This document shows positions 1 to 64,000 of a DNA stretch of 64,000 bases, piece by piece. Under the pieces are notes generated by a model. The model made no database searches and was not told the DNA's origin. It saw nothing but the letters and a program-made list of their open reading frames with translations. The stretch lies in NCBI GenBank assembly GCA_947258795.1, contig CAMYJU010000001.1:62001-126000 (forward strand), given 5' to 3'. Within the stretch, counting starts at the first letter, position 1; each line of letters opens with the position of its first letter. A program made the position numbers and the translations under genes. Origin of the DNA: an uncultured Gammaproteobacteria bacterium (GTDB lineage Bacteria; Pseudomonadota; Gammaproteobacteria; DRJJ01).

Positions 1-1
1 G

Positions 2-3000
2 CTGGAGCAGCATGCCGAGGGATTGATCGCCCTGTCAGGCGCCAGGCAAGGCGATGTCGGCCGAGCCTTACTGACCGGTAGAAAAGACCTGGCTGAACAG
101 TATGCACAACACTGGGCGCAGGTATTCCCGGACTCCTATTACCTGGAAGTGCAGCGTACCGGACGTGCCGGCGATGAAGAGATCGTGCATGAATCGGTCA
201 GCCTGGCAGAAAAGCTATCCTTACCGGTGGTGGCAACCAATGATGTGCATTTTATCCGGCCGGAAGAGTTCGCCGCTCATGAAACCAGGGTCTGTATCCA
301 TGATGGCCGCACCCTGGACGACAAGCGGCGGCCGAAGTTGTACAGCGCTGAGCAATACCTGAAGTCGCCGGAGGAAATGCAGGAGCTGTTCCAGGACCTG
401 CCGGAGGCGTTGGAGAATACAGTGGAAATTGCAAGGCGTTGCAATGTCAGTCTGTCACTGGGTAAAAACTATCTTCCCGACTTTCCGGTGCCGGAGGGTA
501 TGGATGTCAATTCCTTCCTGACTGAAGAGTCGTACAAGGGATTGGATAACAGGCTGAAGGTCATACTCGAAAACAGCACGGATGACATCGAGACGCAACG
601 CAAAATCTATGCAGAGCGTCTGCAATACGAGCTGGACGTGATTATCCAGATGGGTTTTCCGGGCTACTTCCTGATTGTTGCGGATTTTATCCGCTGGGCG
701 AAAAATAACGCGATCCCGGTCGGTCCGGGCCGTGGCTCGGGCGCCGGTTCGCTGGTGGCCTACGCCCTGGATATTACCGACCTGGACCCGCTCAAATACG
801 ATCTGCTGTTCGAACGATTCCTGAATCCTGAGCGTGTATCCATGCCGGATTTCGACGTCGACTTCTGTATGGAACAGCGTGACCGGGTAATCGAGTATGT
901 GGCTGACTATTACGGTCGCGAAAAGGTATCGCAAATCATCACTTATGGCACCATGGCTGCGAAGGCGGTGGTGCGTGATGTCGGACGTGTGCTCGGGCAC
1001 CAGTATGGTTTCGTCGATCGTATCGCCAAGTTGATACCTTTTGAAATCGGCATGACCCTGGAAAAGGCCATCGACCAGGAAGACGAGCTGGCCAGACTGG
1101 TCGAAGACGATGAAGAGGTCCGCAGTTTGTGGGACCTGGCCAGTATGCTGGAAGGTGTTGCACGTAATGCCGGCAAGCATGCGGGTGGCGTGGTCATTGC
1201 ACCCTCACGCCTGACCGACTTTACCGCGCTTTATTGCGAGCAGGGTGGTAGTAACCTGGTGACCCAGTTCGACAAGGATGACGTCGAGGCGGTTGGATTG
1301 GTGAAGTTCGATTTTCTCGGTCTGCGCACCCTGACCATCATTGACTGGGCTGTGCAAACCGTCAATCAGCGCCGTGAACTGGAAAATCTCGAGCCGATCG
1401 ATATCGGTCGCATCGACCTGGAAGACAAACAGTCGTTTGAACTATTAAAACGCTACGCGACAACAGCGGTATTCCAGCTTGAGTCCAGCGGCATGAAGGA
1501 CCTGATCAAGCGCCTGCAACCGGACACCTTCGAGGATATTGTTGCACTGGTCGCGCTGTTCCGGCCGGGGCCGTTGCAGTCCGGTATGGTGGACGACTTC
1601 ATCGCACGTAAACACGGCGCCAAGGTGGTTTATCCGCACCCTGACCTGGAGCCTATACTGAAACCGACCTATGGGGTGATCCTGTACCAGGAGCAGGTCA
1701 TGCAGATCGCCCAGGTGCTGGCCGGCTACACACTCGGTGGTGCGGATATGCTACGCCGTGCAATGGGCAAGAAAAAGCCCGAAGAAATGGCAAAGCAGCG
1801 TTCTATCTTTACCGAAGGGTCAAAGGAGCGCGGCGTAGAAGAGAAAACCGCGACCGGCATTTTCGATTTGATGGAAAAATTTGCCGGGTATGGTTTCAAC
1901 AAGTCACACTCGGCTGCCTATGCACTGGTATCGTTCCAGACCATCTGGCTGAAGGCGCACTACCCGGCGGCATTCATGGCGGCGGTATTGTCATCGGACA
2001 TGGATAACACCGACAAGGTGGTCACACTGATTGAAGAGGCACGTGACATGTGTCTGGCCGTACAACCACCAGATGTCAACGCCTCACATTACCGTTTCAC
2101 GATCACCGATGATGAAACTGTGGTCTACGGGCTGGGTGCGATCAAGGGGGTAGGCCAGGCTGCGATCGAGTCCATCATCGAAGACCGTGAAGCGAATGGT
2201 GACTATGCCGACCTGTACGATTTCTGTCGCCGCGTCGATACACGCAAGGCCAACAAGCGTGTACTCGAGGCCCTGATCCGGGCCGGTGCGCTGGATACCC
2301 TGCCGGGGCATCGTGCCAGCCAACTGACCGCCTTGCCGGACGCACTCAAGGCGGCAGATCAGCATAACCGCAACTCCGACATCGGCATCGATGACATGTT
2401 CGGTGGCGAAATGTTCGACGCCAGCATCACCCAGATCGACATGCCGGAGGTGCCGGAATGGGATGACGACGAGCGCCTGTCCGGTGAGAAGGAAACCCTG
2501 GGTCTGTACCTGACCGGTCATCCTTTCGATCAGTTCGAAGTCGAGCTGGGCAGAATGAGCAGTGGCCGTATCGCCGCACTGACCGAAGACAAGGGTGCGA
2601 CAGGCGCCAAACAGGATGAGCGCCAGGTGATTGTTGCCGGACTGGTGACCGGTATGCGTACCATCAATACACGCCGTGGTCGCATGGCCATTGTCACGCT
2701 CGATGACCGCACCGGTCGTGTCGATGCCACGCTGTTTTCGGATATCTATGAGCATCACCGCGACAACATCAGTCGCGATACCATACTGGTCATGAGCGGC
2801 AAGCTCGGGCCGGATGACTACAGTGGTGGCTATCGTCTGAATGTCGACAATGTCTATAGCATCGACCAGGCACGTGAAAAATACGCCAAGCGTATCGTGA
2901 TCAGGCTGGCTGCCGACAAGGGCGGTAACGGTTTTATTCAGGGCCTGTCCGAGATATTGGGACCCTACCGTCAGGGTGGCTGCCCGGTGTGGATCCACTA

Positions 3001-3124
3001 CCAGACCGACGATGCCATCGCCGACATGCCACTCGGTGACGGCTGGCGCGTTCGTCCCTGTGATGAACTGCTGCAACGGTTGAAGCAACTGACCGGCGAG
3101 CAGTGTGTGTCACTGGTTTACTGA
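2..3124 (+). CDS. dnaE: DNA polymerase III subunit alpha (5' partial)
   Basis: This is the catalytic subunit of the replicative polymerase. The reading frame is open to the window edge. By alignment of the catalytic motif with E. coli DnaE, about 120 N-terminal residues of the PHP domain are missing. Visible are the end of the PHP domain (TNDVHF), the palm motif PDFDVDF carrying two catalytic aspartates, the third acidic residue in KFDFLGL, the GPGRGSGAGS loop, the helix-hairpin-helix part (YGLGAIKGVG) and a C-terminal OB fold. The implied full length, about 1155 residues, is normal. accA follows after 248 bases, as in many gammaproteobacteria. Confidence 0.98.
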   Translation: MEQHAEGLIALSGARQGDVGRALLTGRKDLAEQYAQHWAQVFPDSYYLEVQRTGRAGDEEIVHESVSLAEKLSLPVVATNDVHFIRPEEFAAHETRVCIHDGRTLDDKRRPKLYSAEQYLKSPEEMQELFQDLPEALENTVEIARRCNVSLSLGKNYLPDFPVPEGMDVNSFLTEESYKGLDNRLKVILENSTDDIETQRKIYAERLQYELDVIIQMGFPGYFLIVADFIRWAKNNAIPVGPGRGSGAGSLVAYALDITDLDPLKYDLLFERFLNPERVSMPDFDVDFCMEQRDRVIEYVADYYGREKVSQIITYGTMAAKAVVRDVGRVLGHQYGFVDRIAKLIPFEIGMTLEKAIDQEDELARLVEDDEEVRSLWDLASMLEGVARNAGKHAGGVVIAPSRLTDFTALYCEQGGSNLVTQFDKDDVEAVGLVKFDFLGLRTLTIIDWAVQTVNQRRELENLEPIDIGRIDLEDKQSFELLKRYATTAVFQLESSGMKDLIKRLQPDTFEDIVALVALFRPGPLQSGMVDDFIARKHGAKVVYPHPDLEPILKPTYGVILYQEQVMQIAQVLAGYTLGGADMLRRAMGKKKPEEMAKQRSIFTEGSKERGVEEKTATGIFDLMEKFAGYGFNKSHSAAYALVSFQTIWLKAHYPAAFMAAVLSSDMDNTDKVVTLIEEARDMCLAVQPPDVNASHYRFTITDDETVVYGLGAIKGVGQAAIESIIEDREANGDYADLYDFCRRVDTRKANKRVLEALIRAGALDTLPGHRASQLTALPDALKAADQHNRNSDIGIDDMFGGEMFDASITQIDMPEVPEWDDDERLSGEKETLGLYLTGHPFDQFEVELGRMSSGRIAALTEDKGATGAKQDERQVIVAGLVTGMRTINTRRGRMAIVTLDDRTGRVDATLFSDIYEHHRDNISRDTILVMSGKLGPDDYSGGYRLNVDNVYSIDQAREKYAKRIVIRLAADKGGNGFIQGLSEILGPYRQGGCPVWIHYQTDDAIADMPLGDGWRVRPCDELLQRLKQLTGEQCVSLVY

Positions 3125-3239
3125 TAACTTATACTGGCCGGCTATCAATGCCATTAAGAACTCTCGATACTATTATTTGGTTACTTGGTGCCCACCCAGA
3201 CGAGTCAGACACATTCGACCAATAATAGGCTAGAATGGC

Positions 3240-3257
3240 CAGCCTGGAACGAGGCTG
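3240..3257 (+). other. Stem-loop in the dnaE-accA intergenic region
   Basis: A perfect 6-bp inverted repeat (CAGCCT / AGGCTG) with a 6-base loop lies about 115 bases after the dnaE stop. No run of T follows, so it is a weak candidate for a terminator. The rest of the 248-base gap is non-coding and becomes very AT-rich toward accA. Confidence 0.25.
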
Positions 3258-3288
3258 CGGCTCGGATCTGATGCAACCTGCCGATTTT

Positions 3289-3317
3289 TTGCTAAAATCA
3301 TCTATATTCTATATAGT
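3289..3317 (+). promoter_or_regulatory. Candidate sigma70 promoter for accA
   Basis: A TTGCTA -35 box and a TATAGT -10 box are separated by exactly 17 bases, about 55 bases upstream of the accA start. Sequence match only. The -10 box overlaps a CTATATAG palindrome that recurs 33 bases downstream. Confidence 0.5.
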
Positions 3318-3349
3318 TATGCAAGATATATAATATTTATTCTATATAG
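3305..3349. repeat. Pair of direct repeats containing palindrome CTATATAG
   Basis: The 12-mer TATTCTATATAG occurs at 3305-3316 and again at 3338-3349. Each copy contains the 8-bp palindrome CTATATAG. The copies are 33 bp apart, about three helical turns. The first overlaps the proposed -10 box and the second lies just downstream of the likely transcription start. This could be an operator pair or simply low-complexity AT-rich DNA. Confidence 0.35.
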
Positions 3350-3372
3350 AGTAAGTAACTGAAAAATAACAC

Positions 3373-4329
3373 ATGAACATTAATTTTCTCGATTTCGAAC
3401 AACCTATCGCCGAGCTTGAGGCCAAGATCGACGAATTGCGCCTGGTCGGAGATGACAATGAAATCAACATCGCCGAGGAAATCGAACGCCTGCGCAGCAA
3501 GAACAAGACCCTGACCGAACAGATCTTCTCCAACCTGAGTTCGTGGCAGATTTCTCAGCTGGCCCGTCATCCGCAACGGCCCTATCTGCTCGATTATGTT
3601 GAACGTATCTTTACCGATTATGAAGAACTGCATGGTGACCGCCAGTTCGCGGACGATGCCGCGATTATCGGTGGCCTGGCGCGTTTCCAGGGCCGACCAG
3701 TCATGGTGATCGGTCATCAGAAAGGCCGTGATACCAATGAAAAGGTGCGCCGTAACTTTGGTATGCCCAAGCCGGAGGGCTATCGCAAGGCCTTGCGCCT
3801 GATGCAATTGGCGGAGCGATTCAAATTGCCGATTTTGACCTTTATCGATACGCCCGGTGCCTATCCGGGCGTCGATGCGGAAGAACGCGGCCAGAGTGAA
3901 GCGATTGCACGCAACCTGTTCGTGATGTCGACCCTGAGCGTGCCGGTGGTCTGTACCGTAATCGGTGAAGGCGGTTCCGGTGGCGCGCTGGCGATAGGCG
4001 TCGGTGACCGGGTACTGATGCTGCAATACAGCACCTATTCGGTGATTTCACCGGAGGGTTGCGCCTCCATCCTGTGGAAGAGCGCCGACAAGGCCTCGGA
4101 CGCGGCTGAGGCCATGGGTATTACCGCGGAACGTCTCAACGAACTGGGTCTGATTGACCGGGTGATTGCCGAACCCCTGGGTGGTGCACATCGTGACATG
4201 GACCTGATGAGCGTCAGCTTGCAGCATGAATTGAGTGAGCAACTCAAGGAGCTCGAAGCCATGCCGGTCGAAGAGCTGCTGGAAAAACGTTATCAGCGGC
4301 TGATGCAGTTCGGTGTGTTCAAAGAATAG
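3373..4329 (+). CDS. accA: Acetyl-CoA carboxylase carboxyltransferase subunit alpha
   Basis: AccA pairs with AccD to transfer the carboxyl group from biotin to acetyl-CoA, the committed step of fatty-acid synthesis in the cytoplasm. At 318 residues it matches E. coli AccA (319). The N-terminal helical segment ([15 protein letters not shown]) and the crotonase-like core with [14 protein letters not shown] and the downstream [15 protein letters not shown] are all present. No strong Shine-Dalgarno is visible, but the ATG matches the family start. It lies downstream of dnaE as in Pseudomonas and Escherichia. Confidence 0.98.
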
Positions 4330-4386
4330 CAGTCCCCGGTCATGCCCGACAGGGTAAAGGCCTATCTCTGATAGTGGTGAGCTGAC

Positions 4387-5724
4387 ATGTACGACCTGAT
4401 TGCGCGGTTGACCCATGTACTGCAAGCCCATCGCGAAAATACCGCCGGTTGGTGTGTGGCCTATAGCGGCGGATTGGATTCCCATGTGTTGCTGCATAGT
4501 CTTGCCGGTCTACGTGGGCAACTGGCCCTGGCGCCGGTCGATGCCATTCATATTCATCACGGTCTGTCTGAGCATGCCGATCATTGGGCCAGCCATTGTC
4601 TGGATATCTGCGAACAACTGTCCATACCATTACAGATCATTCATGTCGATGCGCGACCATCGGCCGGACAAAGTCCGGAGGAGGCTGCTCGTGATGCACG
4701 ATACCGGGCATTGGCGCAACGCATCCAGCCGGACAGTTGTCTGCTGACCGCCCATCATCGCCGTGACCAGGCCGAGACCCTGATGTTGCAACTGCTACGT
4801 GGTGGCGGTGTTCAGGGGACGGCGGCCATGCCGGAATATACGCAGTTTGCGCGGGGCGCGATCCTGCGACCGTTACTGGACTGTAATCATGAACAGTTGT
4901 TGGCCTATGCAACGGCGCATGATTTGCACTGGATCGATGACGACAGCAATACCAATACCCGTTTTGACCGCAATTACCTGCGTCACCAGGTCATGCCCGC
5001 GTTGCGCCAGCGCTGGCCTTCGGTGGATGCGACGCTGGCCCGGGTCGCGCGGCGACACGGTGAAACCGCCCGCTTGTTAAATGATCTGGCGGCTACTGAC
5101 CTGCAACAGCTACGGTCCGGGTCTTCCACTTGCCTGGACCGGCTTGCACTAGGTCGTCTGCCATTGGCGCGGCAAGCCAACCTGATACGCTACTGGTTGA
5201 AGATCGGAGGTCTGGGCTTACCCGGTCATGCCCGCCTGGATGAGATACTCAGGCAGATCCATCAGGCCGGTGACGATGCCATGCCCTGTATCAGCTGGCC
5301 GGGTGGGGAAATCAGGCGATACCGCAACGCGATCTATGCGATGCGTCCACTGGAAGCGTTTGATTCCGGACAGTCGGCGCCATGGCCGGATCAGGAGCGT
5401 GTACAGTGCCCCGGCCAGCAGGGCTACCTGGTGCGACAACGGCAACAAGGTGAAGGGGTGCGTGTCAGTGTCTGGCACCAGGACCGTGTCACGGTACGCT
5501 ACCGCCTGGGTGGTGAATCCTGTCGTCCCGCGGGCCGTCAGCACCACCACGCACTTAAGAAACTGTTTCAGGAATGGGGCGTACCACCCTGGCTACGTAG
5601 TCGAATCCCGTTGCTGTATGTTGGCGAGGAACTGGCTGCAATTATCGGCTACGGGATCTGTGCCGGTTATGAAACCGGTACAGATGAAGCCGGTTATGTG
5701 TTGCAGTGGCGGTATTCGGATTGA
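4387..5724 (+). CDS. tilS: tRNA(Ile)-lysidine synthase
   Basis: TilS converts C34 of the CAU-anticodon tRNA-Ile to lysidine using ATP and lysine, which switches decoding from AUG to AUA. The PP-loop ATP-binding motif SGGLDSH lies near residue 26. The family motif around DDDSNTNTRFDRNYLR follows near residue 190, and the TilS substrate-binding and C-terminal domains come after. Its 445 residues are close to E. coli TilS (432). It sits 57 bases after accA, a common arrangement. Confidence 0.95.
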   Translation: MYDLIARLTHVLQAHRENTAGWCVAYSGGLDSHVLLHSLAGLRGQLALAPVDAIHIHHGLSEHADHWASHCLDICEQLSIPLQIIHVDARPSAGQSPEEAARDARYRALAQRIQPDSCLLTAHHRRDQAETLMLQLLRGGGVQGTAAMPEYTQFARGAILRPLLDCNHEQLLAYATAHDLHWIDDDSNTNTRFDRNYLRHQVMPALRQRWPSVDATLARVARRHGETARLLNDLAATDLQQLRSGSSTCLDRLALGRLPLARQANLIRYWLKIGGLGLPGHARLDEILRQIHQAGDDAMPCISWPGGEIRRYRNAIYAMRPLEAFDSGQSAPWPDQERVQCPGQQGYLVRQRQQGEGVRVSVWHQDRVTVRYRLGGESCRPAGRQHHHALKKLFQEWGVPPWLRSRIPLLYVGEELAAIIGYGICAGYETGTDEAGYVLQWRYSD

Positions 5725-5755
5725 GAAACCGGCGCGATTCTGATACCGTTCATAA

Positions 5756-8265
<2,510 letters not shown>

Positions 8266-8335
8266 ACGGGTCGTTAGCGGCCATTCCGTATTTTCCTGTC
8301 ACCTGATTGAATGCTGAACCTTTTTACTGTGTGCG

Positions 8336-8344
8336 TGCTAAAAT
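8336..8344 (+). promoter_or_regulatory. Candidate extended -10 promoter for eno
   Basis: TGCTAAAAT matches the extended -10 consensus (TGn plus TAAAAT) in the 140-base gap between kdsA and eno, about 60 bases before the eno ATG. No good -35 box sits at 17 bases upstream. eno may therefore have its own promoter besides read-through. Confidence 0.35.
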
Positions 8345-8390
8345 AGCGCGCAAATCGCACAATGCGGTGCCGTGCCAAGTAAAAATATGA

Positions 8391-9689
<1,299 letters not shown>

Positions 9690-9701
9690 TTCCGCTGGTG
9701 T

Positions 9702-10001
9702 ATGAAGCTGTGGATAGCCATACTGCTGATCTTGTTCCTGGCCCTGCAGGTCAAGCTCTGGGTTGGTGAGGGCGGCCTCGGTGATGTGCGTCAACTGGAA
9801 CGTTCGGTTGAGAGTCAGAAACAGATCAACCAGCGTCACCAGGAACGTAACCAGGGACTGGCGGGTGAGGTCCAGGACCTCAAACATGGCACCGAGGCGA
9901 TCGAGGAACGCGCGCGCAGCGAACTGGGTATGATTCGCAAGGGCGAAACCTTTTACCAGATCATCGAACAGCAGGAAGCGGATGAGCAGTCCGGACAGTA
10001 A
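9702..10001 (+). CDS. ftsB: Cell division protein FtsB
   Basis: FtsB is a small bitopic inner-membrane protein that joins FtsL and FtsQ in the divisome. The 99-residue protein has an N-terminal transmembrane helix (about residues 3-20, WIAILLILFLALQVKLWV), a periplasmic coiled coil (about 30-65), and the conserved IEERARSELGMIRKGETFYQ segment. It lies between eno and ispD, the standard gammaproteobacterial position. Its 3' end overlaps ispD by 20 bases. Confidence 0.95.
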   Translation: MKLWIAILLILFLALQVKLWVGEGGLGDVRQLERSVESQKQINQRHQERNQGLAGEVQDLKHGTEAIEERARSELGMIRKGETFYQIIEQQEADEQSGQ

Positions 10002-10698
10002 CAGGGCTGGGTTATGGGCGGTGATACCGGCAGCCGGTATTGGCAGCCGTATGCAGGCCAGCGTGCCGAAACAGTACCTGCCTTTGCAGGGCAGCACCGT
10101 GATTGAATGCGCGTTAAGGCGTCTGGCCAGTCTGCCGGCCTTACAGGGCATTGTGATTGCGCTGGCCGCGGATGACCGCTGGTGGCCTGAACTGCAGCTG
10201 GAGCTGGCTGTCCCGGTACATACAGTCACCGGCGGGCAGGAGCGTTGTCATTCTGTCATGAATGCACTGGAGCTGTTGCAATCAACAGCATCGGCGACTG
10301 ACTGGGTCATGGTACATGACGCGGCCCGGCCTTGTGTGCAGCTGGCTGACCTGGAAAAACTGTATCGGCAGGTTTCTGCCAGTGACCAGGGTGGCCTGCT
10401 CGCGGTACCGGTGCGCGATACCATGAAGCGCGTACAGCCGGGTCTGATGAACGTAGCTGAAACGGTTGATCGTAACGATCTGTGGCATGCGCTGACGCCA
10501 CAGATGTTCCGAGTCGGGGAGTTGCATCAGGCACTGACCAGGACACTGGCGGATGGCTTGCAGGTAACCGATGAAGCCTCGGCCATGGAACAGTGCGGCT
10601 ATCAACCGCTGCTGGTGGAAGGGCATCACGACAATATCAAGATTACCCATTCGGAAGACCTCGCGCTGGCGGAATTTTTCCTGGAACATCAATTATGA
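9982..10698 (+). CDS. ispD: 2-C-methyl-D-erythritol 4-phosphate cytidylyltransferase
   Basis: IspD transfers CMP to methylerythritol phosphate in the non-mevalonate isoprenoid pathway. The nucleotide-binding start [13 protein letters not shown] with downstream PKQYLPL, the [10 protein letters not shown] motif and the C-terminal [16 protein letters not shown] are all present. Its 238 residues match E. coli IspD (236). The start lies inside the end of ftsB, and the stop overlaps ispF in an ATGA, so the genes appear translationally coupled. Confidence 0.97.
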
Positions 10699-11198
10699 GA
10701 ATCGGACACGGATACGATGTACATGCGTTTGAGACCACGCCATCAGATAATGGCGAGCTGGTACTCGGGGGTGTCCGTATTGCCTATCCATACCGGATGC
10801 AGGCGCATTCCGATGGCGATGTGGTGATCCATGCACTGGTCGACGCCTTGCTCGGTGCCGCCGCGCTCGGTGATATCGGCCGGCTGTTTCCGGATACGGA
10901 TCCGGCCTGGCGCGATATGGACAGTCGTGTTTTCCTGCGAGAGACCATGAAGCGGCTGCAGGACAGGGATTTGTATCCGCATAATGCCGACATCACCATC
11001 ATCGCCGAGGCACCACGCATGTCCGGCCATATCGATGCGATGCGACTGCTGCTGGCAGATGAAATGGCCATCGACAGTTCTCATGTCAATATCAAGGCGA
11101 CCACCACGGAAAAGCTCGGCTATATAGGTCGTGGTGAAGGTATCGCCGTGCATGCGGTTGTACTGCTGGATGAAGTGTCTGGCAGTGATCATGACTGA
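10695..11198 (+). CDS. ispF: 2-C-methyl-D-erythritol 2,4-cyclodiphosphate synthase
   Basis: IspF cyclises CDP-methylerythritol 2-phosphate, two steps after IspD. I chose the ATG that overlaps the ispD stop (ATGA), because the protein then begins [13 protein letters not shown] as in the family, with the zinc ligands Asp and His in DVH. The third ligand lies in [18 protein letters not shown], and [17 protein letters not shown] closes the active site. It has 167 residues. Confidence 0.97.
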
Positions 11199-12285
11199 TG
11201 CCGATGCTGACGAAACATTCCTTTCTGACGCGATAGCCAACGGCTTCGCGCCGCCGTACCAGTATACGTATGCCTATGCCTGGGGCGGCCCGGTAATCCG
11301 GGCGCGTTTTCGGCAGCGGGCAGAAGACTTTCAGGTTGTCGAAGAACTGGGTTTCAGCCTGAGTGGCTGCGGCGAACATGCCTGTGTGCTGATCGAAAAG
11401 ACCGCTGCCAACACCGAGTGGGTGGCCCGGCAGCTGGCGCGCTTTAGTGGTGTAAGGCCCCGCGATATCGGCTATGCCGGTTTGAAGGACCGCCAGGCCG
11501 TTACCCGGCAGTGGTTCAGTATTCTCCTGCCCGGGCGTCGGGCACCGGACTGGGATGCCTTTTCTGCTGAAGGCTGCCGCATACTCGAAACCGGGTGGAA
11601 CAGCAGGAAGCTGCGCCGGGGCGTGCTGCGCTGCAATCACTTTCGTATTGTGCTGCGCGATATCCAGGGAGACCCGGACCAGGTTGCTGAACGTCTGGCA
11701 GCGATACGAACGCATGGCTTCCCGAATTACTTTGCCGAACAGCGTTTTGGCCGCAACGGCAATAATCTGATCGAGGTCCTGGAGCTGTTTGCGTCAGGCA
11801 AGCGCATGCGTGCGTCACACCGGCGTGGTCTGCTGCTGTCGGCGGCACGCGCCTGGCTGTTCAACCGGGTGCTGGATCAGCGCGTACGGCAGGGCAGTTG
11901 GCAGCAGGTGCTGGAGGGTGACGTGGCCATGCTCGACGGCAGCAACAGTGTGTTTGTTGCGACAGAAGCGTCTGAGTTGCAGGATCGCGCCGCGCGGCTG
12001 GATATCCATCCGACCGGTCCGTTATGGGGGCTCGGTGAGCATCGCGTGCAGGGTGAGCCGGCAAAGCTGGAACAACAGCTGATGGAGGCTTTCCCGCAGT
12101 GGTGTCAGGGGCTGGAGCGGCACCGGATGAACATGGACAGGCGTGCGCTACGCTGTGTTGCCAATGATCTGGAACTGGAAGTGATTGATGCCGCGACCCT
12201 GGCGTTGTCGTTTTCGCTGCCGTCCGGCAGCTATGCGACCGCTTTATTGCGTGAGATCGCACAGGTGCACGGCGGACACGCGTAA
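11191..12285 (+). CDS. truD: tRNA pseudouridine(13) synthase
   Basis: TruD makes pseudouridine 13 in tRNA-Glu. The catalytic aspartate is in [30 protein letters not shown] and the insertion domain follow, and the C-terminal [14 protein letters not shown] is typical. The start [10 protein letters not shown] overlaps the end of ispF by eight bases. More upstream starts are possible but lie deep inside ispF. It has 364 residues, close to E. coli TruD (349), and occupies the usual place between ispF and surE. Confidence 0.94.
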
Positions 12286-12292
12286 ATCGGCG

Positions 12293-12835
12293 TCAGGATT
12301 TTCTGAGTAGCACGTAAACCGCACCGGTGCCGCCATCGGCCGGTGTTGCGGAACAAAAGGCCAGTACCTCGTGCCGCTGTGGTAACCACTTGTTGATGCT
12401 GTTTTTCAGTACCGGGCCGCGATGCGCCGAGCCCAGTCCCTTGCCGTGAATAATGCGTACCGCTCGGCTGTTATGATCGCGACATTCATGCAGAAACCTG
12501 ACCAGGGCCTGGCGCGCCTGGCTGACCGTCAGGCCATGCAGATCCAGTTCGGCGTCGATACGGTAGCGACCCTGGCGCAGTTTTTTCATCAGCTTGTGTT
12601 GCACGCCGTCACGCTTGAACAGCAGGTATTCGCCGTATTCGACCTCACGGGCCTCGATATTATCCGACATCATGTCGGCAAGCACCTGCTGTTCATCGGC
12701 CAGCCGCTGACGTGCGACCGGTCCCGGTTTCCGGGTACGATGGGTAACACGGTTATGTTTCAGACGCTCTACATCATGCATCAGCTGCCGAAACAGGGAC
12801 TTGTCGTCTTCGTTCGCTGGCGGGGATTTACTCAT
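12293..12835 (-). CDS. Smr domain protein (SmrA/SmrB-like)
   Basis: A protein of about 180 residues with a C-terminal Smr domain: LDLHGLTVSQA near residue 97 and IIHGKGLGS near 128, the two conserved motifs of the family. Smr domains are nucleases, and in E. coli SmrB cleaves mRNA at collided ribosomes. Whether this member does so is inference. The N-terminal half is basic and helical. The start MSKSPPANEDD is chosen because the upstream alternative adds residues not expected in the family. It is convergent with truD and divergent from surE. Confidence 0.85.
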   Translation of the reverse strand: MSKSPPANEDDKSLFRQLMHDVERLKHNRVTHRTRKPGPVARQRLADEQQVLADMMSDNIEAREVEYGEYLLFKRDGVQHKLMKKLRQGRYRIDAELDLHGLTVSQARQALVRFLHECRDHNSRAVRIIHGKGLGSAHRGPVLKNSINKWLPQRHEVLAFCSATPADGGTGAVYVLLRKS

Positions 12836-12923
12836 CAATACGATTGTATCCTGTTTAGAAAGCGCGACCAATGCCTCGGGAACGTGTAGAATTCACCTGA
12901 TTCCAGTATTGTGTTTATGAAGT

Positions 12924-13670
12924 ATGCGTATATTAATCAGTAACGATGACGGTTATCAGGCCCCGGGTATCCGCGCCCTGGCAGAGGCCCTGTCTGCGGT
13001 CGCCGAAGTCACGGTGGTCGCACCGGAGCGAGATCGTAGTGGTGCCAGTAACTCGCTTACCCTGGACAGCCCGATCCGTGCGCGTGAGGCCGAGAATGGC
13101 TATATCCGTGTCGATGGTACACCGACCGACTGCGTCCACCTGGCCATTACCGGCCTGCTCAGTGAAGAGCCGGATATGGTCGTGTCCGGCGTCAATGCCG
13201 GTGCCAATCTCGGTGACGATGTGTTGTACTCCGGTACCGTCGCCGCGGCCATGGAAGGGCGATTTCTGGGTCTGCCGGCGATTGCAGTATCACTGGTGTG
13301 CCAGGCCGAGCCGCAGCATTATGGCACCGCAGCGCGCGTGGCGGTCGAGTTGGTCCAGCGTTTACGCGACCATCCCTTGCCGGCCGACACCATCTTGAAT
13401 GTCAATGTGCCGGATGTACCTTATGAACAACTGACCGGACAGGTCTCCACCCGTTTAGGACACCGGCACAAATCCGAGCCGGTGATCGCCTCCAAGGATC
13501 CGCGCGGCAAGCCGATCTACTGGGTGGGTCCGGCCGGTGCCGAGCAGGATGCCGGCCCGGGCACGGATTTTCACACGGTGCGCAGTGGCGCGGTATCGAT
13601 TACGCCGATCAGTGTCGATCTGACACACTATGAAGCCATTGATGCCGTTGCACACTGGCTGGAGGCATAG
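12924..13670 (+). CDS. surE: 5'/3'-nucleotidase SurE
   Basis: SurE is a metal-dependent nucleoside monophosphatase, also active on short polyphosphate, linked to stationary-phase survival. The metal site [12 protein letters not shown] opens the protein. [33 protein letters not shown] and INVNVP-like NVNVPD follow. Its 248 residues are typical. pcm follows after seven bases, the conserved surE-pcm-nlpD-rpoS order. Confidence 0.97.
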
Positions 13671-13677
13671 TCTCGCG

Positions 13678-14340
13678 ATGAAAGATATACAGCTACGCGG
13701 CATCGGCATGACCTCTGAGCGTACACGCGGACGGCTGATACAGCGTCTGCGCGACATGGGCATCAAGGATGAACAGGTCCTGGCAGCGATGCTGAACACG
13801 CCACGTCACCTGTTTGTCGACGAGGCGCTGGCCAGTCGTGCCTATGAGGATACCGCCTTGCCGATCGGGCAGGGGCAGACCATTTCGCAGCCCTATATCG
13901 TCGGCCGTATGACCGAACTGTTGCTGCAGGGTGAAGCATTGTACAGTGTGCTCGAGGTCGGTACCGGTTGCGGCTACCAGACCGCCATCCTGGCCGGGCT
14001 GGTTGACCGGGTGTATACAGTTGAACGGCTGGACCAGCTCCTGCATCAGGCTACGCAGCGTTTCAGGAAACTGGGCCTGCGTAATATCCGCGCACAACAT
14101 AGCGATGGTGGCTGGGGCTGGGAGGCGCATGCACCCTATGATGGCATTATTGTGACCGCCGCACCGGCGGAGATACCGGCGCCGCTGTTACAACAACTTG
14201 CCCCGGGCGCCAGACTGGTGATACCGGTCGGGTCCGGCCGGCAGCAAAAGCTGTCTGTTATCACCAGAACCGAGGAAGGTTTTGAACAAGTCGATCATGA
14301 AACGGTCAGTTTTGTACCGTTGGTAGGAGGACGTGGCTGA
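13678..14340 (+). CDS. pcm: Protein-L-isoaspartate O-methyltransferase
   Basis: Pcm methylates L-isoaspartyl residues in damaged proteins using S-adenosylmethionine so that they can revert to aspartate. The SAM-binding motif [13 protein letters not shown], the substrate segment [11 protein letters not shown] and [12 protein letters not shown] are visible. The start MKDIQLRG is preceded by GGAGG at 12 bases. The protein has 220 residues, against 208 in E. coli. It overlaps the next gene by one base (TGATG). Confidence 0.96.
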
Positions 14341-14921
14341 TGTCACTTTTTGCAGGTATGTATGATCGTGCCCTGGGCTGGTCCAGGCACCGTAGGGCGC
14401 CAGGTATACTGGCCGGACTGAGTTTTGCCGAGAGTTCGTTTTTTCCGGTGCCACCGGATGTGATGCTAATCCCGATGTCACTGACGCAGCCGCAACGAGC
14501 CTGGTTTTTTGCCGGCCTGACCACGCTGGCCTCGGTGCTGGGTGGTGTGCTCGGATACCTGCTGGGCATGTTTGCGTTTGAGCTAATCGAGCCATTGCTG
14601 ATCAAGGTGGGTTATATCGATAAGATGAACGTGGTCCAGGCCTGGTTCGAGGAATGGGGTTTCTGGACCGTGTTTATTGCCGGTTTCACGCCGATTCCGT
14701 ACAAGATATTCACGATCTCGGCCGGATTCAGTGCGATGGCGCTGTTACCGTTTGTACTAGCATCCTTTGTCGGACGCGGGGCACGGTTTTTTCTGGTTTC
14801 CGGACTGATGGTCTGGGGCGGTGAACGTATGGAACATATGATACGCCGCTACATTGACAGGATAAGCTGGATTATCATACTTTTGTTTGCGGTATATTTC
14901 ATACTGCGCGAGGTTCAATGA
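14340..14921 (+). CDS. YqaA family inner-membrane protein (VTT/DedA-like)
   Basis: A 193-residue integral membrane protein of the VTT (SNARE-associated, DedA-like) superfamily, closest by layout to E. coli YqaA. It has the conserved segments LSFAESSFFPVPPDVMLIP, the glycine-rich GGVLGYLLGMFAFE and FIAGFTPIPYKIFTISAG, plus a C-terminal hydrophobic helix. DedA-like proteins are tied to lipid flipping and proton-motive-force homeostasis. The function of this subgroup is not established. It sits between pcm and nlpD, as in Pseudomonas-like genomes, and overlaps both. Confidence 0.88.
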   Translation: MSLFAGMYDRALGWSRHRRAPGILAGLSFAESSFFPVPPDVMLIPMSLTQPQRAWFFAGLTTLASVLGGVLGYLLGMFAFELIEPLLIKVGYIDKMNVVQAWFEEWGFWTVFIAGFTPIPYKIFTISAGFSAMALLPFVLASFVGRGARFFLVSGLMVWGGERMEHMIRRYIDRISWIIILLFAVYFILREVQ

Positions 14922-15739
14922 CAACACGCCTGATTGCGACTGTTTTTTTATCCCTGTTGCTCGCTGCATGCAGCAGTCAGCAACATCAGCCTCAGGTAAT
15001 CGACCGCAGTCATCATCACAAGAAGCAAACCGTTAAGAAATGGTACAAGGTGCGCAAGGGCGACACGCTGTATTCGATAGCCTGGGCGAACAGGCTGCAT
15101 TACCGGACCCTGGCCTACTGGAACCATATACGTCCGCCCTATCTCCTGCATCCGGGTCAGATACTGCGCCTGACGCCGCGTAATAAACAGAAAAAGAAGC
15201 CTGCCCGTGTCGCGAGCAAACCCAAAAAAACCACAGCCGACAGTCGTTACAGCAAGAGTAGCGGTTCAAAATCACGCACAGCGACCGGCAGTGGTAAGGT
15301 CAATAAAAACAGGAAGGCAGCAACAAAAAATAAAAAAGCCGGCAATAAAGTATCCGGGAAAAGTAATCCGAAATGGGCCTGGCCAACTTATGGTCCGCTC
15401 AGATATCGTTACAGCAGCAAGGCCGGTGGCAAGCAGGGCATAGGCATTGCCGGCCGCAGGGGGCAGAAAATACGTGCCGCGGCTGCCGGCAAGGTGGTAT
15501 ACAGCGGTGAAGGCCTGCTGCGTTACGGCAAAATGATCATCGTCAAGCATAACAGTCGTTACCTGAGTGCCTATGCGCACAATCAGAGATTACTGGTCAA
15601 GGAGGGGGCATGGGTCAAGGCAGGTCAGCAGATTGCATTAATGGGTAGTAGCGGGACCAACAGCACACTAGTGCACTTCGAAATCCGGCGTGACGGTAAA
15701 CCCGTTAATCCTATAAGGTATCTTCCGAAAAAACGTTAA
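14918..15739 (+). CDS. nlpD: Lipoprotein NlpD, LysM and LytM domains
   Basis: NlpD is an outer-membrane lipoprotein that activates the amidase AmiC during septal splitting. The lipobox is LLAAC (lipidated Cys near residue 19). A LysM peptidoglycan-binding domain covers about residues 41-85 (WYKVRKGDTLYSIAW). A Lys/Ser/Thr-rich linker follows, then a C-terminal M23/LytM domain. The domain keeps HNSRYLSAYAHN and VHFEIRRDGKPVNP but has GIGIAG where active peptidases carry their first metal ligands. It is therefore catalytically degenerate, as NlpD is known to be. rpoS follows. Confidence 0.95.
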   Translation: MTTRLIATVFLSLLLAACSSQQHQPQVIDRSHHHKKQTVKKWYKVRKGDTLYSIAWANRLHYRTLAYWNHIRPPYLLHPGQILRLTPRNKQKKKPARVASKPKKTTADSRYSKSSGSKSRTATGSGKVNKNRKAATKNKKAGNKVSGKSNPKWAWPTYGPLRYRYSSKAGGKQGIGIAGRRGQKIRAAAAGKVVYSGEGLLRYGKMIIVKHNSRYLSAYAHNQRLLVKEGAWVKAGQQIALMGSSGTNSTLVHFEIRRDGKPVNPIRYLPKKR

Positions 15740-15921
15740 CCATATTGTCTTCACTTGCCATATCGGGTTATCTTTAAACCTGCAGTGATGGAACAGCATC
15801 ACAACAATGAAATGAGCTATCAAGATTACCTTGCCAGTGGTCGATATAAAGACTGGTAGAAGTGAATATATCGGGGGAAGCACATGTATATATTTCTTCA
15901 GTGGGTAAAATCCGGCACGGT

Positions 15922-15937
15922 GTTCTGCAAGCAGAAC
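15922..15937 (+). promoter_or_regulatory. Hairpin in the rpoS leader
   Basis: A perfect 7-bp inverted repeat (GTTCTGC / GCAGAAC) separated by two bases lies 32 bases before the rpoS ATG and just upstream of its AAGGAGAG ribosome site. The 230-base nlpD-rpoS gap otherwise holds no gene. rpoS leaders are known sites of post-transcriptional control in other gammaproteobacteria. The role of this hairpin is inference. Confidence 0.35.
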
Positions 15938-15969
15938 CAGGCAGTGCGTTAAGGAGAGGGCTCTGGCGG

Positions 15970-16989
15970 ATGTCAAAACAACAGGACAATCCACCGGTAA
16001 AGACGGACGGCGACGAGGCAAAAGTCGACGGTGTTTCAGAACAACTGACAGAGGATAACCTGAACTTGATGGATACAGGTGTTGACGGGCATCTCAATAT
16101 GGCTGATGAAGTCGAAGAAAAGGAAGACAACAAGAAGAAGCGCGAAGTATCGGCAGGTCAAATGGATGCTACCCGTTTGTATCTGAACGAAATCGGATTC
16201 TCACCACTACTCACCGCCGAAGAAGAAGTTCATTATTCCAGGCTCGCACAGAAAGGCGACGAGTCCGGCCGCAAACGCATGATCGAAAGCAACCTGCGTC
16301 TGGTGGTCAAGATTGCGCGTCGATATATGAACAGGGGGCTGGCCTTGCTGGACCTGATCGAGGAGGGCAACCTCGGCCTGATCAGGGCGGTTGAAAAATT
16401 TGATCCGGAACGTGGTTTTCGTTTTTCCACCTATGCCACCTGGTGGATCCGGCAGACCATCGAACGCGCGATCATGAACCAGACGCGTACTATTCGTCTG
16501 CCTATTCATGTGGTCAAGGAAATAAACCTGTACCTGCGTGCAACCCGTCAGTTGACCCAGAACCTGGAGCGTGAGCCAACCACGGAAGAGGTCGCCAATC
16601 TGCTCGATAAGCCGATAGCCGAAGTCAAACGCATGCTGGGTCTGAATGAACGTATCACCTCGGTGGATACCCCGATTGGCGGCGACGAGGACCGGATTTT
16701 GCTGGACTCGATTGCAGACGAGAACAATCCGGATCCATCTGCGTTGCTACAGGATGAAAATGTACACGATAACCTGGAGATGTGGCTGGACAAGCTCAAT
16801 GATAAGCAGCGCGAAGTGGTGGAAAGACGCTTCGGTCTGCATGGCTATGAACGTTCCACCCTGGAAGAAGTCGGTCAGGAAATCGGCGTGACACGTGAAC
16901 GGGTGCGTCAGATACAGATGGATGCCTTGCGCCGCCTGCGTGAAATACTCGAGAGTGAAGGCTTTTCCGAGGACATGCTGTTGAAGTGA
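15970..16989 (+). CDS. rpoS: RNA polymerase sigma factor RpoS
   Basis: This is the stationary-phase and general-stress sigma factor. Region 1.2 starts at [20 protein letters not shown]. Region 2 has [35 protein letters not shown] and the -10-recognising [14 protein letters not shown]. Region 4.2 has [19 protein letters not shown]. The start at MSKQQDN has an AAGGAGAG site 12 bases upstream. The frame is open for another 36 codons upstream, but those residues do not look like sigma sequence. It has 339 residues, close to E. coli RpoS (330). Confidence 0.97.
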
Positions 16990-17004
16990 CAGCAGGTCTG
17001 GTAG

Positions 17005-17409
17005 CTATATCATCATCAATGCCGCGGCAACCGAGCGTCCCTCGGAAGCCAGGATGTTATAGGTGCGGCAGGCCGCCGCGGTGTCCATAATCTCGACGCC
17101 AATCTGCCTGCTCCGACCCGACAGAAAATCCACTTCCTGGGCCAGTGCCAGTGCACTGATCAGTGCCGCATCCGGGAATACCTGCGATTTTCCGGTACCC
17201 AGCAGGATAATCTCCGGTTCCAGTCCGGTCACCACGCTGGCGTGTTCGGGTTGCAGTTCTGCTATTGTCTGCGGTTCCCAGTTACGTAACAGTTGTTCCG
17301 GCATGATGATCAGGCTTTGGGTCAGGCGCTCCTCATTAACCACAACTTCTCCAACGTTATAGGACCTGATCATATACCGGGCGGTGTTGTAATCGAGCGA
17401 CAGTTTCAT
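17005..17409 (-). CDS. Mth938/Xcc1710-like domain protein (DUF498 family)
   Basis: A cytoplasmic protein of about 134 residues of the Mth938-like fold (DUF498/AAMDC family), whose bacterial function is unknown. Recognisable are VVNEERLTQSLIIMPE, EIILLGTGKSQVFP and the C-terminal GVEIMDTAAACRTYNILASEGRSV-type segment, which spans about residues 102-126. The start is uncertain. The ATG of MKLSLDYN is used here because it matches family starts, but an ATG six codons upstream sits closer to an AGGAG site. It is convergent with rpoS. Confidence 0.8.
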   Translation of the reverse strand: MKLSLDYNTARYMIRSYNVGEVVVNEERLTQSLIIMPEQLLRNWEPQTIAELQPEHASVVTGLEPEIILLGTGKSQVFPDAALISALALAQEVDFLSGRSRQIGVEIMDTAAACRTYNILASEGRSVAAALMMI

Positions 17410-17479
17410 GGCCACAATGTAGTGCATGTCTCCTGGCAGGGCAAGGCCTGAGCACGAGTTCACAAAATGGACAAAATAT

Positions 17480-17491
17480 CCGGAATTCCGG
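17480..17491. promoter_or_regulatory. 12-bp perfect palindrome upstream of the OMP gene
   Basis: CCGGAATTCCGG lies in the 166-base divergent gap between the Mth938-like gene and the outer-membrane protein gene, 85 bases before the latter. A dyad in this position could be an operator. No regulator match is claimed. Confidence 0.25.
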
Positions 17492-17575
17492 TTACAAAAC
17501 AGCGATCTCCCGTGCATCTATCCATCGATGTGCCGTTATGATGACTGATAGATTGTGTGATTTACAGGAGATAAC

Positions 17576-18331
17576 ATGAAAACGAAACTGCTTACGGGCC
17601 TGTCGGTGATGTTACTGGCCGGTACAGCCGTCGCCGATACGATTGGCGTCGAGGTCGGTGCAACTTTCTGGAAATATGACATCAATGGCTCAGTCAGATA
17701 CCAGAGTACCGATCCAGCCGATACGGTCGATGTGAATGAAGACCTGGGTTATAGCGATGATGATGCTAATTCATTCTATATCACCATCGAGCACCCGGTG
17801 CCGGCTATCCCTAATATCCGGGTTGCCAGAACCAATATGGATGCCACTGCCAGTGGTACGCTGAGCAAGACCTTCACTTATGGGGGTGTGACCTACGGTA
17901 TCAACGAAGCGGTCGACAGTGAAGTCACGCTGGACCAGACCGATGTCACCCTGTACTACCAGGTACTGGACAACGTCCTGAATCTGAACCTGGGTGTGAA
18001 CGCAAAGAATATCGACGGCAAGGTAAGACTGGCCGGTGCGGTCACCGGCACGACCACAGCCGAGATCAGCGGCTGGGTACCGATGTTTCATATCGGCGCC
18101 GGTATCGATATGCCACTGAGCGGTCTGTCTATCGAGGCCGATGGCAACGTAATCGGTTATCAGGACAGCAAGTTTTACGACTACGACCTGCGCGTCAAGT
18201 ACACCACGCCATGGCGTATCGGCTTAATGGGTGGCTATCGCAAGATCAAGCTCGACCTGGAAGATTTTGACGAGAGCTACAGTGACCTGCAGTTTGATGG
18301 TCCCTATGCCGGTATCTACGGAAAATTCTGA
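17576..18331 (+). CDS. Outer-membrane beta-barrel protein
   Basis: A 251-residue secreted protein with a clear signal peptide (MKTKLLTGLSVMLLAGTAVA, cleavage before DTIG). The rest alternates in the way of a small beta barrel and ends in GPYAGIYGKF, with the terminal phenylalanine recognised by the BAM complex. The overall pattern resembles the TIGR04219-type outer-membrane proteins, an assignment from memory of that family. An AGGAGATAAC ribosome site precedes the ATG. Substrate or role is unknown. A strong stem-loop follows the stop. Confidence 0.8.
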   Translation: MKTKLLTGLSVMLLAGTAVADTIGVEVGATFWKYDINGSVRYQSTDPADTVDVNEDLGYSDDDANSFYITIEHPVPAIPNIRVARTNMDATASGTLSKTFTYGGVTYGINEAVDSEVTLDQTDVTLYYQVLDNVLNLNLGVNAKNIDGKVRLAGAVTGTTTAEISGWVPMFHIGAGIDMPLSGLSIEADGNVIGYQDSKFYDYDLRVKYTTPWRIGLMGGYRKIKLDLEDFDESYSDLQFDGPYAGIYGKF

Positions 18332-18343
18332 TCAGTTCCCGAT

Positions 18344-18380
18344 CCGTCAAGGCCCCGGGTGATAAGCCGGGCCTTGACGG
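18344..18380 (+). terminator. Strong stem-loop after the OMP gene
   Basis: A perfect 12-bp GC-rich inverted repeat (CCGTCAAGGCCC / GGGCCTTGACGG) with a 13-base loop begins 12 bases after the OMP stop. No T-run follows, so it may act as a transcript-stabilising hairpin or an imperfect terminator. Confidence 0.6.
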
Positions 18381-18665
18381 ACACAGACGACCACATCGCC
18401 CATTCCCCCTCATCAGCCGACCTCACGGCAGATGAACCATACCGCTAACCGTGCCGGGATTTCGACCATGCCGGTGCAGGTATCCACCGCAATCGATCAA
18501 TCCCGGCAACGGCAGGCATGTTATCATTCGGCCAGTGTAGGCGATAAGCGGTCATCATCGGGTAAGCACTTGCATTGACAGGGATTTATAATGTCAGTAA
18601 GGTTTTGCCCTTTGACCTGCAATCGGCCGGGCACAACACCACAAGCACTAATAATCGGACAGTTG
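18381..18665. other. Non-coding gap before alaC
   Basis: Together with the stem-loop this is the only gene-free stretch over 300 bases in the window. I see no RNA gene or conserved small reading frame. Near its end are TTGACA (18575-18580) and TATAAT (18587-18592), but they are only six bases apart and so do not form a standard promoter together. An in-frame ATG at 18591 would extend alaC by 25 residues. These do not look like the family and were not used. Confidence 0.4.
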
Positions 18666-19880
18666 ATGGACGAATTCCCCAGAATCAAGCGTTTACCACC
18701 CTATGTTTTCAATATCGTCAATGAGTTGAAGGCCAAGGCGCGCGCGCGTGGTGAGGACATTATCGATTTTGGCATGGGAAATCCGGACCAGCCAACCCCG
18801 CCACACATTGTGGAAAAGCTGGTAGAGGCCTCAAGACGGGGTGATACCCATCGCTACTCGGTCTCGCGCGGTATCCCGCGCCTGCGTCGCGCCATCTGCA
18901 ACTGGTACAAGGATCGCTACGACGTCGATCTGGATTATGATTCCGAGGCCATAGTAACCATCGGCTCCAAAGAGGGGCTGGCACACCTGGCGTTGGCCAC
19001 GGTGGGGCCCGGAGATGCGGTGCTGGTGCCTAATCCGGCCTACCCGATCCATCCCTACGGCTTTGTCATTGCGGGCGCTGATATCCGCATGGTGCCGTTG
19101 ATCGACGAAGTCGATTTTTTTGCCGAACTGGTCAAGGCGATCAAGGACTCCTGGCCGAAACCGAAGATGCTGGTGCTGAATTTTCCCGGTAACCCGACCA
19201 CGCAATGTGTCGATCTGGACTTCTTCGAGAAAGTGGTTGAGATCGCCCGTGAACACAAGATCTGGGTGGTGCATGACCTGGCCTATGCCGAGATTGCGTT
19301 CGATGGCTACAAGGCACCGTCCATCCTGCAGGTGCCGGGTGCGAAGGAAATCGCGATCGAGAGTTATTCCCTGTCCAAGACCTATAATATGCCGGGTTGG
19401 CGCGTCGGCTTTATGTGTGGCAACCCGACCCTGATTGCGGCACTGGCAAGAATGAAATCCTATCTGGACTACGGCATGTTTACGCCAATCCAGATTGCCG
19501 CAATCACCGCGCTGGAAGGTCCCCAGGATTGCGTGCAGGAGATTTCGGATATGTATCGCAGCCGCCGCGACGTGTTATGTAGCGGTCTGAATTCCATCGG
19601 CTGGCGAGTGACACCGCCGAAGGCGACCATGTTTGTCTGGGCACCGATACCAGAGCCGTACAAGCACCTGGGGTCACTGGAGTTTTCCAAAAAATTACTG
19701 AGCGAAGCGAAAGTGGCTGTATCTCCCGGGATCGGTTTTGGCGAGTATGGTGATGATCATGTTCGCTTCGGCCTGATAGAGAATGAACATCGCACACGCC
19801 AGGCGATACGCGGTATCAGGAACATGTTCCGTAACGACGGCGTTGTACTGGAAAAAGCAATTGCAGGAGATCAAGTTTGA
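18666..19880 (+). CDS. alaC: Alanine transaminase (glutamate-pyruvate aminotransferase)
   Basis: A class I/II PLP aminotransferase of about 404 residues. It has [16 protein letters not shown] near residue 37, the [13 protein letters not shown] segment, the PLP-contacting NFPGNPTTQ, and the Schiff-base lysine in [17 protein letters not shown]. The starting motif [15 protein letters not shown] is characteristic of the AlaC group. Upstream of hom it matches the alaC-hom-thrC order of Pseudomonas-like genomes. The stop overlaps the hom TTG start. Confidence 0.92.
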
Positions 19881-21187
19881 AACCGGTTAATGTAGGTTTG
19901 TTGGGTCTGGGAACCGTCGGCGGCGGTACTTTTAAGGTATTGCAACGAAATGCGCGAGAGATTACCCGTCGTGCCGGACGCGGCATACAGGTCGTACACG
20001 CTGCGGCACGGGATCTGGACACCAGCCAGTTCGAGGGCCTGGATGCGATCACGCTGACCGAAGACGCATTCGAGGTGGTCAACAACCCGGATGTTGATAT
20101 CGTGGTCGAGCTGATCGGTGGTTATGAGCTGGCGCGTGAGCTGGTCATCCAGGCGATTGAGAATGGCAAGCATGTGGTCACGGCCAACAAAGCCCTGATT
20201 GCCGTGCATGGTAACGAGATCTTCGAGGCGGCGCAGCGCAAAGGTGTAACCGTCGCCTTTGAAGCGGCCGTTGCTGGTGGTATCCCGATTATCAAGGCGA
20301 TACGTGAAGGCCTGTCTGCCAACGAGATTGAATGGATAGCTGGCATCATCAACGGTACCGGTAACTTCATCCTGACCGAAATGAAAGACAAGGGGCGCAA
20401 CTTTGAGGATGTGTTGAAGGAGGCGCAGGATCTGGGTTATGCCGAGGCTGACCCGAGCTTCGATATTGACGGTATCGATGCCGCACACAAACTGACCATA
20501 CTGGCCTCGATTGCATTCGGTATACCGTTGCAGTTTGACAGTGTCTATACAGAAGGTATCAGTCACCTCACCCTGGACGACGTCAACTATGCGCAGGAGC
20601 TGGGTTACCGGATCAAGCACCTGGGCATAACCCGGCGTGCAGACCACGGCATTGAGGTACGTGTTCACCCGACGCTGATACCGGAGCGCCGTCTGATCGC
20701 CAATGTTAACGGAGTGATGAATGCGGTACTGGTACAGGGTGATGCGGTGGGACCGACGCTATATTATGGTGCCGGTGCCGGAGCCGAACCGACAGCTTCC
20801 GCAGTAGTCGCCGACCTGGTCGATGTGACCCGCAGCCTGACCACCGACCCGGAGAACCGCGTTCCTCACCTGGCCTTTCAGCCTGATGCGATGGCTGAAA
20901 TGCATATCCTGCCGATGGCCGATATCGAAACTGCCTATTACATGCGCATGCAGGCGACTGACCGTCCTGGTGTCATGGCAGAAGTAACCCGCATCCTCGG
21001 CAGCCTGGACATCAGTATTGAAGCCATGCTGCAAAAAGAGCCAGCGGAAGGGCAAGAGACCGTACAGATCATTATGCTGACCCACTGTGTACGTGAAGGC
21101 AAAATGAATGATGCGATTACACAGATACAGCAGCTGGATTCTATACATGGCGATGTCACCCGCATTCGTATGGAAACGCTTTCCTAA
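19877..21187 (+). CDS. hom: Homoserine dehydrogenase
   Basis: Hom reduces aspartate semialdehyde to homoserine for threonine and methionine synthesis. The N-terminal Rossmann motif is [13 protein letters not shown]. The catalytic domain has [15 protein letters not shown] and the family signature around [16 protein letters not shown]-terminal ACT domain (about residues 355-430, [14 protein letters not shown]) suggests feedback control by threonine. The start codon is TTG, placed by the AGGAGA site seven bases upstream and by the overlap with the alaC stop. It has 436 residues, typical of monofunctional Hom. Confidence 0.97.
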
Positions 21188-21214
21188 ACTTACTAAATCA
21201 TACAGGATATACTG

Positions 21215-22357
21215 ATGCCGTTCAGATCAAGATATACAGGCCTTATCGAAGCCTATCGTGACCGCCTGCCGGTACATGACGACACCCGGATCATAAGCCT
21301 GGGTGAAGGCAATACCCCGCTGATCAAGCTTAATAATATTCCGGCCCATCTGGGCAAGGATGTCGACATCTATGTCAAATATGAAGGTCTGAATCCAACC
21401 GGTTCATTCAAGGACCGCGGTATGACCATGGCCGTTACCAAGGCGATGGAAGAGGGCAGCAAGGCAATTATCTGTGCGTCTACCGGTAATACCTCCGCCG
21501 CTGCCGCTGCCTATGCCGCGCGGGCGGGTATTACCGCGTTTGTACTGATACCGGATGGCAAGATCGCGCTGGGCAAGCTGGCACAGGCAATGATGCACGG
21601 CGCCGTGGTGATCCAGATCAAGGGTAACTTTGATGACGGTATGCGCCTGGTCAAGGAGGTTGCCGAAGAGGCGCCGGTGACCATCGTGAATTCGATCAAC
21701 CCGTATCGTCTGCAGGGCCAGAAAACCGCTGCGTTCGAGATCGTCGAGGAACTGGGTCGTGCTCCGGATTACCACTGTCTGCCGGTCGGAAATGCCGGGA
21801 ATATTACTGCGCACTGGATCGGTTATTGCGAGTACTCGTCAGCTTCCGGTGATCATGTCACGGCGGCCTGTGCCTATTGCGAAGGTCATTGTCGCTACGC
21901 TGGTGGTGCGATCGTCGGCAATCGTCCGCGTATGGTCGGTTATCAGGCTGCCGGTAGCGCCCCGTTCATGCGTGGTGAAATGGTCGATAATCCGGAAACG
22001 GTCGCAACCGCGATTCGTATCGGTCATCCGCAAAGCTGGGATATGGCCTGGAAGGTCAAGGAAGAGTCGGGTGGCTGGTTTGATGAATGCAGCGACGAAC
22101 AGATCCTGGCTGCACAGAAGCTGCTGGCCGAGAAAGAGGGTGTGTTCTGTGAACCGGCCTCGGCCACTTCGCTGGCCGGTGCGATGATGGACGTCCAGTC
22201 CGGCAAGATACCGGAAGGCAGCAGCATAGTCTGTACTCTGACTGGTCACGGCCTGAAAGACCCGGATACTGCGATCAAGCAAAGCACCTCGCCAATGGTT
22301 ACGGTTGAAGCCGATCTGGAATCGGTAAAGCGGGCGATACTGGATAATATGGCTTAA
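21215..22357 (+). CDS. thrC: Threonine synthase with a cysteine-rich insertion
   Basis: ThrC converts phosphohomoserine to threonine. The PLP lysine is in [11 protein letters not shown] (K66). [19 protein letters not shown] and the PLP phosphate loop [11 protein letters not shown] are standard. At 380 residues it is longer than the usual roughly 350 for this short class. The excess lies at about residues 208-235, between GYCEY and [10 protein letters not shown], and contains C219, C222 and C226 (CAYCEGHC). The insertion is in frame and the downstream motifs are intact. It lies 27 bases after hom, so probably in the same operon. Confidence 0.95.
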
Positions 22358-22399
22358 GACTAGGGTGATTTAGTACCCGTGGTGGATGTGGTCAGGTTG

Positions 22400-23335
22400 T
22401 TATAGTTCTATACCGGCTATCGCCAGTTCCCCATAGATATCATTGTTGAAGCTGAGTTGTCCGTACTCCGGGTGTAATACATGCTCGACTAATACCAGGT
22501 AGGGGTTTAGCTCGAATCTGATTCCCGTTATCTGGTTCTGTATCCGCAGTCCGATCAGTTCTGCCAGGACTTCTTCGGTTATCGAATTCTCTTCAGCGGT
22601 ATTACATGCATGCAGCAGTTCATGTACCAGGTAGCGAAGATTGAATTCATAGTTCACGACGGAAGGGTCCAGGGTGATCGTATGTTCATTAAAGTCATAG
22701 TAGCCATGACTGCCTTGTAACTGACCCAGTCGTATCACCAGGCCACTATCCAGTGCCTGCTGGATTAATGCAACACCGGCCTGGTTGTGAGACAGTTTTT
22801 GCAGGGCGGTTTGTAACCGGGGTTGTTTCGACGGGTTAAGCAGGCTCAGTTGGGTGGTATCAATCGTGGTGTGGGGGATGGTGACGATGTAGTTGAGTCG
22901 CCAGCTCAGCCATGTACGCAGGATATTGATATCCTCCAGGCTGATTGTGCATTCACTGACGCGGGTGCATAGGTTGTTGCCCTCACGATGCAAGGAGGCA
23001 ACCCGCATAAAATGAACAGGGTTGTAATGGATCTGTTCACTTTTTTCGGATGCGACCGCATTCCAGCGGTTTATGCTTCCACGCAAAGCATGTTCGTCCA
23101 GTGTTTGACTGGTACTGACCAGATAGGCAAGGTAACCCAGGAATTCAGGCTTGAATATGCTCTGCCTGATATTGTGATGGCTGGGCGTATTGATGAAAAT
23201 GTCATGCAAACTGTTGCGATAGACACTGGCCGGTATTTCGTTATGTTTATGACTGCTAAGACTGCCCGCACACCCGGACAACAGGGGTATGATCAAAACC
23301 AGAACTGTCAGTACACGCCTTACAGGATAGTCCAT
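22400..23335 (-). CDS. Putative HExxH metallopeptidase-like lipoprotein
   Basis: An unrecognised lipoprotein of 311 residues. The signal sequence ends in a lipobox LLSGC (C22). Near the C-terminus is a zinc-protease motif HELLH (H238-H242), followed 12-17 residues later by glutamates (E254, E255, E259) that could be the third ligand. C123 and C130 could form a periplasmic disulfide. The start MDYPVRR is preferred over one seven codons upstream because it gives a standard lipoprotein signal. It lies downstream of the tandem DsrC gene on the same strand, 204 bases away. Substrate is unknown. Confidence 0.65.
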   Translation of the reverse strand: MDYPVRRVLTVLVLIIPLLSGCAGSLSSHKHNEIPASVYRNSLHDIFINTPSHHNIRQSIFKPEFLGYLAYLVSTSQTLDEHALRGSINRWNAVASEKSEQIHYNPVHFMRVASLHREGNNLCTRVSECTISLEDINILRTWLSWRLNYIVTIPHTTIDTTQLSLLNPSKQPRLQTALQKLSHNQAGVALIQQALDSGLVIRLGQLQGSHGYYDFNEHTITLDPSVVNYEFNLRYLVHELLHACNTAEENSITEEVLAELIGLRIQNQITGIRFELNPYLVLVEHVLHPEYGQLSFNNDIYGELAIAGIEL

Positions 23336-23417
23336 GCAAACTGCCTCGCGGAGCACATACCTGTTTATCGTCTTGCGTCTATATAACTTTAGTCTTTATG
23401 CAGATTCGATGTGCAAG

Positions 23418-23436
23418 CTGTTACAATCCTTAACAG
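23418..23436. other. Short inverted repeat upstream of the lipoprotein gene
   Basis: CTGTTA / TAACAG with a 7-base spacer lies 83 bases upstream of the lipoprotein start, next to a TTAATTAA palindrome. The 204-base gap holds no gene. This is a possible operator or simply AT-rich promoter DNA. Confidence 0.2.
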
Positions 23437-23539
23437 TTAATTAATGGATTTTATATTCCGCATACAGACTAATGAGTATATCTGCTCACGAAATGACCCA
23501 TACGGCTCAGTGGTGCCTGAACTTGCGCTGATCAGTCGT

Positions 23540-24271
23540 TTAACAGTCACCGGGTTCGATGCATCCCTGTGGTTCGGGCAGGCCGGCAATACGCGAACCC
23601 TGGCGAGCCGGTCCTTTTGGAAACAGGCGATACAGATGTTCCTTGTCAGCGCGTTCCGGTCCGATGTCCTCGGCCATATAACGCATCATGATCCGGATCA
23701 TCGGGCTGATGCCATAAGTGAAATAGAATTCACGTAAAAAGTTGATTACTTCCCAGTGATCTTCGCTCAGGGTTATGCCTTCCTTTTCGGCCATGTGTTC
23801 GGCCAGGCGTGAGTTCCAGATATGTATGTCCAGCAGGTTTCCCATATGTGATACGCGGCAGGTTTTGCCTTCAAATTCGAATGACTCGGGGAAATGCGAA
23901 ACCGGTGCGGCCGGTTTTCCCTGGTAACGGTTACGCTCAAGTTCGGCATCCAGATACGGGATTGGCACCCCGGCGATTTTTGAGCCCTGTAGCAATACAC
24001 CACCCGGAAACAGCTGATCGAGATAGTCGTCGGTAAAACGATCGGTGCCGGTCTGTCTTTGCAGATTTCGTTTCAGCAGCTTCTTCACCGGTGCGACGTT
24101 ATAGGCATGATAATAATTGCGCATGGCCTTGATTACGGCCCAGTGGTCCGGGCCTAATGTCAGTCCGTCACGGACGGCCAGTTCCTCGGCGACTGTTTCG
24201 TTCCAATCCGTGAGCCGGGCCAGGCGGCCATCTTCCATCACATCAAAATTCAGGTTTCTTGCTAGTGGCAT
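23540..24271 (-). CDS. Tandem DsrC/TusE-domain protein
   Basis: A 243-residue protein made of two DsrC/TusE-like domains (about residues 5-115 and 130-243); these normally occur singly at about 110 residues. Both halves show the family core: LTDWNETVAEELAVRDG with DHWAVIKAMRNYY in the first, and DHWEVINFLREFY with YRLFPKGPARQGSRIAGLP in the second. The second half keeps the C-terminal sulfur-carrying Cys (C237 in PQGC) but has Ser at the upstream Cys position of true DsrC, so it is TusE-like. A further Cys (C243) ends the chain. The first half has lost both. The start MPLARNLNF has an AGAGGAGT site. Confidence 0.85.
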   Translation of the reverse strand: MPLARNLNFDVMEDGRLARLTDWNETVAEELAVRDGLTLGPDHWAVIKAMRNYYHAYNVAPVKKLLKRNLQRQTGTDRFTDDYLDQLFPGGVLLQGSKIAGVPIPYLDAELERNRYQGKPAAPVSHFPESFEFEGKTCRVSHMGNLLDIHIWNSRLAEHMAEKEGITLSEDHWEVINFLREFYFTYGISPMIRIMMRYMAEDIGPERADKEHLYRLFPKGPARQGSRIAGLPEPQGCIEPGDC

Positions 24272-24410
24272 GATCGGACTCCTCTTGTGGGAAGGGCGGG
24301 AGCAGCTTGATACCTCAGATTCTAGACCATACAGGAGATTCAACCAGCATGACCGGGCAGGTGGTTTCGATGTTGCTATCTAGCTATGTAGCCTGAGACA
24401 ATAAGCAGAT

Positions 24411-25415
24411 ATGAAACAGGTTAAAACCAGCGTTACCTTGCTGATACCCGATTTATTGGATGGTTTGACACCGGAACTGCTCAGGCAACAGATGGCGCTG
24501 ACCAGGCTGATGGATCGGGCTGATGCTACAGTGATCAGGGCACCAGGCTTCGAGCAAAGCCTGGTAGACGCGTTTTATCACGAGTGCCGGAATCCTTCAC
24601 TGGCCTGGTTGAGTCGTTTGGGTGAGCATCAGCAGCCACCGGCTCAAGGGGCGTGGTTACGCGCGGACCCGGTACATATGGCGGCAGATATTGACAATGT
24701 ACTGATGTTCGGTAACCAGGACCTGAACATCCGGCAACATGAGTCCGATGCGCTGATTGATGAGCTGAACCGACATTTTCAGGAACAGGGCTGGCGTTTT
24801 TTCGCAGCCGATCCAAGGCGCTGGTATCTTCAGCTAGCGGAATCACCGCAGCTGCATTGCAGCCCGTTGTCTGAGGTGATCGGTCAGAATGTACGTGAGT
24901 TGTTGCCAGGTGGTCAGGACAGCCTGTACTGGCACCGCACCATCAATGAGATACAGATGCTGTTATATCAGAGTCCGGTCAATCTGGCCCGGCGTGAAGC
25001 AGGTGACAGGGAAATCAACAGCATCTGGTTCTGGGGGGATGGCGAAATGAAAAGGCCAGAGCTGACAGAGTGGTGCGCAGCCTGGGGGGATGATGTACTG
25101 CTACGTGGGCTGGCGATAGCATCAGGCACCGGGCTCAACCCGCTACCAGACCAGGCGGCCACATGGCAGGCGCAGCACACCGCTGGCCGGCATTTACTGG
25201 TGTTGTCAGACCTGGGTGCACTGGCTGAAACAGACCGGGAGCAAGTGTTGCATAGCTATGAACTGGACTGGTTTGCGCCGTTATTGTCCATGTTGCTTAA
25301 CAGGGAGGTTGCAAAGATCGAAATAAACCCTTGTAACGGTACCCTCTATCGGGTCACGCGCGGCCTGTTAGCGCGGTTCTGGCGTCGTAGTAACTGGCTC
25401 GACCAGGTTGTTTAG
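24411..25415 (+). CDS. rpfE: RpfE-family conserved protein
   Basis: A 334-residue soluble protein of the RpfE family (COG4255-type), sometimes misannotated as a phosphoglycerate mutase. In Xanthomonas rpfE lies next to recJ and near prfB-lysS, the same order as here, which supports the assignment. Its molecular function is not known. Visible conserved stretches include the Trp-rich INSIWFWGDGEM, FFAADPRRWYLQL and the PLSEVIGQNVRELLPGG segment. recJ starts two bases after its stop. It is divergent from the tandem DsrC gene across 139 bases. Confidence 0.75.
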   Translation: MKQVKTSVTLLIPDLLDGLTPELLRQQMALTRLMDRADATVIRAPGFEQSLVDAFYHECRNPSLAWLSRLGEHQQPPAQGAWLRADPVHMAADIDNVLMFGNQDLNIRQHESDALIDELNRHFQEQGWRFFAADPRRWYLQLAESPQLHCSPLSEVIGQNVRELLPGGQDSLYWHRTINEIQMLLYQSPVNLARREAGDREINSIWFWGDGEMKRPELTEWCAAWGDDVLLRGLAIASGTGLNPLPDQAATWQAQHTAGRHLLVLSDLGALAETDREQVLHSYELDWFAPLLSMLLNREVAKIEINPCNGTLYRVTRGLLARFWRRSNWLDQVV

Positions 25416-25417
25416 CA

Positions 25418-27172
25418 ATGCATTCCAACCATCAACCCCGGATTAGCTACCGTGAACCCTGTGTCCCTGAACTGGATACGGAGACTATCCATCCGTTATT
25501 GCGCAGGCTGTATGCCGCCCGGGGTGTCCGCTCTGATCGTGAATTGTCCTGGTCCTTGCAGGATCTGCTGGCACTGACGGACCTGAAAGGCATCGAACAG
25601 GCTGCCGATATTCTGGCTCAGGCGGTCAGCAACAAAAAACATATCCTGATTGTTGCCGACTTTGACGCGGATGGGGCGACCTCCTGTGCCGTGGCGGTAC
25701 GCGCCCTGCGTCTGATGGGGGCAACACAGGTCAGTTATGTGGTGCCCAACCGTTTTGAGTATGGCTATGGCCTGACCCCCGAGATTGTCGCGGTTGCGCA
25801 ACAACAGCACCCGGATGTTTTAGTTACGGTCGATAACGGTATTTCCAGTATCGACGGCGTGGCGGCCGCACAGGCCGCCGGTATCCAGGTGGTGGTCACA
25901 GATCATCATTTGCCCGGCACGGAACTGCCTGCTGCCGATGCGATCGTCAATCCGAATCAGCCCGGTGATCACTTTGCCAGCAAGCATCTCGCCGGTGTGG
26001 GTGTGATTTTTTATACCTTGCTGGCACTACGCAGCAGACTGCGTGAGCAGGGCTGGTTCCGACAAGGACACATCGAAGAACCCAACCTGGCAATCCTGCT
26101 GGACCTGGTCGCACTCGGAACAGTAGCCGACGTCGTACCACTGGACAGCAATAATCGTATCCTGGTCGAGCAGGGTATCCGCCGTATTCGTGCCGGTCAG
26201 GCCTGTCCTGGCATACTCGCCTTGCTTGAAGTCGGTAATCGCGACCCGTCCCGGGTGGTCGCGACCGATCTCGGATTTGCGGTCGGGCCGCGCATCAATG
26301 CCGCAGGCCGTCTGGATGATATGTCGCTGGGTATCGAGTGCCTGTTAACGGATGACCCGCAGCAAGCCCGGGATCTCGCCCGGCAGCTGGATCGTCTGAA
26401 TCAGGAGCGCCGCGAGATTGAGGGGGAAATGCGCGAGCAGGCTGTGCGTAGCCTGGAGGCTCTGCAACTGGATGAGTATCGCGTACCGGCAATGGGTTTA
26501 TGTCTGTATGACCCGGACTGGCACCAGGGGGTGATCGGCATCCTGGCGTCACGCATACGAGAACGCATGCATCGCCCGGTGATCGCGTTTGCACAAAGTG
26601 GCCAGGGTGAAATCAAGGGCTCGGCCCGTTCGGTGCCAGGCTTGCATATTCGTGACGTGCTGGACGCCGTTGCCAGCCGCCATCCTGAAATACTGAGCAA
26701 GTTTGGTGGCCATGCGATGGCTGCCGGGCTGAGTCTGCTGGAGCAGGATCTGGCCACATTTGAGCAGGCCTTTGATGCCGAGGTACGCAGGCATCTCGGA
26801 GACGATGATTTATATGAGAAAATTACCACGGATGGCAGACTGAACGCGAACCAGTTGAACATGCAAACGGCTGTCCTGCTGCGTGATGCAGGGCCCTGGG
26901 GCCAGGGCTTCCCGGAGCCCAGTTTCGACGGGATCTTTGAGGTGATCCAGAGCCGTGTGCTGGCTGACAGGCATCTGAAAATGGTGCTGCGCAATGAGCG
27001 TGGTGGTGACTGTGTGGATGCGATCGCATTCAACGCCAGTGAAAAGGATTGGCCACTACAGCCGGAGCTTGTGCATCTGGTCTACCGGCTGGATATCAAC
27101 CATTATCAGGGGCGTACCAGCCTGCAGTTGATGGTGGAGCATATGGCAGTGGCTGAACAGCAATCTGGTTGA
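25418..27172 (+). CDS. recJ: Single-stranded-DNA-specific exonuclease RecJ
   Basis: RecJ degrades single-stranded DNA 5' to 3' in RecFOR recombination and mismatch repair. The DHH-family motifs are present: ADFDADGATS near residue 80, TVDNGISS, VVTDHHLPG, and the DHHA1 glycine-rich GGHAMAAG near residue 430. Its 584 residues match E. coli RecJ (577). It follows rpfE directly and lies upstream of prfB. Confidence 0.97.
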   Translation: MHSNHQPRISYREPCVPELDTETIHPLLRRLYAARGVRSDRELSWSLQDLLALTDLKGIEQAADILAQAVSNKKHILIVADFDADGATSCAVAVRALRLMGATQVSYVVPNRFEYGYGLTPEIVAVAQQQHPDVLVTVDNGISSIDGVAAAQAAGIQVVVTDHHLPGTELPAADAIVNPNQPGDHFASKHLAGVGVIFYTLLALRSRLREQGWFRQGHIEEPNLAILLDLVALGTVADVVPLDSNNRILVEQGIRRIRAGQACPGILALLEVGNRDPSRVVATDLGFAVGPRINAAGRLDDMSLGIECLLTDDPQQARDLARQLDRLNQERREIEGEMREQAVRSLEALQLDEYRVPAMGLCLYDPDWHQGVIGILASRIRERMHRPVIAFAQSGQGEIKGSARSVPGLHIRDVLDAVASRHPEILSKFGGHAMAAGLSLLEQDLATFEQAFDAEVRRHLGDDDLYEKITTDGRLNANQLNMQTAVLLRDAGPWGQGFPEPSFDGIFEVIQSRVLADRHLKMVLRNERGGDCVDAIAFNASEKDWPLQPELVHLVYRLDINHYQGRTSLQLMVEHMAVAEQQSG

Positions 27173-27215
27173 GCCGGTGATCTGCCTTTGCCATACGCGC
27201 GCGGCCTGCGTATCA

Positions 27216-27236
27216 TTGCAGTCTTTTGGACTGCAA
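27216..27236 (+). other. Stem-loop between recJ and prfB
   Basis: A perfect 8-bp inverted repeat (TTGCAGTC / GACTGCAA) with loop TTTTG lies 43 bases after the recJ stop and 58 bases before prfB. No T-run follows, so termination is doubtful. It may separate the recJ and prfB-lysS transcripts. Confidence 0.35.
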
Positions 27237-27294
27237 CCGACCTCGAAACCGGGTCTGGGCAGCAACAATAACACATCAGAACAGACAGTTAGGC

Positions 27295-28393
27295 ATGATT
27301 GAAGTCAACCAGTTAACCGGCAGTATTACCGACCTCAAGGGACGCGCGGATTCCCTGAGGGGGTATCTTTGACTACGAAAACAAGAAAGAACGACTGACC
27401 GAGGTCGAACGCGAACTGGAGCAGCCGGATGTCTGGAACGAGCCTGAACGGGCCCAGGCGCTGGGCCGCGAGCGAGCATCGCTGGAACGCGTGGTGCATA
27501 ACCTCGAGCGCATCGACACCAGCCTGGAAGACGCCGGCGAGCTGATCGAGATGGCAGCGGAGGAAGGCGATGACGCCGCTCTGCAGGATGTGTCAGCCGA
27601 TATTAGCGCAATGGAAGCTGTGATCAAGGATCTGGAGTTCCAGCGCATGTTTTCCGGTGAGATGGACGCCAGCAACGCCTTTCTGGATATCCAGGCGGGA
27701 TCCGGTGGTACCGAGGCCCAGGACTGGGCCGAAATGCTGTTGCGTATGTACCTGCGCTGGGGTGAGCGCCGCGGCTTCAAGACTGAGCTGATAGAGTGTT
27801 CCGGCGGCGAGGTGGCCGGTATCAAGAGCGCCACGATCCGTTTTGAAGGGGAATATGCGTTTGGCTGGTTGCGTACTGAAATCGGTGTACACCGGCTGGT
27901 GCGTAAATCACCGTTCGATTCCGGTAACCGGCGTCACACCTCATTCGCTGCGGTGTTTGTGTCACCGGAGATTGATGACAGTATCGATATCGATATCAAC
28001 CCGGCTGACCTGCGAATTGATGTGTACCGGGCCAGTGGTGCCGGCGGGCAGCACGTTAACCGTACCGAATCGGCAGTGCGTATTACCCATAACCCGACCG
28101 GTGTGGTGGTGCAGTGCCAGAACGATCGTTCACAGCATAAGAACAAGGCCACGGCGATGAAGCAGCTGAAGGCCAAACTGTATGAACTGGAACTGCAGAA
28201 ACGCAGTGGTGAGCAACAGGCAACGGAAGACGCCAAATCCGATATCGGTTGGGGCAGCCAGATCCGTTCCTATGTGCTGGACCAGTCACGAATCAAGGAT
28301 CTGCGTACCAGCGTGGAAACCGGTAACACCCAGGCCGTACTCGATGGCGACCTGGATATGTTTATTGAAGCTAGCCTGAAAAGTGGCATTTGA
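27295..28393 (+). CDS. prfB: Peptide chain release factor 2 (programmed +1 frameshift)
   Basis: RF2 releases peptides at UAA and UGA. The gene is read in two frames. Twenty-five codons from ATG 27295 end at CTT followed by TGA (27370-27372), and a +1 shift continues at GAC (27371) for 340 more residues. The resulting 365 residues equal E. coli RF2. The stop-recognition tripeptide SPF (RKSPFDSG) and the catalytic GGQ ([15 protein letters not shown]) are both present. A start at the internal ATG 27491 would lose the N-terminal domain. lysS follows after 12 bases. Confidence 0.97.
27358..27373 (+). promoter_or_regulatory. Programmed +1 frameshift site of prfB
   Basis: The Shine-Dalgarno-like AGGGGG (27358-27363) lies three bases before CTT TGA C (27367-27373), the classical autoregulatory arrangement. 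Low RF2 slows reading of the in-frame UGA and allows the shift to GAC. Every element of the canonical site is visible. Confidence 0.95.
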
Positions 28394-28405
28394 GAATATT
28401 GGTTT

Positions 28406-29896
28406 ATGAACGACAAGACTGACGAACACCGCTTGATCGCGGAACGCCGTGACAAACTGAACAAGATCCGTGAGCAGGGTATCGCCTTCCCGAATGACTT
28501 CAAGCGCAATACCGTGGCCGGCGAACTACATGCAGAATATGGCGACAAGGACAACGATTTCTTCGACGCGAACCCGGTACGGGTAAAAGTGGCCGGGCGC
28601 ATGATGCTGCGACGCGTGATGGGCAAGAACAGTTTTGTGAAACTGCAGGATATGTCCGGCCAGATCCAGCTGTTTGTGTCTCGCGATGCCTTGCCCGAAG
28701 GTCTGTATGCGGATTTTAAAGGCTGGGATATCGGCGATATCCTTGGTGCGGAAGGGCTGTTGTTTGTTACCAAGACCGGTGAGCTGTCGGTCAAGCTGGA
28801 CGCGTTGCAGTTGCTGACCAAGTCGTTACGACCCTTGCCGGACAAGTATCACGGGCTGACCGATACCGAGTCACGATACCGCCAGCGTTACGTTGATCTG
28901 ATCATGAGCGATGTGACGCGTAAGACCTTCAAGATGCGTACCGACATTATCCAGTATGTACGCGATTTCCTAAACCAGCGTGATTACCTGGAAGTGGAAA
29001 CACCGATGATGCAGGTGATTCCGGGTGGTGCGACGGCGCGGCCGTTTATCACCTTTCATCATGCCCTGGATATGGACCTGTTTTTACGTGTCGCACCGGA
29101 GTTATACCTGAAGCGCCTGGTGGTAGGTGGGTTCGAGCGGGTATACGAGATTAACCGTAATTTCAGGAACGAGGGCCTGTCGACTCGCCATAATCCGGAA
29201 TTTACCATGGTGGAATTCTATCAGGCCTATGCGGATTACAATGACCTGATGGACCTGACCGAGGAGCTGTTACGTGGTCTGGCGGTGGATGTGATCGGAT
29301 CAACGACCATCAGCTATCAAGGTGAAAGCTACGATTTCGGCAAGCCCTTTGCACGCATGACGGTCAAGGAATCCATTCTACAATTCAATCCGGACCTGAA
29401 CGAGGCGCAACTGGATGATCTTGATCAGGCCAGACAGGTAGCCGACCAGCTCGGTATCCCGCTCAAGGACAGTTACGGGCTGGGCAAGGTGCAGATCGAG
29501 ATCTTCGAGAAGACGGTTGAACACCGCCTGATGGACCCGACCTTTATTACCGCCTACCCAACCGAGGTATCACCACTGGCACGACGTAATGACCAGGACC
29601 CGTTTGTTACCGACCGCTTTGAGTTCTTTGTCGGCGGTCGCGAAATTGCCAATGGCTTCTCCGAGTTGAATGACGCCGAAGACCAGGCCGACCGTTTTCG
29701 CAAGCAGGTGCAGGAAAAGGAGGCCGGCGATGACGAGGCCATGCACTTTGACGAGGATTATATCTGCGCACTGGAACATGGGCTGCCGCCGACCGCGGGC
29801 GAGGGCATCGGTATCGACCGGCTGGTCATGCTGCTGACCGATTCGCCTTCGATCCGCGATGTGTTGCTGTTTCCGCATATGCGGAAGGAAGATTAG
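28406..29896 (+). CDS. lysS: Lysine--tRNA ligase (class II)
   Basis: LysS charges tRNA-Lys. The N-terminal OB-fold anticodon-binding domain has [18 protein letters not shown]-like residues (about 57-74). The class II motifs are present: [10 protein letters not shown] and the dimer segment; motif 2 [18 protein letters not shown]; motif 3 [14 protein letters not shown] near the C-terminus. It has 496 residues (E. coli 505). It is cotranscribed with prfB, the conserved prfB-lysS pair. A structured repeat lies after the stop. Confidence 0.98.
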
Positions 29897-29949
29897 TGCC
29901 CTGATCCACCGGGACCTAGGCACCTCGCAATGACACTAGGCTTTCAAGA

Positions 29950-30053
29950 CGGCTGGCAGAAAGTCTGGCAAAGACCGTCGGCAGCAGGGATGCTGCCGTC
30001 GAGCGTACAGGGATGTATTTACCGCGTGTCTTTGCCAGACTTTCTGGTAGCCG
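29950..30053. repeat. 104-nt inverted-repeat element with two internal hairpins
   Basis: Outer arms of 26 nt (29950-29975 and 30028-30053) are complementary at 24 positions. Inside are two small hairpins that both present GGGA as the loop. The first has stem CGGCAGCA / TGCTGCCG (29979-29998). The second has TACA / TGTA (30006-30017) within GAGCGTACAGGGATGTATTTAC. It lies in the 180-base gap between the convergent lysS and HDOD genes. I recall similar GAGCGTACAGGGATGTA modules as dispersed repeats in other gammaproteobacteria but cannot verify this here. It could act as a bidirectional terminator or a mobile REP-like unit. Confidence 0.7.
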
Positions 30054-30076
30054 ACTCTGACACCGTATAACTATCT

Positions 30077-30934
30077 TTAACCCCCCAGCATCACCTGGAT
30101 TTCGTTGACCTGTCCCATTTCCTCATCCATGATGATCACTTCCATTTCGGTCTCAAGCCCGAGACGAGAGAACGCGCTGACTGTGGACCAGTCGACATCG
30201 GCCAGTGCGTGGTCGGTGCCGACATGGCTTTTCAGGTTGGCAACGATGACCAGATCGGTGTAGTCGGGATTACCGTCATGATCGTAATCCAGGTTTTCAT
30301 GATTCTTCGCGACCTGGATCAATGACTCGGGGAAGGCCCATTTTTTTAGGATATGCGCACCAATGCGGGTATGCAGCCTGGCGGTAATGCTATCCAGTAG
30401 TTCGGGCTGATTAAGCAAATCCGGGACTTCCTCGGCACGTACCAGGATAGGCAGGATGCCGATATCATGGACCAGTCCGGCCATCAGGGCCTGGTCCGGT
30501 TTCAGACCGGGCACTGCTGAAGCCAGTACATGACATATCGCGGCAATTTCGACATTGTGTTCCCACAGGGTACGCAGGCGTACCTCGAGCACATCGTCAG
30601 TCGCCTGAAACATCTGCTGCATGACCAGGCTGATGACCAGGTTCTGGATCTGCTTCTGGCCGAGCCGCGCAATCGCGGTCTGCAGGTTGTCGATCGGGGT
30701 TCTGGGTCGATATAGCGGGCTATTGGCAACCTGTAACAAACGTGCTGACAAGGCTGCGTCTGTGGAAGCGGCTTGGGCTATCTTGCTGGCCGATGCATTT
30801 TCGTCCTCGACGGCATCGCGTACACGTAATGCGACATCGGGCAAGGTCGGTAACACCAGCCGGTTGGACTCAAGGTCGCTGATCAGTTCGTCTACAAAAT
30901 CCTGCTCGTTCCAGCTTTCAGCTACGTTGTTCAT
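30077..30934 (-). CDS. HDOD domain signalling protein
   Basis: A 285-residue cytoplasmic protein dominated by an HDOD domain (about residues 22-220): LPTLPDVALRVRDAV, the KIAQAASTDAALSARLLQVANSP region, AGLVHDIGILPIL and TRIGAHILKKWAFPE. HDOD proteins are catalytically inactive relatives of HD hydrolases that act in signalling, often with cyclic-di-GMP or two-component systems. The short acidic C-terminus (about 240-285) is not recognised. It is convergent with lysS, and ygfZ lies upstream on the same strand. Confidence 0.9.
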   Translation of the reverse strand: MNNVAESWNEQDFVDELISDLESNRLVLPTLPDVALRVRDAVEDENASASKIAQAASTDAALSARLLQVANSPLYRPRTPIDNLQTAIARLGQKQIQNLVISLVMQQMFQATDDVLEVRLRTLWEHNVEIAAICHVLASAVPGLKPDQALMAGLVHDIGILPILVRAEEVPDLLNQPELLDSITARLHTRIGAHILKKWAFPESLIQVAKNHENLDYDHDGNPDYTDLVIVANLKSHVGTDHALADVDWSTVSAFSRLGLETEMEVIIMDEEMGQVNEIQVMLGG

Positions 30935-31046
30935 CAGACACTCGCTATGTTGAATGTTAGTTCCTGTTGACTATAGCGACAGATGAAACAGTATCTTTAT
31001 TATATATATTACACCATGCGGACCCTGTGTCGATGTCATAAAAATC

Positions 31047-32090
31047 TTATTCTTCAAAAGGATAGGGCAGGGGTGAGAAGCTCAATTCAGGCCCGTTTTC
31101 ATTGTCCAGGCGCAGAATATCGTTTTCCTGGCTACTGATTTGAGCGACCACCAGCATGTCGTAGCCGTCAGGTGGATTTGCCTGTACGTTGACGACCTTG
31201 CCGGCGCCCTGGCCGCTGCTGGATTCTGCGGCAAACAGATCCATACCGGCGACCGGTTCAGTCCCGTCTTCGCTATGAGCCTTGTACATTCGGCGCTTGA
31301 GTTTACCCAGGTACTGCATGCGGGCAACGATTTCCTGGCCGGTGTAACAGCCTTTCTTGAAGCTGACCCCGTCGATCAGTTGCAGGTTAAGCATCTGCGG
31401 GACAAAGGCATCAGTGGTTTCAGGATGAATGGTTGGAATGCCGCTATCGATATCGAGCATTTCCCATGCAAACGGACCAGCCGGTGCGGCACGTACATCC
31501 AGTGTGGTCCAGATTTTCTCGGCCTGTTCCAGTTCACAGACGATCTCATAGCGAGGGTTGTGCCCTGGTATCCGGACGATGGTGACATTGTCGCGGTCGC
31601 TACTTTGCCAGGCCTGCTCCGGCAGTGGGCCCAGTACTGTTTCCAGGTCCGCGTTGATATCCGGGCCGGAGCAGCCTATAAGGACCAGGCTGTCAGTGGC
31701 ATCCTGGAGCGTGACTTTGGATATCAGCACAAACATCTGCAAGCGGTTCAGGGTAGGTTCTAGCAAGGTTCTCGGCAGCCGCAGGTAGTAACTGTCCTGT
31801 CTTCTGAAGATGATCATCGAGGCCAGTATGCGGCCCTTGGGACTGCAATAGGCACTGTATTGAGCGTGAGTGTCGTCAACCAGGGTGATGTCATTGGTCA
31901 ACTGGCCTTGCAGGAATTGCTCGGCGTCTTCACCGCGCACCTGGATCAGGCCAAAACTGGATAAATCGGTTATCAGGTTCCCGTTGCGCACGAAACGGCG
32001 TTCGCGAACCTCGTTGCCGAAGTGTAACAGCTTGTCCTGGTCAAATTCTGCACCATGGTTTTCCAGAAATTGTTTCCATTCGGGTTTCAT
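31047..32090 (-). CDS. ygfZ: Folate-binding protein YgfZ
   Basis: YgfZ is a tetrahydrofolate-dependent protein that helps synthesise or repair certain iron-sulfur clusters. It resembles the glycine-cleavage T-protein fold. The diagnostic KGCYTGQE motif is near residue 244 and VRGEDAEQFLQGQLTND near 51. It has 347 residues (E. coli 326). It is divergent from the sdhCDAB operon, whose product carries three Fe-S clusters. This is a sensible neighbour and the usual place in Pseudomonas-like genomes. Confidence 0.93.
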   Translation of the reverse strand: MKPEWKQFLENHGAEFDQDKLLHFGNEVRERRFVRNGNLITDLSSFGLIQVRGEDAEQFLQGQLTNDITLVDDTHAQYSAYCSPKGRILASMIIFRRQDSYYLRLPRTLLEPTLNRLQMFVLISKVTLQDATDSLVLIGCSGPDINADLETVLGPLPEQAWQSSDRDNVTIVRIPGHNPRYEIVCELEQAEKIWTTLDVRAAPAGPFAWEMLDIDSGIPTIHPETTDAFVPQMLNLQLIDGVSFKKGCYTGQEIVARMQYLGKLKRRMYKAHSEDGTEPVAGMDLFAAESSSGQGAGKVVNVQANPPDGYDMLVVAQISSQENDILRLDNENGPELSFSPLPYPFEE

Positions 32091-32279
32091 TGCGGGTCCT
32101 GTGTGTGAGTATCTGTGTTCACCTGTCTAAAATGATAGCAAGTCTTTGTCCGACTATATAGACCATCTATGTAATATATACTTGTACTGTATGCCAGCCG
32201 CAACTATCCTGTTGGTCAGGAATGACTACAGGTTGTTCAGATCAGCGTATGGCCAGATATTACAGACACTTGGGACAGG

Positions 32280-32663
32280 ATGTTGTCAACCAGAAATAAA
32301 AGACCGGTTTTTCTGACACTTTACCAGATCCGTTTTCCTGTAACGGCAGTCCTGTCAATCATTCATCGCATCACCGGGGTGTTGTTGTCGATTGCGATAC
32401 CCTTCCTGATCTACCTGCTGGACCAGTCGGTTACCAGTGCCGAGGGCTATATGGCTGTCCAGGAATGTTTTGCCTCACCCGGACTACGGTTCATAAGCGG
32501 CGTTCTGGTCTGGTTCCTGTGTTATCACTTTCTGGCCGGAATCCGCTTCCTGATCATTGACCTTGGCGTTGGTACGGAAAAGACTATAGCCAGAAATACG
32601 GCCTGGCTGATACACGGTCTGGCAGTGCTGGCAGCGATCCTGATAAGCGGCGTATTGTTATGA
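32280..32663 (+). CDS. sdhC: Succinate dehydrogenase cytochrome b556 subunit
   Basis: SdhC is a membrane anchor of complex II with three transmembrane helices (about residues 28-50, 70-90 and 105-127). SIIHRITGVLLS carries the quinone-site residues, and YHFLAGIRFLIIDLG has the histidine that ligates heme b. It has 127 residues. The 3' end overlaps sdhD by four bases (ATGA). The 189-base divergent gap from ygfZ should hold the promoters of both. AT-rich CTATATAG and TAATATATAC stretches lie there, but no box pair stands out. Confidence 0.95.
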   Translation: MLSTRNKRPVFLTLYQIRFPVTAVLSIIHRITGVLLSIAIPFLIYLLDQSVTSAEGYMAVQECFASPGLRFISGVLVWFLCYHFLAGIRFLIIDLGVGTEKTIARNTAWLIHGLAVLAAILISGVLL

Positions 32664-32998
32664 GTCATCGTATCAACGGGCTAAGGGCCTGGGCATTGCA
32701 ACGCCTGAGTGCGGTTTTTCTGATTTTTTTTATCGTTTATATGCTGGCAGAGCTGTCCATGAACCCGGTGTCGGCTTATACCGAATGGCGTGGCTGGCTG
32801 GCACAGCCTCTGCACAGCGTATTAATCATGATCGCGTTTGGCATGTTGCTGATACATGCCTGGGTCGGTGTACGTGATGTGTTAATGGATTATATCAAGC
32901 CGCTGGCCTTGAGGGTCATATTGCTGTCACTGCTGGGTCTGGGATTGTTCGGCTGTGCTGTGTGGTTGGTTATCATTATGATCAAGGTACTGGTCTGA
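32660..32998 (+). CDS. sdhD: Succinate dehydrogenase hydrophobic anchor subunit
   Basis: SdhD is the second membrane anchor of complex II, 112 residues with three transmembrane helices (about 15-35, 54-75 and 85-110). IHAWVGVRDVLMDYIKP supplies the second heme ligand His and the quinone-site Tyr, as in E. coli SdhD. It starts by overlapping sdhC, and its stop overlaps the sdhA ATG (TGATG), so the whole operon appears coupled. Confidence 0.95.
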   Translation: MSHRINGLRAWALQRLSAVFLIFFIVYMLAELSMNPVSAYTEWRGWLAQPLHSVLIMIAFGMLLIHAWVGVRDVLMDYIKPLALRVILLSLLGLGLFGCAVWLVIIMIKVLV

Positions 32999-34758
32999 TG
33001 CCGATACGTAAACGTAAATTTGACAGTCTGATCATCGGCGCCGGTGGTGGTGGCTTGCGTGCGGCATTACAGTTATCCCGGGCCGATGCCCAGGTGGCCG
33101 TGGTTTCCAAGGTCTTTCCGACCCGATCACATACGGTTGCGGCGCAGGGTGGTGTGAATGCCGCACTGGCCAATGTGTCCGAGGATAATTGGCACTGGCA
33201 TATGTTCGATACCATCAAGGGCAGTGACTATCTCGGTGATCAGGATGCGATTGAATACATGTGCCGTGCCGCGTCGCGTATCGTCTATGAACTGGAACAT
33301 ACCGGTGTACCTTTTTCGCGTCTGGATAACGGGCGTATCTACCAGCGCGCATTTGGGGGGCAAAGCAAGCATTTCGGCGGAGAACAGGCTACGCGTACCT
33401 GTGCGGCCGCGGACCGTACCGGTCATGCTATCCTGCATTCCCTGTACCAGCAGAATATTCGTGCGAAAACGCATTTTTTCGATGAGTATTTTGCGATTGA
33501 CCTGATCAAGGATGATGCCGGCTATGTTCTGGGTGCACTGGTAATGGAGATCGAAACCGGTGAGCCGATGCTGATCGAGGCCAAGACGACCCTGCTGGCG
33601 ACCGGTGGCGCAGGGCAGCTGTATCGTACGACTACCAATGCGCTGATCAATACCGGTGATGGTATGGCGATGGCGCTGCGTGCCGGTGTGCCGTTGCAGG
33701 ATATGGAGTTCTTCCAGTTTCATCCAACCGGCATCGCCGGCAAGGGTATGCTGATTACTGAAGGGGTCAGGGGAGAGGGCGGTTATCTGATCAATCGTGA
33801 TGGTGAACGTTTCATGGAGCGCTACGCACCACATGCGAAGGACCTGGCCAGTCGCGATGTGGTCAGTCGTGCGATCTATATCGAGATACGCGAGGGCAGG
33901 GGTTGTGGGCCGGACAGGGATCATGTGTTGCTAAAGGTTGACCATCTCGGACCTGAGGTGATCAAAAAACGCCTACCCGGTATCCGTGATCTGTGCCTGA
34001 CCTTCCTGCACAGTGACCCGATCGAGAAGCCGATACCGGTGTATCCAACTGCACACTACACTATGGGCGGTATACCGACCAACCGCTATGCTCAGGTGGT
34101 GACACCGGCTCGACATGGTCCGGAAGAGGTGGTGCCGGGGCTGTACGCGGCTGGTGAATGTGCCTGTGTTTCGGTACATGGTGCCAACCGGCTGGGTGGT
34201 AATTCCCTGCTGGACATCCTGGTGTTCGGACGCGCCGCGGCCAATCATATTATCGATTATCTGAATGAAAGCCGATATCACCGTGGTCTGCCGGATGCAG
34301 GTGTACAGCAGGCCATGGCGCGTCTGGAACGCTGGGATAAAAAAGGCGATGGTGAAACTGTCGATTCAGTTCGTGCGGAATTGACCCGGGTGATGGAGCA
34401 ACACTGTGGTGTGTTCCGCGAGCAGACCATGCTGGATGAAGGCGTGAAAAAGGTACAGGAACTGGCCAGTCGTATGCAGGAGGTCCGACTGACTGATCAT
34501 AGCCGGATATTCAATACCGCACGTGTCGAGGCGCTGGAACTGGAAAACCTGATGGACATCGCGCTGGCGACGGTGTGTTCCGCCAGTGCACGTACCGAGA
34601 GCCGTGGCGCACATTCTCGGGTTGACTATCCGGACCGGGATGACGAGCACTGGCTCAAGCATAGCCTATACTTCAATGATTGCAGTCTGGATTATAAACC
34701 GGTACGTATGAAACCCCTCACAGTAGATAGCTTCCCGCCCAAGGCCAGGGTGTACTGA
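32998..34758 (+). CDS. sdhA: Succinate dehydrogenase flavoprotein subunit
   Basis: SdhA oxidises succinate to fumarate with covalent FAD. The FAD-binding IIGAGGGGLRAALQLS opens the protein. The SRSHTVAAQGG-type motif (TRSHTVAAQGGVNAAL) carries the histidine for covalent FAD. Substrate residues lie in HPTGIAGKGMLITEGVRGEGG, HYTMGGIPTN and GANRLGGNSLLDILVFGR. The start is taken at the ATG overlapping the sdhD stop, giving 586 residues (E. coli 588). An ORF start 12 codons upstream is not family-like. Confidence 0.98.
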   Translation: MPIRKRKFDSLIIGAGGGGLRAALQLSRADAQVAVVSKVFPTRSHTVAAQGGVNAALANVSEDNWHWHMFDTIKGSDYLGDQDAIEYMCRAASRIVYELEHTGVPFSRLDNGRIYQRAFGGQSKHFGGEQATRTCAAADRTGHAILHSLYQQNIRAKTHFFDEYFAIDLIKDDAGYVLGALVMEIETGEPMLIEAKTTLLATGGAGQLYRTTTNALINTGDGMAMALRAGVPLQDMEFFQFHPTGIAGKGMLITEGVRGEGGYLINRDGERFMERYAPHAKDLASRDVVSRAIYIEIREGRGCGPDRDHVLLKVDHLGPEVIKKRLPGIRDLCLTFLHSDPIEKPIPVYPTAHYTMGGIPTNRYAQVVTPARHGPEEVVPGLYAAGECACVSVHGANRLGGNSLLDILVFGRAAANHIIDYLNESRYHRGLPDAGVQQAMARLERWDKKGDGETVDSVRAELTRVMEQHCGVFREQTMLDEGVKKVQELASRMQEVRLTDHSRIFNTARVEALELENLMDIALATVCSASARTESRGAHSRVDYPDRDDEHWLKHSLYFNDCSLDYKPVRMKPLTVDSFPPKARVY

Positions 34759-34761
34759 CAG

Positions 34762-35466
34762 ATGGCTGCGGTCAGATTCTCGATTTACCGCTATGATCCC
34801 GAACAGGATCAGAGAGCCCGGATGCAGGATTATACGCTGGAGCACGTCGGCAAGGACATGATGCTGCTGGATGCGTTGCTGGAACTGAAAAAAATGGATG
34901 AAAGCCTGGGCTTCAGGCGTTCCTGCCGTGAAGGGGTGTGTGGTTCAGATGCAATGAGCATCAATGGCCGTAATAGCCTGGCCTGCATTACACCGTTGGC
35001 GACACTGAAGCAACCGGTTACCTTGCGTCCGCTACCTGGCAGGCCGGTAGTTCGTGACCTGATTGTTGATATGAGCCAGTTCTACCATCAGTATCGTGAG
35101 GTGAAACCTTATCTGACTGTGCACGATCCGCTGCCGGAAGTGGAGCTGTCGCAAAGCCCGCAAGACAGGGAAAAACTGGATGGTTTGTACGAATGTATCC
35201 TGTGTGCCTGTTGTTCGACGGCATGTCCATCGTTCTGGTGGAACCCTGACAAGTTCATGGGGCCGGCGGCGCTGTTACAGGCCTGGCGTTTTCTGGCCGA
35301 TAGTCGGGACCAGGATACCGATGCACGTCTGGATGCATTGCAGGGGCCATACAAACTGTTCCGTTGTCATACCATTATGAGTTGTGTGGACGTTTGTCCC
35401 AAAGGTCTGAACCCGACGCTGGCAATCGGCAAGATCAAGGACCTGATGATCAAACGATCAGTGTAA
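34762..35466 (+). CDS. sdhB: Succinate dehydrogenase iron-sulfur subunit
   Basis: SdhB passes electrons from FAD to quinone. The [2Fe-2S] ligands C55, C60, D63 and C75 lie in CREGVCGSDAM and NSLAC, with the same numbering and the same Asp ligand as E. coli. The [4Fe-4S] and [3Fe-4S] ligands are in CILCACCSTACPSFWW and CHTIMSCVDVCPKG. It has 234 residues and lies three bases after sdhA. Confidence 0.98.
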   Translation: MAAVRFSIYRYDPEQDQRARMQDYTLEHVGKDMMLLDALLELKKMDESLGFRRSCREGVCGSDAMSINGRNSLACITPLATLKQPVTLRPLPGRPVVRDLIVDMSQFYHQYREVKPYLTVHDPLPEVELSQSPQDREKLDGLYECILCACCSTACPSFWWNPDKFMGPAALLQAWRFLADSRDQDTDARLDALQGPYKLFRCHTIMSCVDVCPKGLNPTLAIGKIKDLMIKRSV

Positions 35467-35469
35467 GCT

Positions 35470-35730
35470 GTGGATCAGATCACATCACAATCCGAGATAA
35501 ATGTCCTATCCTGGCGTTGTCGTCGTGGTATGCTGGAACTGGATTTGTTACTTAACAGTTTTTTACAACATAAATATCAGGAACTTGGCCTGTCAGCTCG
35601 TCAGGCCTTTGAACAATTGCTAGAATATCCGGATACAGTGTTATATGACCTGTTAATGGGCCACACGATCACGGCGGACCAGGAGATTGCAGATGTCGTC
35701 AAAAAAATCCGTACAAAGCCTGCAGATTGA
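35470..35730 (+). CDS. sdhE: FAD assembly factor SdhE
   Basis: SdhE promotes covalent attachment of FAD to SdhA. The 86-residue protein contains the family motif RGMLELD (residues 19-25) and the helical bundle pattern of the YgfY/SdhE family. It lies three bases after sdhB, which fits its role, and overlaps the next gene by 38 bases. Confidence 0.93.
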   Translation: MDQITSQSEINVLSWRCRRGMLELDLLLNSFLQHKYQELGLSARQAFEQLLEYPDTVLYDLLMGHTITADQEIADVVKKIRTKPAD

Positions 35731-36133
35731 ACCGCGCCTGTCGCGGCAACTGGGTTTGTTCATGCTACTGGTGCATGGGATTGCGATGCTGGCCGTCACC
35801 GGGACGGATATGCCCCTGGCCATCCAGCTGGCGCTGATCGGCTTTGTACTGGTTAACATTATCCAGGTATTCAATCTACACGTACTAGGCCGTTCCAGGC
35901 AGTCTGTGCAAATGCTGGTTTGGGATGAGCAGGGCGACTGGTTTCTGTTTTCACCTGATGGCCAGAAACATGAGGCCCGTTTATTGCCTGCCAGCCTGGT
36001 GCACCCGCTACTAATCGTACTGAATTTCAGGGTCCCTGATCGTGGTCGCTGGAGCAGTATCCTGTTACCGGATGCGCTGGACAAACGTACACATCGCCAG
36101 CTGCTGACCCGGTTAAGGCAGGAAGCGAAGTAA
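35693..36133 (+). CDS. YgfX/CptA-like membrane protein
   Basis: A 146-residue protein with two N-terminal transmembrane helices (about residues 22-40 and 45-65) and a soluble C-terminal part (MLVWDEQGDWFLFSPDGQ). It matches the ygfX (cptA) partner of sdhE in other gammaproteobacteria. In E. coli YgfX was described as a membrane toxin acting on FtsZ/MreB, with YgfY as antitoxin; that reading is disputed. The ATG at 35693 has AGGAG seven bases upstream, inside sdhE. Confidence 0.75.
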   Translation: MSSKKSVQSLQIEPRLSRQLGLFMLLVHGIAMLAVTGTDMPLAIQLALIGFVLVNIIQVFNLHVLGRSRQSVQMLVWDEQGDWFLFSPDGQKHEARLLPASLVHPLLIVLNFRVPDRGRWSSILLPDALDKRTHRQLLTRLRQEAK

Positions 36134-36180
36134 ATCAGCGTGAATTCTGGCTGTTTGCTTGCTGCAAGCGAATTTAACTA

Positions 36181-37821
36181 TTACTCACTACTGGCAACAC
36201 GTAATCCGGCGCCTTTATGAATGTCGGGCTTCAGAATGGTTGCCTTGAGCTGTTTGCTGTCCGCCTCCGGGTAATCCAGGTTGTAATGCAGCCCCCGGCT
36301 TTCCTTGCGTTGCAGTGCTGAACGGATGATCAGGTCTGATACCTCTACCAGGTTGCGCAGTTCAATCAGGTCATTCGATATGCGGAAGTTGCCGTAGTAC
36401 TCGTTGATTTCCATGGCCAGCATATCAACACGTCGCTTGGCACGTTGCAGGCGTTTGGTGGTACGCACGATACCGACGTAGTCCCACATGAAGCGACGCA
36501 GTTCGTCCCAGTTATGCGAAACCACGACATGTTCGTCAGAGTCCTCGACCCGGCTTTCATCCCAGGCGGGCAGCTGTGCGACAATCTCCGGCCGTTCTTC
36601 CTGCTGCAGCATATCTCTGGCCGCGGCCTCGGCAAACACCAGGCATTCCAGCAGTGAGTTACTGGCCATACGGTTGGCGCCATGCAGCCCGGTGTAGGCG
36701 GTCTCGCCGATTGCGTACAGGCCGGGCACGTCAGTGCGTGCGGACAAATCGGTGATCACGCCACCACAGGTATAGTGGGCGGCCGGTACCACCGGTATCG
36801 GGGTACGGGTCATGTCAAAGCCATATTCCAGGCAGCGCGCATGAATGTTCGGGAAGTGCTCAATGATAAAGTCTGCCGGCTTATGGGTAATATCCAGGTA
36901 TACGCATTCCACACCCAGGCGTTTCATCTCATGGTCGATCGCACGCGCCACGATGTCGCGTGGAGCCAGATCGGCACGGGGGTCGAACTTTTTCATGAAG
37001 CGGGTACCATCGGCAAGACGTAGCTTGCCGCCTTCACCCCTGACCGCTTCGGAGATCAGGAAGGATTTGGCCTTCGGATGATACAGACAGGTCGGGTGGA
37101 ACTGGTTGAACTCCATATTGGCGACCCGGCAGCCGGCCCGCCAGGCCATCGCAATACCGTCTCCGGTCGAAGTATCCGGGTTGCTGGTATATAAATAGGC
37201 CTTGCTGGCGCCACCGGTGGCCAATACCACGTTGCCGGCCGCGATCACCCTGACCCTATCTGCCTGTTTGTCGAGCACATAGGCACCGAGACAGCGGTTG
37301 CCGGAAAGCCCCAGTTTGGCCTCGTTGATCAGGTCGATAGCCAGATGATGCTCGTAGACCTGGATGCCGGGATGGTTGCGCACCTGGTTCTGTAGTGTGG
37401 TCTCGATCGCCCGGCCGGTGGCATCTTCCGAATGAATCACCCGGCGTTTGCTGTGACCTCCTTCGCGGGTCAGGTGATAGCCCTTGCTGGCGTCATCCTT
37501 GTCCAGCAGGGTGAACGGCACCCGATGGTCGAGCAGCCACTGGATCGCACCCGGCCCGTGCTCTACAACGTAACGTACTGTTTTTTCATCACAAAGTCCG
37601 GCACCGGCCTCCAGGGTGTCGTCGATATGTTTTTCCACCGAGTCTTCCTTGCTCAATACCGCGGCGATACCGCCCTGTGCGTACAACGTGGAGCCTTCAC
37701 CGAGCGAACTTTTTGATATCACCGCAACGGACAGGCGGCCAGCCAGCCGCAATGCCAGTGACAGACCCGCAGCCCCGCTACCGATGATCAAGACATCATA
37801 TTTGATGGAATTTTTCAGCAT
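36181..37821 (-). CDS. nadB: L-aspartate oxidase
   Basis: NadB oxidises aspartate to iminoaspartate, the first step of de novo NAD synthesis. It is an SdhA-like flavoprotein. [15 protein letters not shown] binds [50 protein letters not shown] and [16 protein letters not shown] are family segments. Its 546 residues match E. coli NadB (540). It is divergent from rpoE, as in E. coli and Pseudomonas. Confidence 0.97.
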
Positions 37822-38066
37822 AGTCCTAGTCTAATGCATAGCGTTACAGGTTTGAACTCAACGGAATCTGCCTGATCTTGAACAGACAGGCCTAATCCGG
37901 CCAACAATGAGGATAGATTATGGCCAGCGCGGCCCGTACTTGTGTAATCAAGCTGGATCGACAAGAATATGACAGTATTGTGAGGAAGCATAAGCCAAAA
38001 AACACAGATTCCAGCAGTAAGGCCCCTCCGGTCGGAAGCGCCGGGTCTGAGGAGGTAACGCCCCGT

Positions 38067-38639
38067 ATGGGTGCCAATCAGGCAGACCAGGAGCTGGTAG
38101 TCAGGGTGCAGAAAGGGGACAAGAAGGCCTTCGATGCCCTGGTCCTGAAATATCAGCACAAGATCATCCAGCTGGTTTCGCGTTTTGTGAAGAACCCGCA
38201 TGAGGCACAGGATGTTGCCCAGGAGGCTTTTATCAAGGCCTATCGTGCCTTGCCAAGGTTTCGCGGGGACAGCGCCTTTTATACCTGGTTGTACCGGATA
38301 GCGATTAATACGGCCAAAAACTATCTGGTCGCACAGAATCGCCGTCCACCGGCAGATGACGTGGATGCCCAGGATGCCGAGCAGTATGGCCTGCCTATCA
38401 TGCAGGATATCGGCACCCCGGAGCGGCTGGCCCTAACCAGTGAAATTCAGCAGGTGATTGTCTCGGCCATTGATAATCTGCCGGACGACCTGCGCACGGC
38501 CATCACCCTGCGTGAGCTGGAGGGAATGAGCTATGACGAGATAGCGCAGACCATGGACTGTCCGATAGGAACCGTCAGGTCACGTATCTTCCGTGCAAGA
38601 GAATCCATAGATGAGCAAATACGTCCTTTGCTTGTCTAA
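38067..38639 (+). CDS. rpoE: RNA polymerase sigma factor RpoE (AlgU)
   Basis: RpoE is the ECF sigma factor for envelope stress. Starting at MGANQADQELVVRVQKGD it has 190 residues and follows E. coli RpoE almost without gaps. Sigma2 has DVAQEAFIKAYRALPRFRG and AFYTWLYRIAINTAKNYLV. Sigma4 has LRELEGMSYDEIAQTMDCP and GTVRSRIFRARE. The site GGAGGT lies ten bases upstream of this ATG. The frame stays open 49 codons further upstream. The anti-sigma genes follow directly. Confidence 0.97.
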   Translation: MGANQADQELVVRVQKGDKKAFDALVLKYQHKIIQLVSRFVKNPHEAQDVAQEAFIKAYRALPRFRGDSAFYTWLYRIAINTAKNYLVAQNRRPPADDVDAQDAEQYGLPIMQDIGTPERLALTSEIQQVIVSAIDNLPDDLRTAITLRELEGMSYDEIAQTMDCPIGTVRSRIFRARESIDEQIRPLLV

Positions 38640-38688
38640 TTGAATATCAGGAAATGTGTATGCAGTACAGTATTTCGAGGTGGTTATT

Positions 38689-39255
38689 ATGAACAAGAAG
38701 GTTGACGAACAGCTTTCCGTCTTTATGGATGGCGAGTTACCGGATGCGGAGCATGAGTTGCTGATCAGACAGCTGACCCGTGATCATGGCTTGTTGGACA
38801 AGTGGGGTCGTTACCACCTGATCCGCGACGCGATGTTAAATCATTTGCCCGTCCATGTAGACGCAGGCCTGCCTGAGCGCATCAGTGCGGCAATGGAAGA
38901 TGAGCCGGAGCATTTACAGGCTGATCAGCAGGCAATGAGCAGACAGTGGGTACGGCCATTGGCCGGTTTTGCGGTTGCTGCATCGGTTGCATTGGTGGCG
39001 GTGCTGGGTTTGCAGGATGTTAACCAGCCTGGCGTCACGCCGGTGTTACCGGAGATTGCCAGTGTTCAGCCGCAAGCACCGCAGGTCCTGCCGATACAGC
39101 GTGCCTCTGTAAATGGTTTGCGCTGGAACGCCCAACCGGCCATAGCCAATCGTCTGAACGGTTACCTGGTGAATCATAATGAGTCAGTCTCATCGAACCA
39201 GTTACAGGGCATGATCCATTACTCACGTATTGCCGGATATGAACAGAAGCGGTAG
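38689..39255 (+). CDS. rseA: Anti-sigma-E factor RseA (MucA)
   Basis: RseA is a single-pass inner-membrane protein that sequesters RpoE until cleaved by DegS and RseP. The N-terminal sigma-binding domain starts EQLSVFMDGELPDAEHELLI. One transmembrane helix lies at about residues 91-109 (PLAGFAVAASVALVAVLGL). A periplasmic tail ends near Tyr-Glu-Gln-Lys-Arg. The start MNKKVDEQ has a GAGGTGG site. It has 188 residues. The 3' end overlaps rseB. Confidence 0.92.
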   Translation: MNKKVDEQLSVFMDGELPDAEHELLIRQLTRDHGLLDKWGRYHLIRDAMLNHLPVHVDAGLPERISAAMEDEPEHLQADQQAMSRQWVRPLAGFAVAASVALVAVLGLQDVNQPGVTPVLPEIASVQPQAPQVLPIQRASVNGLRWNAQPAIANRLNGYLVNHNESVSSNQLQGMIHYSRIAGYEQKR

Positions 39256-40252
39256 TTACAGGACCGGTTTACTGGTATATGTGCTCGCAGCCGTGGCGCT
39301 GGTCAGCCCGTTGCAGGCCTGGTCGGAACACCCGACTGCCGGAGAGGCACGTGAGTGGCTGGGCAGGATGTCCAATGCAATCAAGAACCTCGATTATGAA
39401 GGGACGTTTGTTTATGCACACGGCTCGACACTGGAGGCACTGAGCATCGTACATTCGCGTACCGCGGTCGGCGAGTCGGAAAGGCTTTATTCACTGGTGG
39501 GTTCGGCGCGTGAGATTTTGCGTGAAGATGATCTGCTGACCTGTATATTGCCGGATAATGAAGCAGTTGTAGTCGAAAAGGCGAGACCACGTAAATACCT
39601 GCCCACCGGCTTGCTGGAGCTAAACTACCGTTTGTCGGAATATTATGATTTCAGGGTGGTAGGTACCGACCGGATGACTGGCCGCATGGCCACCGTCATT
39701 GCCGTCATGCCGCGTGACCCGTATCGCTATGGTTATCGCCTGTGGCTGGACAATGCAACTGCCTTGCTGCTCAAATCGGATATGGTTAATGCGGAAGGTG
39801 AGGCGCTGGAACAGGTCATGTTTACCTCGCTGAAGGTAATGGACCGGGTAGGAGAGGAAAAACTCAAGCCGGTTTCACTGGAAGACCGTTTCAAATGGTA
39901 TCGGGGTAAGGACAAGACAGCAGATCGAAAAACCTCATCCGGCTGGAAGATCAGGCAATTACCCGGTGGTTTCAGAATGATCGCGAATTCCGAGCAGCAT
40001 ATGGCCATGGGGCGCCAGCCTGTCGAGCACCTGGTCTATACAGACGGGCTGTCATCCGTATCGGTATTTATTGAAAAACCGGATATCGATACAGAAGAGA
40101 TGCAGGGCATGTCCTACATGGGTGCGGTCAATGCCTACGGTACGATCGTGGATGGCTACCAGGTGACAGTCGTCGGTGAAGTGCCGGAGGCGGCGGTCAT
40201 GATGATTGGAAAATCGGTCCATTACACCGGCCATAAAAGTCAGGACGAATGA
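39239..40252 (+). CDS. rseB: Sigma-E factor regulatory protein RseB (MucB)
   Basis: RseB is a periplasmic protein that binds the RseA periplasmic tail and shields it from DegS. It senses mislocalised lipopolysaccharide. A signal peptide covers about residues 1-28 (LLVYVLAAVALVSPLQAWS). The lipoprotein-receptor-like N-domain (WLGRMSNAIKNLDYEGTFVY) and C-domain (KIRQLPGGFRMI) are present. The ATG at 39239 is chosen, with a TTG three codons upstream as alternative. Both overlap rseA. It has 337 residues. Confidence 0.93.
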   Translation: MNRSGSYRTGLLVYVLAAVALVSPLQAWSEHPTAGEAREWLGRMSNAIKNLDYEGTFVYAHGSTLEALSIVHSRTAVGESERLYSLVGSAREILREDDLLTCILPDNEAVVVEKARPRKYLPTGLLELNYRLSEYYDFRVVGTDRMTGRMATVIAVMPRDPYRYGYRLWLDNATALLLKSDMVNAEGEALEQVMFTSLKVMDRVGEEKLKPVSLEDRFKWYRGKDKTADRKTSSGWKIRQLPGGFRMIANSEQHMAMGRQPVEHLVYTDGLSSVSVFIEKPDIDTEEMQGMSYMGAVNAYGTIVDGYQVTVVGEVPEAAVMMIGKSVHYTGHKSQDE

Positions 40253-40686
40253 TCGAGGAAAACGCACATGTTACGCAGGTCAGCCACGGGGTTGCCTGGG
40301 TGGAGGCGCAAAGGCAGTCTGCCTGCGGTTCCTGCCAGGTTCGTGGTGGTTGCGGTACGTCGGCCCTGGCAAAGTTGATGGGTAAAAGACGCAACAGTGT
40401 CAGGGCGCTGGACCCGCTAGGTGTGCAACCGGGCGATGATGTGCTGATTGGCCTGCAGGAGCGTGCCCTGGTACGCGCCTCCCTGAATATGTACATCTTG
40501 CCCCTGGCAGGCCTGTTCGCCGGTGCCTTTGCAGGTCGCCAGCTCGACGCCGGTCACGGGGAAGCCTGGACCATCCTGCTGGCCCTGGCCGGCTTGCTAG
40601 CCGGATTTGGTCTGGTGCGCCTGTTCTATCGCAAGATACAGAATAATCCTGTTTATCAGGCTGTCATTTTAAAGAGACTCACCTGA
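40249..40686 (+). CDS. rseC: RseC/MucC family positive regulator
   Basis: A 145-residue inner-membrane protein of the RseC/MucC family. The N-terminal cysteine cluster CGSCQVRGGCG (from about residue 25) is typical. Two transmembrane helices follow (about 81-98 and 103-122). In E. coli RseC modestly promotes sigmaE activity and in other bacteria it is linked to SoxR reduction. Its role here is inferred from the operon. It starts by an ATGA overlap with rseB. Confidence 0.9.
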   Translation: MIEENAHVTQVSHGVAWVEAQRQSACGSCQVRGGCGTSALAKLMGKRRNSVRALDPLGVQPGDDVLIGLQERALVRASLNMYILPLAGLFAGAFAGRQLDAGHGEAWTILLALAGLLAGFGLVRLFYRKIQNNPVYQAVILKRLT

Positions 40687-40701
40687 TGGTAAAACTTCCG
40701 T

Positions 40702-40720
40702 ATCTGCTGGATAAGCAGAT
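40702..40720 (+). other. Stem-loop between rseC and degP
   Basis: A perfect 7-bp inverted repeat (ATCTGCT / AGCAGAT) with a 5-base loop begins 16 bases after the rseC stop. The tail TTGATATGAT is only partly T-rich, so it is at best an attenuating terminator. A second, 6-bp inverted repeat (TACCCG / CGGGTA) lies at 40757-40780. Confidence 0.35.
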
Positions 40721-40826
40721 TTGATATGATATCTCCGGTTGTTTGCAGATGGAGACTACCCGTGATGCAATGAGCGGGTATGGTTTGCGTAAAACACGAT
40801 ATTGATAATACGAGAACTGATAGCTT

Positions 40827-42266
40827 ATGAAATTGTTAACCAAAATCCGTTTACCTCTTTTACTGATTGCACTGGCTGCTTATGTTCAGCCGGCAATGTC
40901 ACGATCCTTGCCTGACTTTACTGATTTGATCAAGCAGGTCAGCGGAGCGGTAGTCAACATCAGTACCACCTCACATACCAAGCAGGGTACTGGTAGTGGA
41001 CATGGTGGCCAGTTTCATGGATTCCCGGAAGGGACGCCGTTTGATGACCTGATCAAACGCTTTTTCCATGACCGCGGCGAGGAAGGAGAGTTTGCACCGG
41101 ACAAGCAGTCGCTGGGTTCCGGATTTATTATTTCAAAAGACGGCTACCTGTTGACCAATCGTCATGTGGTTAAGGATGCTGATGAAATTATAGTGCGCCT
41201 CAGCGACAGGCGTGAATTCAAGGCTGAGATGGTCGGCATGGACAAGCGCAGTGATCTGGCCCTGTTGAAGATTAATGATGAAAACCTGCCTGTTGTCACT
41301 ATCGGAAAGTCCAGCACGCTCGAAGCTGGGGAGTGGGTACTGGCGATCGGGTCACCATTCGGTTTCGAGCATTCAGCGACAGCCGGTATCGTCAGTGCGA
41401 CCGGCAGAAGCCTGCCTAATGAGAATTATGTCCCTTTTATTCAGACGGATGTAGCGATCAATCCGGGAAATTCAGGGGGACCCTTGTTCAATATGGATGG
41501 CGAGGTCGTCGGCATCAATTCGCAGATATTCAGTCGTACAGGTGGGTACATGGGATTGTCTTTTGCAATACCTATTGATGTGGCCATGCGCGTTGCTGAT
41601 GAACTGAAGAACAAGGGGCATGTAACACGCGGCTGGCTGGGTGTATACATACAGGATGTCACCCGTGATCTGGCACGTTCATTCGGTATGAAACAGCCAC
41701 AGGGCGCGCTGGTGACCCGTGTTATCGAAGACAGCCCGGCCGACAAGGCCGGTATCAAGGTAGGGGATGTCATTATTGAATACAATGACAAGCTGATTCC
41801 GAATTCCAGCACCTTACCGCCACTGGTCGGGATGACCGGACTGGGTGAGTCTGTGCCGGTCAAGGTGATCCGTAATGGCAAGAAGAAAAAACTTAAGGTC
41901 AGGATTGCCGAGTTGCCCGATATGGATACCGAAGAGGCGCGGAGTAAAGGTGATGATAAGGGTGAAACCTCCCGCCAGTTCAATCGCCGCATGGGTGTTT
42001 ACCTGGAAGACCTGACCGAGTCCCAGCGCAGTAAACTGGGTATCGACAAGGGTGGTGTACTGGTTACCCAGGTCAAGCAGGGCGCGGCCGGTCGGGCAGG
42101 TGTCCGCCGGGGTGATGTGATTCTGATGGTCAATGGTCAGCAGGTGAACAGTGTACGTATGCTGAACCGCATCGTGGACGATCTGCCGGATGGCAGTATG
42201 GTACCGGTACTGGTTCAGCGTGATGGTGGTGCCCTGTTTATGCCCATGCGCCTGCCGGAAAAATAG
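40827..42266 (+). CDS. degP: Periplasmic serine endoprotease DegP-like (MucD)
   Basis: This is a periplasmic protease and chaperone that clears misfolded envelope proteins. It has a signal peptide (about residues 1-25) and a trypsin-like domain with catalytic H113 (TNRHVV), D143 (RSDLALL) and S216 (GNSGGPL). Two PDZ domains follow (about 265-355 and 380-470). Its 479 residues fit the DegP/DegQ group. Placement directly after rseABC matches Pseudomonas mucD, a known sigmaE target. Confidence 0.95.
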   Translation: MKLLTKIRLPLLLIALAAYVQPAMSRSLPDFTDLIKQVSGAVVNISTTSHTKQGTGSGHGGQFHGFPEGTPFDDLIKRFFHDRGEEGEFAPDKQSLGSGFIISKDGYLLTNRHVVKDADEIIVRLSDRREFKAEMVGMDKRSDLALLKINDENLPVVTIGKSSTLEAGEWVLAIGSPFGFEHSATAGIVSATGRSLPNENYVPFIQTDVAINPGNSGGPLFNMDGEVVGINSQIFSRTGGYMGLSFAIPIDVAMRVADELKNKGHVTRGWLGVYIQDVTRDLARSFGMKQPQGALVTRVIEDSPADKAGIKVGDVIIEYNDKLIPNSSTLPPLVGMTGLGESVPVKVIRNGKKKKLKVRIAELPDMDTEEARSKGDDKGETSRQFNRRMGVYLEDLTESQRSKLGIDKGGVLVTQVKQGAAGRAGVRRGDVILMVNGQQVNSVRMLNRIVDDLPDGSMVPVLVQRDGGALFMPMRLPEK

Positions 42267-42532
42267 TGCATAAGCCCGGGCCCCGGCGTCTGACGCTATA
42301 CGGCCGTCAGGCCTGCGGCTTATGTCAGGATATGCATTGGCAGTTGCTGCAACTGGCTGAGGAACTGGATATCCGGGTCGATTGGGTGGAAATCGACTCG
42401 GATACGGAACTGGTTGATGAGTTCTCAACCAGAATACCGGTTCTTATGGCGGAAGACACTGAAATCTGTCATCATATACTGGATACGGTCGCATTAAATG
42501 CCTACCTTGACATCAAACCTGGCCCCAGATAA
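42266..42532 (+). CDS. Glutaredoxin-like protein
   Basis: An 88-residue thioredoxin-fold protein of the glutaredoxin-like DUF836 group. The active-site CXXC is CGLC near residue 17, after the strand LTLYGRQ, and the cis-proline segment is RIPVLMAED. It may reduce disulfides in the cytoplasm; the specific partner is unknown. The start codon is GTG, overlapping the degP stop (TAGTG). lepA begins three bases after its stop. The degP-grx-lepA order is seen in several gammaproteobacteria. Confidence 0.8.
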   Translation: MHKPGPRRLTLYGRQACGLCQDMHWQLLQLAEELDIRVDWVEIDSDTELVDEFSTRIPVLMAEDTEICHHILDTVALNAYLDIKPGPR

Positions 42533-42535
42533 TCC

Positions 42536-44338
42536 ATGCAGTATATCCGTAATTTTTCCATTATTGCCCACATTGATCACGGCAAGTCCACGCTTGCGGA
42601 CCGATTTATCCAGATCTGTGGTGGCCTGAGTGAGCGTGAGATGCAAAGCCAGGTGCTGGACTCCATGGATCTCGAACGAGAACGTGGTATCACGATCAAG
42701 GCACAAAGCGTCACACTGAAATACAAGGCAAAGGATGGTCATACCTATCAGCTCAATTTTATTGATACACCCGGGCATGTCGATTTTTCATACGAGGTAT
42801 CCCGATCCCTGGCCGCCTGTGAGGGAGCCCTGTTGATCGTCGATGCCTCACAGGGTGTCGAGGCGCAGAGTGTGGCCAATTGCTATACTGCCCTGGACCT
42901 CGGACTGGATGTGTTGCCCGTCCTGAACAAGATTGACCTGCCAGCGGCGGATCCGGAGCGGGTCAAGCACGAGATCGAGGATGTGATCGGTATCGATGCC
43001 AGTGATGCGATCCCGGTGAGCGCCAAGACAGGTGTCGGTGTAGAGGATGTACTGGAACAGCTGGTTGAACGCATACCACCACCAACGGGTGATCCGGATG
43101 CGCCACTCAAGGCGCTGATCATCGATTCCTGGTTTGACAATTTTGTCGGTGTGATCTCACTGGTGCGGGTTATCGATGGCAGGATATCAAGGCGCCAGAA
43201 GTTGCGCATCATGTCAACCGGCAAGACCGTGCAGGCCGATCAGGTCGGTTACTTTACTCCGAAGCGGGTTGATAGCGATGGTCTGGAGACCGGCGATGTG
43301 GGTTTTGTGATAGCCGGTATCAAGGATATAGATGGCGCGCCGGTCGGCGACACAATTACCGATGCAGACCATCCTGCAGACGAAATCCTGCCAGGTTTCC
43401 AGAAGGTTCAACCGCGTGTGTTTGCCGGTCTGTTTACAGTGGATGCCGATGACTATGAGGCCTTTCGTGAGGCCCTGAAAAAACTCCGTCTGAATGATTC
43501 GGCCCTGCAGTATGAGCCGGAAAAATCCACCGCGCTGGGCTTCGGGTTTCGTATCGGTTTTCTGGGTATGCTGCATATGGAGATCGTACAGGAGCGACTG
43601 GAACGCGAATACGATCTTAACCTGATTACCACTGCGCCTACCGTGGTGTACGAGGTACTGAAGACCAATAACGAGATTATCCATATCGATAACCCGTCCA
43701 GTATGCCTGAGGCCAACTATATCGACGAGATTCGCGAGCCGATCATTGTCGCGAATATCCTGGTCCCTCAGGATTACGTCGGCTCGGTAATCACTTTGTG
43801 TATCGAAAAGCGCGGGGTCCAGAAGAACATGCTCTACCTGGGTAGCCAGGTATCCCTGGTCTATGAATTGCCCATGAGTGAGGTCGTACTCGACTTTTTT
43901 GATCGGCTGAAATCGGTCAGCCGTGGCTATGCCTCGTTCGACTACCATTTTGAGCGTTTCCAGGACGCACCCGTGGTCAAGATGGACATCCTGATCAATG
44001 GAGAACGTGTTGATGCCTTGTCTGTGATTGTGCACCGTGACCTGGCCCAGCGCAGAGGACGTGAGTTGGTTGATAAAATGCGCGAGATTATCCATCGTCA
44101 GATGTTCGATGTGGCGATACAGGCGGCAATTGGTAACCAGATTATAGCTCGTTCTACCGTCAAGGCATTACGCAAGAACGTAACCGCAAAATGTTATGGT
44201 GGTGATATCACGCGCAAGCGTAAATTGCTTGAAAAGCAGAAAGCCGGTAAAAAACGTATGAAGCAGGTTGGTAGTGTGGAGATACCCCAGGAGGCCTTTC
44301 TTGCTGTCTTGCGTGTAGGTGAGAGTAAAAACAGCTAA
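42536..44338 (+). CDS. lepA: Elongation factor 4 (LepA)
   Basis: LepA is a translational GTPase related to EF-G that acts on stalled or initiating ribosomes. G1 is [12 protein letters not shown]2 and G3 include [11 protein letters not shown] and DTPGHVDF, and G4 is NKIDLP. The unique C-terminal domain ends with [26 protein letters not shown]-type residues (about 541-566). Its 600 residues equal E. coli LepA (599). lepB follows after 11 bases. Confidence 0.98.
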
Positions 44339-44349
44339 CAGGAATCCAG

Positions 44350-45159
44350 ATGGGTACAGGAATGCGCTTCGATTTTTCAACCATACTGTTTATTGCAGTC
44401 GTTATCACCGGATTGATCTGGCTGATAGATGCCAGGGTGTTCAAACCGAAACGACTGGCAAATGCCGGGGAAGGGGAGACGCCGTCAACACCGGTTATCG
44501 CGGAGTATTCAAAGTCGTTCTTCCCGATTATCCTGATCGTCCTGGTACTGAGATCATTTCTGGTCGAACCATTCAAGATTCCTTCAGGTTCTATGATGCC
44601 GACCCTGTTAATCGGCGACCTGATACTGGTTAACAAGTACGCCTATGGTATCAGGCTGCCGGTGATTAATGCCAAAATTATCGATATAGGCGAACCCAAG
44701 CGCGGTGATGTGGTGGTCTTCCGCTATCCACGTGACCCCTCCATTGACTATATCAAGCGACTGGTGGGATTGCCGGGTGATCATGTCAGTTATCGTGGAA
44801 AACGCCTGTATATCAATGGTAAACCGGTTGAATATAAGCCGGTTGGTACCTATATTGGAAGTGGGTCTGGTGTTAATATGACCGGTAACCGGCTGGTTGC
44901 AGAAAACCTGGATGGGGTTAATCACCAGATTCTGGTCGAGCCGACGCCATATGAGCATCCGTATAACTGTATGCGCAATAATGAATTTGTCGTGCCTCCA
45001 GGTCAATACTTTATGATGGGTGATAACCGGGACCACAGTAACGACAGTCGTTTCTGGTGCAGCGTACCGGAACAGAATCTGGTTGGACGTGCCTTTATGA
45101 TCTGGATGCACCTGGATGATGGTATAAACTGGGAACGAATTGGTAACGATATAGAATAA
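44350..45159 (+). CDS. lepB: Signal peptidase I
   Basis: LepB removes signal peptides at the periplasmic face of the inner membrane. Two N-terminal transmembrane helices are visible (about residues 9-27 and 57-72). The catalytic serine is S81 in IPSGSMMPTL and the general base lysine is K136 in DYIKRLVGLPGD. FMMGDNRDHSNDSRFW is the conserved C-terminal box. It has 269 residues, and lepA-lepB is the usual order. Confidence 0.97.
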   Translation: MGTGMRFDFSTILFIAVVITGLIWLIDARVFKPKRLANAGEGETPSTPVIAEYSKSFFPIILIVLVLRSFLVEPFKIPSGSMMPTLLIGDLILVNKYAYGIRLPVINAKIIDIGEPKRGDVVVFRYPRDPSIDYIKRLVGLPGDHVSYRGKRLYINGKPVEYKPVGTYIGSGSGVNMTGNRLVAENLDGVNHQILVEPTPYEHPYNCMRNNEFVVPPGQYFMMGDNRDHSNDSRFWCSVPEQNLVGRAFMIWMHLDDGINWERIGNDIE

Positions 45160-45174
45160 GACGGAGAACAGGAA

Positions 45175-45546
45175 ATGCGTAAACACTATCAATCCGGTAT
45201 GACGTTTATGGGCTGGATAATCGTCCTGGGCCTGGTGGGATTTTCTGCAATGATTACGATACGTTTAGTTCCGGTTGTTATGGAAGGCATCACTGTTAAG
45301 CGGCATGTGGAGTCACTGCAGCAGGTTCCACTAATAACCAAGAAATCCAAAGCTGAAATTCGTATACTGCTGCAGAAACGTTTTGAAATTGATGACGTGG
45401 AAAGTGTCAAAAGAGAGAATATCAAGATCGAGCGCACGCCTGGTCATCTGATCGTTACGGTAGACTACGAAATTCGAAAGCCATTACTAGGGCGTTACGA
45501 TATTGTTGCCAAGCATAAAGAATCAGTCGATATAATCAGTAACTGA
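45175..45546 (+). CDS. DUF4845 family membrane protein
   Basis: A 123-residue protein with one N-terminal transmembrane segment preceded by a prepilin-like GMTFMGWIIVLGLVGFS and a soluble C-terminal domain. It corresponds to the DUF4845 protein regularly found between lepB and rnc in Pseudomonas-like genomes. Function is unknown. Whether the pilin-like start is processed by a prepilin peptidase is untested. Confidence 0.82.
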   Translation: MRKHYQSGMTFMGWIIVLGLVGFSAMITIRLVPVVMEGITVKRHVESLQQVPLITKKSKAEIRILLQKRFEIDDVESVKRENIKIERTPGHLIVTVDYEIRKPLLGRYDIVAKHKESVDIISN

Positions 45547-45557
45547 CCCGATTAACA

Positions 45558-46247
45558 TTGGATACATCCGCACTTACCCGAAGACTGGGCTATTCGTTCA
45601 ATGACATGGCCCTGCTACAGACTGCACTGACACATCGAAGCGCCGGCTCAATCAACAATGAGCGACTGGAGTACCTGGGTGACGGTATCCTGAATTTCAT
45701 TATTGCGGCTGAGTTGTTTGAGCATTGTCCCGAACTGCAGGAAGGCGATCTCAGTCGTATGCGCGCCTACCTGGTCAAGGGTGAGCGTCTGTTTGAACTG
45801 GCAACGAAACTCAAACTGGGTGAGCAAATGCAGTTAGGTACAGGTGAGCTGAAAAGTGGCGGGCACCATCGCGCATCCATCCTGGCTGATGCACTCGAGG
45901 CGGTGTTCGGGGCCATTTACCTCGATGGCGGTTATGATGCATGCCGACGGGTTGTACTGAATCTGTACAGCGGGCATTTCGAGCACTTGCCAAAACCCGA
46001 CGAGCTAAAAGACCCGAAAACCCGTTTGCAGGAATGGTTGCAATCCCGTCAATTAGCGTTGCCCAAATACAAGATAATCAAAACACATGGTAAGGAACAC
46101 GAACGTGAGTTTCAGGTGGCCTGTGTTCTTCCACACGTTGACATGCAGATCATAGGTAAAGGCACCAGCCGCCGCAAGGCCGAACAATCAGCAGCCAGTA
46201 AGGCCCTCGAGAATCTTCAAACCGGTAAAACTGGTACTCAGGACTGA
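45558..46247 (+). CDS. rnc: Ribonuclease III
   Basis: RNase III cuts double-stranded RNA in rRNA and mRNA processing. The catalytic signature is NERLEYLGDGILNFI near residue 34, with the second acidic cluster in ADALEAVFGAIYLDGG. The C-terminal double-stranded RNA-binding domain (about 155-222) has KTRLQEWLQSR and GTSRRKAEQSAA. The start is TTG 45558; the next ATG (codon 17) would remove conserved residues. It has 229 residues and overlaps era by one base. Confidence 0.96.
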   Translation: MDTSALTRRLGYSFNDMALLQTALTHRSAGSINNERLEYLGDGILNFIIAAELFEHCPELQEGDLSRMRAYLVKGERLFELATKLKLGEQMQLGTGELKSGGHHRASILADALEAVFGAIYLDGGYDACRRVVLNLYSGHFEHLPKPDELKDPKTRLQEWLQSRQLALPKYKIIKTHGKEHEREFQVACVLPHVDMQIIGKGTSRRKAEQSAASKALENLQTGKTGTQD

Positions 46248-47146
46248 TGAGCGATACAGCATTTCGTTGTGGTTATGTAGCGATACTGGGTAGACCCAAT
46301 GTCGGTAAGTCCACCTTGCTCAATCGCTTGCTCGGCCAGAAAATCAGTATTACCTCAAACAAGCCACAAACAACACGACATCGGATACTGGGCATACACA
46401 GTACCAGAGATGCGCAGGTCCTGTATGTGGATACACCGGGTTTGCATACCGATGCCCGTACTGCAATCAACCGCTATATGAACAGGACGGCAAGTAATGT
46501 GATTCAGGATGTCGATGTTATCCTGTTTCTGGTCGAATCGCTGGCATGGGGTCGAGATGATGAAGCAGTACTGAAACGTATTGCCGGGACTTCGGTACCG
46601 GTCATACTAGTCATAAACAAGGTGGACAAGATCAGGGACAAGAAACAGTTAATGCCGTTTCTTGAGAAACTGACAGGAATGTATGCATACAGGGGGGTCG
46701 TTCCCTTGTCTGCGAGCAAAGGTGATAATATCCCTGCACTTGAGACAATGGTTGAGGGCCTGTTGCCTGTTAATCCACCCGTCTACCCGGATGAACAGCT
46801 TACCGACAAGAGTATGCGGTTTATTGCGGCGGAAATCATTCGTGAGAAGCTGATGCGGCGCCTGTACAAGGAATTACCCTATTCGCTTACCGTCGAGATT
46901 GAGCAATACAAGGAAGGACCGGAACAGGTGCAGATCAATGCCGTTATCTGGGTTGAAAGGGAGAGCCAGAAGGGTATCGTGATTGGTAAGAAGGGTGAGG
47001 GGCTGAAGGCGGTTGGCACCCAGGCGCGCCATGAACTCGAAAAAATCCTAGATCAGAAGGTTTGTCTGAAATTGTGGGCCAAGGTACGTAGTGGCTGGTC
47101 AGATGATGAACGGCATCTGCGCAGTTTTGGTTATACTGATGAATAG
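46247..47146 (+). CDS. era: GTPase Era
   Basis: Era is a GTPase that binds the 3' end of 16S rRNA in small-subunit maturation. G1 is GRPNVGKSTLLN, the switch region QKISITSNKPQTTRHRI is characteristic of Era, G3 is DTPGLH and G4 is NKVD. The C-terminal KH domain has ESQKGIVIGKKGEGLKAVG. It has 299 residues (E. coli 301). The rnc-era-recO order is conserved. Confidence 0.97.
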   Translation: MSDTAFRCGYVAILGRPNVGKSTLLNRLLGQKISITSNKPQTTRHRILGIHSTRDAQVLYVDTPGLHTDARTAINRYMNRTASNVIQDVDVILFLVESLAWGRDDEAVLKRIAGTSVPVILVINKVDKIRDKKQLMPFLEKLTGMYAYRGVVPLSASKGDNIPALETMVEGLLPVNPPVYPDEQLTDKSMRFIAAEIIREKLMRRLYKELPYSLTVEIEQYKEGPEQVQINAVIWVERESQKGIVIGKKGEGLKAVGTQARHELEKILDQKVCLKLWAKVRSGWSDDERHLRSFGYTDE

Positions 47147-47172
47147 TTGGCAATGGATGCAGAAGCCGATTG

Positions 47173-47877
47173 ATGAGAGTAGCAACACAAACAGGCTTTG
47201 TCCTGCATAGCCGGCCCTACAAGGACAGTTCTGCGCTGGCAGAATTATTCACCCTGGAATTTGGCCGTATCTCCCTGGTGGTCAGGGGTGCACGAAGAAA
47301 GAAATCACGTTCGCGTCTGGCCATTACACCTTTCCAGGAGTTGTTGTTGTCATGGACCGGGCGTGGTGAACTCTATACCCTCACGGATGTAGAACAAAAG
47401 ACCCTGGTTCCGGCAATGACCGGCAAACGACTGGCCAGCGCGTTTTATATCAATGAATTACTGATGCGCCTGTTGCATCGTAACGACCCACATAGCGGTC
47501 TCTATACGGCATATCGAACAGCACTGCTGGAACTGGCAGACAGGGATTGTAATATACAGAGCAGTCTGCGGCTGTTTGAAAAAAGAATGCTGGACGAACT
47601 GGGGTATGGGTTGGTACTTGATTACACGGTTGATACTGGAGGGCCGGTAGTTGATAATCATCGCTATACATATCATGTCGAGCACGGACCGGTTCGTGCC
47701 AGTATTGAAGACAAGATGCCTGTTGTGCATGGTTCCACATTGCTGGCGCTGCACAGCGAGAAACTGGACGGCGAGCAGTGCATGAAAGAGGCCAGAAACC
47801 TGATGAGATATGTACTACAACACTATCTGGGTACATACGAACTTAAAAGCAGGGCGTTACTGGATAATGCCCTGTAG
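47173..47877 (+). CDS. recO: DNA repair protein RecO
   Basis: RecO works with RecR to load RecA on SSB-coated single strands. The N-terminal OB fold (TGFVLHSRPYKDSSALAELFT), the RGARRKKSRSR basic loop and the helical C-domain are recognisable. No zinc-binding cysteine cluster is present, as in E. coli. The ATG at 47173 is used; the frame also has a TTG one codon upstream. It has 234 residues. Confidence 0.94.
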   Translation: MRVATQTGFVLHSRPYKDSSALAELFTLEFGRISLVVRGARRKKSRSRLAITPFQELLLSWTGRGELYTLTDVEQKTLVPAMTGKRLASAFYINELLMRLLHRNDPHSGLYTAYRTALLELADRDCNIQSSLRLFEKRMLDELGYGLVLDYTVDTGGPVVDNHRYTYHVEHGPVRASIEDKMPVVHGSTLLALHSEKLDGEQCMKEARNLMRYVLQHYLGTYELKSRALLDNAL

Positions 47878-47889
47878 ACAGAGATAAGA

Positions 47890-48648
47890 ATGAATACTAC
47901 AGATCAAAACCAGGCCATCCTGCTTGGCGTCAATATCGATCATGTTGCCACCTTGCGGCAGTCCCGTGGAACGATCTATCCGGACCCGGTGCAGGCGGCC
48001 CTGGAGGCAGAACAGGCCGGGGCGGATGCGATTACGTTGCATTTGCGTGAAGATCGTCGACACATCCAGGAGCGGGATGTCAGGATGATTGCTGATGTAC
48101 TGACTACACGCATGAATCTTGAGATGGCTGTCACCGAGGAGATGCTCACGTTTGCAGAACAGATCAAGCCGGCAGAGTGCTGCCTGGTTCCGGAACGCAG
48201 AGAGGAGCTGACTACCGAGGGTGGTTTGGATGTTGCCGGGCAGGCTGAACGGATGCGTACAGCCTGCCAGCGGCTGGCAGCAGTGGGTACACGGGTGTCA
48301 TTGTTTATTGATGCCGATCCAGGTCAGGTCGATGCCGCGGCGGAAGTAGGGGCACCGGTTATCGAAATCCATACCGGGCATTATGCAGATGCGAATAATC
48401 CCAAGCAGATAAACAGTGAATATTCCCGGATTCTGAAGGCAGTTGAAACAGGAGTGAACAACGGCCTGCATGTCAATGCCGGGCATGGTCTGCATTACCA
48501 TAATGTCGAGGATATTGCGCGGATATCCGCGATTCGCGAGTTGAATATCGGGCACGCGATTATTGCACGTGCGGTTTTTACCGGGCTGCAGGAGTCTGTT
48601 CGCGAGATGAAAAGGCTGATGCGTGAGGCGCGTGGTAGTGTCGGATAA
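47890..48648 (+). CDS. pdxJ: Pyridoxine 5'-phosphate synthase
   Basis: PdxJ closes the pyridoxine ring from 1-deoxyxylulose 5-phosphate and aminoacetone phosphate in the DXP-dependent vitamin B6 pathway. It is a TIM barrel. [16 protein letters not shown] is near the start. [36 protein letters not shown] and [15 protein letters not shown] follow. It has 252 residues (E. coli 243) and follows recO by 12 bases, as in E. coli. Confidence 0.97.
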
Positions 48649-48661
48649 TGATTCCATTAGT

Positions 48662-48682
48662 CCCATGGCTCCAACCCATGGG
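48662..48682 (+). terminator. Stem-loop after pdxJ
   Basis: A perfect 7-bp inverted repeat (CCCATGG / CCATGGG) with a 7-base loop starts 13 bases after the pdxJ stop and ends the lepA-pdxJ run. Only TT follows, so intrinsic termination would be weak. Confidence 0.4.
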
Positions 48683-48726
48683 TTGACATCAAGTGTAACA
48701 GATGGCGTAACCAGGAGAGACTGATT

Positions 48727-49110
48727 ATGAAAACCAATAACAAACTGCTTACTGTTGCCACTATTGTCTTACTGGCCGGTTCAGGCAATGTGCTTGCTGA
48801 AAAGGTACTGACCGCCGATGAAGTGAAGGCACTTTTTTCTGGTAAGACCTTTGACGGCTACAATGAAATCAAGGGTAAGTCGTACAAGGCTTATTCAGAC
48901 CCGAATGGCACCATGATCCACCAGAACAGGAAGCGTACCAAGGAGTTCGAATGGAAAGTTGATTCGCAGGGACAGCATTGCGCGATTTTCCCGGTAGGAC
49001 CGCGCTGTGGAATTATTGTTTCAGTCGGAGACGGGATATACCACAAAATGAAAGATGGTGAGCACATTAACACGTTGAAAAACTTTGTAGATGGTAACCA
49101 GATTGAGTAA
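48727..49110 (+). CDS. Small secreted protein of unknown function
   Basis: A 127-residue protein with a clear signal peptide (residues 1-24, ending GSGNVLA before EKVL) and no later membrane segment, so probably periplasmic or exported. The mature part starts LTADEVKALFSGKTFDGYNE and has two cysteines (HCAIFPVGPRCGIIV) placed for a disulfide. The LFSGKTF opening recalls DUF995-type proteins, but I cannot assign a family firmly. An AGGAGAGA site precedes the ATG. It is convergent with the BarA-like kinase gene. Confidence 0.7.
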   Translation: MKTNNKLLTVATIVLLAGSGNVLAEKVLTADEVKALFSGKTFDGYNEIKGKSYKAYSDPNGTMIHQNRKRTKEFEWKVDSQGQHCAIFPVGPRCGIIVSVGDGIYHKMKDGEHINTLKNFVDGNQIE

Positions 49111-49177
49111 GTGTTGATGACTTGCCGGATTCATAGTGGGTCCGTGTATCTGTTTGATGGCGGTGTAGACCGGCGTA

Positions 49178-51871
49178 TTATTGTGTTCGGTCTTTCATGA
49201 AGTCTTCGATACTTTTGTTTAGTTTCTGGATGTATTCAAGTATGTCTTCCAGATGATTCATGTGTACTGATTTTTCCAGTCGGGCTGACAGGCTGCGGAT
49301 TGGTTCAATCGCACAATGGGCGGCTGCGCCGTGAAGCTTGTGCGCTTCGGATTCCAGCTTGGTCATATCATCATTGATAAATGCATCATTGATATCGGTC
49401 TGTATCTTAGGTAGGTCATCTATAAACAGGTCAAACAGCTCGTTCGCCAGTTCCGCACTGCCTCCGGCAATTTCGATTGCAGTCATGTTGTTGTCTGTTA
49501 GCGGGAGGGTGTCACTACTGTTACCATGTGGTTCGGTAATATGTACTATGCCAAAGCGTCTGTCAGCCAGCCATTTACGTATCACCTCAATCAGGGCGGC
49601 TTCCTTGAATGGCTTGATAAGAATGTCATCGATACCCTGCCTGGCAAGTTTGCTGATATCGTCTTCCATGGCATTGGCGGTCAGTGCAACGACCGGTGTA
49701 CGCTTGCCACCATGTTCCAGGTCCCTGATTTTCTGTGTTGCTTCAATACCGGACATGACGGGCATGTGAATATCCATCAGTACCAGGTCAAAAACCTGTT
49801 TCTTGAAATACTCCAGGCATTGCTTGCCATCTTCAGCCTGTACGGTAATGACACCACGCTGTTTTAACAGCGTGGTAACCAGTTTACGGTTTATCTGGTT
49901 GTCATCGACAACCAGTATGCGTTTACCGGATAAATGGGATTCGCTGGTCGTGTTGCCTTCAACATCAGTCTGCAAGACGGTCTGTGGGTGGATGATATGC
50001 TGAATTTCTTCATGAAACTGTTCTACCCTGAATGTCTTGGGCAGACATAATGAAATCCCCTTGTCTCTCAGATGCTGAATATGATAAAGCTCCTGGGTAC
50101 TGATCAGTGCCACATGGATAGCGATGCCGCAGTCCTGAACCTCAGGCAAAATGGTATCTATATCATTTTCCTTGAGTTGTTCCAGGCTGAGTCCGGCGCA
50201 GAAAATCTGGAATGGGCGGCCCAGCATTTTGCCTTCATGGGCGACAGCGCGCAGGTGATTGATGTCGTCTACAATAGTCAGGTCCAGATCCAGTCTTTTC
50301 AGCTTATGTGCGAGTGACAGACGGGAAGTTTCCGAGGTCTCAAATAACAGGCAGCGCAAGGGTGGCGTGAATACCGGTGTGGTACTCCTGAAATCATCGC
50401 TGACCCGTCCGCAGTTAAATGTAACCCAGAATGTGGAGCCCTTGGCGAGTTGGCTTTCTAGACCAATATTACCATCCATTTGCGAGATGATTTTTTTACA
50501 AATGACCAGGCCGATACCGGTGCCACCGAATTCGCGGGTGATGGAGGTATCGGCCTGACTGAAAGCGTGGAACAGTTTTTTCTGGTTCTTCATGCTCATG
50601 CCGGCACCGGTATCCTGAACACTCAGACGCAGGGTGTAGTGGTCATCCTGCTCCTCTTCTGTCATGACCCGGACAGTCACACCGCCCCGGCGTGTAAACT
50701 TGATCGCATTACTGATCAGGTTAGTCAGTACCTGCCTGATTCGTATTGGATCACCTGTCATACGGGTTGGCACATCACTGTAGTACAGCAGAGACAGTTC
50801 AAGGCCGGAGTCGTAGGCCATTTGTGAAAAGAAGCTCACGGTATCCTCGATCACGTCGTACAGGCTGAATTCCACCTGTTCAACTTTCAGGTCGCCGGTT
50901 TCAATGCGGGAATAATCCAGGATATCGTTGAATATGGTCAACAGTGAGTAGGCTGAGCCCTTGACTGTGCCGAGATAGGAGCGCTGTTCCTCGTCCAGAT
51001 TCGTGTTCAGCAACAGATTGACAAAACCGATAATACCATTCAACGGCGTACGTATCTCGTGACTCATATTGGCCAGGAACTCGGACTTGAGCCGATTGGC
51101 CTCCTGCGCATCCATGCGGGCAACTTCCAGGTCCGTGTTTTTGATCTCCAGCATGACCAGGGTCTTGCGCAGTTCCTCGGTCGAGGCACGTATCCGGTGT
51201 TGCATCTGTTCATGGATGTCCTGCAGAGCGGCGGCCATATCATTCAGGCCCTTGCCCAGCGTACCGAGCTCATCATGAGAGCGGATCTCGACACGGGTAT
51301 CCAGATTACCTTCGCCGAGCTGGTGTACGGCATCTCTGAGCCGTAATACCGGGATGGTGATTTCCTTACCGATACGCGTCGCAAATCCTGCTACGATCAA
51401 CAGGCCGAGTATAATGATGGCCGCAGTGTTGAACAGGATGCCGGTTTTCTGCTGCTCGAGCTCGAGACTGGACATGTAAAGGCTGATAAACCCCACCTCG
51501 ATGCGCTGGCGATTATCATCGAAGTAATGGATGTCTGCCTGGAATCTTGAGGTTCTGTTGGGCCGGTGACCAGGCTCACGATAGGAATAGAGTGTTACGC
51601 CGGACAGGTCCACGATATGGACACCGATGACTTCGTTTTCCTGTAACAGGGGATAAATAAGGCGTCTTAGCAGTTTGTCATCATCGGCCAGAATCGGATA
51701 TTCGCTGGTAATGGCCAGTTGCCGGGAAAGCAACTGGCCACGCTCTTCAAAATGCATTTCCAGGTCGGCAAATTGGGAATGGACGTAGAACCACGACAAA
51801 AAACTGGCGATCAGACAGGTGGGCAGCAATGCCAGTAACAGAACACGTTTTCGTATTCCCCATTCAATCAT
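49178..51871 (-). CDS. barA: Hybrid sensor histidine kinase, BarA/GacS-like
   Basis: An inner-membrane hybrid kinase of 897 residues. It has transmembrane helices at about 9-30 and 145-165 around a periplasmic loop, then a HAMP domain (about 166-220). HisKA follows with H271 (MSHEIRTPLNG). The ATPase has N388, DTGAG and GGTGIGL. A degenerate receiver-like region (about 505-628) precedes a true receiver with D700 (VLMDIHMP), and a C-terminal HPt has H844 (AHKLHG). This matches BarA/GacS, which phosphorylates UvrY/GacA to drive Csr small RNAs. Position next to cysM-rlmD as in Pseudomonas supports it. Confidence 0.9.
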   Translation of the reverse strand: MIEWGIRKRVLLLALLPTCLIASFLSWFYVHSQFADLEMHFEERGQLLSRQLAITSEYPILADDDKLLRRLIYPLLQENEVIGVHIVDLSGVTLYSYREPGHRPNRTSRFQADIHYFDDNRQRIEVGFISLYMSSLELEQQKTGILFNTAAIIILGLLIVAGFATRIGKEITIPVLRLRDAVHQLGEGNLDTRVEIRSHDELGTLGKGLNDMAAALQDIHEQMQHRIRASTEELRKTLVMLEIKNTDLEVARMDAQEANRLKSEFLANMSHEIRTPLNGIIGFVNLLLNTNLDEEQRSYLGTVKGSAYSLLTIFNDILDYSRIETGDLKVEQVEFSLYDVIEDTVSFFSQMAYDSGLELSLLYYSDVPTRMTGDPIRIRQVLTNLISNAIKFTRRGGVTVRVMTEEEQDDHYTLRLSVQDTGAGMSMKNQKKLFHAFSQADTSITREFGGTGIGLVICKKIISQMDGNIGLESQLAKGSTFWVTFNCGRVSDDFRSTTPVFTPPLRCLLFETSETSRLSLAHKLKRLDLDLTIVDDINHLRAVAHEGKMLGRPFQIFCAGLSLEQLKENDIDTILPEVQDCGIAIHVALISTQELYHIQHLRDKGISLCLPKTFRVEQFHEEIQHIIHPQTVLQTDVEGNTTSESHLSGKRILVVDDNQINRKLVTTLLKQRGVITVQAEDGKQCLEYFKKQVFDLVLMDIHMPVMSGIEATQKIRDLEHGGKRTPVVALTANAMEDDISKLARQGIDDILIKPFKEAALIEVIRKWLADRRFGIVHITEPHGNSSDTLPLTDNNMTAIEIAGGSAELANELFDLFIDDLPKIQTDINDAFINDDMTKLESEAHKLHGAAAHCAIEPIRSLSARLEKSVHMNHLEDILEYIQKLNKSIEDFMKDRTQ

Positions 51872-51965
51872 TTCTATCCTGCCTGATCCGGGAAGTCAGC
51901 CTGTGATATACTGACTTTATGACTAGTCCTGCAAACCATTATTATCCAAATACAGAATAAAAACA

Positions 51966-52853
51966 ATGGAATACCCGACTATCGAGTCCTTTATTGGCAA
52001 TACGCCACTTGTGCGTTTGCAGCGTCTGCCTGCCGGTAACAATGTGGTGCTAGTCAAGCTCGAAGGTAATAATCCGGCAGGTTCTGTGAAAGACCGGCCG
52101 GCCCTGAGCATGATCAACCACGCCGAGGCACGAGGTGATATCAGTCCTGGTGACACCCTGATTGAGGCGACCAGCGGCAATACCGGCATTGCGCTAGCCA
52201 TGGCTGCGGCAATCAAGGGCTACCGTATGGTGCTGATTATGCCGGACAACATGACGGTTGAACGGCGTGCAGCGATGCGGGCTTATGGCGCCGAGCTGGT
52301 CCTGGTATCAGAAGGGGGAATGGAGGCCGCCCGCGATCTGGCCGACCAGATGCAGGCCGAAGGAAAGGGGCGAGTGCTTGATCAGTTTGCGAATCCTGAC
52401 AATCCGCTGGCCCATTATGAGCACACCGGCCCGGAAATATGGCGTGACACGCAGGGCTCGATTACCCATTTTGTCAGTTCAATGGGTACCACCGGCACCA
52501 TCGTCGGGACTTCGAGCTATCTGAAGGAGCAAAACCCGGACATCTGCATAGTCGGGGTGCAGCCGACCGAGGGCTCGCAGATCCCCGGTATCCGGCGCTG
52601 GCCAGAGGCCTATTTACCGAGAATCTATAAACCGGAATTGGTCGACCGGATCATCGATGTCGATCAACAGCAGGCCGAGCAGACCACCCGGGAACTGGCG
52701 GCACGTGAAGGTATATTTTGCGGTATTTCTTCCGGCGGTGCTGTCGCCGCGGCACTGCAGCTATCTGAAAAAATCGAAAATGCGGTCATCGTCAGCATCA
52801 TCTGTGATCGTGGCGACCGTTACCTGTCTACCGGTGTATTTCCATCCGATTAG
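51966..52853 (+). CDS. cysM: Cysteine synthase B
   Basis: CysM makes cysteine from O-acetylserine and sulfide or thiosulfate using PLP. The Schiff-base lysine is K42 in GSVKDRPAL. The substrate loop EATSGNTGIALA, the GTTGTIVG phosphate loop and GISSGGAVAAAL are present. It has 295 residues; the short C-terminus and GNNPAGSVKDRPA favour CysM over CysK. It is divergent from the BarA-like gene and upstream of rlmD. Confidence 0.94.
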   Translation: MEYPTIESFIGNTPLVRLQRLPAGNNVVLVKLEGNNPAGSVKDRPALSMINHAEARGDISPGDTLIEATSGNTGIALAMAAAIKGYRMVLIMPDNMTVERRAAMRAYGAELVLVSEGGMEAARDLADQMQAEGKGRVLDQFANPDNPLAHYEHTGPEIWRDTQGSITHFVSSMGTTGTIVGTSSYLKEQNPDICIVGVQPTEGSQIPGIRRWPEAYLPRIYKPELVDRIIDVDQQQAEQTTRELAAREGIFCGISSGGAVAAALQLSEKIENAVIVSIICDRGDRYLSTGVFPSD

Positions 52854-52933
52854 TCAAACCTTGCTTGTATCCAGCCTATGAAGTTGACCATGCGCAGTTC
52901 TGATCGTTACCCCGGGTGGGGCAGTCTGGTCTG

Positions 52934-54259
52934 ATGGGACGTCGTCGCCATCGAAAGCGCCTGCCCGAGCAGCCGGTACAGGTCAGAATAGAGAATCTCA
53001 GCCACGATGGACGCGGTGTGGCGCATATCGACCAGAAGGCCGTTTTCATCGATGGCGCCTTGCCAGGCGAGCTAATCACGTTCCAGTACACCGGGCGCCA
53101 GCGCAAATATGATGAAGGCAAGGTTGTTTCTGTTGATCAGGCCTCGACAGACCGGGTAGAGCCAAAATGCCCGCATTTTGGCCTGTGCGGGGGCTGCGCG
53201 CTGCAACACCTGGATTCCGGGAAACAGATACTGGCGAAACAGCAGGTACTACTGGAAAACCTGTCACTTATCGGCTCGGTCACGCCGGCAAGCGTCATAC
53301 CGCCATTGACCGGTCCGCATTGGGGCTACCGGCGCAAGGCCAGGCTGGGTGTCCGTTTTGTCGCTGCCAAGGGGCGGGTACTGGTCGGATTTCGTGAAAA
53401 GCGAAACAACTATGTCGCCGATATGCATGTTTGTCCGGTATTGCATCCGGCTGTCGGGGAACATATCGAGGACCTGGCTGAATGTATCGGGGCAATGCAT
53501 GCCAAACAGCGCATTGCCCAGATCGAGGTGGCGGTTAGCGATGAAGATACAGTACTGGTGTTAAGGAATCTCGACCCGCTGGACGAGCACGATACCGGGC
53601 TGCTGGAGACCCTGGAAACGAAACTGGATGTTTGTATCATGCTGCAGCCCGGCGGGTTGGACAGTGTAGTGCCGTTGTCAGGCCAGGCGTGTGATCTGTT
53701 TTACCAGTTACCGGATGAGCAGATTACATTTCGATTTAAGGCCACCGATTTTACCCAGGTCAACACCGACATTAATCGTGCGATGGTCAGACAGACGCTG
53801 GAACTGCTGGACTTGCAGTCAGGAGATCGTGTGCTGGACCTGTTTTGTGGGCTGGGTAATTTTACCTTGCCGATCGCCCGCCATGTCGCCAGTGTTACCG
53901 GTGTCGAGGGGGCTGAAGAGTTAATCCGGCGCGCCGCCGACAACGCACGCCGAAACCAGATTGATAATGTTGATTACCATGTTGCCGATCTGGGTAAACC
54001 GGTAGCGGACCTGTCATGGATGCAGGCACGCTACGACAAGATCCTGCTGGATCCGCCCCGCTCAGGCGCCGCGGAACTGGTTGAACTGTTACCTGCGCTC
54101 GGTGCCCAACGTATCGTTTATGTATCCTGTCATCCTGGTAGTCTGGCACGTGACGCGGGTGTGCTGGTAGAGAGAGGATACCGGCTGGATATGGCCGGCG
54201 TGATGGATATGTTTCCACACACGGCACATGTCGAGTCAATAGCCCTGTTTGAGAAGTAA
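52934..54259 (+). CDS. rlmD: 23S rRNA (uracil(1939)-C(5))-methyltransferase
   Basis: RlmD methylates U1939 of 23S rRNA. An N-terminal TRAM domain (about residues 12-70) is followed by Fe-S cysteines C79, C85 and C88 (CPHFGLCGGC), with a fourth in DMHVCPVL. The SAM-binding motif is LDLFCGLGNFTLP and the catalytic cysteine is in YVSCHPGSLARD. The ATG at 52934 is taken; a GTG six codons upstream is possible. It has 441 residues (E. coli 433). Confidence 0.95.
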   Translation: MGRRRHRKRLPEQPVQVRIENLSHDGRGVAHIDQKAVFIDGALPGELITFQYTGRQRKYDEGKVVSVDQASTDRVEPKCPHFGLCGGCALQHLDSGKQILAKQQVLLENLSLIGSVTPASVIPPLTGPHWGYRRKARLGVRFVAAKGRVLVGFREKRNNYVADMHVCPVLHPAVGEHIEDLAECIGAMHAKQRIAQIEVAVSDEDTVLVLRNLDPLDEHDTGLLETLETKLDVCIMLQPGGLDSVVPLSGQACDLFYQLPDEQITFRFKATDFTQVNTDINRAMVRQTLELLDLQSGDRVLDLFCGLGNFTLPIARHVASVTGVEGAEELIRRAADNARRNQIDNVDYHVADLGKPVADLSWMQARYDKILLDPPRSGAAELVELLPALGAQRIVYVSCHPGSLARDAGVLVERGYRLDMAGVMDMFPHTAHVESIALFEK

Positions 54260-54304
54260 CGGGTTGTATTATGGGGTTTATAGACGACTGTGCCGTGTTG
54301 AATG

Positions 54305-54313
54305 TGCTAGAAT
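54305..54313 (+). promoter_or_regulatory. Candidate extended -10 promoter for the FHA gene
   Basis: TGCTAGAAT fits the extended -10 form about 95 bases upstream of the FHA gene. No clear -35 box is present. The predicted transcript would begin just before the stem-loop at 54325-54363. Confidence 0.35.
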
Positions 54314-54324
54314 CTGGCAGATTC

Positions 54325-54363
54325 ACAGACAGAAAACCGGTAGTGCGGTTTCTATTGGTCTGT
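54325..54363 (+). other. Bipartite stem-loop between rlmD and the FHA gene
   Basis: Two nested inverted repeats occur: ACAGAC / GTCTGT outside and AAACCG / CGGTTT inside, followed by TTTT-like TGTTTTG. It could terminate rlmD transcription or form a 5' leader structure of the FHA mRNA. Confidence 0.35.
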
Positions 54364-54408
54364 TTTGAAGGAATGTAAACGGAATAATTAAGGATACAGG
54401 TAAACTCT

Positions 54409-54993
54409 ATGCCAACAGTACTGATTATGCATGACGGAAACAAGATCGATGAAATCGGTATCCCGGAGGGAACAGTTACGATTGGCCGTAAATCAGGCAA
54501 TGATATACAAATCAAGGATACGGCAGTCAGTGCGCATCACGCAAAGATTATTACCTTTTTTGAGCCGACTTTTATCCAGGACCTGGGTAGTACCAATGGT
54601 ACCTATGTCAATAACCGGCGTGTATTGAAACATACACTGCAGGACGGAGACGTGATTACCATCGGGCAGCATCAATTGCACTACAGTACAAAATCAGACC
54701 TCGAATCAGCGGATGATATGGAGACCACCATGGTCCTGAGCCTGAACCATATAGAAAATTTGTTACAGAGCGCAATCCAGACAGAGGATTCCAGCCTTTC
54801 AATCAGCAGTACCATCCCGGAAGAAATACACTGGGTCGCACAGGATGAGGATGGTGTGCTTTGGGGGTTTGAATGTAAACCGGAAATCACAATGGCCGGC
54901 TGGAATGAATTCGGCAAGGGAATCTACATCAAGCTGGGACTGGGCAAACCCAACCCGAACTGGAAGGAATCACTGAAGAAGATTCGCCTTTGA
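54409..54993 (+). CDS. FHA domain protein
   Basis: A 194-residue cytoplasmic protein. Residues about 1-95 form an FHA phosphothreonine-binding domain with GTVTIGRKSGNDIQI, VSAHHAKI and DLGSTNGTYVNNRRV, so all core motifs (GR, SxxH, NG) are intact. After an acidic linker comes an unrecognised C-terminal domain of about 60 residues (HWVAQDEDGVLWGFECKPE, then a lysine-rich end). No kinase gene lies in the window. The CYTH gene follows after 28 bases, and an operon is likely. Confidence 0.87.
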   Translation: MPTVLIMHDGNKIDEIGIPEGTVTIGRKSGNDIQIKDTAVSAHHAKIITFFEPTFIQDLGSTNGTYVNNRRVLKHTLQDGDVITIGQHQLHYSTKSDLESADDMETTMVLSLNHIENLLQSAIQTEDSSLSISSTIPEEIHWVAQDEDGVLWGFECKPEITMAGWNEFGKGIYIKLGLGKPNPNWKESLKKIRL

Positions 54994-55021
54994 AATACCT
55001 TGCCCGCTAACGGGTTCAAGC

Positions 55022-55492
55022 ATGGCAATAGAGATAGAGCGGAAATTCCTGCTCAAGTCAGACAAATGGAAAACACAGGCAGGTGATGGTGTACTGTTCC
55101 GACAGGGCTATATGGTCGAAAAAGGGACAGCATCTGTTCGTGTCCGCATAGAAGGCAATCAGGCTAACCTAAACATCAAATCCACTGACCTGGGTATGCA
55201 TAGGCTGGAGTTCGAGTATCCCTTACCCGTTGATGAAGCATCGGAAATGCTGGATAAACTTTGCCTGAAGCCCATCATAGAAAAGACACGCTATAAACTG
55301 GAGTATGGGTCGCATACCTGGGAAATCGATGTGTTTGCCGGAGACAACGACGGGCTGGTCGTTGCCGAGATCGAGCTGAATCACTTGGATGAGGAATTTG
55401 AACGGCCGGACTGGCTGGGCGAGGAAGTAACCGATGATACGCGTTACTATAATGTTTGTCTGGTAACGTACCCCTACAAGGACTGGAATTGA
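55022..55492 (+). CDS. CYTH domain protein
   Basis: A 156-residue protein consisting of a single CYTH (triphosphate tunnel) domain. The signature ExExK is EIERKFLL at residues 3-10. Charged strands that line the tunnel follow (SVRVRIEGNQANLNIKS, RLEFEYPLP, EKTRYKL, WEIDVFAG). Family members hydrolyse inorganic triphosphate or related compounds; the substrate here is unknown. The stop overlaps the next ATG (TGATG). Confidence 0.9.
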   Translation: MAIEIERKFLLKSDKWKTQAGDGVLFRQGYMVEKGTASVRVRIEGNQANLNIKSTDLGMHRLEFEYPLPVDEASEMLDKLCLKPIIEKTRYKLEYGSHTWEIDVFAGDNDGLVVAEIELNHLDEEFERPDWLGEEVTDDTRYYNVCLVTYPYKDWN

Positions 55493-56982
55493 TGACAAAC
55501 AGGGTCCTCCTGTCGTTACTGATATTAGGCTCCGTCTTTATGATCCTTTCGTGCAGTCAGCAGGATAACGGATATATCCGTTTTGGCCTGTCCAGTGCGC
55601 CGTTACGACTGGATCCACGCTATGCCACGGATGCCACTTCCGCCAGGCTGAACCGCCTACTATATGATCGTCTGACTGATTTTGACGAGACCTCGCGTGC
55701 CATCCCGTCCCTGGCGCAGTGGGAACAGCTGGATTCGCTACGCTACCGTTTTGTACTGCGTCCAGACAGGCGCACATTCAGTAGTGGCGAGCGCCTGACC
55801 AGTGCCGATGTCAAGGCGACTTATGATTTTGTGCTGGATCAGAAGAATGCCTCGCCACACCGGTCGTCACTGGCTCTGATTAAAGACATCAGGGTTGTCA
55901 ATCAGGACACGCTGGATTTTGAACTGAGTCATGCCGACGTCCTGTTTCCGTCCTATCTGGTAATCGGAATCGTATCGGCCAAAGCCGTGCAGCAGGGAAT
56001 TAATCTCGACCACAACCCGCAGGGTAGCGGTCCATTCTCGATGCTGGCATGGCCGGAAGAGGGCAGGCTGCAGTTACAAAGGCGCCATGACAAACAGGTA
56101 TTCGAGTTTGTGCATATTGGTGACAACACCGTGCGCACATTGAAGCTGCTGCGTGGCGAGATTGATATATTGCAGAATGATCTGCCGCGTGAGCTGGTCA
56201 ATAAACTGCGTAAAGAAAAAGGTGTAAGTGTATTCAGTCGTACCGGATCGAATTTCAGCTATATAGGCCTGAACTTCCGGCAAAAGGAGCTGGGTGTCCG
56301 CCGTGTCCGTCGTGCACTCATGCATGCCATCGACAGGGAATCACTGGTTCGTCACATACTGGGTGGCAAGACCAGGGTTGCTGAATCGATACTGCCACCG
56401 GAACACTGGGCAGGCAACAAACAGATCAAGCCCTATGCCTATGACCCGGAAAAATCTCGAGAGTTGCTGGAGCAGGCCGGGTATAACAACGAAAACCCAT
56501 TGCGTCTGAGTTATAAAACATCCAGTGATCCATTCCGTATTCGAATAGCGACCATCATCCAGCAGCAATTGGCCAATGTCGGTATCGAGGTTGAACTGAT
56601 CAGTTATGACTGGGCAACCTTCTATGGCGACATCAAGGCCGGACGTTTCCAGATATACAGCCTGTCGTGGGTAGGGGTCAAATCACCGGACATACTCCGC
56701 TATGTTTTTCACAGCAAGTCTGTACCCCCGGACGGGGCTAACCGGGGCCAATATCGTAACCCGATTGCCGACAGGATGATAGAGCAGGCTGAAATCGCAA
56801 CCAGTATCAAAAGGCGTGGGCAGTTGTACCAACTACTGTTAAAGATATTGCATGATGACTTACCCTACATACCGCTCTGGTATGAAGAGCATTTTGCCGT
56901 CGTCAGACAGGATATCAAGGGTTACCGATTAAACGCAGATGGTAATTATGATTCCCTGTCTGAAGTCAGTCGCCAGAACTGA
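55492..56982 (+). CDS. ABC transporter substrate-binding lipoprotein (peptide type)
   Basis: A 496-residue solute-binding protein of the SBP_bac_5 (DppA/OppA) family. A signal sequence ends at ILSC, a plausible lipobox. SAPLRLDPRYATDATSARL, the FSSGERLTSADVKATYDF motif and RRALMHAIDRESLV are family features. It likely binds di- or oligopeptides in the periplasm. The start MTNRVLL overlaps the CYTH stop. Two matching permeases begin 185 bases downstream. Confidence 0.9.
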   Translation: MTNRVLLSLLILGSVFMILSCSQQDNGYIRFGLSSAPLRLDPRYATDATSARLNRLLYDRLTDFDETSRAIPSLAQWEQLDSLRYRFVLRPDRRTFSSGERLTSADVKATYDFVLDQKNASPHRSSLALIKDIRVVNQDTLDFELSHADVLFPSYLVIGIVSAKAVQQGINLDHNPQGSGPFSMLAWPEEGRLQLQRRHDKQVFEFVHIGDNTVRTLKLLRGEIDILQNDLPRELVNKLRKEKGVSVFSRTGSNFSYIGLNFRQKELGVRRVRRALMHAIDRESLVRHILGGKTRVAESILPPEHWAGNKQIKPYAYDPEKSRELLEQAGYNNENPLRLSYKTSSDPFRIRIATIIQQQLANVGIEVELISYDWATFYGDIKAGRFQIYSLSWVGVKSPDILRYVFHSKSVPPDGANRGQYRNPIADRMIEQAEIATSIKRRGQLYQLLLKILHDDLPYIPLWYEEHFAVVRQDIKGYRLNADGNYDSLSEVSRQN

Positions 56983-57039
56983 CGGCTAGCCAGGCCACGC
57001 TACACGTACGAAAAAGTTTACGTCCGACGACTGAAAACC

Positions 57040-57048
57040 TGTTATGAT
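57040..57048 (+). promoter_or_regulatory. Candidate extended -10 promoter for the permease genes
   Basis: TGTTATGAT fits the extended -10 form in the 185-base gap between the binding-protein gene and the first permease. The gap holds no reading frame. Evidence is sequence match only. Confidence 0.3.
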
Positions 57049-57167
57049 TGCGACAAAGATGTTTAGACCTTTTTATTGATAATCAGTTACTTATAGTTGC
57101 GTTGTCGGCGCATCGGGATGGGTCTTTAATCGGTCAATGACATAATAAGCAGAATCAACCGTTATCT

Positions 57168-58097
57168 ATGCTTCGTTTCCTGACATATCGACTGTTTAGC
57201 ACCCTGCTGGTCTGCACCGGGGTCAGTATTATGGTCTTTTTACTGATTCATATGGTGCCAGGTGATCCGGTCGACATGATGCTGGGTGAGTCTGCCCGGC
57301 CGGCGGACCGTGCGGCACTGCGTCATGCGCTTGGACTGGATCAGCCCTTGTGGACCCAGTTTTCACAATACTTCAGTGGCTTGTTCCAGGGTAATCTGGG
57401 CGTGTCGATTCACTCCAGTCGGCCGGTCAGCGAACTGCTGCTGGAACGTGCGCCGGCTACGATAGAACTGGCACTAGCCGCATTATTGGTCTCGGTCATC
57501 ATTGCCCTGCCAATGGGTGTGCTGGCCGCGGTACGAAGGAATACCCTGTGGGATCGTGGTGCGATGGCGTTTTCTCTGCTTGGTGTTTCGATACCCAACT
57601 TCTGGCTGGGCCCGATGCTGATCCTGGTGTTCTCTCTCGGTTTGGGCTGGTTTCCGGTCAGTGGCAGGGAGTATAGCGGTTCCCTGGTTTTACCCGCGAT
57701 TACGCTCGGGACCGCGATGGCCGCGGTACTGTCGCGCATGGTGCGCAGCAGTTTGCTGGAAGTACTCGGCGAGGATTTTATCAGGACCGCGCGGGCCAAG
57801 GGTATGCCCGAGCGTATAGTGGTCTGGAAACATGCGTTGTTGAATGCACTGTTACCCGTTATCACCCTGCTGGGTTTGCAGCTGGGTGTGCTGCTGGGCG
57901 GTGCAGTGATTACCGAAACGGTTTTTTCATGGCCTGGACTCGGTAAACTGACGATCGATGCGATACTGCGTCGTGATTACCCGGTGGTACAGGGTGCAAT
58001 CCTGTTAATCAGTATTACCTATGTTGTAGTCAATATGTTGACTGACATCATTTATGGCATCGTCGATCCGCGTATTCGCCTGGGAAGTACGAAATGA
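57168..58097 (+). CDS. ABC transporter permease, DppB-like
   Basis: A 309-residue inner-membrane permease of the peptide/nickel (DppB/OppB) type with six predicted helices. HMVPGDPVDMMLGE and LGLDQPLWTQFSQYFSG in the N-terminal part are characteristic. The EAA loop, which contacts the ATPase, is near residue 204 (DFIRTARAKGMPERIVVWKHA). The end overlaps the second permease by four bases. Confidence 0.93.
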   Translation: MLRFLTYRLFSTLLVCTGVSIMVFLLIHMVPGDPVDMMLGESARPADRAALRHALGLDQPLWTQFSQYFSGLFQGNLGVSIHSSRPVSELLLERAPATIELALAALLVSVIIALPMGVLAAVRRNTLWDRGAMAFSLLGVSIPNFWLGPMLILVFSLGLGWFPVSGREYSGSLVLPAITLGTAMAAVLSRMVRSSLLEVLGEDFIRTARAKGMPERIVVWKHALLNALLPVITLLGLQLGVLLGGAVITETVFSWPGLGKLTIDAILRRDYPVVQGAILLISITYVVVNMLTDIIYGIVDPRIRLGSTK

Positions 58098-58906
58098 AAC
58101 GCCCGTGGTTGCCAATGGCGGTTTGCCTGCTCTGGGCGCTGCTGGCGATAGCCGGTTCCTGGTTGCCGCTGGACCCGAATCAGATTCATCTTGATTCCAT
58201 CCTGCTGGCTCCTGGCACTGGCGCGATACTTGGCTACGACGACCTGGGCAGGCCGATACTGGACCGCCTGATTCTCGGAGCCCGTACTTCCTTCCTGGTC
58301 GCGATCTGGGTCGTCAGCTTGTCGGCGACCATTGGCATCCTGATTGGTACCATCTCGGCATATATTGGCGGCTGGCTGGACCTGGTGATAGTCAGGGTGA
58401 TTGATATATTCATGGCCTTTCCCGGTATTCTGCTGGCTATCGCGATGGCCGGTATCATGGGTCCGGGTATCAATAACGTGGTCATAGCCTTGTCAGTCGT
58501 CGGGTGGGTCGGCTTTGCCCGGCTGGCGCGTGCACAGACGCTTTCTGTTCGAGAGCGAGACCATGTCGCTGCGGCGATATCCATGGGCACCCGTACTCAC
58601 CGGATTATTTTTCGGCATCTGTTGCCATTAATCAGTGCGCCTCTGATTGTCGAGGCCACCTTTGGTGTCGCGGCAGTAATTATCTCGGAGGCGGGCCTGT
58701 CATTCCTCGGGCTCGGTGTCCAGCCACCAGAGTCTTCATGGGGAAGCATGATACGTGATGGTGCACGCTATATGCTGGTCACCCCACATATGGTGCTGGC
58801 GCCCGGCGTGGCCTTGATGCTGGTCGTGTTGTCAGTTAACCTGCTGGGCGACTGGCTACGTGATGTAATGGACACCCGAATCCGTCAAACAGGTACAGAC
58901 AAATGA
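58094..58906 (+). CDS. ABC transporter permease, DppC-like
   Basis: A 270-residue partner permease of the DppC/OppC type. GTGAILGYDDLGRPILDRLI, GARTSFLVA and the EAA loop ISMGTRTHRIIFRHLLP are visible. SEAGLSFLGLGVQPPESSWG is a hallmark of this group. It overlaps both the first permease and nagZ by four bases. No ATPase genes follow, so the importer must borrow ATPases encoded elsewhere. Confidence 0.93.
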   Translation: MKRPWLPMAVCLLWALLAIAGSWLPLDPNQIHLDSILLAPGTGAILGYDDLGRPILDRLILGARTSFLVAIWVVSLSATIGILIGTISAYIGGWLDLVIVRVIDIFMAFPGILLAIAMAGIMGPGINNVVIALSVVGWVGFARLARAQTLSVRERDHVAAAISMGTRTHRIIFRHLLPLISAPLIVEATFGVAAVIISEAGLSFLGLGVQPPESSWGSMIRDGARYMLVTPHMVLAPGVALMLVVLSVNLLGDWLRDVMDTRIRQTGTDK

Positions 58907-59952
58907 CCCTGGGCCCGGTAATGATGGACCTGGCTGGAACCAGCCTGACTGAAGAAGAAATGCTTGCACTGAAGCATCCGCAGACCGGTGGTGTGATACT
59001 GTTCAGCCGAAACTATGAGTCACCCGGACAACTCAGGGCGCTGGCTGACAGTATTCATGCATTGCGTGATCCGCCGTTGCTGATAGCGGTCGATCAGGAG
59101 GGTGGTCGTGTACAACGCTTCCGGGATGGGTTGACCAGGCTGCCTCCGGTACAACGCCTGGGTGAGTTGTATAACCGGCATCGTAAAGCGGCGTTACAGG
59201 CGGCTGAAACCACTGGCTGGTTGATGGCCAGTGAAATGCGTGCGCTAGGTGTCGATATCAGTTTTGCACCGGTTCTGGATATCGATCGTGGTGTCAGCAG
59301 TGTGATTGGTGACCGCGCCTTCCATTCCGAACCATCGGTGGTTGCCGAACTGGCCCAGGCCTATGTACGTGGCATGGTGGTAGCCGGTATGGCGGCGACT
59401 GGCAAACATTTTCCGGGACATGGTGCGGTTGCGGAAGATTCACATACCGATCTGCCTGTTGACCGGCGTGAATGGGTGGATATGGAAATGGAAGACGTGT
59501 TGCCGTTTACGCGCCTGTTTCACAGTGGTTTGCCGGCCGTGATGATGGCGCATGTGATCTATCCGTTGATCGACAAACAACTGGCCGGGTTCTCGTCTGT
59601 CTGGATACGCCAGATCCTGCGTAAGGAACTCGGATTTCAGGGTGTGGTATTCAGTGATGATCTGAATATGAGTGCTGCAGGGCATGCCGGTAGCTATGCC
59701 GAAAGGGCCAGGCAGGCATTGACGGCGGGTTGTGATATGGTGCTGATCTGTAATAATCCACAGGCCAGAAAGGAGATACTGGATGAACTGACCGTAGCAC
59801 CTGACCCGGTGTCACATCTGCGCCTGATACGCCTGCACGGGAAACTGTCGGTTTCACTGGCGGAACTGCATACCCACAGGCGCTGGAAACAGGCGGTTGA
59901 AAAAATACATCAGTATGATCCGGAACCCTGGCTGGACATGGATATGGAGTAA
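58903..59952 (+). CDS. nagZ: Beta-N-acetylhexosaminidase
   Basis: NagZ removes N-acetylglucosamine from anhydromuropeptides in the cytoplasm during peptidoglycan recycling, and so influences AmpC induction. It is a glycoside hydrolase family 3 enzyme. VDQEGGRVQRF, the catalytic-loop motif KHFPGHGAVAEDSHTDLP and the nucleophile region VVFSDDLNMSAA are all present. It has 349 residues (E. coli 341). It starts by overlap with the peptide permease, which fits uptake or recycling of cell-wall peptides. Confidence 0.96.
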   Translation: MTLGPVMMDLAGTSLTEEEMLALKHPQTGGVILFSRNYESPGQLRALADSIHALRDPPLLIAVDQEGGRVQRFRDGLTRLPPVQRLGELYNRHRKAALQAAETTGWLMASEMRALGVDISFAPVLDIDRGVSSVIGDRAFHSEPSVVAELAQAYVRGMVVAGMAATGKHFPGHGAVAEDSHTDLPVDRREWVDMEMEDVLPFTRLFHSGLPAVMMAHVIYPLIDKQLAGFSSVWIRQILRKELGFQGVVFSDDLNMSAAGHAGSYAERARQALTAGCDMVLICNNPQARKEILDELTVAPDPVSHLRLIRLHGKLSVSLAELHTHRRWKQAVEKIHQYDPEPWLDMDME

Positions 59953-59977
59953 TCATGCAGGTAATGGTGGAAACAGT

Positions 59978-61087
59978 ATGAAGGAATTTGATCAAATGTG
60001 GGCAATGGTGCAGGACTTTTCCGGTGAAAATAGCTGGATTGTCAAAGTCTTTCTGATTGTACTGGCGGTCTTGCTGACCAACTTTTTTGCACGTCGCGCG
60101 CTGAAACATCTGCGAGCAAAGTCACTGAAAACAAAAAATGCCTGGGATGAGTCATTTATTGAATCGGTTGGTCAGCCATTCAGTTTGATGGTCTGGGTGG
60201 TCGGCATCACCTTCGCAGCAGAAATCATCCAAACCGAAACCAAAACCTTTTCTGTACAGTTCCTGGGTACGATACGTGAAGTCGGTGTGATCGTTGCGGT
60301 TGCCTGGTTTCTGGTACGCTTCATCAAACGTGCGGAGACAAACATCATCAGGACCCGCAAGGACGATGAGGGCCTGGATGCGACGACTATCGATGCCATC
60401 GCCAAACTGATTCGCCTCGCGGTGATTATTACTGCAACGCTGATCATCATGCAGACCATGGGCTTTAGTGTGTCCGGAGTACTGGCCTTTGGTGGAATCG
60501 GTGGTATTGCAATCGGTTTTGCGGCCAAGGATCTACTATCGAACTTCTTCGGAGGGCTGATGATCTATATGGACAGGCCTTTTTCGGTAGGCGACTGGAT
60601 ACGATCGCCGGACAGGAAGATCGAAGGTACCGTCGAGCAGATTGGCTGGCGCCTGACCTGTATTCGTACCTTTGACAAGCGTCCGCTGTATGTACCGAAT
60701 TCGATGTTTGCGAATATCGCAGTGGAAAACCCGTCGCGTATGAAAAACCGTCGCATCTATGAAACCATAGGTCTGCGGTACGATGATGCAGGGCGGGTCA
60801 GGCAGATTATCGATGACGTCAAGCAGATGCTGCGTCAGCATCCGGAAATCGATCAGGGCCAGACACTGATTGTAAACTTCAATGCCTTCGCGGCCTCATC
60901 GCTGGATTTTTTCGTATACACCTTTACCAAAACGACAGACTGGGTTCGTTTTCACGAAATCAAGCAGGAAATCCTGCTGAAGATACTGGATATCATCGAC
61001 AGTCATGGCGCCGAGGTGGCCTTCCCGACCTCAACTGTGCATGTGCCCGATGGCTTACAACTGGAGCAGTTGGCCAATGACAGTTGA
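59978..61087 (+). CDS. Mechanosensitive channel, MscS family
   Basis: A 369-residue inner-membrane channel protein. The N-terminal helices (about residues 19-35, 65-85 and 95-118) precede the pore-lining helix and beta domain: SGVLAFGGIGGIAIGFAAKD near residue 170, then FFGGLMIYMDRPFSVGDWI. NIAVENPSRMKNRRI marks the middle domain. It probably opens under osmotic down-shock. The start MKEFDQMW has a GGTGG site; the upstream extension lies inside nagZ and is not family-like. The end overlaps the HGPRT gene by 11 bases. Confidence 0.92.
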   Translation: MKEFDQMWAMVQDFSGENSWIVKVFLIVLAVLLTNFFARRALKHLRAKSLKTKNAWDESFIESVGQPFSLMVWVVGITFAAEIIQTETKTFSVQFLGTIREVGVIVAVAWFLVRFIKRAETNIIRTRKDDEGLDATTIDAIAKLIRLAVIITATLIIMQTMGFSVSGVLAFGGIGGIAIGFAAKDLLSNFFGGLMIYMDRPFSVGDWIRSPDRKIEGTVEQIGWRLTCIRTFDKRPLYVPNSMFANIAVENPSRMKNRRIYETIGLRYDDAGRVRQIIDDVKQMLRQHPEIDQGQTLIVNFNAFAASSLDFFVYTFTKTTDWVRFHEIKQEILLKILDIIDSHGAEVAFPTSTVHVPDGLQLEQLANDS

Positions 61088-61628
61088 TGCTGGACAGGCT
61101 GCACAGGTTATGGCATCGGCCCAGTGTCTGTATGATGAGCAACAGGTCGAGCATGCCATAATCGAACTTGCGGAAATGATCACGGAGTCACTAGGGGATC
61201 AAGACCCATTGATCTTATGTGTGATGAATGGAGGCCTGGTATTAACAGGCAAACTAATGACCCGTCTGGATTTCCCGCTAACCCTCGACTACATCCATGC
61301 AACGCGTTACGGCAGGGAGATCAATGGTGGACAATTAAAATGGCTGGTCAGTCCACACACGCCTTTACAGGCTAAAACCGTCCTGATAGTTGATGATATT
61401 CTCGATGAGGGTGCAACACTCGCGGCGATCATGGAGTACTGTCAGCAACAGGGCGCCAGCCAGGTGTACAGTGCCGTACTGGTTGAAAAACTGCATGATC
61501 GCAAGCATAGCCAGGCGCATGCAGACTTTATTGCCTTGCGAGTAGAGGACCGCTATGTGTTTGGTTATGGCATGGACTATAAAGGGCGATTACGTAACGC
61601 CGCAGGTATCTATGCGGTCAGTGACTAG
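61077..61628 (+). CDS. hpt: Hypoxanthine-guanine phosphoribosyltransferase
   Basis: The enzyme converts hypoxanthine or guanine plus PRPP to IMP or GMP. The PRPP-binding motif VLIVDDILDEGATL is near residue 104. CVMNGGLVLTGKLM and DYIHATRYGREI are typical of the HGPRT group. The start MTVDAGQA overlaps the mscS end, giving 183 residues. It lies 17 bases before the methylthioinosine phosphorylase gene, whose product hypoxanthine it would use. Confidence 0.9.
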   Translation: MTVDAGQAAQVMASAQCLYDEQQVEHAIIELAEMITESLGDQDPLILCVMNGGLVLTGKLMTRLDFPLTLDYIHATRYGREINGGQLKWLVSPHTPLQAKTVLIVDDILDEGATLAAIMEYCQQQGASQVYSAVLVEKLHDRKHSQAHADFIALRVEDRYVFGYGMDYKGRLRNAAGIYAVSD

Positions 61629-61645
61629 AGGTAAAGTTTAGATCC

Positions 61646-62380
61646 ATGGTTGATATTGCTATTATTGGCGGTAGTGGATTCGATCAGATGGGTGGACTTG
61701 AGTTCAGTCATAGTGAAAGTATCATTACCCCGTATGGCGAACCATCAGCGCCACTAAACTATGGTACGATCAATGGCAGGGAGATCGTTTTCCTGCCCAG
61801 ACATGGCCCGGCACATTCCATTGCGCCACATAGAATCAACTACCGAGCCAATATCCATGCCCTGAAGCATATTGGTGTGAAAAAGATCATTGCAGTGGCC
61901 GCTGTAGGTGGTATCACGCCACAGATGCATCCCGGTGCGCTGGTCATACCTGATCAGATTGTTGATTATACCTGGGCGCGAAAACATACTTTTTTTGAGG
62001 ACGAGAGCGATCCGGTAGTTCATATTGATTTTACCTGGCCTTACTGTGAGTTATTACGCAGACAACTGATCGATACCGCGGTGCGTATCAATCAGCCCTT
62101 GATATCACAGGCAACCTATGCCGCAACCCAGGGGCCACGACTGGAGAGCGGTGCCGAGATCATTCGACTGGAACGTGATGGTTGTGACCTGGTTGGTATG
62201 ACCGGTATGCCGGAAGCAGCCCTGGCTCGTGAACTGGAGCTTTGCTATGCCAGTTGCTGCGTGGTCGCAAACTGGGCTGCCGGTAAGGGTGAAGGTGAAA
62301 TCAGCATGGAGCAAATTGAGGCAGTGCTGTCCGGAGCGATGGAAAAACTCAGGCCATTGTTGGCAGCACTGTTACAGTAG
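61646..62380 (+). CDS. S-methyl-5'-thioinosine phosphorylase
   Basis: A 244-residue purine nucleoside phosphorylase of the MTAP family. IIGGSGFDQMGG and PRHGPAHSIAPHRINYRAN bind phosphate, TQGPRLESGAEI follows, and GMTGMPEAALARELELCYA forms the methylthioribose and base pocket. The sequence pattern and the place between nagZ and csiV match Pseudomonas aeruginosa PA3004, shown to prefer methylthioinosine over methylthioadenosine. Preference here is inferred. It would yield hypoxanthine and methylthioribose 1-phosphate. Confidence 0.87.
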   Translation: MVDIAIIGGSGFDQMGGLEFSHSESIITPYGEPSAPLNYGTINGREIVFLPRHGPAHSIAPHRINYRANIHALKHIGVKKIIAVAAVGGITPQMHPGALVIPDQIVDYTWARKHTFFEDESDPVVHIDFTWPYCELLRRQLIDTAVRINQPLISQATYAATQGPRLESGAEIIRLERDGCDLVGMTGMPEAALARELELCYASCCVVANWAAGKGEGEISMEQIEAVLSGAMEKLRPLLAALLQ

Positions 62381-62512
62381 TATTGTACGGTAACTCCCTG
62401 AATATAAAAAATAATCGCCTCACCTCCGATGACTGTCCAGAAAAAAGTTTATAAGTAAATAAGAAAAGAGTAATATATAAAGACCGATTCCGGGTGTTGC
62501 AGGAGATCAGTC
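62381..62512. other. AT-rich gap upstream of the secreted hydrolase
   Basis: This 132-base non-coding stretch is strikingly AT-rich at 62401-62485 (TTTATAAGTAAATAAG and AATATATAAAG), unlike its neighbours. It probably contains the promoter of the hydrolase gene. No -35/-10 pair with standard spacing is clear. Confidence 0.3.
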
Positions 62513-63349
62513 ATGAAAAATTATCTCAAACAACTTGCTGCGGCCATGCTAATGTTAGTTGCAGTCCATCCGGCTCAGGCCGATGTCCTGTTGCTGGTCC
62601 ATGGCTGGGCGGCAAATGCAAATACCTGGGCACAGAGCGGTGTGTTGCCGACACTGCAACAGGCAGACTGGCGCTATGCCGGTGTTCTGACCACAACGCA
62701 TAACCAGGTCATGCTTGTTGCTCCGGTACAAACCACCAGTAGCAATAAGGTCTACCTGGCCCATCTGGTGGCTGAAGCGCCGCTTATGCTACAGGCCGGC
62801 CAATTACTCGCAGAACTGGACTACGTTGCTCAACACCACCCGGGAGAGAAAATCATACTGGCAGGCCATAGTGCCGGCGGTGTGGTGGCGAGGCTGGCCC
62901 TGATCCATCAAAACGCACCGGCTGTTAACACGCTGATTACGATTGCAACCCCGAATCTTGGTACACCGCGAGCACTGGACGGACTCGAAGTGGTTGATAG
63001 CAAGCCTTTCTTTTGTCCGGGTCCGGGCATCGACTTTATGAAGACGGTACTTGGCGGCAATAATTATGATTATCTGAAGGTCTCACGTGCAGCGCTGATT
63101 GACCTGGCGCCGGCCAGTACAGGCAGTCTGACCGCATGGCTGAACCATCAATCACATCCCGCCATCGAGTATCATGCAATTATCCACCTGGCACAGCAGC
63201 AGGGTGATGGCATCGTGCCGGCCTTCAGTCAGGATCTGAACCAGGTCGCGGCCTTGAGTGGCAAGGCACAACAACATGTGCTCGTATCAGGGCATGGCCT
63301 GACACCCGCTGATGGGCAGGTCCTGGTATCGATCCTGTCGGGCCGCTAA
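62513..63349 (+). CDS. Secreted lipase-like alpha/beta hydrolase
   Basis: A 278-residue exported protein with a signal peptide (about residues 1-23, ending PAQA before DVLL). The oxyanion motif LLVHGWAAN, the nucleophile elbow AGHSAGGVVARLAL (S120), D232 in GDGIVP and H261 in VSGHGLTP form a complete putative Ser-Asp-His triad, as in triacylglycerol lipase or PGAP1-like hydrolases. Substrate is unknown. The GCAGGAGATC site precedes the ATG. It is convergent with csiV, with a gap of only 22 bases. Confidence 0.82.
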   Translation: MKNYLKQLAAAMLMLVAVHPAQADVLLLVHGWAANANTWAQSGVLPTLQQADWRYAGVLTTTHNQVMLVAPVQTTSSNKVYLAHLVAEAPLMLQAGQLLAELDYVAQHHPGEKIILAGHSAGGVVARLALIHQNAPAVNTLITIATPNLGTPRALDGLEVVDSKPFFCPGPGIDFMKTVLGGNNYDYLKVSRAALIDLAPASTGSLTAWLNHQSHPAIEYHAIIHLAQQQGDGIVPAFSQDLNQVAALSGKAQQHVLVSGHGLTPADGQVLVSILSGR

Positions 63350-63371
63350 AACACGTTTTTCCAGGGAACGC

Positions 63372-64000
63372 CTACTGCGCGGGAATCACATCGGTTGCTA
63401 TCGGTAGATCACTTTGTAGCACATCCACCGGTGTTACGGTCTGTGGGATTTTGTAACGGGTTATTTTCACCAGCATGCCCAGTTTTGGGTGGTCGATATA
63501 ATGCAGTTCATTACTGCGCATGCGCCTGTGCATTTCCACCCGATACGGGACCAGCACATATTCGCGGTAATCACGCTTTGTTTCGGGTGAGATGGCCACC
63601 GGCTCACGGTAGATAAAATCTAGCCAGACATGCAAATATCGGCCAATGCTGACCGTAAAACTGCCATCCAGTATGTTGGTATCAGGGCCTGGGATGTCTG
63701 CAGGGACAGCTCCAGTCCTGCCAGATCGTGCAGTTGTGTCAGATTTGAGTGCAGGTATATAGATCTGTGGTGCCTGTATCACTTCAGGCTCCTTCGCGGT
63801 GGTGATCGGCTGACCCATAGGCAATTGACCTTCAGTCGGTGGTGGAAGGGTGCCTGGGGTATCACCACGCTGAAAATCGCTTTGTTCGAAGTTGCCAAAA
63901 CCGGGTTCAGGTAGCGGGGTAAACAACTCATCACCAGTCAGGTGAACCGCACGGGCCTGTTGCCGATCAAAGGTTTTTTGCAACCAGGCTGTATGCAATA
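63372..64000 (-). CDS. csiV: CsiV family protein (N-terminal part outside window)
   Basis: This is the C-terminal part (over 200 residues) of a CsiV-type protein. The diagnostic segment RMRSNELHYIDHPKLGMLV is near the C-terminus, and FTVSIGRYLHVWLDF lies before it. The middle is a proline-rich linker of low complexity. In Vibrio, CsiV binds peptidoglycan and is needed for survival with non-canonical D-amino acids. It usually lies beside mfd, which would be outside this window. The frame runs off the right edge, so the true start and signal peptide are not seen. Confidence 0.8.
   Translation of the reverse strand, partial: LHTAWLQKTFDRQQARAVHLTGDELFTPLPEPGFGNFEQSDFQRGDTPGTLPPPTEGQLPMGQPITTAKEPEVIQAPQIYIPALKSDTTARSGRTGAVPADIPGPDTNILDGSFTVSIGRYLHVWLDFIYREPVAISPETKRDYREYVLVPYRVEMHRRMRSNELHYIDHPKLGMLVKITRYKIPQTVTPVDVLQSDLPIATDVIPAQ

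Follow-up and report, generated by a model that had tools for sequence, protein, structure and literature searches.

A protein of two fused DsrC/TusE domains with one conserved cysteine, found mostly in gammaproteobacterial genomes that carry dsrA

Why would a sulfur carrier that usually consists of a single domain of ~105-115 aa with a penultimate cysteine (a common trait, not one that the family profiles require) occur twice in one polypeptide, with a reactive cysteine in only one of the two halves? The question is raised by a gene located at 23540..24271 on the (-) strand of the window, the stretch of 64,000 nucleotides of gammaproteobacterial DNA that was analysed, which encodes 243 aa (stop codon included in the coordinates) and departs from the usual single-domain layout. 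Translation starts at the ATG at 24271, 7 bases downstream of a likely ribosome-binding site that was read from the sequence (AAGAGGAG, 24279..24286, (-)). The Pfam model PF04358 was matched twice in the protein (whole-protein score 214.6 bits, E 3e-64, cut-off 24.9), once by an N-terminal DsrC domain that lacks cysteine (23957..24250, (-), 89 bits) and once by a C-terminal DsrC domain with a TusE-type cysteine pattern (23558..23875, (-), 129 bits), and the NCBIfam dsrC_tusE_dsvC subfamily model TIGR03342 was likewise matched in two stretches (210.5 bits vs a cut-off of 53.5). The protein is thus a member of the DsrC/TusE/DsvC family by both profiles, and an earlier note on this DNA, which had described two DsrC/TusE domains in one protein, was right in this and in its residue numbering. 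The two domains are connected by a linker (residues 109-123, 23903..23947, (-)) that was modelled with low confidence and varies across the tandem family. An Rfam search of the window returned nothing.

The earlier note had allowed that a sequencing error joined two adjacent genes, and separate adjacent pairs of dsrC-like genes do exist (in G094 and G214), but the chance that a sequencing or assembly error fused two neighbouring dsrC genes here is practically negligible. The search for proteins with two DsrC domains that had been proposed beforehand, with a tabulation of their cysteines and gene neighbours, yielded 16 full-length tandem proteins, spread over 15 of the 369 gammaproteobacterial genomes that were sampled (11 families, profile search), all free of stops and with the linker at a common position, which excludes such an error; moreover, the halves of these proteins each form one group in the trees. 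A full-length copy with 82% identity was found in a further member of the genus (L039, a record of the metagenome-assembled gammaproteobacterium HyVt-414) and another, with 51% identity, in a different family, and one genome (G099) carries two copies side by side, 326 bases apart (L075:8761-10568). Across the phylum, 398 sampled genomes yielded no tandem besides that of the window. TusE-like forms are known from phages (PMC8190135), and a motif-based scan found no phage-borne tandem; the phage records with two match pieces were rejected as tandems, since the matched places span ~300 bases and therefore represent single dsrC/tusE genes matched by both halves of the query. The ratio of dN to dS was low in both halves, which are thus under purifying selection, for instance in the G196/G179 pair (first half: dN 0.08, dS 0.58; second half: dN 0.04, dS 0.94); for the pair formed by the window protein and its G001 counterpart the synonymous sites are near saturation.

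The cysteines of the protein number three (C138, C237 and C243), none of which is located in the first half. In an alignment of the 16 tandems only Cys237 (23561..23563, (-)), the predicted persulfide-carrying residue, is conserved (16/16), whereas C138 occurs in a single tandem and Cys243, the last residue (23543..23545, (-)), is also found in one of the 16 only, that of this genome. The claim that the first copy lost its functional cysteines holds throughout the family: none of the 16 first halves has a reactive cysteine, and all carry Asp at the sulfur-accepting position (Asp108 in the window protein, 23948..23950, (-)). The second copy was said to retain C237 and to have Ser at the other conserved cysteine position, and indeed both C237 and Ser226 (23594..23596, (-), at the inner position, Cys100 of DsrC) are found in all 16. 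The two tail cysteines of canonical DsrC (CxxxgxpxpxxC) are therefore replaced by a Ser and Cys combination, which had been considered unusual. The inner cysteine is confined to organisms that have DsrAB and is almost always Ala, Ser or Thr elsewhere (PMC3397948), for which reason the second half is better described as TusE-type in its cysteines, with Ser as the normal state of that type. A single C-terminal cysteine combined with Ala, Ser or Thr at the inner position is how TusE is recognised (PMC3397948), and the tandem shows precisely this. Of 65 positions that are conserved among 30 canonical DsrC sequences, 30 are retained in the second half and 19 in the first.

It had also been suggested that C237 and the additional C243 could pair in place of the usual disulfide. 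Both residues are present in the window protein and they are situated on a tail that was modelled with low confidence; nevertheless, a new intramolecular disulfide between them is very unlikely, and as a mechanism of the family it was rejected, because C243 is missing from 15 of the 16 tandems, including the 82%-identical homologue, which ends in CSEPDL and has no equivalent residue. The extra cysteine thus exists as described in this one protein and is probably incidental. The number of residues that follow the reactive cysteine is six in the window protein and varies from 2 to 6 across the tandem family.

The fold prediction that had been proposed was carried out with AlphaFold on 7 sequences, two of them tandems, and gave two helical DsrC-like halves (mean pLDDT 75, pTM 0.55) with low confidence for the linker (109-123) and the tail (236-243); at this pTM and alignment depth the mutual placement of the halves cannot be read from the model. 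A structure search with the model returned eight significant matches, all to solved proteins of the DsrC family (TM by target 0.79-0.89), and as judged from the model the tandem has the DsrC fold. DsrC of Allochromatium vinosum (PDB 1yx3), for instance, was matched with an E of 1.9e-8, a TM by target of 0.87 and 1.9 A. The tandem resembles this protein in fold, in sequence family, in the sulfur-accepting C-terminal cysteine, which in A. vinosum is the only position where persulfuration was found (the penultimate, outer Cys; PMC3397948), and in its occurrence in organisms that oxidise sulfur via reverse dissimilatory sulfite reductase (rDsr). It differs from it in having two domains instead of one and, instead of two tail cysteines, one conserved cysteine followed by 2-6 residues. 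With TusE of E. coli it shares the single reactive cysteine near the C-terminus and the absence of the inner one, but TusE is a one-domain protein of the tRNA relay and the tandem groups apart from it in trees; the window protein also stays below the NCBIfam equivalog cut-off for TusE (174.1 vs 191 bits).

Closer likenesses are found among the paralogues. Several single-domain DsrC paralogues (L022, L055, L056, L061, L069 and L101) end in C(I/V)D, e.g. RQGCRIAGLPMPNDCVDWPG, and have the same short extension after the cysteine as the second half of the tandem, although they have one domain and both cysteines where the tandem has two domains and no inner cysteine. Two of these (L055 in G214 and L056 in G094) belong to adjacent single-domain, two-cysteine dsrC-like genes that lie ~40 bases apart beside an ORF that looks Rieske-like by eye; such gene pairs possibly picture the unfused state. 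The genome of the window itself encodes paralogues without reactive cysteine (L003 and L004) that have the DsrC fold, as the first half of the tandem has, but these are separate single-domain proteins that do not group with that half. The existence of multiple DsrC copies (PMC7787665) and of paralogues that lack one or both cysteines (PMC4287430) was known. The earlier note knew of no described tandem DsrC of this kind, and in the open-access literature we found no description of one either; as far as that literature goes, the tandem is a previously undescribed form of a known family.

When all halves were compared together, the first halves formed one group and the second halves another (support 100/99 for each), and the simplest reading of these trees is that the tandem architecture arose once. 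In a reduced tree the nearest relatives of the second half are single-domain, two-cysteine DsrC paralogues (96/84), and the fact that these have the same short extension suggests that the inner cysteine was lost in the lineage of the second half. Where the first half came from is less easily read: the N and C halves are sisters in the full tree (84/77) and stand apart in the reduced tree, and constraining them together in the latter was not rejected (AU p 0.48), so the first half may be a duplicate of the second or a separate paralogue. TusE of E. coli groups with neither half.

The direct neighbours of the tandem gene in the window are housekeeping genes, and no conserved gene neighbourhood was found among the tandem loci, the flanks being unrelated housekeeping genes that are common to close relatives only; at none of the loci looked at was there an operon link to sulfur genes. 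It had been noted that no dsr genes adjoin the tandem gene, which is true locally but not for the contig as a whole: ~186 kb away, dsrA, dsrE and a canonical two-cysteine dsrC are found, surrounded by ORFs that fit the order dsrABEFHCMKLJOP (the other names were assigned by eye from order and sequence). In this the tandem resembles canonical DsrC, which is encoded in genomes with dsrAB, although the tandem gene is not adjacent to the dsr genes. We observed a clear association at the genome level, with dsrA present in 13 of the 15 tandem genomes vs 103 of the 354 others (Fisher p = 1e-5) and, counted by genus, in 12 of 13 vs 75 of 259 (p 6e-6), where dsrA was called by the curated cut-off in tandem genomes and by a match at E <= 1e-60 in the others, and where relatedness is only partly corrected for. 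One of the two tandem genomes without dsrA is G001 (81% complete), where the contig that is syntenic with the dsr flank of the window genome stops ~1 kb before dsrA, so that the dsr operon was probably just not assembled and the missing dsrA is probably an assembly gap. In the other (G179, 95% complete) a tandem is present and neither dsrA nor dsrE was found. Only ~11% of the genomes with dsrA carry a tandem, which makes it an accessory. Divergent from the tandem gene and directly upstream of a recJ-like ORF, the window also holds a gene (24411-25415) for a protein with weak similarity to cofactor-independent phosphoglycerate mutase, its score of 58 bits being well short of the cut-off of 446.

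On these grounds we favour, with a probability of about 0.55, the reading that the tandem is a two-domain DsrC/TusE carrier that would carry persulfide on a single cysteine, in the manner of TusE, in an accessory role to sulfur oxidation by rDsr. This reading is in line with the presence of Cys237 and Ser226 and of the first-half Asp in all 16 tandems and with that of dsrA in 13 of 15 tandem genomes; the lack of an operon link to sulfur genes at the loci looked at and the tandem of G179, which has neither dsrA nor dsrE, speak against it. C237 would accept a persulfide from a donor of the DsrE/TusD type or from TusA or a rhodanese, and would then pass the sulfur on. Because the inner cysteine is absent, the tandem would not form a disulfide or trisulfide like the one that links DsrAB to DsrMKJOP in the cycle of canonical DsrC, and the two-cysteine trisulfide cycle would be closed to it. 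The first half, which retains the core fold and has lost the reactive tail, is probably a docking or regulatory domain, as was proposed before, and probably offers an additional contact surface by which the carrier would be anchored to its partner. DsrEFH would be a reasonable candidate for this partner, since it is a two-fold hexamer and the sulfur donor to DsrC in A. vinosum (PMC3397948). We also considered, as a tentative and rather doubtful proposal, that a pseudo-carrier domain, in which Cys is replaced by an invariant Asp, fused to a one-cysteine carrier marks a distinct and undescribed branch of DsrC, of which the dead half would mimic the sulfur-free or charged DsrC tail at a site on DsrEFH or DsrAB and in this way gate or buffer the flow of sulfur in rDsr oxidisers.

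Two other functions have to be weighed against that of an accessory carrier. Part of the DsrC fold is helix-turn-helix-like, and a protein that contains it twice might bind DNA as a ready-made dimer for which persulfidation of C237 would be the sulfur signal; a putative role of DsrC in the regulation of transcription, as cited in PMC7787665, the conservation of the half without cysteine and the orphan location of the gene would all fit, as would the matches to LexA, Fur and Rok in the structure search, which are very weak and far below significance. No DNA-binding family, however, was matched significantly by profile or structure, which leaves a regulator unlikely. That the tandem stands in for TusE and delivers sulfur to MnmA for the synthesis of tRNA 2-thiouridine would agree with its cysteine pattern, which is that of TusE, and one tandem (L011) even exceeds the equivalog cut-off (206 vs 191 bits) with a score that is summed over two domains. 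Yet the window protein stays under that cut-off and E. coli TusE clusters with neither half, the distribution of the tandem tracks dsrA and is not general, and several tandem genomes have other single-cysteine relatives of DsrC, so we hold this role, too, to be improbable, and quite so.

DsrC paralogues of unassigned role are numerous in sulfur oxidisers, and the genome of the window has six in addition to the tandem. A fusion in which the half without cysteine is under selection provides a clean handle on what such domains do, and a system within one protein in which it can be asked whether sulfur carriers dock via a second DsrC site. Among the further forms in this genome (G000) there is a paralogue without cysteine that adjoins genes that look by eye like those of nitrite/nitrate reductase (L085:16222-16575), and another, L004, that lies near the dsr cluster. 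A 590-aa sensor, membrane-associated by its looks, combines two PAS domains with a C-terminal DsrC domain (L086:989-2758 (-), contig C24; PF04358 62.9 bits) at the position where one would expect a kinase or cyclase. A divergent relative of 52 bits that ends in NPGEEVQTYMQ, without a tail cysteine (L087:2816-3340 (-), contig C11), groups in the tree with this PAS-fused DsrC domain, on long branches.

What the first reader, a model, noticed from the sequence alone, without database searches (positions are those of the whole stretch)
29950..30053. 104-nt element: 26-nt inverted arms enclosing two GGGA-looped hairpins
The outer arms match at 24 of 26 positions, far beyond chance. Inside, two unrelated stems both present the loop GGGA. 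The whole could fold as a three-way or four-way junction in RNA or a cruciform in DNA. It lies between convergent genes. The module GAGCGTACAGGGATGTA looks like part of a dispersed repeat family rather than a simple terminator.
Basis: partly seen in the sequence, partly recalled or inferred. Interest (0 to 1): 0.5.

Follow-up and report, generated by a model that had tools for sequence, protein, structure and literature searches.

The report
Mobile RNA repeat with CsrA-like loops
A short DNA repeat scattered through this bacterium's genome, and found in many related bacteria, encodes a Y-shaped RNA whose two loops look like paired docking sites for the global regulator CsrA, so it may be a spreading regulatory module rather than an ordinary terminator.

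Summary
The element (29947-30056) has 29-nt arms, 90% complementary, around a core with two GGA-loop hairpins. It is one of 11 places in its own genome. Relatives occur in 80 of 370 sampled Gammaproteobacteria, with up to 115 copies in one genome. The ~52-nt core is conserved; the arms differ between copies yet stay complementary.

The same core lies in Yersinia YPAL/RU-2 repeats and Rfam Ysr224. New reading: both loops are ANGGAX hexaloops on C-G-closed stems, the published high-affinity CsrA/RsmE site, 22-25 nt apart in 195 of 197 copies with both motifs. In nine ortholog pairs the free N/X positions change (11 of 36), the contacted A and GGA hardly (1 of 72). Wobble pairs mark the GGA strand as the folded one (226 G.U, 54 A.C).

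Best explanation: a mobile two-site CsrA/Rsm docking RNA. Binding is inferred. Against it: no sense-strand preference, no promoter signal, and the Ysr224 model reads the opposite strand. Terminator and RAYT/REP readings failed their tests.

The parts
29947..29975 (+). left arm of the closing helix P1
   Evidence: 29 nt, 90% complementary to 30028-30056; pairs covary between copies
29976..30027 (+). conserved core (three-way junction), GGA-loop strand
   Evidence: (core-only matches, query 28-87)
29980..29997 (+). hairpin P2, GGCAGC-AGGGAT-GCTGCC: ANGGAX hexaloop closed by C-G
   Evidence: P2 loop holds ANGGA in 199 of 218 copies and GGA in 213 of 218, on 106 distinct stems
30003..30025 (+). 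hairpin P3 with outer GCG/CGC stem, inner TAC/GTA stem, loop AGGGAT (30009-30014)
30005..30016 (+). GTACAGGGATGT, exact match to the CsrA SELEX consensus RUACARGGAUGU
   Evidence: sequence; consensus in PMC7652899 passage
30018..30022 (+). conserved 3' bulge TTTAC (TTYAC in 182 of 218 copies), function unexplained
   Evidence: TTCAC 107, TTTAC 75
30028..30056 (+). right arm of the closing helix P1

Best explanation
The element is a dispersed, YPAL-related palindromic repeat that encodes a portable RNA docking site for CsrA/RsmA-family proteins. Its GGA strand folds into a long hairpin (P1) topped by a three-way junction that presents two ANGGAX hexaloops about 23 nt apart, a geometry that one CsrA dimer could grip at both sites. 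Shown: dispersal, conserved core, copy-specific compensated arms, strand-specific wobble, and evolution of the loops in the ANGGAX pattern. Inferred: that CsrA binds; that transcripts running through a copy on the GGA strand thereby titrate CsrA or gain a CsrA-protected stable structure; and that copies spread as non-autonomous repeats moved by other elements' enzymes.
For: (1) Exact SELEX consensus at 30005-30016 (consensus) and a second ANGGAX hairpin on the same strand; PMC4005645 passages define the high-affinity site as an ANGGAX hexaloop directly on a stem closed by C-G. (2) P2 loop ANGGA in 199 of 218 copies and GGA in 213 of 218 on 106 distinct stems; C-ANGGAN-G in 187 of 218. Among 85 named contigs, one copy each, 74 ANGGA and 83 GGA on 64 stems; that set was found by a pattern that did not include P2. 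(3) Spacing 22-25 nt in 195 of 197 copies that have both motifs. (4) In nine ortholog pairs: contacted A and GGA 1 of 72 changed, N/X 11 of 36, rest of core 9 of 378, arms 79 of 396, with 35 of 43 changed arm pairs fully compensated (tests: N/X against fixed p = 1.6e-5). (5) Arm mismatches on the GGA strand are G.U 226 against A.C 54; 112 against 21 with one copy per named contig. (6) 79 of 80 element-bearing genomes have csrA against 245 of 290 without the element, Fisher p = 1.7e-4. (7) Covariation 0.666 against 0.190 shuffled and 0.094-0.129 slid.
Against: No preference for the GGA strand in mRNA: between co-directional genes it is sense 26 and antisense 44 times (p = 0.04; 15 against 31). 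No promoter enrichment upstream. The Rfam Ysr224 model matches the complementary strand, so the strand annotated as an sRNA in Yersinia is not the GGA strand. The conserved TTYAC bulge is not explained by CsrA. G.T wobble would also favour one strand of ssDNA. Homogenisation by gene conversion could keep cores alike. By energy alone not every copy folds P3 as drawn: L118, L024, L060 and L169 differ there.
Confidence: 0.58

Rival explanations
1. A purely selfish miniature repeat (MITE/YPAL type). The structured core serves transposition, as single-stranded DNA or as a transposase site, and its likeness to CsrA sites is incidental.
For: Dispersed, with many copies and an element-free ortholog in the same genus. 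In G036 nearly all copies printed lie in a ~200-bp unit with terminal inverted repeats. Opposite-orientation neighbours are nearly always in the (-,+) order, 16 of 16, as in composite mobile units. Orientation towards genes is not sense-biased. YPAL is described as mobile, with target duplications (PMC2229807 section 11).
Against: The termini are not what is conserved: the core is. No recurrent transposase was recognised among the 14 largest neighbouring ORF clusters printed. Cores stay conserved at orthologous sites while the arms turn over, which speaks for constraint after insertion. Only the positions free in CsrA sites vary in the loops.
Confidence: 0.25
2. An mRNA-stability hairpin: when co-transcribed, the long stem shields upstream mRNA from decay (the effect reported for YPAL, recalled from the De Gregorio 2006 abstract and echoed in PMC2229807), with no role for the loops.
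For: A very stable hairpin; the window copy lies 50 nt after the lysS stop; Ysr224 copies are transcribed in Y. ruckeri (PMC12112432 passage).
Against: Family-wide there is no clear preference for 3' ends (strict: convergent 25, divergent 18, co-directional 70). It does not explain the invariant ANGGA loops or the core conservation.
Confidence: 0.1
3. A bidirectional intrinsic terminator between convergent genes.
For: Hairpin between convergent genes.
Against: No T-run after the arms: T 0.18 and A 0.24 in the 8 nt after the right arm over 218 copies, and none at 30057 onward. Many copies lie between co-directional or divergent genes.
Confidence: 0.04
4. A REP/BIME element moved by a RAYT (Y1) transposase.
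For: A palindromic repeat with inverted pairs; the own genome has Y1_Tnp matches.
Against: The intact Y1 gene at C23 is flanked by its own unrelated inverted repeats, and R1 finds no copy at any of the three Y1 loci.
Confidence: 0.03

Closest known systems
YPAL / RU-2 (Yersinia palindromic sequences)
   Same: The RU-2 sequence printed in PMC2759123 Table 1b (passage) holds the same core: P2 hairpin with an AAGGAT loop, then GAGCCTACATGGATGTATTTACGGCG; long inner arms; dispersed and intergenic.
   Different: YPAL is ~168 bp and described in Yersinia and Erwinia. Arms here differ in sequence and the unit is ~110 bp. The spread across many gammaproteobacterial families, the arm turnover and the CsrA-like loops do not appear in the passages that I saw.
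Rfam Ysr224 (RF02770)
   Same: Same core seen from the other strand; a Yersinia similis copy (L118) scores 126.5 bits for Ysr224 and 72.8 bits for the model R1 made here.
   Different: The window scores 29.4 bits, below the gathering score of 70. Ysr224 models the complementary strand.
CsrB/CsrC, RsmX/Y/Z CsrA-titrating sRNAs
   Same: GGA motifs in ANGGA-type hairpin loops (PMC4005645 passages).
   Different: Those are single loci with many sites and a terminator; this is a dispersed repeat with two sites, a closing helix, and no terminator or promoter found.
REP/BIME with RAYT
   Same: Small palindromic dispersed repeats, often in inverted pairs.
   Different: Different core, and no RAYT association found.

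Membership tests
CsrA/RsmE high-affinity RNA site | ANGGAX hexaloop directly on a C-G-closed stem | tested here: met
   Both hairpins in the window; P2 187 of 218; P3 loop 215 of 218 and C-G closing 214 of 218 (P3 figures are biased by the search anchor)
CsrA/RsmE high-affinity RNA site | constraint on A and GGA but not on N and X | tested here: met
   1 of 72 against 11 of 36 changes in nine ortholog pairs
CsrA/RsmE high-affinity RNA site | binding by the protein | not testable with these tools
   needs a gel shift or CLIP
YPAL/RU-2 | core sequence and order of hairpins | tested here: met
   Published RU-2 sequence; Y. similis copy found by R1
YPAL/RU-2 | ~168-bp unit with conserved arms and flanks | tested here: not met
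   Unit ~110 bp; arms unrelated
YPAL/RU-2 | target-site duplication on insertion | tested here: inconclusive
   The element-free G001 ortholog has a 78-bp unalignable intergenic stretch
Rfam Ysr224 | score at or above gathering (70 bits) | tested here: not met
   29.4 bits
intrinsic terminator | T-run after the hairpin | tested here: not met
REP/RAYT | Y1 transposase gene flanked by the repeat | tested here: not met
   (own genome only)
Csr/Rsm sRNA | own promoter and terminator | tested here: not met
   No promoter enrichment in 210 copies; no T-run

The most novel reading that the evidence does not exclude
A mobile riboregulatory module: across Gammaproteobacteria a repeat spreads a two-site CsrA/RsmA docking RNA to tens or more than a hundred places per genome, forming a distributed CsrA sponge and wiring neighbouring transcripts into the Csr network. 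The outward-facing (-,+) pairs would ensure that read-through from either side yields one GGA-strand copy.
Probability: 0.3. Interest if true: 0.85.

Novelty: new variant of a known kind. Interest (0 to 1): 0.6.

Why it matters
If CsrA binds, transposition has been distributing ready-made binding sites for a global post-transcriptional regulator. That would explain why the core of YPAL/Ysr224-type repeats is conserved far beyond Yersinia, and would suggest a function for Ysr224, which a survey lists among the most prevalent annotated bacterial sRNAs (PMC9029176 passages). The idea is directly testable by gel shift or CLIP. In this library the combination of YPAL and CsrA is in no paper.

Tried and rejected
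Terminator reading rejected for lack of T-runs. RAYT reading tested and not supported. 3'-UTR or sense-strand bias expected under a simple cis model: not found, slight antisense excess instead. Own promoter: not found; best -35/-10 scores upstream (8.29) do not exceed downstream (8.21) or shuffled (8.38). Recurrent neighbouring transposase: not recognised in the 14 largest ORF clusters printed, read by eye. Arms gained anew at each insertion: not needed, since in nine ortholog pairs the arms change by compensation. Pre-existing palindromes as targets: several 'empty' sites in G491/G516 looked by eye like remnants, so this was not decided. Phage or plasmid carriage: no blastn match for the window copy in either collection nor for a Stenotrophomonas copy in plasmids; an exact-pattern scan of viral contigs gave 3 stretches. 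A Yersinia copy matched 5 of 5426 E. coli genomes, 4 places on plasmids and 1 on a chromosome; the two inspected lie beside transposase genes. Rfam microRNA matches are far below their gathering scores and reflect a long hairpin.

Counts dropped: three of twelve pairs (L188/L202, L193/L195, L167/L184) were left out of the nine-pair sums after I saw the output, because their cores belong to different subfamilies and are out of register without gaps. All twelve together give fixed 10 of 96, N/X 22 of 48, rest 60 of 504, arms 144 of 528, 65 of 76 changed arm pairs compensated. One search detects copies by a P3 anchor and arm score, so it misses some: one search shows one (+,-) neighbour pair, in L094 (7133-7235 + and 7374-7475 -), which one search did not catch.

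Literature: ten searches. I saw passages only of PMC2759123, PMC2267715, PMC3733652, PMC9788540, PMC4005645, PMC7652899, PMC9029176 and PMC12112432; of PMC2229807 passages and section 11. De Gregorio 2006 (PMC1636318) is not held; what I say of it is recalled or second-hand.

Full report
Observation. The element at 29947-30056 is as described: 29-nt arms, 90% complementary, around two hairpins. As RNA its + strand folds as a three-way junction (z -9.5; the - strand z -10.5). It sits between lysS (+, stop at 29896) and an HDOD-type gene (-, stop at 30077) (names are my reading of the translations).

It is a dispersed repeat. BLAST finds 11 places in the own genome, some partial. In 56 genomes, most of the same class, 8 have a match, and in several of these only the ~60-nt core matches. 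A model R1, made from 29 aligned copies, finds the element in 80 of 370 gammaproteobacterial genomes at E <= 1e-4 (at most 10 candidates scored per genome, so copy numbers there are floors). With up to 150 candidates scored, G491 has 115 copies, G516 79, G434 32, G036 61 and G001 45. In a phylum-wide sample 22 of 299 genomes matched, all of the same class; how many of the 299 belong to other classes was not shown.

Anatomy. On the 29-copy alignment 93.2% of pair cells are standard pairs against 68.2% in shuffles, and covariation is 0.666 against 0.190 shuffled and 0.094-0.129 when slid; all 19 arm pairs show changes on both sides. Of 190 anchored copies, 139 have arm scores of 8 or more, against 21 of 570 when left and right arms of different copies are combined. 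In G491 and G516 many copies share an identical core but have different, self-complementary arms.

Which strand folds. If only a DNA palindrome were kept, G.U and A.C mismatches should be equally common. On the GGA strand there are 226 G.U and 54 A.C in the arms of 218 copies; 114 copies have more G.U, 19 more A.C, 85 tie. With one copy per named contig (85) it is 112 against 21. So a single strand, the GGA strand, is under selection to fold. RNA is the simplest reading; strand-specific ssDNA is not excluded.

The loops. P2 stems are almost free: 106 distinct 5' stems in 218 copies, even A7/T7 in L060. Yet the P2 loop has ANGGA in 199 and GGA in 213 of 218. P3 has ANGGA in 215 of 218, but the search anchor contains it. 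GGA-to-GGA spacing is 22-25 nt in 195 of the 197 copies with both motifs. This is the CsrA/RsmE site: SELEX consensus RUACARGGAUGU and an ANGGAN hexaloop (PMC7652899 passages); high affinity needs an ANGGAX hexaloop directly on the stem, and N and X are looped out (PMC4005645 passages). The window has the SELEX consensus exactly at 30005-30016.

Orthologs. G491 and G516, two species of one genus, share copies at orthologous places. In nine pairs the contacted positions changed 1 of 72 times, N/X 11 of 36, the rest of the core 9 of 378, the arms 79 of 396; 35 of 43 changed arm pairs are fully compensated (tests). Three further pairs from different subfamilies were left out; sums with them are in Tried and rejected. 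This is the strongest evidence that the loops are kept as ANGGAX sites after insertion. Gene conversion between copies is an alternative cause of core similarity, but would not by itself confine loop changes to N and X.

Relation to known repeats. The RU-2/YPAL sequence printed in PMC2759123 contains the same core. A Yersinia similis copy scores 126.5 bits for Rfam Ysr224 and 72.8 for R1; the window scores 29.4 for Ysr224, below its gathering score. In Y. ruckeri several Ysr224 copies are transcribed with different profiles (PMC12112432 passage). The Ysr224 model is the strand complementary to the GGA strand, which is against a simple CsrA-sRNA reading.

Mobility. The same-genus relative G001 has a 78-bp lysS-HDOD gap without the element. 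In G036 the core with its arms lies inside a longer unit with terminal inverted repeats in 11 of 12 rows printed (two rows are one place). Close neighbours within 300 bp: 16 (-,+), 0 (+,-), 4 (++), 1 (--), with one (+,-) pair missed by that detection (L094). No partner transposase was found.

Gene context. Strict set: sense 26, antisense 44, convergent 25, divergent 18. Thus the element is not a sense 3'-UTR module in general. A mild deficit on the sense strand would fit the GGA loops having effects in mRNA, but p is only 0.04.

csrA. Of 370 genomes 324 have csrA. Comparing the two lists by eye, 79 of the 80 element-bearing genomes have it (G180 does not), against 245 of 290 others (Fisher p 1.7e-4). 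Genome reduction and ancestry confound this.

Verdict. The element is a class-wide, YPAL-related mobile repeat whose conserved part has the sequence, structure and evolutionary signature of a two-site CsrA/Rsm docking RNA. Binding and function are inferred. The conserved TTYAC bulge, the (-,+) pairing rule and the complementary-strand Ysr224 annotation remain unexplained.

Noticed in passing
27301-27520: prfB (RF2) carries the usual in-frame TGA after RGYL, with the reading continuing one base on, the known programmed +1 frameshift (frames).
   Followed up: partly
L316 (G000:C23:39584-39913): An intact Y1 (RAYT-like) transposase gene in the own genome, flanked by its own inverted repeats, unrelated to the element.
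   Followed up: partly
L118 7800-7830; L091 1460-1870: Stand-alone hairpins with the same loops, GAGCCTCAGGGATGAGGCTC and CCACCATGGATGGTGG, near copies of the element: perhaps single-hairpin relatives.
   Followed up: no
L205-L231 (genome G036): A family of roughly 200-bp MITE-like units with termini CTAAATACGTGTTCCGAATTCC carries the core as an inner part.
   Followed up: partly
L060 3109-3748; G526:C1:94419-95646: Tandem arrays of the element, about 180 bp apart in L060 and about 228 bp in G526.
   Followed up: no
G516 regions orthologous to G491 copies: Some element-free orthologs hold another repeat, GTAGGTCGGATTA...TAATCCGAC, at the same intergenic place.
   Followed up: no
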